From Flavobacteriaceae bacterium (lineage in GTDB: Bacteria > Bacteroidota > Bacteroidia > Flavobacteriales > Flavobacteriaceae): DNA of 32,844 bases. This document shows, in pieces, positions 1-32,844 of this stretch. Numbering within the stretch: the first letter of the stretch is position 1; each line of letters starts with the position of its first letter. The notes beneath the pieces are model-generated. The model worked only from the letters and a program-made list of their open reading frames with translations. It was not told the DNA's origin and made no database searches. The stretch lies in the NCBI GenBank assembly GCA_029942185.1, contig JAOZTK010000008.1:1-32844 (forward strand), written 5' to 3'. The translations under genes were made by a program, and so were the position numbers.

Positions 1-23
1 AAATGACACTTTAGGTCATTTTT
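1..23. terminator. Hairpin terminator at the left window edge
   Basis: AAATGAC (1-7) and GTCATTT (15-21) are perfect 7-bp arms around a 7-nt loop, followed by more T residues on the + strand. The stem may extend left of the window. It lies where a + strand gene entering from the left would converge with the acetyltransferase gene on the - strand, so it could serve either direction. Confidence 0.45.
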
Positions 24-185
24 AAGCAAATTTCACTTTTTTCTATATAAAATATTTAAATTTTTGTCATGTGCTTAGAAAAAAAAAGGGAAATCAAAAG
101 AGAAAAAATAAATAATATACACAATAAATTACTGCATAGATTACTCTAAACCTGAGTTCTAAATTAAAATATAGAATCTAAGCCC

Positions 186-722
186 TTACCATAAATCTTG
201 CTTATTTAGTGCTTCTACACAATACGACTTACCTACAATTGGGTCTATTCTATCACCTATTAATGATTGCCCAAGCCATCCTTCTGGGTATGATAATTCT
301 AATGGGGCTGGCACAATAGCTTCCGTAATTTGCTTAAACCCAACTTTTGAATAAAAATTAGAGTCTCCATAAGTAACTGCCAACTCTACGCCATTCTTTC
401 TTAGGACATCAAGACTGAAGTTAATTAATTTCTGACCAATTCCTTTTCCTTGATGCTTTGTTAATGTAGCCATCGGAGATAGGATATATGCCTTTACACC
501 ACTCTCAAAAGTCAACTTCGAAAAAAAGACAGCTCCAATAATTTCATTATTCTCTCTGACTACAAAACAATAAAAATCATCAGCGTCTGTATTTGTCATA
601 AAATTATTAGTTAATTCCCCAATAACCAAACCTTCCGATTTGCCTTCTGAATCTGAGAATGTTTTAATAAAAAGACGATTAATTTCTTCAATTTTACTTG
701 GATTATATTCTGAAAATTTCAT
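186..722 (-). CDS. GNAT family N-acetyltransferase
   Basis: This is a 178-residue single-domain protein of the GNAT superfamily, which transfers an acetyl group from acetyl-CoA to an amine; the substrate cannot be read from the sequence. The acetyl-CoA pyrophosphate loop is visible as QGKGIGQ near residues 91-97, preceded by the strand LSPMATL. The later YGDSNFYSKVGF segment is typical of the YhbS-like branch of GNATs. No signal peptide or membrane segment is seen, so it should be cytosolic. It is transcribed alone, away from the DUF4286-rsmA-mgtE block. The start chosen is the first ATG, which gives a normal length for the family. Confidence 0.85.
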   Translation of the reverse strand: MKFSEYNPSKIEEINRLFIKTFSDSEGKSEGLVIGELTNNFMTNTDADDFYCFVVRENNEIIGAVFFSKLTFESGVKAYILSPMATLTKHQGKGIGQKLINFSLDVLRKNGVELAVTYGDSNFYSKVGFKQITEAIVPAPLELSYPEGWLGQSLIGDRIDPIVGKSYCVEALNKQDLW

Positions 723-1053
723 TTTTTTCTTTTTAATTATACTTTCTTATGCAATTATACAATTTTAAAACTAATAATAGCTATTAATAAATTGAGTTCG
801 ATTATGTTTCTAAAAGGCTACACACAGCAAAGGGCAGACCTGATTTAGGCTAGGTGCAAATTTGAAAGTTAATCGCTTCGAAAATACACAAACTACGAAT
901 AGTCAAAACGATAAGCGAAAGCCTCTAAAACCTTAAAACATCCTAATAAAGATTCTTTATAAATTCTATTAGGCTATACCCTTTTAAGTTTACATGTTTT
1001 AATTGATACCAAATACAATCCTAATCACTACTTTTGCTCTATAAAAAAGATAT
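723..1053. other. Intergenic region without a gene
   Basis: This 331-nt divergent gap holds no convincing ORF, tRNA or small RNA. It carries short inverted repeats (CCTAATA at 942-948 with TATTAGG at 967-973; TCGCTT near 883 with AAGCGA near 914) and a Bacteroidetes-type -7 element just before DUF4286. I see nothing else. Confidence 0.6.
1029..1036 (+). promoter_or_regulatory. Bacteroidetes -7 promoter element for DUF4286-rsmA
   Basis: TACTTTTG matches TAnnTTTG exactly and ends 17 nt before the DUF4286 ATG, giving a short leader. A TTG at 1003-1005 is 23 nt upstream, slightly longer than the usual 19-21 nt spacing, so the -33 element is uncertain. Confidence 0.45.
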
Positions 1054-1374
1054 ATGTACATCTATAATATCACAACAAACATAACAGAAGAGGTTCACGA
1101 CAAATGGCTAACTTGGATGCGGAAAACACAGATTCCTGCTATGTTTGCAACGGGAAAATTTACCAAAGCTAAATTGGTAAAAGTTCTGGTAAAAGAGGAA
1201 ATGGGTGGTGTTACTTATTCCACACAATACACTTGTGAATCGGCTGAAAAATTAAAAGATTTTTATCGGAATCACGCAGCCCAACTCAACAGAAAAATGC
1301 AAGAATTATTTAACGACCAAATAGTCATTTTTGGCACCGAATTAAAAATAATCGAAGAGTTTACTACAAAATAA
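1054..1374 (+). CDS. DUF4286 family protein
   Basis: This 106-residue protein resembles the DUF4286 family, which is widespread in Bacteroidetes and has no assigned function. The opening MYIYNITTNI, the tryptophan-containing HDKWLTWMR segment (about residues 15-23), the TYSTQYTC strand and the C-terminal IFGTELKIIEEF fit a small alpha/beta ferredoxin-like fold; the fold is inference. There is no signal peptide. It lies 38 nt upstream of rsmA on the same strand, an arrangement I recall from other Flavobacteriaceae, so the two are probably co-transcribed. The start is supported by a -7 element ending 17 nt upstream. Confidence 0.85.
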   Translation: MYIYNITTNITEEVHDKWLTWMRKTQIPAMFATGKFTKAKLVKVLVKEEMGGVTYSTQYTCESAEKLKDFYRNHAAQLNRKMQELFNDQIVIFGTELKIIEEFTTK

Positions 1375-1412
1375 AGTCCAATGTGTATGGCGCATTGCAA
1401 AAAGCCTGACAA

Positions 1413-2192
1413 ATGAATATCAGACCCAAAAAACATCTCGGACAACACTTTTTAAAAGATCTGAATATCGCAAAGAAAATAGCAGATTCACTAACCGGAA
1501 AAAACTATAAAAAAGTTTTAGAAATCGGTCCGGGGATGGGTGTTTTAACACGTTTTTTATTAGAAAAAGACTTTGAAACGTATGCGGTAGAAATTGATCC
1601 TGAATCGGTTGTGTATTTACAAAAACACTTTCCTGAATTAAAAAACAGAATTCTACCCACTGATTTTTTAGAGATTCAATTGGATGATTATTTTGATGAA
1701 CCCATTGCAATTATTGGAAATTTCCCTTACAATATTTCCAGTCAAATTGTTTTTAAAACATTAGAAAACAAAGAACAAATCCCTGAATTTGCAGGTATGT
1801 TTCAAAAAGAAGTAGCCAAACGCATCGCTGCGGAACCCGGTAGCAAAATCTACGGTGTTATTTCGGTTCTAACCCAAGCTTTTTACAATGTCGACTATCT
1901 TTTTACGGTACCACCGGAAGTTTTTAATCCACCACCGAAAGTAGAATCAGGGGTGATTCGATTAACTCGGAAAAAAGACTTTACCCTAGCTGTCGATGAA
2001 AAATTATTTCGAAAAGTGGTAAAAACAGCATTCAATCAACGCAGAAAAACTTTGCGTAATAGTTTAAAAACATTCAACTTGTCGGATAAGTTGCGAGAAG
2101 ATGTTATCTTTGCCAAACGTCCCGAACAATTGAGCATACAGCAATTTATCAAGCTCACACAATCAATTGCGACGGATTTAGAATTAGAATAA
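1413..2192 (+). CDS. rsmA: 16S rRNA (adenine1518-N6/adenine1519-N6)-dimethyltransferase RsmA (KsgA)
   Basis: RsmA dimethylates two adjacent adenosines in the loop at the 3' end of 16S rRNA using S-adenosylmethionine, a late step of 30S subunit maturation in the cytosol. The family opening [10 protein letters not shown] is at residues 5-14. SAM-binding motif I is EIGPGMG (about 37-43), and the catalytic motif IV is NFPY (103-106), where many relatives have NLPY. The C-terminal part contains [12 protein letters not shown], the conserved helix of the family. At 259 residues the length is normal. It follows DUF4286 by 38 nt and precedes mgtE after a 184-nt gap containing a strong palindrome. Confidence 0.97.
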
Positions 2193-2213
2193 ATGGCATT
2201 TAACCTCAGGACA

Positions 2214-2231
2214 TCCCGATAATTATCGGGA
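2214..2231. repeat. 18-bp perfect palindrome downstream of rsmA
   Basis: TCCCGATAATTATCGGGA is fully self-complementary and starts 21 nt after the rsmA stop. No U-run follows, so a simple intrinsic terminator is not obvious. It could be a processing or attenuating hairpin, or a dispersed intergenic palindrome. Confidence 0.6.
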
Positions 2232-2242
2232 CTGAACATTAA

Positions 2243-2270
2243 ATTCCACCGCAGAGCATCCGGGTATTAA
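2243..2270. repeat. Degenerate intergenic repeat, copy A
   Basis: This 28-nt stretch (ATTCC..CG.AGAGCAT....GTATTAA) matches 21 of 28 positions of 11169-11196, in another intergenic region of this window. A similar TTAA-containing tail follows both copies. It lies directly after the palindrome at 2214-2231. Its origin is unknown. Confidence 0.35.
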
Positions 2271-2376
2271 GCCATCCACCCTTAAGGTATTCGCCCTGCG
2301 AATTAAAGACGACAAATAAAAAGCTTCGTGTTTTTTTATTTATCTGACAAGTAAAATATCTTTAAAACCTTGTGTT

Positions 2377-3726
2377 ATGCAGTTTGAAATTACCAAAGAA
2401 TTTATCCTAGATTTGGAAGGGCTAATAGCCGATAACAATTCAGCAGAAGTTACTAAGATATTTCATGATATGCATCCCGCCGATATTGCCGATGCGTTGG
2501 ACGAACTCAATTTTGATGAAGCCGTTTTTGTCATCCGTCTTTTAAACAGTGAGACGACCTCAGATATTTTAGAAGAATTAGAAGAGGATACACGTGAAAA
2601 AATACTCGGAGCTCTTTCATCCAAAGAAATTGCCAAAGAGATAGATGAGTTAGAAACCGATGCAGCTGCTGATATTATCGGGGAATTGCCTGAAGAGCGA
2701 AAAGAAAAAGTAATTGCGCAATTAGAAGACAAGGAACACGCCAAAGATATCGTCGATTTATTGCGTTATGACGAACATTCTGCAGGGGGATTGATGGGGA
2801 AAGAGTTAGTTAGTGTAAATGAAAACTGGACTGTAATGCGTTGCGTCAAAGAGATGCGTAAACAAGCTCAAGAAATCGGAGAGGTTTACATTGTCTATGT
2901 CGTCGATGATGACAACATATTAAAAGGACGCTTATCTTTAAAAAGCTTGTTGACAACAACAACAAAGACACTTGTCAAGGATATATATATTGGCGATATT
3001 CATTTTGTGAAAACAAATGATCACGCTGATGATATCGCACAAATCATGCAAAAATATGACTTATTTGTTATCCCGGTTATTAATGAATTAGATCATTTAG
3101 TAGGTAATATCACCATAGATGATGTGGTTGATTATATACGTGATGAAGCAGACAAAGACTATCAAATGGCTGCAGGTTTGGTTGATGATGTGGAAGCAGA
3201 TGACACCATCTTTGAACTGATAAAAGGACGTTTACCCTGGCTAATCTTAGGTTTATTTGGTGGTTTATTAAGTGTAATAATCATGTCAAAATTTGATGCC
3301 GCATTAGTTAAAAACAAAGAATTGTTCTTTTTTGCCCCACTTATTGCTGCGATGGCAGGAAATGTAGGCGTACAATCCTCAGCTATTATCGTACAAGGAC
3401 TCGCCAATAAAATTATCAAAGGTAGTATGTGGCAACGATTACTAAAAGAAGTGAGTCTCAGCCTTTTTAACGGTGCCATTTTATCCATTTTGGTTGTAAT
3501 TTTTAGCCAATTTCTAGGATTGTCTTTGGCTTTTAGTATGACCGTGGGCTTCTCACTAATTGTAGTAATTATTATGGCTGCATTGGTCGGCACTTTTGTT
3601 CCAATTATCCTCGACAAAAAAGGGATAGATCCCGCACTTGCTACCGGACCTTTTATTACGACGAGCAATGATATTTTTGGTATTTTTCTATTCTTTTATA
3701 TCGCAAAAATGTTGTTAGGTTTTTAA
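2377..3726 (+). CDS. mgtE: Magnesium transporter MgtE
   Basis: MgtE is a Mg2+-selective, Mg2+-gated channel of the inner membrane. The 449 residues follow the family plan: an acidic N-terminal superhelical domain (about 1-130), a pair of CBS domains (about 135-255) that sense cytosolic Mg2+, a connecting helix, and five membrane segments from about residue 285. The conserved AAMAGNVGVQSSA segment and the pore motif GPFITTSNDIFG are present. The Asp of the latter is residue 432, the position of the pore aspartate described for the Thermus MgtE. It follows rsmA on the same strand; the 184-nt gap holds palindromic sequence, so an independent promoter is possible. Confidence 0.95.
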   Translation: MQFEITKEFILDLEGLIADNNSAEVTKIFHDMHPADIADALDELNFDEAVFVIRLLNSETTSDILEELEEDTREKILGALSSKEIAKEIDELETDAAADIIGELPEERKEKVIAQLEDKEHAKDIVDLLRYDEHSAGGLMGKELVSVNENWTVMRCVKEMRKQAQEIGEVYIVYVVDDDNILKGRLSLKSLLTTTTKTLVKDIYIGDIHFVKTNDHADDIAQIMQKYDLFVIPVINELDHLVGNITIDDVVDYIRDEADKDYQMAAGLVDDVEADDTIFELIKGRLPWLILGLFGGLLSVIIMSKFDAALVKNKELFFFAPLIAAMAGNVGVQSSAIIVQGLANKIIKGSMWQRLLKEVSLSLFNGAILSILVVIFSQFLGLSLAFSMTVGFSLIVVIIMAALVGTFVPIILDKKGIDPALATGPFITTSNDIFGIFLFFYIAKMLLGF

Positions 3727-3798
3727 CCTTCCAGAAAATCCGGCTAAGAGCTTTCTCATTACACAAAACATATTCATCTATAAACATAAAACATCTTC

Positions 3799-5313
3799 AT
3801 GAACAATAAAGTAATTTTAATAATACTAGACGGCTGGGGTATGACACAAAAACCAAAAGTATCTGCCTTAAAACAAGCAAATACACCCTATTTGGATTCT
3901 TTAATTCAAAAATATCCAAATGCTACTTTAAAAACATCTGGTTTAGATGTAGGGCTACCCGATGGACAGATGGGAAACTCAGAAGTAGGTCATATGAATC
4001 TCGGTGCCGGACGTATTGTTTATCAGGATTTTGTCAGAATTAATAAAGCGGTAGAGAACGGAGATTTAGCTAAGGAAAAAGTGATACAAGAAGCCTTCTC
4101 TTATGCTGAAAAAAATCAAAAAAATGTACATTTTCTCGGTTTGGTATCTGACGGTGGTGTGCATTCTCATATTAAACATCTTAAGAATCTAGTTCATATT
4201 GCTGAAAAATATAAAACAAAAAATTACATTCATGCTTTTACAGACGGACGTGATGTAGACCCACATTCCGGTATTGGTTTTATGGAGGATTTACAAAAAT
4301 TTTTAAGAGGAACACATACTCAAATTGCTTCTCTTATCGGACGTTATTATGCAATGGATCGAGATAACAGATGGGAACGTGTCAAACAAGCTTACGATTT
4401 GCTCGTAAAAGGCATCGGTACAAAAACCACGGATTTGATAAAAAGTATCAATACTAGTTATAAACAAGATATTACAGATGAATTTATTAAACCAATCGTA
4501 GTCTGTGATCAATCGGAAAAACCTTTAGCAACTATCAAAAAAGACGATGTAATTATTTTCTTTAATTTTCGTACTGATCGTGGGCGTGAACTTACTGAAG
4601 TACTGTCGCAAAATGATTTTCCTGAATTTGACATGAAAAAACTGCCTTTGCATTATGTAACCATGACGAATTACGATGAAAATTTTAAAGGAATACAGGT
4701 CATATACAGCAAAGAAAATCTGCTGCAAACTTTAGGCGAAATCGTATCAAAAAACGGAAAGAAACAAATAAGAATTGCCGAAACAGAAAAATATCCACAC
4801 GTAACCTTCTTTTTCTCCGGTGGTCGTGAGAATAAATTTGATGGAGAAAAACGTATTTTGGTCAATTCTCCCAAAGTAGCCACCTACGATCTTCAACCCG
4901 AAATGAGTGCTTATGAAGTGCGAGATAAACTGCTTCCGGAATTAATAAATCATACTGCCGATCTGATAATTCTCAATTTTGCTAATGGCGATATGGTCGG
5001 ACATACAGGTGTTTTTGAAGCAGCAGTAAAAGCAGCAGAAACAGTTGATGCTTGTTTGAAAGAGGTAGTTGAAACCGGCTTGAAAAATGATTACACAAGT
5101 ATTATAATTGCCGATCACGGCAATGCCGAATGTATGATCAAACCCGATGGAAGTCCACATACAGCACACACTACAAATCCTGTTCCTTTAATCTTAGTCG
5201 ACAAAGATCGCAAACACATCAAAAGTGGTATATTGGCTAATATAGCTCCGACTATTTTAGAAATAATGGGGATCCCAAAACCTGATATAATGACGGAAAA
5301 GTCCTTGTTGTAA
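3799..5313 (+). CDS. gpmI: 2,3-bisphosphoglycerate-independent phosphoglycerate mutase
   Basis: This enzyme interconverts 3- and 2-phosphoglycerate in glycolysis and gluconeogenesis without a 2,3-bisphosphoglycerate cofactor, using two Mn2+ and a phosphoserine intermediate. It has the alkaline-phosphatase-like fold. Visible hallmarks are ILDGWG (metal Asp at residue 11), GQMGNSEVGHMNLGAG with the nucleophile Ser61, GRYYAMDRDNRW, FNFRTDRGRE, NFANGDMVGHTG, IIADHGNAE and SPHTAHTTNPVP, the last groups being metal ligands. The 504-residue length is typical. It lies 72 nt after mgtE and ends 31 nt before the convergent receptor-like gene, with no clear terminator between them. Confidence 0.97.
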   Translation: MNNKVILIILDGWGMTQKPKVSALKQANTPYLDSLIQKYPNATLKTSGLDVGLPDGQMGNSEVGHMNLGAGRIVYQDFVRINKAVENGDLAKEKVIQEAFSYAEKNQKNVHFLGLVSDGGVHSHIKHLKNLVHIAEKYKTKNYIHAFTDGRDVDPHSGIGFMEDLQKFLRGTHTQIASLIGRYYAMDRDNRWERVKQAYDLLVKGIGTKTTDLIKSINTSYKQDITDEFIKPIVVCDQSEKPLATIKKDDVIIFFNFRTDRGRELTEVLSQNDFPEFDMKKLPLHYVTMTNYDENFKGIQVIYSKENLLQTLGEIVSKNGKKQIRIAETEKYPHVTFFFSGGRENKFDGEKRILVNSPKVATYDLQPEMSAYEVRDKLLPELINHTADLIILNFANGDMVGHTGVFEAAVKAAETVDACLKEVVETGLKNDYTSIIIADHGNAECMIKPDGSPHTAHTTNPVPLILVDKDRKHIKSGILANIAPTILEIMGIPKPDIMTEKSLL

Positions 5314-5344
5314 AAAAAAAATGTGAAGCTTGTGGAAAAGTAAT

Positions 5345-6145
5345 TTAAAATGCCGCAATCTTTTTATGCACTTCTTTAAAGTGATCGAAGGCTTTAATCA
5401 ATCTTGAACCATACCAAGAAAAGTATTGCCCGTCAACATAAATTGTCAGTGTTTTTCGATTCCTCCGTAAAACTTCAAAGACTTCTTCATCTGTAAAATG
5501 ATGGGGTTCACTACTAAATAAAAGTAATTTAGGTTTAGCGATAATACGCATTTTCTTTATATTAATCTCCGGATATCTTTCCTGATTTGCATACGCATTT
5601 GCGAACTTACAAATCCGTAGCATATCATTGATAAAAGTAGCACTACCGGCAACCATCCAAGGTTTTGCCCAGATAAAATAGGCAACTTTTCGCGAATGTG
5701 TGTCTTTTATAAAATTTTGAAAATCTTGTAATTGAAAATTAATTTTATCAATAATATGTTCAGATTGCGTACGTCTATCAAAGAGAATTCCTAAATCTTT
5801 GATAAGTTGTAAAGCCGTATCTAATGAATTAACATCCGTCACATACACAGGAGCAATTTTTTCTAATTCCATCACTATTTCCTGAGTATTTTCCTCTTTA
5901 CTACACAAAATAAAATCAGGATCCAAATCTTTTATGACCTTATTTTTTACTTTTTTTGTACCACCGACAATGGTTTTTTTGACTTGATAATGATTGGGAT
6001 GCACACAGTATTTTGTAACACCTACTATTTGTCGTTCCATACCCATATCGTGCAGTAATTCTGTCAATGAAGGAACTAACGAGATAATTCGTTGTGGTGT
6101 TTTGGATAGGTTTATTTTTCTATTTAGACTGTCTTTGTATTCCAT
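5345..6145 (-). CDS. Helical-backbone metal/cobalamin receptor-like protein (BtuF family), without signal peptide
   Basis: This 266-residue protein resembles the helical-backbone periplasmic receptors that bind cobalamin, haem or siderophores for ABC importers. It has the early RIISLVPSLTELL segment (residues 19-31), VGVTKYCVHP, GGTKKVKNKVIKDLDPDFIL and the SWYGSRLIKAFDHF C-terminus expected of two lobes joined by a helix. Unlike a classic BtuF it has no signal peptide or lipobox, and the first residues are hydrophilic. No ABC permease or ATPase gene is nearby. It may be a cytosolic member of the fold or an unusually exported one; the ligand is unknown. pyrF lies upstream on the same strand with a gap of about 105 nt. 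Confidence 0.8.
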   Translation of the reverse strand: MEYKDSLNRKINLSKTPQRIISLVPSLTELLHDMGMERQIVGVTKYCVHPNHYQVKKTIVGGTKKVKNKVIKDLDPDFILCSKEENTQEIVMELEKIAPVYVTDVNSLDTALQLIKDLGILFDRRTQSEHIIDKINFQLQDFQNFIKDTHSRKVAYFIWAKPWMVAGSATFINDMLRICKFANAYANQERYPEINIKKMRIIAKPKLLLFSSEPHHFTDEEVFEVLRRNRKTLTIYVDGQYFSWYGSRLIKAFDHFKEVHKKIAAF

Positions 6146-6250
6146 TTTTTTGAACCATATAAGGCATGTATATTTTAAGTTCTAGGTGTTTTTTGAACCA
6201 TTTAAGACCTATAAGTGGTTGCGGCATTACTCTTATTGCTCTTATATAGT

Positions 6251-7072
6251 TTATTGATTTTTATGAAGTATTCTACTCATCTGACTTTGTAATTCTTGTG
6301 CTTTTTCACGCGCTTTTTGAGCAAAATCTTTTCCATTACCAGCATAGATAATTCCTCGAGATGAATTTATTAAAAGTCCAATGTCTTTATTTAATCCATT
6401 TTCACAAACTGCTTCTAAATCGCCTCCTTGTGCTCCAACACCTGGTACTAATAAAAAGCTATTCGGTACAATTTTTCGTATTTCTTTAAAAAATTCGGGC
6501 TTGGTAGCACCTACGACATACATTAACTGTTCGACGCCTTTCCAAGTTTGTGATTTTTGCAATACCTGTTCAAAAACTTTTTTTCCATGGGTTTGTAAAC
6601 CTTGAAAATCTAATCCACCTCTGTTGGATGTCAATGCCAAAAGAATGGTAAATTTATCGGTAAAAGCGAGAAAGGGTTCTACGGAATCTTGCCCCATATA
6701 CGGCGCAACTGTCAACGCATCAAAATTCATTTTTTCAAAAAAAGCCTTTGCATAACGGGTTGACGTATTCCCAATATCACCACGTTTGGCATCGGCAATG
6801 GTGAATATCTCCGGATACATTTCATTGAGATAAGCTATTGTTTTTTCTAAGGATTTCCAGCCTTGTAAACCATAGGCTTCATAAAAAGCCGTATTGGGTT
6901 TATAAGCAACTGCCAAATTGTGCGTTGCATCAATAATTCTTTTGTTAAACTCAAATATCGGATCCTCTAATTCTAAAAGATGTTGTGGTATTTTATCCAA
7001 ATCTACATCCAAGCCAATACATAGAAAGGATTGTTTTTGTTTGATTTGCGCAATTAATGTTTCTTTTGTCAT
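6251..7072 (-). CDS. pyrF: Orotidine 5'-phosphate decarboxylase (type 2)
   Basis: PyrF decarboxylates OMP to UMP, the last step of de novo pyrimidine synthesis. The 273 residues carry the catalytic D-A-K-R-G-D tract of the long type-2 subfamily ([15 protein letters not shown]), the opening [14 protein letters not shown], and the phosphate-binding end [10 protein letters not shown] followed by [10 protein letters not shown] chose the ATG at 7072 (MTKETLIAQ) rather than the in-frame ATG at 7090. A -7-like TATTTTTG lies at 7085-7078 on the minus strand, between the two, so a transcript from it would be almost leaderless and could not include the earlier codon. It is divergent from tpiA. Confidence 0.95.
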
Positions 7073-7181
7073 GAACACAAAAATAAACATTTATTTAGAG
7101 CGTTATTGATTATATTAATAAAACTTATAAAACATCGAAATAAATAATAAATAGACATCAAAAAAAATCTAACAATTAACA

Positions 7182-7189
7182 TACCTTTG
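7182..7189 (+). promoter_or_regulatory. -7 promoter element for tpiA
   Basis: TACCTTTG is an exact TAnnTTTG match ending 23 nt before the tpiA ATG, leaving a leader of roughly 20 nt. No TTG sits at the ideal -33 spacing, so only the -7 element is called. Confidence 0.5.
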
Positions 7190-7212
7190 CACAAATTTAA
7201 AAAACCAAAACC

Positions 7213-7977
7213 ATGCGTACAAAAATAGTAGCCGGAAACTGGAAAATGAATCTTGATGTAGCTGCATCAAAAAAATTAGCCATGGATATTTCTGATGATA
7301 TTCAAAATCTTAAAACAAATAACACGCGAATAATTATTGCACCAACTGCGATTAATTTATATCCTGTTTTTCATCAACCTAATATGGATTCCCGTATTGA
7401 GATTGCCGCTCAGAATATGCATCAAGCTAAAAACGGTGCATTTACCGGTGAAATTTCTGCTGAAATGATTTGTAGCGTCGGAATAACCAATATTATTCTT
7501 GGACATTCTGAACGTCGCACCTATTTTAATGAAACAGATGCTGGTTTAGCCGAAAAAGTAACTACTGCACTAGAAAATAATATGAATGTCATCTTTTGTT
7601 TTGGAGAAGTATTAGCCGATAGAAAAAATGAAAAGCACTTTAAAGTAGTTGAAAGTCAATTAGAAAATGCCTTATTTCACCTTAAAGATAACGATTGGAA
7701 ACATTTAGTTTTAGCTTATGAACCTGTTTGGGCAATTGGAACCGGTGAGACAGCCACTCCAGAACAAGCACAAGAAATGCACGCATTTATTCGAAAAGTA
7801 ATCGCAAAGAAATTTGGAGAAAATGTAGCACAACAAGTTTCTATCTTATATGGTGGCAGTGTGAATCCGGGCAATGCAAAAGAAATCTTTGCCAAACCTG
7901 ATGTAGACGGTGGATTGATTGGTGGCGCGGCTTTAGATTCTGTGAACTTTGTCGCTTTGATTAAAGCTATTCAATAA
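7213..7977 (+). CDS. tpiA: Triosephosphate isomerase
   Basis: TpiA interconverts dihydroxyacetone phosphate and glyceraldehyde 3-phosphate. The 254-residue protein shows every catalytic signature of the TIM barrel: GNWKMN with the catalytic Lys near residue 11, ILGHSERR with the catalytic His, the AYEPVWAIGTG segment with the catalytic Glu and start of the mobile loop, and the phosphate-binding YGGSVNPGNA and GLIGGAALD. It is divergent from pyrF, preceded by a good -7 element, and followed 68 nt later by prmA, with which it may be co-transcribed. Confidence 0.98.
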   Translation: MRTKIVAGNWKMNLDVAASKKLAMDISDDIQNLKTNNTRIIIAPTAINLYPVFHQPNMDSRIEIAAQNMHQAKNGAFTGEISAEMICSVGITNIILGHSERRTYFNETDAGLAEKVTTALENNMNVIFCFGEVLADRKNEKHFKVVESQLENALFHLKDNDWKHLVLAYEPVWAIGTGETATPEQAQEMHAFIRKVIAKKFGENVAQQVSILYGGSVNPGNAKEIFAKPDVDGGLIGGAALDSVNFVALIKAIQ

Positions 7978-8045
7978 ACTATTTGAAAATTTATTGATTT
8001 GGAAATTAGCAAATTAACACATATTCAAATTATCAAATCAAACAA

Positions 8046-8903
8046 ATGATCCAAGCCTACATTGCCTATTATTTTAACATTGAACCCCTAGAGCCGGCAC
8101 GAGAAATTCTGATTGCAGAATTAGCAAGTGTAGGTTTTGAAAGTTTTACAGAAACAGATGATGGACTGACGGCATTTATTCCAAAAAGTGATTGGTACGC
8201 TACAATTCTACAAGGTATTTATATTTTGAATAATGGAGCTTTTAAAATTCAATATAAAAAAGAGGAAATCGAACCAGTAAACTGGAACAGTGAATGGGAA
8301 AAAAACTTTGAGCCCATTTCTATCGACAATGTTGTAAGTATAAGAGCTCCTTTTCACAAGATTGGGACTTTAAAATACAACATTCTTATCGAACCTAAAA
8401 TGAGTTTTGGTACAGGTCATCACGAAACAACACATTTGATGGTGCAACATCTGTTAAAACTCAATTTAAAAGACAAATCAGTTTTAGATATGGGTTGTGG
8501 TACTGCTGTTTTAGCTGTTTTAGCAGAAATGCGAGGTGCAAAAACCTTAGACGCCATTGACATTGACCCCTGGTGTTACGAGAACTCTTTGGAAAATATA
8601 GCGCGTAATAATTGTAAAAACATTCAAGTATATAAAGGTGGAGCCTCACTTTTAAGCAACAAAAAATCGGTCTGTAGAACAGGTAAATATGATATAATTA
8701 TAGCCAATATCAACAGAAATATTTTACTGCAAGATCTCGGAACTTATACGCATTCTTTACAAAAGAAAGGAGTACTTTTATTAAGCGGTTTTTACCAAGA
8801 GGATATTCCTATCATAGATGCTGAAGCTTCAAAACACGGTTTAAAAAAAGATTTGATTTTAGAACGAAATAATTGGATTGGAATTCGGTATCTAAAACCT
8901 TAA
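8046..8903 (+). CDS. prmA: Ribosomal protein L11 methyltransferase
   Basis: PrmA trimethylates amino groups of ribosomal protein L11 with S-adenosylmethionine. The 285 residues have an N-terminal substrate-recognition domain (about 1-90), a linker, and a Rossmann methyltransferase domain. The signatures are EPKMSFGTGHHETTHLM, motif I LDMGCGTAVLA, the acidic motif II AIDIDPWC, and IIANINRNI, where the family usually has a related NI(L/N) segment. The coding sequence overlaps the convergent protease gene by 4 nt at the stop codons, so the two mRNAs have complementary 3' ends. Confidence 0.95.
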   Translation: MIQAYIAYYFNIEPLEPAREILIAELASVGFESFTETDDGLTAFIPKSDWYATILQGIYILNNGAFKIQYKKEEIEPVNWNSEWEKNFEPISIDNVVSIRAPFHKIGTLKYNILIEPKMSFGTGHHETTHLMVQHLLKLNLKDKSVLDMGCGTAVLAVLAEMRGAKTLDAIDIDPWCYENSLENIARNNCKNIQVYKGGASLLSNKKSVCRTGKYDIIIANINRNILLQDLGTYTHSLQKKGVLLLSGFYQEDIPIIDAEASKHGLKKDLILERNNWIGIRYLKP

Positions 8904-11032
8904 TTCTTTACCAATTTTACACGAGAGTTAACTGATAATTCTTGTAAAATATTCAGAGCTTCATCTATATATACATCTTTGGTCAAATTTTTATGCCATA
9001 CATCTCTCTTCTTTGCCAAGATACTATCAACTTCCATAAGTGACTTTTCATATTGTAGCGAATTAAAAGTCAAATTAGTGCTGAAATCATCCAATGCCTC
9101 AAATGCTTTTGCTTCTGCTTCACGTGATTTGACATCATTTTTGAACTCTGTATATTTCAAATATACAATTTTGTCATCTTGTCCTTCTTTTAACCATTTA
9201 GCATTGTTGTCAATTAATTGAAATTGAGGATTCTCCAGTACTCTATTTCTACTATTCTGAATACTTTCCGTATAGTTATCATAAACACTCCACAAATGAT
9301 ATTCGGTAGGTTTTATCTTATCCCATTCCATGGGTTTTTCTTGATCTCTTTCTCCTACCTCAAGGTAAGTATAACGCGATGGCACTATTACATCCGGTGT
9401 AACTCCTTTTAATTGTGTTGAACCACCGTTAATTCTATAAAATTTTTGAATAGTCATTTTAAGAAAACCCAAATCCTTTCCGGATCTTGAATACCGATCC
9501 AAAGGATAAAAATTCTGCACCGTCCCTTTTCCAAAAGTTTGCTTTCCTCCAATAATTATGGCTCTTTTGTAATCTTGCATGGCAGCCGCAAATATTTCGG
9601 ATGCTGAAGCTGACAATTCATTGACCATCAAAACCAATGGGCCATCCCATATTTCTCCTTTTTCCGTATCATAACGTATATCAGCCTTTTCTCCTCTGAA
9701 CTTAACTTGGACGATAGGTCCTTTATCTATAAACATTCCTGCTATTTCAATGGCAGTTTTAAGAGAACCTCCTCCATTATTTCTCAAATCAATCAAAATA
9801 CCTGAAACACCTTCATCTTTAAGACTCTTTAATTCTTTTTCCATATCTGTAGCAGAATTCCTGTAGTTCTTATGATCAAAATCAATATAAAATTTTGGTA
9901 AATTGATAATGCCATATTTTTTTTCGGATTTTTCCACAACAGCCGATTTAATAAATGTTTCCTCCAGTTCAACGACATCTCTTATAATTGAAATTGTTTG
10001 TGTTGTTCCATCTACTTTTTTAAGTGTAAGGCGTACCTCTGTCCCCTTTTTCCCTTTTATATACTCGATAGCATCGTCTAATCGCATTCCCACTATGTCT
10101 CGCGGCTCTCCATCTCCTTGAGCGACTTTCACAATCAAATCACCAACTTCTAGGTCGCCTGCACGCCATGCCGGTCCTCCGGAAATCAACTCGGTAACCT
10201 TGGTATATTCACCTTCTTTTTGTAAACGTGCACCAATACCCTCAAGTTTTCCGGACATTGAAATATCAAATCGTTTTTTATACTTCGGATCTAAATAACT
10301 TGTATGCGGGCCAAATTGAGCCGCAATGCTATTGATAAAATAGCTAAACCAATCATCTCTAGTTAATTCTTCCAATCGGTCATATAGATTATCCATACTT
10401 TCCAAGGTTTTATCTAAAGCTTCTTCTTCTAAAGTTTGAAAAGATCTTTGTGTATAGGTACTGTCTGATGTTGCTTTGTCTTTTTCCGCTTGTTCTTTGT
10501 CATATAGCCTTCCTAAATAACGCATTTTAAGTTGTTTTTGCCATACTTGAATAAGCGCTGCTTGATTTTTTGGGAAAGTAGCATTTTCGTAGTCAACTGA
10601 ATAAGTCTCATCTTTAGAAATATCGATAGCCTTTGTCAAAATCTCCTTGTAATACGCCTTTGATTCATCAACGCGCATTTCATATCTTTGAAAAACCGTA
10701 TAAAAAAAAGTCAAATCATTTCTTAAAATTTGATCGTCGATATCTTCTTTAAAGTGAGCGAATTCATCAATATCCGATTGTAAAAAATAATGTTTTGTCG
10801 GATCTAAAATATCTAAAAAATCATGGTAAACAGCTTCGGAAAAACTATCGTTTATGGCAATAGGTTGATAATGTGCTTGACTTAAAATATATCGTAAAAC
10901 TTGTAGTAATTCCCGATCTTTTTCAGGATCAGATTGATTTCTAAAGTTAAAACTCACAAGTATTCCCGCTAACAAAATGATAGGAAGGATAAATTTATAA
11001 TTTCGTTTCATAAACTGAATAATTTGTTTCAT
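8900..11032 (-). CDS. prc: Carboxy-terminal processing protease, Prc/Tsp type (S41)
   Basis: This is a 710-residue tail-specific protease that cleaves periplasmic proteins from their C-termini with a Ser-Lys dyad. After an N-terminal hydrophobic segment (about residues 8-28, signal or anchor) come a long helical domain, a PDZ domain (about 250-335, with GIGARLQ and GDLIVKV), and the S41 domain. The nucleophile Ser lies in ELSASASEIF near residue 475 and the Lys in QTFGKGTVQ near residue 500. The C-terminal extension after about 560 is the extra domain of the Prc group, absent from short CtpA proteins. A good promoter lies just upstream, and the 3' end overlaps prmA by 4 nt. Confidence 0.93.
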   Translation of the reverse strand: MKQIIQFMKRNYKFILPIILLAGILVSFNFRNQSDPEKDRELLQVLRYILSQAHYQPIAINDSFSEAVYHDFLDILDPTKHYFLQSDIDEFAHFKEDIDDQILRNDLTFFYTVFQRYEMRVDESKAYYKEILTKAIDISKDETYSVDYENATFPKNQAALIQVWQKQLKMRYLGRLYDKEQAEKDKATSDSTYTQRSFQTLEEEALDKTLESMDNLYDRLEELTRDDWFSYFINSIAAQFGPHTSYLDPKYKKRFDISMSGKLEGIGARLQKEGEYTKVTELISGGPAWRAGDLEVGDLIVKVAQGDGEPRDIVGMRLDDAIEYIKGKKGTEVRLTLKKVDGTTQTISIIRDVVELEETFIKSAVVEKSEKKYGIINLPKFYIDFDHKNYRNSATDMEKELKSLKDEGVSGILIDLRNNGGGSLKTAIEIAGMFIDKGPIVQVKFRGEKADIRYDTEKGEIWDGPLVLMVNELSASASEIFAAAMQDYKRAIIIGGKQTFGKGTVQNFYPLDRYSRSGKDLGFLKMTIQKFYRINGGSTQLKGVTPDVIVPSRYTYLEVGERDQEKPMEWDKIKPTEYHLWSVYDNYTESIQNSRNRVLENPQFQLIDNNAKWLKEGQDDKIVYLKYTEFKNDVKSREAEAKAFEALDDFSTNLTFNSLQYEKSLMEVDSILAKKRDVWHKNLTKDVYIDEALNILQELSVNSRVKLVKN

Positions 11033-11052
11033 CTAGCTAAATTGTAGAGTGC

Positions 11053-11084
11053 CAAAAATAATGCCATTTATTGGTAAAACGCAA
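11053..11084 (-). promoter_or_regulatory. Promoter of the tail-specific protease gene
   Basis: On the - strand TTG (11084-11082) is followed after 21 nt by TATTTTTG (11060-11053), an exact -7 match ending 20 nt before the start codon. Spacing and position are right for the Bacteroidetes housekeeping sigma factor. Confidence 0.55.
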
Positions 11085-11168
11085 ATTTATGCAATTAATT
11101 TCCTGTTAAAACGGTTTTATTAGCTTAAATAGTTGGTATTTAACTTCAAGGAAAACGTTAAATACTAT

Positions 11169-11196
11169 ATTCCGACGGAGAGCATAGCTGTATTAA
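11169..11196. repeat. Degenerate intergenic repeat, copy B
   Basis: This matches copy A at 2243-2270 at 21 of 28 positions, sharing ATTCC, AGAGCAT and GTATTAA in register. It sits in the divergent gap between the protease gene and surE. No coding potential or function is apparent. Confidence 0.35.
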
Positions 11197-11273
11197 ATTC
11201 CTACCTATCTTAACAACTTTTGTGCTGTAAAAAACACATCAAAACCTGTTTTTGTTTTTTAGAATACTTAAAA

Positions 11274-11304
11274 TTGTAGCATCAAATAATATTTATTAGC
11301 TTTG
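11274..11304 (+). promoter_or_regulatory. Promoter of the surE-lpxB operon
   Basis: TTG at 11274-11276, a 20-nt spacer, and TAGCTTTG at 11297-11304 form a near-ideal Bacteroidetes promoter. Transcription should begin around 11309, which excludes the upstream in-frame ATG at 11305 as the surE start and favours the ATG at 11329. Confidence 0.7.
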
Positions 11305-11328
11305 ATGTTTCGTTTACACAAAGATACA

Positions 11329-12099
11329 ATGAACAAAAAACCTTTAATATTAGTTACAAATGACGATGGTATTACTGCTCCGGGTATGCGTCTTTTAATA
11401 AAAGCCATGAATGAGATTGGTGATGTAGTAGTCGTTGCTCCTGATAGCCCACAAAGTGCAATGGGACATGCCATCACTGTTAATAATACCCTATTTGTCG
11501 AGCCTGTAAATATTGACAATGGACCACAGATAGAGTACTCTTGTAGTGGTACTCCGGCAGATTGTGTCAAATTAGCAGTTAATGAATTACTCAACAAAAG
11601 ACCCGATTTATGTGTTTCCGGCATAAATCATGGTTCTAATTCATCAATAAATGTAATCTACTCCGGAACCATGAGCGCGGCGGTTGAAGCAGGAGTTGAA
11701 GGAATCCCTGCTATCGGATTTTCGTTACTGGATTATTCTTGGAACGCCGAATTTGATCATCTAAAAGATATTGTAAAAAAGATCGCGGAAAATGTTTTAA
11801 AAAACGGGTTACAAGAAGGAGTTGTACTCAACGTAAACATTCCAAAATCAAAAGATAAAAGTTTTAAAGGAATTAAAATCTGTAGACAAGCAAGAGCAAA
11901 TTGGGTGGAAGAATTCGATAAACGAATTAACCCACATGGAAAAGAATATTATTGGCTTACCGGTAAATTCGTAAACATGGATAAGGGAGAAGACACTGAC
12001 GAATGGGCATTGGCTAATAATTTTATTTCTGTTGTACCCGTACAATTTGATATGACTGCACATCATTTTATAGATGATTTAAATCAATGGGAGTTGTGA
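11329..12099 (+). CDS. surE: 5'/3'-nucleotidase SurE
   Basis: SurE is a divalent-metal-dependent survival phosphatase that removes phosphate from nucleoside 5'- and 3'-monophosphates and short polyphosphates in the cytosol. The 256 residues start with ILVTNDDGITAPGM, whose Asp12-Asp13 pair binds metal. They continue with VAPDSPQSAMGHAIT, SCSGTPADCVKLA and VSGINHGSNSS, all characteristic. I chose the ATG at 11329 (MNKKPLILV) because the promoter places the transcript start downstream of the earlier in-frame ATG at 11305. It heads a probable operon with the small membrane protein and lpxB, and perhaps comEC. Confidence 0.95.
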   Translation: MNKKPLILVTNDDGITAPGMRLLIKAMNEIGDVVVVAPDSPQSAMGHAITVNNTLFVEPVNIDNGPQIEYSCSGTPADCVKLAVNELLNKRPDLCVSGINHGSNSSINVIYSGTMSAAVEAGVEGIPAIGFSLLDYSWNAEFDHLKDIVKKIAENVLKNGLQEGVVLNVNIPKSKDKSFKGIKICRQARANWVEEFDKRINPHGKEYYWLTGKFVNMDKGEDTDEWALANNFISVVPVQFDMTAHHFIDDLNQWEL

Positions 12100-12145
12100 T
12101 ATCTAAACTTGTCAAAATAAAATATCCACGTGTAAAAGTTAATAG

Positions 12146-12430
12146 ATGAAAAAAAAGATTTTAATAGGATTTGTCCTTAGTGTTTTAGCGACACTTGCAG
12201 GCAGCTATCTGTACATGGAATTTATTATGAAAAATGGGTTTGAAGCTTCTTGGCAATGGATGATTAACACACATAAACAAGGGGAAATATTGTCTTTGGG
12301 TGCGATTCCCAATTTATTGTTGTTTTTTGTTTTTATAAAACGTAAAGAAGACTACAAAGCTCGTGGTGTCTTATTAGGGGTTATCTTAGTCGCTTTTGTT
12401 GTCTTTGGATATTGGCTAAACAATCTTTAG
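12146..12430 (+). CDS. Small integral membrane protein, unknown function
   Basis: I do not recognise a named family. The 94 residues contain a lysine-rich start, a hydrophobic segment at about 5-25, a second at about 48-65 (ILSLGAIPNLLLFFVFI), a basic loop (KRKEDYKARG) and a third segment at about 74-90. The positive-inside rule puts that loop in the cytoplasm. It lies 46 nt after surE and 75 nt before lpxB on the same strand. The position suggests co-expression with lipid A synthesis but does not define a role. It is probably conserved at this position in relatives. Confidence 0.75.
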   Translation: MKKKILIGFVLSVLATLAGSYLYMEFIMKNGFEASWQWMINTHKQGEILSLGAIPNLLLFFVFIKRKEDYKARGVLLGVILVAFVVFGYWLNNL

Positions 12431-12447
12431 TGTTGCGTTATGCAACA
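12431..12447 (+). repeat. Short hairpin after the small membrane protein gene
   Basis: TGTTGC-GTTAT-GCAACA begins immediately after the TAG stop. The 6-bp perfect stem has no U-run after it, so at most it is a weak attenuator or processing site between this gene and lpxB. Confidence 0.3.
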
Positions 12448-12505
12448 ATAGATAAAAGCCAAGCACTTGCAAGCTTCCCCTTTTTGCAGTCTTTAATCTA
12501 ATAAT

Positions 12506-13642
12506 ATGAAATATTACCTAATTGCCGGTGAAGCCTCAGGCGATTTACACGCTTCTAACTTGATGAAAGCCCTACGTGTTCAGGACACAAGTGCTGAATT
12601 TCGTTTTTGGGGAGGTGATTTAATGAAAAAAGTAGGTGGTACTTTAGTTATGCACTACCAAAAACTAGCCTTTATGGGTTTTTGGGAAGTTTTTAAAAAC
12701 CTAGCAAGTCTTTCTAAATATATAAAAGAGTGTAAACTAGACATCGCTTTATACAAACCTGATGTATTAATACTTGTGGATTATTCCGGTTTTAACCTGC
12801 GTATTGCTCCTTTTGCCAAAAAACTTGGAATACCTGTTCACTTTTACATTGCGCCAAAAGTCTGGGCATGGAACGAAAAACGAGTAAAGAAACTTAAAAA
12901 ATATGTCGATAAACTCTATGTTATTTTCCCATTTGAAAAAGATTATTTTGAAAAAAAACACAATTATCCGGTTCATTATGTCGGAAATCCCCTACAAGAT
13001 GTAATCACAGACAAAAAACCTGTCAGTGAAAAAGTCTTTAGAAAAAGATACCAACTCAATGAAAAACCTATAATCGCACTATTGCCCGGAAGTCGCTCAC
13101 AAGAAATTAAGCATATCTTACCCTTAATGCTTTCCATAACTGAAAAATTTCCCGCCTATCAATTTGTAGTGGCAGGTGCACCAAACAGAGACAAAACATT
13201 TTACAAATCCTATTTGACCTCTGCTTCAATTGGGTTTGTCCCGAATAAAACTTACGACTTGCTGAGTATGTCATACGCAGCATTGGTCACTTCCGGAACT
13301 GCTACTTTAGAAACAGCTTTGTTTAAAGTCCCACAAGTAGTTTGCTATCAGTCAAGTGCCCTTTCTTACTTTATTGCTAAAAATTTAGTGAAAGATTTAA
13401 AATACATCTCTCTTGTCAATCTTGTGATGGATGCTCCGGTAGTTACAGAACTCATCCAATCTGATTACAATAAAGAAAGGCTGACTCGTGAGCTAGAAGC
13501 TATTCTAAATCCCGAAAATAGAATTGTAATGTTTGAAAACTACCTCAGTTTAGAAGAAAAACTCGGTGGTAAAGGTGCCTCTGAGAATGTAGCTAATTTG
13601 ATTGTTAGAGAGACTCAAAAGGTTTCTCGTAAAAATCACTAA
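12506..13642 (+). CDS. lpxB: Lipid-A-disaccharide synthase
   Basis: LpxB condenses UDP-2,3-diacylglucosamine with lipid X to form the lipid A disaccharide on the cytosolic face of the inner membrane. The 378 residues belong to glycosyltransferase family 19. Features in order are the opening LIAGEASGDLHASNL, FWGGDLM, VDYSGFNLRIA, YIAPKVWAWNEKRVKK, GNPLQDVI, the nucleotide-sugar site LLPGSRSQEI and SGTATLETAL. The gene shows that the organism makes lipid A, so it is diderm. It follows surE and the small membrane protein on the same strand, a common Flavobacteriaceae order. Confidence 0.97.
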   Translation: MKYYLIAGEASGDLHASNLMKALRVQDTSAEFRFWGGDLMKKVGGTLVMHYQKLAFMGFWEVFKNLASLSKYIKECKLDIALYKPDVLILVDYSGFNLRIAPFAKKLGIPVHFYIAPKVWAWNEKRVKKLKKYVDKLYVIFPFEKDYFEKKHNYPVHYVGNPLQDVITDKKPVSEKVFRKRYQLNEKPIIALLPGSRSQEIKHILPLMLSITEKFPAYQFVVAGAPNRDKTFYKSYLTSASIGFVPNKTYDLLSMSYAALVTSGTATLETALFKVPQVVCYQSSALSYFIAKNLVKDLKYISLVNLVMDAPVVTELIQSDYNKERLTRELEAILNPENRIVMFENYLSLEEKLGGKGASENVANLIVRETQKVSRKNH

Positions 13643-13686
13643 GATTTCCAAAAGATCGCAAAGCAAATTGTGATACTTCCATCGAT

Positions 13687-13700
13687 ACTTAAGCTTAAGT
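13687..13700. repeat. 14-bp perfect palindrome between lpxB and comEC
   Basis: ACTTAAGCTTAAGT is self-complementary and lies in the 115-nt gap. No U-run follows, so its role (protein site or weak hairpin) is unknown. Confidence 0.3.
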
Positions 13701-13742
13701 TTAATTTATCCCGATTTTGATGGTTGGAATTTGATTTTTTTT

Positions 13743-13750
13743 TATCTTTG
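13743..13750 (+). promoter_or_regulatory. -7 promoter-like element before comEC
   Basis: TATCTTTG matches TAnnTTTG and ends 7 nt before the chosen comEC ATG. If used, the transcript would be nearly leaderless. TTG trinucleotides upstream lie 16 and 23 nt away, neither at ideal spacing. Confidence 0.4.
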
Positions 13751-13757
13751 TATCGCT

Positions 13758-15794
13758 ATGATAAAAATTACCCAATACATTCCCCTACATTTAAGTTTTT
13801 TTCTCGTTTTAGGTGTCTTGTTAGGTTATTACTTTTTTATTCCTATTGAGTATCTCTTTTTTTTCGGATTGGCAATTCTCACTTTACTAGTCTTCTTTTT
13901 TCAGCTTACTAAAAAATATTTACAACTGAGGTGGATTTTTCAATTATTGACTTATGTATTAATATTTTTTATAGGACTTACAAGTATTTCTTTACGTGAT
14001 AAACAAAATCAAAAGACCCACTACTCTCATTCTGTTTCTAAGGAAAATAGTCTTATTTTTCAAATAGATAAAAAATTAAAATCTACTTTGTATCACGATA
14101 AATACTACGCGAACGTCTTACAAATTAACAACACCAAATCTAAAGGAAAAATACTTGTAAATGTATCTAAGGACAGTGTTTTAAAAAAATTTAAGATAGG
14201 AGAAACATACTTGACTACTTCTATCTTATCCGAAATAAACAAACCCTTAAATCCGCATGGCTTTGATTACAGTAACTACTTAAAAAAACAAAAAATACAG
14301 CATCAAATTTCTTTAAACAGCTCGGATTTATTAGCACTTCCTTTTAAAAATAACAGCCTGAGAGTTATCGCTGCAAAATGGCGTAATAAAATACAAACTG
14401 CACTTGATAGATACGCCTTTAAAGATAATGAAATGGCCATCATAAATGCGATTGTTTTAGGTCAAAGACAAAGTATTTCAAAAGACTTATTGAACAGTTA
14501 TGCCGGCGCTGGTGCCATTCATATTTTGGCAGTTTCCGGTTTACATGTGGGAATTCTTTTTTTAATACTGGGATTTGTTTTAAAACCTTTGGAGAAAATC
14601 AAAAATGGAAGGCATCTTAAAACCCTACTTATCGTTCTTTTCTTATGGGGTTTTGCCTTGCTAACCGGTTTAAGCGGCTCGGTTGTTCGTGCCGTTACAA
14701 TGTTTACTTTTATTGCAATTGGTCTGGCGATAAGAAGCCAAAGATCTGCTGTTTTACACGCCTTAATCACTTCTTTTTTTATATTGGTTTTAATACATCC
14801 ATACTACCTGTTTGACGTAGGTTTTCAAATGAGTTACACCGCTGTATTAGGGATTGTGTTACTCTATCCAAAACTAAATGCATCAATCCCCAGAATCAAA
14901 TGGGCTTTCCCAAGAAAAATATGGGAATTGTTTTGTGTTTCAGTTACCGCTACCATTGGAACACTTCCGATAAGTTTGTATTATTTTCATCAATTTCCGG
15001 GATTGTTCTTTGTTTCAAATATTGTGATTGTTCCTTTTTTGGGAATAATTATGGGAATGGGAATTTTAGTTGTAATCTTGGCTTTAATCGAGATTTTACC
15101 GGCTATTTTGGTTCAGATTTATGGATTTATCTTGTCGATGATGAATACTTTTATCGAATGGGTAGCACATCAGGAACAATTTTTGTTTAAAAATATTTCC
15201 TTTTCAATCTTTGTATTGCTTGCAAGTTATTTAATCATTGCAATGGGTTATCGTTGGTGGATAGATAAGAAAACCTCCAAACTTCTTGTATTTCTCACCA
15301 CGATTCTAATCTTTGAATCTATCCTTTTTATCGAAAAATATGAGCGGGAAACAAGTGATGAATTTGTTATTTTCCACAAAAGTAAGGAAAGTATCTTGGG
15401 CATAAAAAAAGCCAATACACTTCAGATCTTTCATTCATTTGATTCTATCCAAAATGCCAATTTAAGTTTTGTAGACACATACAAAGTTGGGCGTAAACTA
15501 ACTAAGAACAAATTTATCAATCATATTCCCAATGTTATTAACTATAAAAATTTGAAAATTTTAGTAGTGGACAGTTTGGGTATTTACAATGATATATCCT
15601 TTACACCCAATATCGTTTTGTTACGACAATCCCCTAGAATTAATTTAGAAAGACTCCTTCAAAAACACAAACTCTCTACTTTAATTATCGATGGATCAAA
15701 TTATAAAAGTTATGTAGTTCGATGGCAAAAAACTTGTTTAAAAAACAATATAAACTTTCATTATACGGGAGTGGACGGGGCTTATACTCATTAA
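13758..15794 (+). CDS. comEC: ComEC/Rec2 family DNA-uptake channel protein
   Basis: ComEC is the polytopic inner-membrane channel thought to pass single-stranded DNA into the cytosol during natural transformation. The 678 residues comprise N-terminal membrane segments, a soluble extracytoplasmic part (about 95-215), and the Competence domain from about 235 with HILAVSGLHVGI, GLSGSVVRAVTMF and multiple hydrophobic helices. The last 150 residues form a soluble tail with no metallo-beta-lactamase histidine motif, unlike long Firmicutes ComEC. I chose ATG 13758 (MIKITQY) over the upstream TTG. The final 21 codons, stop and 5 nt recur at 17270-17339, so this 3' end was involved in a rearrangement. 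Confidence 0.9.
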   Translation: MIKITQYIPLHLSFFLVLGVLLGYYFFIPIEYLFFFGLAILTLLVFFFQLTKKYLQLRWIFQLLTYVLIFFIGLTSISLRDKQNQKTHYSHSVSKENSLIFQIDKKLKSTLYHDKYYANVLQINNTKSKGKILVNVSKDSVLKKFKIGETYLTTSILSEINKPLNPHGFDYSNYLKKQKIQHQISLNSSDLLALPFKNNSLRVIAAKWRNKIQTALDRYAFKDNEMAIINAIVLGQRQSISKDLLNSYAGAGAIHILAVSGLHVGILFLILGFVLKPLEKIKNGRHLKTLLIVLFLWGFALLTGLSGSVVRAVTMFTFIAIGLAIRSQRSAVLHALITSFFILVLIHPYYLFDVGFQMSYTAVLGIVLLYPKLNASIPRIKWAFPRKIWELFCVSVTATIGTLPISLYYFHQFPGLFFVSNIVIVPFLGIIMGMGILVVILALIEILPAILVQIYGFILSMMNTFIEWVAHQEQFLFKNISFSIFVLLASYLIIAMGYRWWIDKKTSKLLVFLTTILIFESILFIEKYERETSDEFVIFHKSKESILGIKKANTLQIFHSFDSIQNANLSFVDTYKVGRKLTKNKFINHIPNVINYKNLKILVVDSLGIYNDISFTPNIVLLRQSPRINLERLLQKHKLSTLIIDGSNYKSYVVRWQKTCLKNNINFHYTGVDGAYTH

Positions 15795-15799
15795 TATAT
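15730..15799 (+). repeat. 70-bp direct repeat, copy 1 (3' end of comEC)
   Basis: This stretch is identical to 17270-17339 except at 15768 (G versus T) and 15776 (C versus T), so 68 of 70 bases match. It covers the last codons of comEC, the stop and 5 nt beyond. Copy 1 keeps the reading frame open to the natural stop. The exact offset is 1540 bp. Confidence 0.95.
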
Positions 15800-15812
15800 T
15801 CTATTTTTATTG

Positions 15813-15931
15813 CTGTTTTTGCTTGTGAAATGCCCCAACAAAATATTTTTGTTAACATAAACGAAGTAATAACAGATGCAATTGCATTGATAAATCCTAC
15901 CTTTATAAAAAAAAACAAGGTATCTTATTAG
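15813..15931 (+). pseudogene. Fragment of the downstream histidine kinase gene
   Basis: About 118 nt beginning 19 nt after the comEC stop match an internal part of the histidine kinase gene at 17495-18595. Nucleotide identity is roughly 90%, with one 3-nt insertion. The translation CEMPQQNIFVNINEVITD and what follows corresponds to kinase residues about 211-246, between the H-box and the ATPase N-box. No start, H-box or ATP site is present, so it cannot encode a kinase. It ends at TAG 15929-15931. A short further match (GATATTATTCAACT near 16022, 13 of 14 with the kinase gene near 18271) may be another remnant. Confidence 0.85.
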
Positions 15932-16078
15932 GTGTATGGTGTACGAATATTCCGGTGATGATGTGCCACTAAAAAAGAACTAATTTCTTTATAAAATTTA
16001 GTCAGTTATTTTAATATTTTTGATATTATTCAACTACTAAATAAGTTAATTCTTATTGTTCTTCTGTAATGAAACAGA

Positions 16079-16882
16079 TTAACTAGCCGCCATAGTAGCG
16101 ATTAATATAGGAATCAAAAACAAAATCCAATCATTAATGATATGCGCACCAAAAGAAACCCAGATATTCTTTGTTTTAATGTAAGCCAATGTGAGCACCA
16201 AACGAGCACTACCTATAATAACTATACATTGAATAAAATTCCAATTGTAAGTTGACAAATGTGCTAGTCCAAAAATAAGAGCAGAGATCAACCATGCCAA
16301 TATAATTGACGTTTTTCGTGAAAGTTTCATTTTCGAACTAAACATATACATTAAAGCAAGAAAAGGAAGTATTGTTAAAACTTCTTCTCCAAATAATGAT
16401 GGCATCGATTTTAAAAAGAATTCTATTTGTTCTGACCTTGTTTGAGTGGCCAACCCAGCAACTCCAGCATTACTAGCTACTCCAAATAGTGCCTTAACAA
16501 GAAATCCAACAAGCATGGTAACTACGAGATTAAGAAAGGCAAATCCAAACATCCACAAAACATCTTTTCCTTTCACTTTTCGAAAAATAGCCGTCCAATA
16601 TTTTTTGGCTACAATTGCAAGACCTACAAGTGGAATTACAAAGAATAAAACTGCTTTAAGAAACTGCATATAAAAACCACCTTTATCAAAAAAACTGATC
16701 GGTGTCATAAAGAATAAAAAACCAACCGCAACCATACCTACCACAAAAAGCCACTGCCATCCAGAAATTTTTATTGGCAACCCATTATAATAAGGAAAGT
16801 CATCGTTAGGATATTCAAATTTATTAAATCTATCTTGAGATTTGTGTGTAAGGTTTTTATTATCCGCTATATTATTTTGCAT
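16079..16882 (-). CDS. CPBP (CAAX/Abi) family intramembrane metalloprotease, variant motif
   Basis: This 267-residue protein has a hydrophilic N-terminus (about 1-40) followed by about seven membrane segments, the plan of CPBP family proteases. Family members process prenylated or signal-peptide-like substrates or act in bacteriocin self-immunity. Motif 1 appears as GEEVLTI with Glu166-Glu167 but without the usual Arg of EExxxR. Motif 2 is FGLAH with His208, and motif 3 is HIIND with His247 and Asn250-Asp251. The metal ligands therefore appear retained. It is the only - strand gene in the rearranged patch between the comEC end repeats. Substrate and role are unknown; immunity or membrane protein processing are both possible. 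Confidence 0.8.
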   Translation of the reverse strand: MQNNIADNKNLTHKSQDRFNKFEYPNDDFPYYNGLPIKISGWQWLFVVGMVAVGFLFFMTPISFFDKGGFYMQFLKAVLFFVIPLVGLAIVAKKYWTAIFRKVKGKDVLWMFGFAFLNLVVTMLVGFLVKALFGVASNAGVAGLATQTRSEQIEFFLKSMPSLFGEEVLTILPFLALMYMFSSKMKLSRKTSIILAWLISALIFGLAHLSTYNWNFIQCIVIIGSARLVLTLAYIKTKNIWVSFGAHIINDWILFLIPILIATMAAS

Positions 16883-17149
16883 AGTTATGGTGTTAGTTTA
16901 TAAATATTTAAATTTTAGTTTCTTAAATTCTTGACTTTTTTTTTAAAAAAAATTAGTTTAAATCAACATCCTCAACATTATCGCCTTCCCTCCATATAGA
17001 ATTTAACATGACCTATTGAATAACTTGTTTAAAAAGGCAAATATACTATTTTTTGGTTATTTTTCAGATAAAATTATGCTTTCTGAATAGATAAAGTGAT
17101 TATTTAGCTGAGTATTAGATATTTAAACTCAATCCTGTCCTAAATAGAT

Positions 17150-17210
17150 TAAGAGAGAAAATCTAAAGATCTCAAAGATCTTTGAGTTGTTCAAAAAAAA
17201 CTCTCTCTTA
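17150..17210. repeat. Nested inverted repeats
   Basis: Outer 8-bp arms TAAGAGAG (17150-17157) and CTCTCTTA (17203-17210) enclose a perfect 16-bp palindrome CTCAAAGATCTTTGAG (17171-17186). Together they could fold into a two-level hairpin. It may be a terminator, an operator or a mobile-element end; there is no clear U-run. Confidence 0.5.
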
Positions 17211-17269
17211 TATCAGAAATAACACTATTTGGTCAGATAATCCAAAGATTATACCGTTCAATTTTCAAT

Positions 17270-17339
17270 AAACTTGTTTAAAAAACAATATAAACTTTCA
17301 TTATACGTGAGTGGATGGGGCTTATACTCATTAATATAT
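17270..17339 (+). repeat. 70-bp direct repeat, copy 2 (vestigial comEC end)
   Basis: This is the second copy of the comEC 3' end, 68/70 identical to 15730-15799. The G-to-T difference at 17308 turns the glycine codon GGA into TGA, so this copy is a dead remnant. It lies 155 nt upstream of the intact kinase gene, whereas copy 1 is followed by a kinase fragment. Confidence 0.95.
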
Positions 17340-17444
17340 AAACACTCCTAAAAGTTGCATTTACTAATTGAACTTAAGTCGTCGTATTTTTATAAAGATA
17401 CAGATGGACACTTAAAAAAAATTAATTCTTAAAATTGATATCGT

Positions 17445-17471
17445 ATTTAGTAAAATATTACTAAATTTAGT
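17445..17471. promoter_or_regulatory. Operator-like palindromes upstream of the kinase gene
   Basis: ATTTAGTAA (17445-17453) and TTACTAAAT (17458-17466) are perfect 9-bp arms around a 4-nt loop, and ACTAAATTTAGT (17460-17471) is an overlapping 12-bp palindrome. TTTAGT is thus present three times in alternating orientation, 24 nt before the kinase ATG. That is a plausible site for autoregulation of the two-component operon. Confidence 0.45.
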
Positions 17472-17494
17472 GAATCTTTTTAACAACAGAACCT

Positions 17495-18595
17495 ATGGCA
17501 AAAACATCTACAACTAAAGAACAGTTAAAGGAGCGGATAAAGGAGCTTACTTGTTTATATGAAGTTACTTCAATTATTGTAAATTGTGATTATAATAATT
17601 TACAAAAATGTTTGCAAGAAATTTCATTTCGCTTAAAAGAAGCTTTACTTTATAATAACGATGCTTATGTTGAAATTAAAACAAAAGATTATTTTATTTC
17701 CTCGGAAGTTTTGTCAAAAAACATGGTTAGTATTAGCTCTGATCTGTATGTTTCAAACCAAAAAGAAGGTGTATTAAAGGTAGGATATCCCGATGATAAA
17801 TTTACAGAAAGTGATTTTTTATATGAAGAAAAACAATTAATAACAAAGATTGGACTAGAAATTGGTAATTTACTAGAACGTAAAAATGATCTAGATTATG
17901 AGGAACTATTAGAAAGAAAGGTGCAGCGAGCAGATAGAGTTAATATTTTAGGCGAAATTACAGCTGGTATTGCCCATGAATTAAACACTCCATTAACAAA
18001 TATTTTAGGCTTCGCAGAGTTACTAAAGAGTAAATTTAAAATAGAAACACAAGAAGCTAATGATATTGATAAAATTATAAACAATGCCATATTCACAAGG
18101 GAAGTAGTGAAAAAACTGATGTTTTTTGCTTGTGAAATGCCACAACAAAAGGTTTTTGTTAACATAAACGAAGTAATAACAGATGCAATTGCGTTGTTAG
18201 ATCCTACATTTAAAAAACACAAGATATCTTATAAGCTAAATTTTAGCAATCCAACAATTTATCTAAGAATAGATACTATTCAACTGACCCAAGTTATGTT
18301 TAACTTAGTTTTAAATGCTATTTATTTTTCACCACCTGAAAGTATTATAACCGTTGATGTGACAAACAATGTAAACGGAGTAAAACTTAGTATTTCTGAT
18401 GAGGGGGATGGGATAAAACATAATATTTCTGATAAAATTTTTAATCCTTTTTTCACAACAAAACCTGTTGGTGATGGAGCAGGATTAGGATTGAGTGTGG
18501 TACACGGTATTATTAAAAGTCATAATGGAACTATTAAACATATGCCTAACAAACCAAAAGGAACTATTTTTATTATTAATTTTCCAAATTTATAA
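17495..18595 (+). CDS. Cytosolic sensor histidine kinase
   Basis: This 366-residue kinase has no membrane segment or signal peptide. An N-terminal coiled-coil-like stretch (LKERIKELTCLYEVTSII, about 11-28) leads into a GAF-like sensor region (about 30-130). The HisKA H-box is AGIAHELNTP with phospho-acceptor His161. The HATPase domain shows the N-box NLVLNAI (Asn270/Asn274), G1 DEGDGI (302-307), F-box FNPFFTTK and G2 GAGLGLS (328-334). It should phosphorylate the response regulator starting 4 nt downstream. The cytosolic sensor suggests an internal signal, perhaps nitrogen or redox state; this is inference. A fragment of the same gene lies at 15813-15931. Confidence 0.95.
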   Translation: MAKTSTTKEQLKERIKELTCLYEVTSIIVNCDYNNLQKCLQEISFRLKEALLYNNDAYVEIKTKDYFISSEVLSKNMVSISSDLYVSNQKEGVLKVGYPDDKFTESDFLYEEKQLITKIGLEIGNLLERKNDLDYEELLERKVQRADRVNILGEITAGIAHELNTPLTNILGFAELLKSKFKIETQEANDIDKIINNAIFTREVVKKLMFFACEMPQQKVFVNINEVITDAIALLDPTFKKHKISYKLNFSNPTIYLRIDTIQLTQVMFNLVLNAIYFSPPESIITVDVTNNVNGVKLSISDEGDGIKHNISDKIFNPFFTTKPVGDGAGLGLSVVHGIIKSHNGTIKHMPNKPKGTIFIINFPNL

Positions 18596-18599
18596 GGAA

Positions 18600-19928
18600 A
18601 TGAGATTACACCAAGAAAATATATTAATTGTCGATGATGACATCAACATATTAGAACTTATTCAAAGGCATTTACAATCGTTAAATTACCATAGTTATAA
18701 AGCAATTTCAGTAAAAGAGGCAATTCAAATTTTAAAAGACACTCAAATAGATTTATTAATTACCGACATTAAAATGCCAAAAGTAGATGGTTTTCAGTTA
18801 ATTAAATATGTTTCAGAGCATTACCCTGAACTGCCAAAATTAGTAATTACAGGACATCCTTCTTTAAACGATGCTGTAGATGTAATGAAATCCGGTGCTA
18901 TTGATTATTTGGTAAAACCTTTTACAAAAGAAGAATTAAAAGAATCCGTCATCAAATCTTTTGTCAGTAAACAAAATTCAAATTCTACTCGCAATCTGTC
19001 ACAAAATAATGACATTGCATATACCTATGGTGAACTTATTTGGCATTCCTCACAGTTTAAAAAAGTAACTGAAATTATTGATAGGGTAAAAAACAATAAA
19101 GCAACGGTTTTTATACAAGGAGAGAGTGGTACCGGTAAGGAGTTAGTGGCTCGTTCTATTCACTATATGGGTAAATTTGCAAGAGCACCTTTTATTACGG
19201 TAAACTGTGCTGCCATCCCTGAAAGTTTGTTGGAATCTGAGCTTTTCGGTTATGTAAAAGGTGCTTTTACAGGTGCTGACAGCAATCGAAATGGGTTTTT
19301 TCAAGCAGCAAATAAAGGCACTATTTTTTTAGATGAAATTGGAAGTGCTTCTTTGGCGGTACAAGCAGGTTTATTGCGTGTATTACAAGAAAAAGAAATC
19401 ACGAGAATAGGGTCTCAAAAAACAGAAAAAATAGATGTAAGAATAGTTACGGCCACCAATGCTAATTTAGAAGAACTTATTCATAAAAAATTGTTTAGAG
19501 AAGATTTGTTTTATCGACTTACAGTTGTGCAAATAAATGTACCTCCTCTTAGAGAAAGAAAATCGGATATTCCTGTTTTAGTTGATAAATTTTTATTTAA
19601 ATACGGAATTGAGTATAAAGATAAATTCGTGAAAATATCTTCAGAAGCAATGGAGATTTTAAAACGGTATCACTGGCCGGGTAATATTCGCGAGCTTGAA
19701 AATGTAATGCAAAGGGCAATAATAATGTGTGATAAAAATATAGAAGTAAAAGATTTACCTGAGCAATTGAAATTTAAAATTAATTTTCCTGAAGCATCAC
19801 TATTACCACTTAAAGAAATTGAGAAGAATCATATTCTTAAAGTTTTGGCATCTACTGGCAATAATAAAACAAAAGCTGCAAAAATACTTCAAATTGACCG
19901 TAAAACACTGAGTCAAAAAATACAATAA
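18600..19928 (+). CDS. Sigma-54-dependent response regulator (NtrC/AtoC family)
   Basis: This 442-residue activator has a receiver domain (about 7-118; acidic pair Asp12-Asp13, phospho-acceptor Asp56, Lys106), a sigma-54 AAA+ domain (about 145-380), and a C-terminal Fis-type HTH (about 405-442). In the AAA+ domain are Walker A GESGTGKE (174-181), GAFTGA (221-226), Walker B FLDEIG (243-248) and FREDLFYRL. GAFTGA is the loop that contacts sigma-54. The start is ATG 18600, 4 nt after the kinase stop and preceded by TAAGGAA; earlier in-frame codons lie inside the kinase gene. The HTH ends abruptly at LSQKIQ. Likely targets are the inverted repeat and promoter before the four-cysteine gene. Confidence 0.96.
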   Translation: MRLHQENILIVDDDINILELIQRHLQSLNYHSYKAISVKEAIQILKDTQIDLLITDIKMPKVDGFQLIKYVSEHYPELPKLVITGHPSLNDAVDVMKSGAIDYLVKPFTKEELKESVIKSFVSKQNSNSTRNLSQNNDIAYTYGELIWHSSQFKKVTEIIDRVKNNKATVFIQGESGTGKELVARSIHYMGKFARAPFITVNCAAIPESLLESELFGYVKGAFTGADSNRNGFFQAANKGTIFLDEIGSASLAVQAGLLRVLQEKEITRIGSQKTEKIDVRIVTATNANLEELIHKKLFREDLFYRLTVVQINVPPLRERKSDIPVLVDKFLFKYGIEYKDKFVKISSEAMEILKRYHWPGNIRELENVMQRAIIMCDKNIEVKDLPEQLKFKINFPEASLLPLKEIEKNHILKVLASTGNNKTKAAKILQIDRKTLSQKIQ

Positions 19929-19942
19929 CACTTACTTTAATT

Positions 19943-19982
19943 ATTGGGTAATTTTTATCCAATAGCGTATTTATTACCCAAT
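19943..19982. promoter_or_regulatory. Candidate upstream activating site: inverted repeat
   Basis: ATTGGGTAAT (19943-19952) and ATTACCCAAT (19973-19982) are perfect 10-bp arms separated by 20 nt. A third half-site, TCCAATA (19958-19964), lies between them and pairs with TATTGG at 19942-19947. The centre is about 105 bp upstream of the sigma-54-like promoter, the usual distance for an NtrC-type enhancer. It could instead be a terminator hairpin for the regulator gene, but no U-run follows. Confidence 0.5.
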
Positions 19983-20067
19983 ATGTCTTTTATTGATAAA
20001 AAAATAACAAGCTATAATGGCCTGTGTTTTAGAATCTTAACCAGCTACTAGCAAATATTAAGGTTTT

Positions 20068-20083
20068 TTGGTACAACACTTGT
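20068..20083 (+). promoter_or_regulatory. Sigma-54-like (-24/-12) promoter
   Basis: TTGGTACAACACTTGT has the GG (20070-20071), then 10 nt, then GT (20082-20083), against the consensus TGGCACG-N4-TTGC. The -12 dinucleotide is GT rather than GC and the -24 block is TGGTAC rather than TGGCAC. Transcription would start near 20094, about 20 nt before the four-cysteine ORF. It sits between a sigma-54 activator gene and its presumed targets. Confidence 0.5.
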
Positions 20084-20113
20084 CTTAAGTTAAGAAATTT
20101 AAACAATTATATA

Positions 20114-20365
20114 ATGAAAAATCCAAACAATAGTACTATGAGTAAAATAGATAGCAGTTTATGTTCCAATTGTATTCATGCAAAATCGTGTACACTAACT
20201 GAAAGCAAACGATTTATATGGTCGTGTAGTGAATTTGAATCTGAAGATTTACACAAAAAACATATTGCAGAAAAAAAACATGTTACAGAAAAATTAAAAC
20301 CTCAATCTGAAAATTTATACAGAAAACATGTTACAGAAAAATTAAAACCTCAATTCGAATTTTAA
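20114..20365 (+). CDS. Small four-cysteine protein, possible metal-binding partner of glutamate dehydrogenase
   Basis: I do not recognise a named family. The 83 residues have cysteines at 17, 20, 26 and 38 (CxxC-x5-C-x11-C) around IWSCSEFE, a spacing compatible with binding zinc or an iron-sulfur cluster. The rest (about 42-83) is a charged, probably helical tail with a duplicated 16-residue unit, HVTEKLKPQSENLYRK then HVTEKLKPQFEF. There is no signal peptide. It lies 10 nt upstream of glutamate dehydrogenase, so the two are almost certainly co-transcribed, and it follows a sigma-54-like promoter. It could regulate the dehydrogenase or act as a small sensor; neither is shown. The first ATG fits the inferred transcript start; Met9 is an alternative. 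Confidence 0.75.
   Translation: MKNPNNSTMSKIDSSLCSNCIHAKSCTLTESKRFIWSCSEFESEDLHKKHIAEKKHVTEKLKPQSENLYRKHVTEKLKPQFEF
20275..20354 (+). repeat. Tandem 48-bp repeat inside the four-cysteine gene
   Basis: A 32-bp sequence at 20275-20306 recurs exactly at 20323-20354, a 48-bp (16-codon) period, encoding two KHVTEKLKPQ units. A weaker third unit, KHIAEK, precedes them. In-frame duplication of the tail appears recent because the DNA copies are identical. Confidence 0.9.
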
Positions 20366-20375
20366 ACTAAATCTT

Positions 20376-21668
20376 ATGCTGACAAAAGAACTAAAACAAC
20401 AAAAATTACGAAAACGAGGAATGTATGAAAATGTAATGAAACAATTCAATACAGTTGCAGACCTTATCAATTTGAATCCAAATATTAGAAAAATATTGGG
20501 GATTACAAATAATGAGTTAGTCATTCACTTTCCTGTTAAAATGGATAATGGTGAAGTTGAAATATTAACCGGTTATAGAGTACAACATAATAATGCTCTA
20601 GGGCCATACAAAGGAGGTCTTCGTTATCATGCAACAACTAATACTGACTCTGTAAAAGCTTTAGCCATGTGGATGACATGGAAAACCTCTCTTACGGGAT
20701 TACCATTCGGAGGTGCAAAAGGTGGTATTCAAATAGATCCATCAAATTATTCTAATTCTGAATTAGAACGTATTACAAGACGATTTACATATGCCTTAGG
20801 AGATAATATCGGGCCTGATATTGATATACCAGCTCCTGATGTAAATACAAATTCCCAGACAATGGCCTGGATTGCAGATACCTATATGTCAACAAGATCA
20901 CCATCTGATCGTTCTAATAATCAACATGTTGTTACTGGAAAACCTGTAGGTTCCGGAGGCTTGGAGGGTAGAGATAGAGCAACTGGATATGGGGTATATT
21001 TAAACATTAAATTTTGGACTAAAGAGAATAATATTAGTTTAAAAAATAAAAGATATATTGTACAGGGTTTTGGAAATGTAGGATATTGGACAGCCCACTT
21101 TTTAGAAAAAGACGGTGCTATTTTAGTAGGTGTACAAGATGCCTATGGAAGTATTGCTAATGTAAATGGTATTCAGGTTGAAGATCTTCAACAATATGTA
21201 TTACAAAATAAAGGAAGCATTGCAAATTATCCTAAATCACAACCTATTGAGAAAGACGACTTTTACGCATTGAGTTGTGATATTTGTATTCCTGCAGCAT
21301 TAGGAAATCAAATTACTGAGGAAAACGCCTCTAAAATTAAAGCTTTTTTAGTTGCTGAAGGAGCCAATGGACCTACTTCTGTTGAAGGGGAAAAGATTTT
21401 ATTAAAAAACGGAATTATGGTAATTCCAGATATTTTGTGTAATTCCGGTGGTGTAATCGCAAGTTATTTTGAATGGCTTCAAAATAGAAGTGGTGAATTT
21501 TGGGAATTGGAGGAAGTTTTAATAAAATTAGAGAAAAAATTAAAAAAGGTATTTAAAAAAGTTTTGAAGATGTCTCGAAAAAGAAATGTCGATATGCGAA
21601 CAGCTGCTTATATTATAGCTATTGAACGTATAGAAAAGTCCTATTTGCAAAGAGGAATCTTCCCCTAA
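20376..21668 (+). CDS. gdhA: Glutamate dehydrogenase (Glu/Leu/Phe/Val dehydrogenase family)
   Basis: The enzyme interconverts glutamate and 2-oxoglutarate plus ammonium in the cytosol. The 430 residues carry the substrate-site lysines in GPYKGGLRYH (Lys79) and MTWKTSL (Lys103), the catalytic lysine in GGAKGGI (Lys115), the catalytic aspartate in PAPDVNT (Asp155), and the Rossmann motif GFGNVG (231-236). The acidic Asp255 after the second strand suggests NAD+ rather than NADP+, pointing to catabolic use; this is inference. It follows the four-cysteine ORF by 10 nt and ends before a strong palindromic terminator. An alternative start is Met16 (MYENVMKQF), but the closer ATG at 20376 fits the operon spacing. 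Confidence 0.93.
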   Translation: MLTKELKQQKLRKRGMYENVMKQFNTVADLINLNPNIRKILGITNNELVIHFPVKMDNGEVEILTGYRVQHNNALGPYKGGLRYHATTNTDSVKALAMWMTWKTSLTGLPFGGAKGGIQIDPSNYSNSELERITRRFTYALGDNIGPDIDIPAPDVNTNSQTMAWIADTYMSTRSPSDRSNNQHVVTGKPVGSGGLEGRDRATGYGVYLNIKFWTKENNISLKNKRYIVQGFGNVGYWTAHFLEKDGAILVGVQDAYGSIANVNGIQVEDLQQYVLQNKGSIANYPKSQPIEKDDFYALSCDICIPAALGNQITEENASKIKAFLVAEGANGPTSVEGEKILLKNGIMVIPDILCNSGGVIASYFEWLQNRSGEFWELEEVLIKLEKKLKKVFKKVLKMSRKRNVDMRTAAYIIAIERIEKSYLQRGIFP

Positions 21669-21754
21669 TTTGCAAAATACAATAATAAAAACTATGAAAA
21701 AGTTTCGATTCGCTTTAATTATGAGTTAATTGATTTAATTTTTGAAAAGCAAAC

Positions 21755-21789
21755 AGCGTGTATAAATTATAATTTATACACGCTTTTGT
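21755..21789 (+). terminator. Strong intrinsic terminator after glutamate dehydrogenase
   Basis: Positions 21755-21784 are a perfect 30-bp palindrome whose left half is AGCGTGTATAAATTA, immediately followed by TTTTGT. The stem has a GC-rich base and AT-rich apex. It lies about 87 nt after the dehydrogenase stop and closes the operon. Confidence 0.85.
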
Positions 21790-21882
21790 ACAAAATAGAC
21801 TATATCAAAACAATGAAAAGTACGCTTGTCTATCCGAAAATAGGTGTAACGGTTATAATTTTAAAATAAATGTAATGTTTAT

Positions 21883-21913
21883 TTGTCATTATGTAAAGTT
21901 TTCTTTACTTTTA
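21883..21913 (+). promoter_or_regulatory. Promoter of the membrane protein-HTH pair
   Basis: TTG (21883-21885), a 20-nt spacer and TACTTTTA (21906-21913, one mismatch to TAnnTTTG) lie 23 nt before the ATG at 21937. The transcript start near 21918 excludes longer in-frame starts. Confidence 0.55.
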
Positions 21914-21936
21914 CACTATATTTAGAAACATTTTTT

Positions 21937-22398
21937 ATGGAAACAGGCTATTTATTTCAACACAAATACAAAAAAGTAGGATGGTTTTTATTTTTCATTG
22001 GAGTTTTAGCCGGACTAAGTTATTATATTTTTGAACTTCAAGAACTAGAATTCTTTGAGGTAAATATTTTTACCCTATTCAACGATTCTTTTTTAAATAA
22101 AACTAACAGCTTTTCCATTAGTAAAGATAATATTCTAAATGAAATCATCGCAATATTTCTTATACTTGGAGCACTACTAGTGGCATTTTCTAAAACTAAA
22201 TCTGAAGATGAATTAGTTATTAAATTACGCATGGAATCATTGGTATTAGCTACCTACCTTAATTATGTAATATTAGTTTTAGCCATCCTATTTACGTATG
22301 GTTTTGTTTTTTTTGAAGTAATGGTATTTAATCTATTTACAATTCTTATCTTTTTTGTAATTATTTTTCATTACAAACTGTACAAATTAAACAAATAG
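21937..22398 (+). CDS. Four-helix membrane protein paired with an HTH regulator
   Basis: I recognise no named family. The 153 residues begin with a short amphipathic METGYLFQHKYKK and contain four hydrophobic segments: about 15-32 (VGWFLFFIGVLAGLSYYI), 70-85, 104-122 and 127-145. I chose the ATG at 21937 because the promoter's predicted transcript start is just upstream. A Cro/CI-like HTH gene starts one nt after its stop. Such membrane protein plus small HTH pairs are common in Bacteroidetes and Firmicutes, where the HTH is usually thought to control its partner. The role here is unknown. Confidence 0.8.
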   Translation: METGYLFQHKYKKVGWFLFFIGVLAGLSYYIFELQELEFFEVNIFTLFNDSFLNKTNSFSISKDNILNEIIAIFLILGALLVAFSKTKSEDELVIKLRMESLVLATYLNYVILVLAILFTYGFVFFEVMVFNLFTILIFFVIIFHYKLYKLNK

Positions 22399-22399
22399 T

Positions 22400-22600
22400 A
22401 TGAAAAATAGTTTAAAAATTGAACGTGCAATTTTGAATATAACACAAGCAAAATTAGCAGAATTAACTCAAGTAAGTAGACAAACAATTAATGCTATAGA
22501 ACTTAATAAATACATTCCTTCTACCGTTCTATCCTTAAAAATCTCTAAAGTTTTCCATAAATCTGTAAATAAAATATTCTTTTTAAGTAAAAAAGATTAG
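22400..22600 (+). CDS. Small Xre/Cro-CI family HTH regulator
   Basis: The 66-residue protein is essentially one Cro/CI-type helix-turn-helix. It has NITQAKLAELTQVSRQTINAIE (about 13-34), with recognition helix SRQTINAIE, then LNKYIPSTVLSLKISKVF and a short KIFFL tail. It resembles the YozG-type regulators that accompany small membrane proteins. It starts one nt after the stop of the membrane protein gene, so the two are translationally coupled or nearly so. It probably binds its own promoter; no clear operator was identified. Confidence 0.88.
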   Translation: MKNSLKIERAILNITQAKLAELTQVSRQTINAIELNKYIPSTVLSLKISKVFHKSVNKIFFLSKKD

Positions 22601-22627
22601 AATATTTTTTGGTCATAGATGATTTTA

Positions 22628-22635
22628 TATCTTTG
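22628..22635 (+). promoter_or_regulatory. -7 promoter-like element before the helicase gene
   Basis: TATCTTTG matches TAnnTTTG and ends 47 nt before the helicase ATG. A TTG at 22609-22611 is 16 nt upstream, shorter than ideal, so confidence is moderate. Confidence 0.4.
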
Positions 22636-22682
22636 TAATCCATCTTCCTATAAACTACATTTTTTTTAAATGATTTATTGCT

Positions 22683-25121
22683 ATGTCATATAATCCAGAA
22701 CTCGAACTCGCATGGAACTTTGTTGAAAAAACAAACCGAAGTATTTTTTTAACCGGTAAGGCAGGTACGGGCAAAACCACTTTTCTTCACAAACTAAAAG
22801 AAGCATCTCAAAAAAGGCTCATTGTTGTTGCTCCTACCGGTGTCGCCGCAATTAATGCCCGAGGCGTAACCATTCACTCCTTCTTTCAATTGCCTTTTGG
22901 ACCCTTTCTACCTGATAGCTCTCAATTTCAACAAAGAGGAGATTACAAAATGAAAATGAGTCGTCAAAAAATTGACATTATTCGTTCTTTAGATTTATTA
23001 ATTATAGATGAAGTCAGTATGGTACGTGCTGATGTATTAGATGCTATTGATCAAGTTTTAAGACGCTATAAAAATAAAAGTAAAGTATTTGGAGGTGTGC
23101 AGGTGCTGATGATTGGCGATTTACAACAACTTTCGCCCGTGGTTAAACCCAATGAATGGCAACTTTTAAAACCTTTTTACAATACTGCTTATTTCTTCAG
23201 TAGCAAAGCCTATCAAGAGGTAGATGCAATCGGTATCGAGCTCAAACATATCTACAGACAAGAACATAAAGCGTTTATTAATATTCTCAACGAAATACGA
23301 AACGATCAACTCACTCAAAAGTCGGCTGAAGCCTTAAACAAACGTTATATACCGGACTTTGTTCCTGACAAAAACGCAGGTTATATCACTTTAACGACGC
23401 ATAACAATCGTGCGTATCGAATGAATGAAATTGAAATAAATAAATTAAAAAATAAAAGCTTTTTTTATTCAGCTAGAGTTAAAGGAAAGTTTAACGAGTA
23501 CGCCTATCCTACTCATGAGAAATTAGAACTAAAAGTAGGAGCACAAGTGATGTTTATCAAAAATGACAGTTCATCGGAAAAAAGATATTTTAATGGGAAA
23601 ATTGGAAAAATAATTCATCTTGACAAAGAGGAAGTTACCGTACAATGTCCCAATGATGAATCTCCTATTGTGGCAACTCCCGAAACTTGGGAAAACGTCA
23701 AATACTCCATCGACCAAGAAACCAAAGAAATTGCCGAGGATTTCGTAGGTTCTTTTTCGCAAATGCCTTTTCGATTGGCTTGGGCAATTACCATTCATAA
23801 AAGTCAGGGATTAACTTTTGACAAAGCTATTATCGATGCCGAAGCCTCTTTTGCACACGGGCAAACCTATGTTGCTTTAAGCAGATGTAGAACCTTAGAA
23901 GGCATTGTGTTAAAAACTAAAATCAATGAAAGAAGTATCATCAATGATTCTAGAGTAACTTCTTTTACGCAAGATGTAGAAGATAATCCACCAACCGAAA
24001 AGGCTTTAAAAGAATCACAAAAAGCCTATCAATTGAATTTAATTGAAGAACTTTTTAACTATCATTCTTTCTTATATCCTATAAGACGATGTTTGGATAT
24101 TTATTATACAAACAAAACCAGCATCGAAGGGAATACGATAGAACCCTTAACTACTATTAAAGAAAAAGGTGTTGTTCAACTATTGCAAATCAGCACCAAT
24201 TTTAAAAAGCAATTAAAAACACTGAGTGCCGAAATTGAAGCTCCTGAAAAAAATACTGCTATTCAAGAAAGAATTAAAAAAGCTGTTACGTATTTTATCA
24301 AACACACCGAGGAATACATTAAAAAACCTCTTGACACATTAAGTTTTTCAACCGAGAATAAAGAGATTAAGAAAAATCTCAACAAGCAATTACAAATTAT
24401 GGAAGAGCAACTCTCCTATAAATTATATTGTTTACGGGGTTTGAGTAACAATTTTTCCACTGAAAAATATTTAGAATTACGAGCAAAAGCTGTTTTACAA
24501 GACAACAAACCCAATCCTAAAAGAAAAGAATATATAGATACTACCGAACACGAAAAGTTATTTGATGAATTGCGTATGTTACGTATGATTATCTCTCAAT
24601 CTGAGGACATTCCACCCTTTCAGGTTTTTACACAACAGACTTTGTACGAAATGTGTCGTTATTTTCCCGTTACACCCAAACAGCTCCGTGCCATTAATGG
24701 AATGGGGAAAATTAGAGTAGCGAAATATGGTGACGAAATTATTGATGCAATTAAAAACTATGTTGCCAAAAACGATATAGAACCACGTGAAATTGAACAA
24801 AAACAAAAAAAAGGAAGTTCACAAAGAGCATCTTTTGATCTTTATAAAAGTGGATTAACCATCCCGGAAATAGCTACCAAAAGAGGTTTTGTAAATACAA
24901 CTATTGAAGGACATCTTTCTGATTTTATAGAAACGGGAGAAATTGATATTACAGATCTTATACCAAAGAAAAGAGTAGAAAAGCTGAAAAAAATCATTCA
25001 AAAAACCAAATTTGAGAGTCTTGGAGAACTAAAAACTAAAGTGGGTGATGCATTTTCCTATGTTGAAATACGAATGGTGTTAAAGGCTTTGGAGTTTGAG
25101 AAAAAAAATAACACTATCTAA
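22683..25121 (+). CDS. PIF1/RecD2-like helicase with HRDC and helix-turn-helix tail
   Basis: This 812-residue superfamily 1B helicase likely acts in DNA repair or replication fork processing. Walker A is GKAGTGKTT (25-33), followed by VVAPTGVAAINARGVTIHSFF (motif Ia). Walker B is LIIDEVSMVRADV, and the C-terminal AITIHKSQGLTFD is the UvrD-C2/PIF1 motif. After a helical linker comes an HRDC domain (about 620-705; QVFTQQTLYEM, LRAINGMGKIRVAKYG). A terminal HTH resembling the RecQ/RQC-associated HTH_40 domain lies at about 720-810 (SGLTIPEIATKRGFVNTTIEGHL). The fusion of a PIF1 motor with a RecQ-type tail is a recurrent Bacteroidetes architecture. The exact substrate is unknown. Confidence 0.9.
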   Translation: MSYNPELELAWNFVEKTNRSIFLTGKAGTGKTTFLHKLKEASQKRLIVVAPTGVAAINARGVTIHSFFQLPFGPFLPDSSQFQQRGDYKMKMSRQKIDIIRSLDLLIIDEVSMVRADVLDAIDQVLRRYKNKSKVFGGVQVLMIGDLQQLSPVVKPNEWQLLKPFYNTAYFFSSKAYQEVDAIGIELKHIYRQEHKAFINILNEIRNDQLTQKSAEALNKRYIPDFVPDKNAGYITLTTHNNRAYRMNEIEINKLKNKSFFYSARVKGKFNEYAYPTHEKLELKVGAQVMFIKNDSSSEKRYFNGKIGKIIHLDKEEVTVQCPNDESPIVATPETWENVKYSIDQETKEIAEDFVGSFSQMPFRLAWAITIHKSQGLTFDKAIIDAEASFAHGQTYVALSRCRTLEGIVLKTKINERSIINDSRVTSFTQDVEDNPPTEKALKESQKAYQLNLIEELFNYHSFLYPIRRCLDIYYTNKTSIEGNTIEPLTTIKEKGVVQLLQISTNFKKQLKTLSAEIEAPEKNTAIQERIKKAVTYFIKHTEEYIKKPLDTLSFSTENKEIKKNLNKQLQIMEEQLSYKLYCLRGLSNNFSTEKYLELRAKAVLQDNKPNPKRKEYIDTTEHEKLFDELRMLRMIISQSEDIPPFQVFTQQTLYEMCRYFPVTPKQLRAINGMGKIRVAKYGDEIIDAIKNYVAKNDIEPREIEQKQKKGSSQRASFDLYKSGLTIPEIATKRGFVNTTIEGHLSDFIETGEIDITDLIPKKRVEKLKKIIQKTKFESLGELKTKVGDAFSYVEIRMVLKALEFEKKNNTI

Positions 25122-25173
25122 TAAATCATACCGTGACTCCATGTCTCGGTGTGACTACAAGTCATAACAACAA

Positions 25174-25632
25174 ATGAACAAACTGATAAAAATGAAACGC
25201 GATGGTTACTTCGGAATCGGAGTAATGGGTTTAAAATACGATGATAATTACGGGACACTTTTAAGAACAGCTCAGGTATTTGGAGCAGATTTTATTTTTA
25301 TCATTGGGCGTCGTTACAAAAAACAACCCAGTGATTCGATGAATAGTTGGAAACATATTCCTTTATTTGAATACAAAGATTTTGATGATTTTTATACGCA
25401 TCTTCCTTATAAAGTCACATTAGTCGCTATTGAGATGACCGAAAACGCACTGCCTATTGCAGATTATACTCACCCGAAATCGGCTTGCTATTTATTAGGC
25501 TCCGAAGATTTTGGATTACCTGAAGAAGTAATTGACAAATGCAAGGATCTTGTTTATTTACCCGGTGAAAAAAGCTTAAATGTTTCCGTTGCGGGTAGTA
25601 TTGTCTTATTTGATCGATTGCAAAAAATGTAA
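25174..25632 (+). CDS. SpoU/TrmH family RNA 2'-O-methyltransferase
   Basis: This small (152-residue) SPOUT methyltransferase transfers methyl from S-adenosylmethionine to a ribose 2'-OH of tRNA or rRNA. It has the knotted-fold motifs NYGTLLRTAQVFGAD (motif 1), YLLGSEDFGLPEEV (motif 2) and SLNVSVAGSIVLFD (motif 3). It lacks the N-terminal RNA-binding extension of TrmH and RlmB, so it is a minimal form, and the target nucleotide cannot be assigned. An alternative start is Met7. It lies 52 nt after the helicase gene and ends one nt before the stop codon of the convergent ppc gene. Confidence 0.9.
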   Translation: MNKLIKMKRDGYFGIGVMGLKYDDNYGTLLRTAQVFGADFIFIIGRRYKKQPSDSMNSWKHIPLFEYKDFDDFYTHLPYKVTLVAIEMTENALPIADYTHPKSACYLLGSEDFGLPEEVIDKCKDLVYLPGEKSLNVSVAGSIVLFDRLQKM

Positions 25633-25633
25633 G

Positions 25634-28210
25634 CTATGCCGAATTCCTACTAGCATTGATATTACCATACAAGGAGCGTACCACCAACTTTTCATAAGTA
25701 GCCAATAATTTTACATCTATCTTATCTGATTTCTTTATCTTTTGAATTTGCTGTAAAGCATACTGTTGAATAGTGAGTAAAGGCAACACAATACCTTCAC
25801 GAATTGCGATAGAGGCACTGCTCGACGGATAATTTTCCATCAATTCTTTTTGTCCACTCAATTTTAGTAATAATCGCTTCGTAAGGAGATATTCCTTATG
25901 GATAAGTTGCCAAAAGGCTCCAAATTCTTGATCTTCTTCCATATAAGCGGTCAGCTCAAAAAAAGATTTTTCTAGGGACATCATAGAATTCTCAATTAGT
26001 GCTTTAAAAAAATCGGAAACTTTATATAACTGCTTGATTTTATTGAACTCATTAGCATCTTCATACTTTTTGATTGCTGTACCTACACCGTAAAATCCGG
26101 GAACATTTTGTTTTAACTGACTCCACGACCCTACAAATGGAATAGCACGTAAAGCTGAAAAAACCAATTCATCATTTTGGTTTCGTTTTGATGGGCGGCT
26201 TCCTATATTTGTCTTCCCATAGTACTTGAGCGTACTCATCTTTTCAAGATACGGTAAGAACTTTGAGTGTTTTTTAAAGGCACTATAAGCATCATAACTC
26301 AACTTTGCCAAATCATTCATCACCCTTCTATTTTCTAATGACAACTCATTTGCAGTATTATAAAAAATGTCATTATCAATACCGGCACTTATGAGTTGCT
26401 CTATATTATACTGAGCTGATGCTAAGCTTCCATAATGACTACTGATTGTTTGCCCTTGTACGGTCAATTGTATTTCGTCATGCTCTATACTATCTCCAAA
26501 AGAGGCATAAAACTGATGTGTTTTTCCTCCGCCACGCGCCGGAGGTCCTCCTCTACCATCAAAAAATACCACTTTAATGCCATTTTCACGCGCTACTTTT
26601 GTCAAGTTCTCCTTCGCTAGGTAAATCCCCCAATTTGCCATTAAATAGCCGCCATCTTTGGTTCCATCTGAAAAACCCAACATGACATATTGTTTATTTC
26701 CACGTTGTTTTAAATGCTTCTTATACGTTTTATTAGTGTACAATTCCCGCATCACAGTTCCCGCATTTTCTAGATCTGCTACTGTTTCAAACAAAGGAAT
26801 GATGTCTATTGGCATCCTATTTTGAAAAACACTTAGTTTAAACATCGTAAAAACTTGCATAATATGCAATGCATTTTGGGTATTGCTTATCACATATCTA
26901 TTGGCTCCTTTCTCTCCATTTCTTCGTTGAATTGTTTTGATTGCACGCATTGATTCAATGGTTCTAACCAGCATAGCATCTTTACAAATACTTAGATCTA
27001 TCTTTTGTTTAGAATTGGATAAAGCTTCTAATTTTGCTATATCAGTAAGCTCTGAAAAGTCTTTTGGCACAAGTGAAGGAAAAGTTTCTAATAGTTTTGC
27101 AAATACCTTTTCGTGAACCCTACTGTCTTGCCGAATATCCAAACTAGCAAAATGGAATCCAAATATTCTAATCTTGTGTATTAAATCATCTAATTCTTCT
27201 ATAAAAAGTGATTGATGCTTTTTTACGATAATTCTTCTGATTTTAATCAAGGACGCTATTAAAGACTCCGGTGTAAAATCAGGTTGTTTCTCAGGATTTA
27301 AAGTTGCTTTATAAAGTGTTCTTTCCAAAGAGGTCATGGTGTTGAATACTTCTTTAAAAGTCAAACGGCGTTTAAGTTTACGTAAATCTTTGTAGTAATT
27401 TCTCAACAATGCTTGTCGTAACTTATAAGCTACTTGTAGTGTTATTTCTGTCGTGACAAAAGGGTTTCCATCCCGATCTCCACCCGGCCAAAAACCAATT
27501 TCTATAATAGGATTATCAATAGATTCTCCATCAAATATTTCTTCTGAAATATATTGATATATATTGGCAATTGCATGATAGAATACAGTCTCTAAATACC
27601 AAATTAAACTAACGGCTTCATCAAACGGGCTTGGTTTCTCTTTCTTAAAAAAGGGTGTTTTACCTAATTGAGCCAATAACTTTTTTGTTCTAACTAAATT
27701 CTTATTCTCAATTGACGCACTTAAATCTGTGATTATACTGAGTACTTCACTCGGATAAAACTGAGTAGGATGTGCAGTCAATACAATACGTACTTTAGAT
27801 TTTTGTAAGTGAGTTTGTAATTCCTTTAAGAGCGCTTGAGATACTGCCTTTTCTTTGCTGTTTCTCAGGGTCCCAATACCCTCTACATTATTTATAATTG
27901 GAAAAGCTGCTTCCTCAATGGCGTCAAATAATACAACTTGCCTTTCAATGTATTGTACAAATCTAAATAATAAAGCAGTTTGTTCGTCTTCTGAAGTATT
28001 TTCAACATATTTCGTATAAAACTGAGTGACAATTTCTGTTGGATTTAGCCCATCAGAAAATCCTTTTTTACAAATAGCATCAAACAAAGGTAATAAAACA
28101 CCTGTTTGTTTTATAGTTGCAAAAGGTAAACTGGTGAAAATACTGTTGTAAATCAGATATTTCAGCAATACATTATCGTTAAATCGCGTAATTTCAGTTT
28201 GCAATGCCAT
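25634..28210 (-). CDS. ppc: Phosphoenolpyruvate carboxylase
   Basis: Ppc makes oxaloacetate from PEP and bicarbonate, replenishing the TCA cycle. The 858 residues include the catalytic-His segment VLTAHPTQ (His147), GGDRDGNP (243-250), and the mobile glycine-rich loop FDGRGGPPARGGGKTH. Where E. coli has FHGRGG this protein has Asp, a variant I recall from Bacteroidetes enzymes. The C-terminus is SRNSA rather than the usual RNTG, another change near the aspartate-inhibitor site, so allostery may differ. The stop codon lies one nt from that of the SpoU gene. The dsbD and tilS genes are upstream on the same strand with a 222-nt gap. Confidence 0.96.
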   Translation of the reverse strand: MALQTEITRFNDNVLLKYLIYNSIFTSLPFATIKQTGVLLPLFDAICKKGFSDGLNPTEIVTQFYTKYVENTSEDEQTALLFRFVQYIERQVVLFDAIEEAAFPIINNVEGIGTLRNSKEKAVSQALLKELQTHLQKSKVRIVLTAHPTQFYPSEVLSIITDLSASIENKNLVRTKKLLAQLGKTPFFKKEKPSPFDEAVSLIWYLETVFYHAIANIYQYISEEIFDGESIDNPIIEIGFWPGGDRDGNPFVTTEITLQVAYKLRQALLRNYYKDLRKLKRRLTFKEVFNTMTSLERTLYKATLNPEKQPDFTPESLIASLIKIRRIIVKKHQSLFIEELDDLIHKIRIFGFHFASLDIRQDSRVHEKVFAKLLETFPSLVPKDFSELTDIAKLEALSNSKQKIDLSICKDAMLVRTIESMRAIKTIQRRNGEKGANRYVISNTQNALHIMQVFTMFKLSVFQNRMPIDIIPLFETVADLENAGTVMRELYTNKTYKKHLKQRGNKQYVMLGFSDGTKDGGYLMANWGIYLAKENLTKVARENGIKVVFFDGRGGPPARGGGKTHQFYASFGDSIEHDEIQLTVQGQTISSHYGSLASAQYNIEQLISAGIDNDIFYNTANELSLENRRVMNDLAKLSYDAYSAFKKHSKFLPYLEKMSTLKYYGKTNIGSRPSKRNQNDELVFSALRAIPFVGSWSQLKQNVPGFYGVGTAIKKYEDANEFNKIKQLYKVSDFFKALIENSMMSLEKSFFELTAYMEEDQEFGAFWQLIHKEYLLTKRLLLKLSGQKELMENYPSSSASIAIREGIVLPLLTIQQYALQQIQKIKKSDKIDVKLLATYEKLVVRSLYGNINASRNSA

Positions 28211-28432
28211 CGTTTGTTTAAGTAGTTATTTAGTATTCTAAAAAAATGAAATTGAAATTTACATACCTACTCCTGTAGAAAATACATTTCATACAGACCC
28301 TTTGAAGATGCGTAAATTTAGTCTTTATGTATAAATTAAGTACTCAATTAGGATGAGTTTGTAATTTCACAAAAGTACAAGCACAAAACCTCAATATCTA
28401 TAGAAGATTCGCTCTTTATAAAGTCTTATTAT

Positions 28433-30409
28433 CTAAAACTTACTCACTCCTTCCTTTAACCACTCATAAAACGCGTCTATACTTGAATTATAGGCATAAG
28501 GCGTACTAAGCATTTCTTCCTGATGATTGAGCATCACATAATAGGGTTGCGTGTTAGTGCCGTATTTTACAGTTTGGAATTCACTCCATTTATTTCCAAC
28601 TGATCTAATCTTTTTCCCGGTTATTTTAGAAGTGTATTGTTCCTCTTTTGGTAATTTTTCTTTAAAATCCACAAAAAGAGAAACCAAGACTACATCCGTA
28701 TCCAAAATTTGCAAAACTTTTGGATCTGCCCATACATAATCTTCCATTTTTCGACAATTGACACAGGCCTTACCGGTAAAATCCAGCATAACAGATTTAT
28801 TTACTGTTTTAGCATAAGCCATTCCTAAATCATAATCTTCAAAACTAATAATATCATGTGGCCCTAAATGTGCCCCATCCGGTACTATTTTTGCGGTAGC
28901 ACTTCCTCCTGTAGATTTTTTTGTAAACCCAACGCCATACGGAGATTCTGCGTATTTTAACGGAGGTGGAAAACCACTGATCAGTTTTAGTGGTGCCCCG
29001 AACAAGCCGGGAATTAGATATAATGTAAATGCCAAGAATACCAATCCTAATGAAAAACGTCCTACCGAAATACGAGTAGTATCATCATCGTGAGGTAATT
29101 TGATTTTTCCAAATAAATAAAAAGCCAAAGCACCAAAAACAGCCACCCAAATTGCTATAAATGCCTCACGCTCGAACCAGTGTAAATCTAATACCAAATC
29201 AGCATTTGATAAGAATTTAAAAGCAAAAGCCAATTCTAAAAATCCTAAGAATACCTTGACGGTGTTGAGCCATCCTCCTGATTTTGGCATGGCATTTAAC
29301 CAACCTGGAAACATAGCAAATAACGTAAATGGCAAAGCTAAGGCAATAGAAAAACCGAGCATGCTAATGATAGGACCAATACCTCCTGAGGTTGCCGAAG
29401 CCGCTAAAGCAGTTCCAACGATGGGTAATGTACATGAAAAAGACACAATTGCCAAAGCTAGTGCCATCAAGAAAATACCTATATAGCCTCCTTTTTTATC
29501 GACTCCTTCATCTACTTTTGTCCCCCAAGAACTCGGTAACATTATTTCAAATCCTCCTAAAAATGAGAAGGCAAATACTATTAGAATGAAAAAGAAGATC
29601 AGATTAAATCCGACACTTGTCGAAAATTCATTCATGGCATCTGCTCCAAAAACACCAGTGACTAGACTTCCAATGGCAACATAAATTGCTACTATTGACA
29701 AACCATAAACGATTGCGTTTTTAACACCTGCCGCCTTACTTTTACTCTGTTTCATAAAGAAGCTAACGGTCATGGGGATCATCGGAAACACACAAGGTGT
29801 TAACAAGGCTGCAAAACCTCCTAAAAAACTGAGGAAAAACACCAACCACAAGCCTTTACTTTTCTTTTCTTTTCCATCTGTGGTTTGAGCAATTTTATTT
29901 GTTTCGTTCATTTTAGCAACAAGCATGGGTTCAATTTCCGTAGTTGCCTTGCTCAAATCAAAGTTAAATGTCTCTTGTAATTGAATACAGGATTCTTTAC
30001 AAGCTTGTCCATAAAGCGTTACTTCAATACTTGTTACATCGTCCTTTAACAACTTGATTCGTTGCTTTAACATAGCATTGTGAGAAAAGAAAATCTCCTC
30101 TTTCTTAAAAGTTTTATTGTAAGCTTTTTCCGTTGGACTTTCCAGTGCTTTTCCTTCAAAAACAAAAAGTGAATCTGCTTCCTCACTGTAGAACTCAATG
30201 GGTAAAGAAGCTCCCACAGGATTGTGCTGTGAATACATGTGCCATTGATCTTCAATAGTCGCTTTAAACACTAAATCGTATTCTATATCAGATACTTTTT
30301 CAACGTTTGATGTCCATTTTACAGGTTCTACCAACTCTGGAAGACCTCCTATTTGTGCAAAAGAAATCAGTGTCCAAAATAATGCTACTAGGCTAAAAAA
30401 TCTTTTCAT
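28433..30409 (-). CDS. dsbD: Thiol:disulfide interchange protein DsbD
   Basis: DsbD carries electrons from cytosolic thioredoxin across the inner membrane to periplasmic thiol proteins. The 658 residues show a signal peptide (about 1-18), an N-terminal alpha domain with Cys137 and Cys141 (ACKESC), eight or so membrane helices with the buried cysteines in LLTPCVFPMIP and VSFSCTLPIVG, and a C-terminal thioredoxin-like domain with CVNC (549-552). All three redox pairs are thus retained, although the N-terminal pair is CxxxC. Its start ATG overlaps the tilS stop codon by 4 nt (ATGA), indicating translational coupling within one operon. Confidence 0.95.
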   Translation of the reverse strand: MKRFFSLVALFWTLISFAQIGGLPELVEPVKWTSNVEKVSDIEYDLVFKATIEDQWHMYSQHNPVGASLPIEFYSEEADSLFVFEGKALESPTEKAYNKTFKKEEIFFSHNAMLKQRIKLLKDDVTSIEVTLYGQACKESCIQLQETFNFDLSKATTEIEPMLVAKMNETNKIAQTTDGKEKKSKGLWLVFFLSFLGGFAALLTPCVFPMIPMTVSFFMKQSKSKAAGVKNAIVYGLSIVAIYVAIGSLVTGVFGADAMNEFSTSVGFNLIFFFILIVFAFSFLGGFEIMLPSSWGTKVDEGVDKKGGYIGIFLMALALAIVSFSCTLPIVGTALAASATSGGIGPIISMLGFSIALALPFTLFAMFPGWLNAMPKSGGWLNTVKVFLGFLELAFAFKFLSNADLVLDLHWFEREAFIAIWVAVFGALAFYLFGKIKLPHDDDTTRISVGRFSLGLVFLAFTLYLIPGLFGAPLKLISGFPPPLKYAESPYGVGFTKKSTGGSATAKIVPDGAHLGPHDIISFEDYDLGMAYAKTVNKSVMLDFTGKACVNCRKMEDYVWADPKVLQILDTDVVLVSLFVDFKEKLPKEEQYTSKITGKKIRSVGNKWSEFQTVKYGTNTQPYYVMLNHQEEMLSTPYAYNSSIDAFYEWLKEGVSKF

Positions 30410-31752
30410 TTTACGGGTATTATTTTAATGATGTCAGTAGTTTGATTTGTGATTTTAAATCGGTCATCCAATCTATATCCGATAATCCAAATAATGCGGT
30501 CATCGGCGTCGCAAAGTAACCAAATTTTTTCTTTTTCTACTCGTGTTATTTTTTGATCTATAAAAAAGTTGCTCAATTTTTTCTTTCCTTTCATCCCCAA
30601 TGGATAAAAATAGTCGCCTTTTTTCCATTTCCTTACAAATAAAGGGAGAATTACTTTTAATTTGTCAAAATAAATCTCGTTTACTGTTTCAGATTTAAAA
30701 CCTATTTTTTCAGTAGACGGGTTTATCTCTTTTGGAAGCTCAATAATCCTGAATTCTGAATTTTGAATTCTAAATTTATCAGCAACTTGTCTCAGCTCTT
30801 GTTTCGTAACTCCTGCTTCCTTTATATTTACACCCAACACCAAAAACATCCGATTTTTTAATAAAAAATGTGTGTTGGAAAAAATTTGTTTCCCAGTTTG
30901 TGCTCGTACTAAACCATATACATCATTCCACTCGGTAAAATTGTATACTTTGAGCAACTCATATAAAACTGCTTTGTAATTTGGTAATTTTGCCAATTCT
31001 TTTAGCGAAATATAAATCAAATCATCCCGTTTTTCCCAAATTTTTTGCTTTACTAAAACTATATAATCCTTGACCAAAGCATGACTTTCTCTTAAATGTG
31101 ACTGACTTTTTAAAAAGGCATTTCTAAATTCGGGATGGATATCCTGTAAAACCGGAAGCAGTTGATGTCGTATTTTATTTCGCAAATACTTCGTAGATTT
31201 ATTCGAAGCATCTTCTCTCCAAAATTTATTATTTTTATTTGCATAAAGGACGATTTCATCTCTAGTAAAAGGCAACAATGGACGAATAATCGTATCATTC
31301 TTTTGCGGTATTCCAATCAAACCTTCTAATCCGGAACTTCGACTTAGATTTATAAAAAAAGTTTCAATAGCATCATCTAAATGATGTGCTATTAAAATAT
31401 AATCGTAGGCTTTCTCTTTTAATAAAATAGCAAACCAATCATAACGAATTTCCCTTGCCGCCATTTGAATAGATAATTTGTTTTTAACGGCATAAGCTTT
31501 TGTATCTGCTTTATATATGAAAAATGGTATTTGCAAATCTTTGGCTAAAGAGCTTACAAAAGCTTCATCTTGGTCACTTTCATTTCCTCTTAAATGAAAA
31601 TTTACATGGGCCAAAGCAATTTCAACTCCTAATTTTGATAATAAATGGGTCAAAACAACACTATCTACACCCCCTGAAACTGCTATTAAAAGCTTAGAAT
31701 CTAATAGGAAAGGAAAGTTCTTAATAATATGTTGATTAAATCTTTCAAACAT
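30406..31752 (-). CDS. tilS: tRNA(Ile)-lysidine synthase
   Basis: TilS attaches lysine to C34 of the CAU-anticodon tRNA(Ile), switching it to read AUA, an essential step. The 448 residues contain the N-type ATP-pyrophosphatase loop SGGVDS (26-31), HVNFHLRGNESDQDE, AHHLDDAIETFFINL and REDASNKSTKYLRNKIRHQLLP, all family signatures. The C-terminal domain (about 370-448; RKWKKGDYFYPLGMKGKKKL) contacts the tRNA acceptor arm. At 448 residues it is the long form. It heads the tilS-dsbD operon and is divergent from the sigma-like gene, with an 82- to 106-nt shared upstream region. A -7-like TATTTTTG lies at 31765-31758 on the minus strand, close to the start. Confidence 0.96.
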   Translation of the reverse strand: MFERFNQHIIKNFPFLLDSKLLIAVSGGVDSVVLTHLLSKLGVEIALAHVNFHLRGNESDQDEAFVSSLAKDLQIPFFIYKADTKAYAVKNKLSIQMAAREIRYDWFAILLKEKAYDYILIAHHLDDAIETFFINLSRSSGLEGLIGIPQKNDTIIRPLLPFTRDEIVLYANKNNKFWREDASNKSTKYLRNKIRHQLLPVLQDIHPEFRNAFLKSQSHLRESHALVKDYIVLVKQKIWEKRDDLIYISLKELAKLPNYKAVLYELLKVYNFTEWNDVYGLVRAQTGKQIFSNTHFLLKNRMFLVLGVNIKEAGVTKQELRQVADKFRIQNSEFRIIELPKEINPSTEKIGFKSETVNEIYFDKLKVILPLFVRKWKKGDYFYPLGMKGKKKLSNFFIDQKITRVEKEKIWLLCDADDRIIWIIGYRLDDRFKITNQTTDIIKIIPVK

Positions 31753-31858
31753 AAAAGCAAAAATAAGTTTTTTTTGTATCTTTATTCACTGCCTAAAACT
31801 TCTTTTTAGTTTTAAAAGATTCATCACATATTAAATGTGGTATTTAAAAACACAAATC

Positions 31859-32569
31859 ATGAAAAAAATAAACAAACTTAAAGCGCATCAAAAGGCAGAT
31901 AATCAGAAAAAATTTGGAAAAAATATTTTAAAATTAGTTCCTGAAGTAAAGCCATATGTACGGCATAGAGTATATCTGACAGAGAGTATGGGACTTGTTC
32001 GGAAGAATATGTACCGTTCTTCTGAAATCATAAACGATGCGATTATCAAAATATATGAAAGTGACATCTCAAAACTTTCATCTTATGAAGACTTACGAAT
32101 TAAAATGTTTTTTTTCGTTAAAGAAGCCTTAGACAGCGTTCTTAAAGAGGAGGTTTGGAGTCATGATACTATTAGTACTGATAAAATTTTACATCAAGAA
32201 TTAAACAAACTAAAAGAAAGATTTACGATTGATGCTGATGGCGATTTCGTGATGAATGAAGATCTAAATGACATCTCATACAAACAAAAAGAGTTTAGAA
32301 AACAACTGTTTATTTTTGAAGATTCCGCACAGAGTGTAAAGGTAGCTTTTGACTTGGATTATCTTAACGAAGACCGAAAAGAAGTCTTTACAAAATTATA
32401 CAGATTCCTGTCCTTAGAAGCTTCAAATATTGTCGATTTACACATTTTTGGAAAATTGACTACTTCAGAAATTGCACTTATTTCGAAAACAAGTGAAGAA
32501 AATGTAAGAGCTATTATCCATCAAGTAAAAGATTCTGTTTATAAGATTCTTACATATAGAAAGGAGTAG
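31859..32569 (+). CDS. Diverged sigma-70-like (ECF-type) protein, function uncertain
   Basis: The 236 residues do not match a named protein that I know. The stretch from about residue 30 (VKPYVRHRVYLTESMGLVRKNMYRSSEIINDAIIKIYE) resembles a sigma-70 region 2 helix pair. The C-terminal part (about 185-236; NIVDLHIFGKLTTSEIALISKTSEENVRAIIHQVKDSVYKIL) resembles region 4 with its HTH. The long middle (about 80-180) is acidic and not typical of a standard ECF factor. No membrane segment is seen. I chose ATG 31859 (MKKINKLK) over 31835 because the extra eight residues look non-native; 31835 is an alternative. It is divergent from tilS and could be a sigma factor or a degenerate relative. Confidence 0.6.
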   Translation: MKKINKLKAHQKADNQKKFGKNILKLVPEVKPYVRHRVYLTESMGLVRKNMYRSSEIINDAIIKIYESDISKLSSYEDLRIKMFFFVKEALDSVLKEEVWSHDTISTDKILHQELNKLKERFTIDADGDFVMNEDLNDISYKQKEFRKQLFIFEDSAQSVKVAFDLDYLNEDRKEVFTKLYRFLSLEASNIVDLHIFGKLTTSEIALISKTSEENVRAIIHQVKDSVYKILTYRKE

Positions 32570-32844
32570 GATGGTCTGAAATCTTTAGTACGTAATATAG
32601 CCCTTAACACATTATCGCTCCTAATCTGATTAACGATAACCAAGTTTTTACTTTTACCCGAAATAACAAACTTCATAAAAATAAATAACAGTCCTTTTTC
32701 CATTAAACACCGTCTAATTTTAAAAAGGACTGTTACTGAATCTTATTCTTACACATCTGTATTTTCGTCAAATTGAAATACGACAACAATTATAGTACCT
32801 CGACTTCTTTAGACCACTTTTAGTTGATTCTTAGTTGATATTTA
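32570..32844. other. Gene-free right edge
   Basis: Apart from the hairpin at 32686-32735 I see no ORF, RNA gene or promoter match in this stretch. A gene on the - strand probably lies beyond the window. Confidence 0.5.
32686..32735 (-). terminator. Long hairpin, likely terminator for a - strand gene beyond the window
   Basis: TAACAGTCCTTTTT (32686-32699) and AAAAAGGACTGTTA (32722-32735) are perfect 14-bp arms around a 22-nt loop. Read on the - strand the second arm is followed by a T-rich run, which suits a gene entering from the right. It may also stop transcripts of the sigma-like gene, about 116 nt downstream of its stop. Confidence 0.6.

Follow-up and report, generated by a model that had tools for sequence, protein, structure and literature searches.

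A probable tandem duplication, now decayed, of the comEC/kinase boundary around a CPBP protease gene in a Flavobacteriaceae genome

The repeated 3' end of comEC in contig JAOZTK010000008.1 of a Flavobacteriaceae bacterium is probably part of a decayed, non-mobile tandem duplication of the boundary between comEC and a histidine-kinase gene, formed around a CPBP membrane protease gene that was itself probably acquired. We analyzed the locus within a window of 32,844 nucleotides (the whole stretch of DNA under study). Table 1 lists its features, three of which were absent from the initial annotation: the kinase block beside copy 1 of the repeat, the IS-end-like unit after copy 2 and the dnaK match.

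Table 1. Features at the comEC/kinase boundary (positions in the window)
Feature	Position	Strand	Basis or remark
comEC	13731-15794	+	Intact; Pfam Competence and DUF4131; tail alignment
Repeat copy 1 of the comEC 3' end	15726-15799	+	Repeat comparison
Filler, 16 nt, at the site of the ~767-bp deletion of the left copy	15800-15815	.	Alignment
Decayed histidine-kinase fragment, duplicate of 18123-18235	15816-15931	+	~89% identity; 3-nt insertion; TAG
CPBP (Rce1-like, PF02517) membrane protease gene, intact	16079-16882	-	Domain match; distribution
dnaK 3'-end match	16960-16988	-	27/29 versus the genome's own dnaK; both differences synonymous
Repeat copy 2 of the comEC 3' end	17266-17339	+	Nonsense change; non-functional
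Dispersed IS-end-like unit	17333-17378	+	Outer end CTTAAG towards the kinase; directly after copy 2
Histidine kinase (HisKA, HATPase_c), intact	17495-18595	+	Domain matches
NtrC-type sigma-54 response regulator	18495-19928	+	Start codon uncertain; listed ORF overlaps the kinase
Glutamate dehydrogenase-family gene	20376-21668	+	Accompanies the kinase module in G005 and in other Flavobacteriaceae
Ancestral comEC-downstream flank resumes	21858-22398	+	Leftover comEC stop region, then gene 21883; G005 alignment

A direct repeat of the comEC 3' end

The repeat was initially described as 70 bp with 68 identical positions (15730-15799 and 17270-17339), 1540 bp apart. It proved slightly longer: extended past one further mismatch (15729/17269), it runs without gaps over 74 nucleotides, 71 of them identical, with the same 1540 bp from start to start. 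Copy 1 contains, as annotated, about 21 final codons of comEC, the stop codon (15792-15794) and 5 nucleotides. In copy 2 a GGA codon has become TGA and no comEC frame lies upstream, which bears out the earlier view that copy 1 alone serves comEC.

We assessed chance by dinucleotide shuffling of the 9-kb surroundings, repeated 30 times, and scored the ungapped direct repeats in each shuffle. Since no shuffle scored above 17, against 65 for this repeat (74 nucleotides, 3 mismatches), we exclude a chance origin; the top real repeat scored 71. The initial annotation had also raised the possibility that the comEC end is repeated at many sites. We found two copies and no further site in the 2.2-Mb, 204-contig genome, which rules out a dispersed repeat. 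Neither a tRNA nor a known structured RNA was found at the repeat site.

A second repeated block in the kinase gene

Part of the kinase gene is repeated as well. A stretch from its middle (18123-18235) is the original of a fragment that starts 16 bases past copy 1, and the comEC ends and kinase blocks are collinear and in direct orientation. A single segment of about 970 bp (17266-18235) is therefore present twice. The comEC ends are 1540 bp apart and the kinase blocks 2307 bp: the left pair is thus 767 bp closer, and the left copy has an internal deletion. A search of the deleted stretch for the source of the 16-nucleotide filler gave no convincing match.

In its gap-free part, the kinase fragment shows three silent and four replacement changes, and the aligned relatives are generally closer to the intact gene than to the fragment. 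With its TAG codon, its 3-nucleotide insertion and its mainly replacement changes, the fragment reads as a redundant copy in decay. comEC and the kinase each rely on one intact copy, and the repeat is without present function. Tandem duplication followed by deletion, which the initial annotation had offered as its second choice, is thus well supported by the collinear kinase block beside copy 1.

The same details bear on whether strain variants or repeats could have been mis-joined in what is a metagenome-type assembly. The genome's division into 204 contigs and the occurrence of repeats, among them the IS-end-like unit, at a contig end (C160) would fit such an error. However, a living kinase variant would not have a TAG codon, an in-frame insertion and mostly replacement changes, and a mis-join would not create a clear-cut internal loss of 767 bp with filler in its place. 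We consider an assembly artefact improbable.

An inserted block downstream of comEC

We compared the locus with five relatives of the same genus, none of them conspecific (G001 to G005), whose ComEC proteins share 45-76% amino-acid identity; as the nearest congeners are distant, flank boundaries are accurate to a few bases only. All five have a single comEC end and lack the downstream block. In G001, G003 and G004, a homologue of gene 22683 (a Pif1/HRDC helicase) lies about 70-115 bp past comEC. In G005, a homologue of gene 21883 occupies that place, at a similar distance (about 70-115 bp), and is followed by the 22683 homologue; in G002, comEC is followed by a homologue of gene 25634. In our genome, homology to the old downstream DNA returns at the point of the G005 comEC stop, near position 21858. 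Because the congeners have no such block after comEC, we interpret 15784 to about 21857, which carries the CPBP, kinase, regulator and dehydrogenase genes, as an insertion into the last comEC codons, or a relocated block, in this lineage.

A DNA search of six congeners located the kinase/NtrC-type regulator/glutamate dehydrogenase module in G005 only, at a different locus; the three genes also co-occur in four Flavobacteriaceae loci (L025, L027, L033 and L051). Between regulator and dehydrogenase lies a small ORF whose end contains a direct repeat with a 48-bp period (20275-20359; 37 nucleotides, 95%).

The tail alignment helps to order these events. ComEC here ends in GAYTH-stop, and in most congeners in GA[FY][IV][LM]K-stop. 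As the altered tail ACTCATTAATATAT is common to both repeat copies, the block insertion would have come before the duplication.

Elements mobilized by tyrosine recombinases can duplicate their attachment site at the 3' end of a gene. The initial annotation had pointed to a resemblance with this arrangement, under which the CPBP segment, or a larger element, would have integrated site-specifically at the comEC 3' end, its recombinase acting in trans or since lost. Some features are shared: a gene 3' end and its stop codon are present as a short direct repeat, comEC is still readable and a foreign-looking gene lies between the copies. The outer copy of an attachment site, however, should adjoin the ancestral downstream DNA. 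Copy 2 does not: it meets the IS-end-like unit and the kinase, and the ancestral flank lies about 4.5 kb beyond. Moreover, the repeated sequence runs on into the neighboring kinase gene, and no second site exists in the genome. In agreement with the earlier report that the 1.5-kb segment has no integrase, the CPBP gene is the only ORF of at least 90 amino acids between the copies and a recombinase gene is absent there. On flank order, extension into the kinase and the missing recombinase, we reject the attachment-site reading as very improbable.

An IS-end-like unit next to the kinase

The IS-end-like unit that follows copy 2 ends in GTTGCATTTACTAATTGAACTTAAG, and its core occurs six times in this genome. 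Units of about 28-46 nucleotides were found on contigs C7, C10, C46, C119 and C160, mostly solo and intergenic. Related unit ends are present in G009 and G022, mostly near contig ends, as part of IS-like elements; one of those in G009 lies just downstream of the end of an rve-domain (IS3-like) transposase. In the window, no second unit was found with up to 3 mismatches, so that the unit is present on the left side only, and no transposase lies beside it. We also considered whether the kinase module came in as a composite insertion bounded by IS copies, but IS copies at both ends with a target-site duplication are absent. The unit suggests, rather than proves, that an IS was involved in moving the kinase module to comEC.

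Other small repeats occur in this genome: around 11700-12000 of contig C10 (locus L105) we observed two intergenic repeats of about 45 and 60 nucleotides, with dozens of copies here and in G001. They resemble REP-type elements or small non-autonomous ones.

The CPBP segment

The two copies of the duplicated segment do not abut: 1334 bp carrying the CPBP gene lie between them (15932-17265), and tandem duplication therefore needs an additional capture step. The CPBP protein keeps the motifs that it shares with its nearest plasmid relatives; the closest ones found are encoded on plasmids of Roseateles and Paracoccus and are about 40% identical. Six congeners gave no hit for the gene, and in our samples of the family and phylum all matches were weak. 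Its base composition is not distinctive; it is from this distribution, and not from composition, that a foreign origin is argued, and the gene was probably acquired horizontally from outside the genus. At the DNA level, the segment had no match to phage or plasmid DNA, and we found no viral contig encoding a relative of the CPBP protein. Our searches returned no donor of the segment.

Upstream of the CPBP gene lies a 29-nucleotide piece of the dnaK 3' end, which makes the segment look composite. Outside the genus, the piece was matched only with one or two mismatches, in four further genera of this family, and no clear donor emerged. With ends of both comEC and dnaK present, one may imagine a mobile CPBP segment that collects gene 3' ends through a trans-acting recombination system which inserts or excises at gene ends; we find this extremely improbable.

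The composite look of the segment, with its dnaK tail, would also fit two unrelated steps, in which slippage or unequal exchange duplicated the junction and the CPBP segment was inserted independently at the joint later on. Neither clear homology nor a target-site duplication was seen at the joints, which is compatible with such a history. However, the insertion would have to hit the exact joint of a fresh duplication, and a single event is simpler; we regard two unrelated steps as unlikely.

Proposed history and comparison with known systems

We propose that the tandem duplication of the comEC/kinase boundary arose in three steps. In the first, shown by the comparison with congeners, the kinase/NtrC-type regulator/glutamate dehydrogenase block, with the IS-end-like unit ahead of it, came to sit in the last codons of comEC, so that TH-stop replaced the usual ComEC tail and the old flank was displaced to about 21858. 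In the second, about 970 bp of the new comEC/kinase junction (today's 17266-18235) were duplicated, and the 1.33-kb CPBP segment now marks the joint. Incoming DNA would most likely have been captured additively here, through either a Campbell-type single crossover or homology-facilitated illegitimate recombination. The product of this step is there to be read; from it we infer the mechanism and the union of duplication and CPBP capture in one event, and the two may have been separate. In the third step, the left copy lost about 767 bp, and the left kinase fragment and the right comEC end drifted unconstrained; the present sequences document this deletion and drift.

In homology-facilitated illegitimate recombination, foreign DNA is trapped next to a homologous stretch. 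Our locus is similar in that foreign DNA, whose ends have little or no homology, stands beside sequence shared with the chromosome; it differs in that no donor was found in which a homologous anchor could be recognized.

A further parallel comes from natural transformation of Streptococcus pneumoniae, where clone R3022 combined the additive insertion of a cassette with a 3,276-bp duplication without flanking repeats (PMC3784515). In these transformation experiments, small duplications without flanking repeats were observed, one of them with an additive cassette, and the authors call the mechanism unclear (PMC3784515); the same paper also cites homology-facilitated illegitimate recombination. 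Our locus shares with R3022 a short duplicated segment without flanking repeats, together with DNA new to the site. It differs from the R3022 duplication, which was observed directly in an experiment and has two fresh copies: the one studied here is old, survives as a relic that lacks 767 bp and belongs to another phylum, and uptake by transformation is hypothetical for it.

Conclusions

A probably non-native membrane protease gene has arrived beside comEC, a DNA-uptake gene. We see no evidence that comEC itself contributed to this arrival, and our literature search on comEC as an integration hotspot found nothing relevant. The arrangement is genuine, but it is an ordinary remnant of gene acquisition and duplication and not an attachment site of the phage or island type. 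It provides a worked example of how an attachment-site-like repeat of a gene 3' end can be recognized, given a second repeated block and a comparison with relatives, as one half of a degraded tandem duplication.
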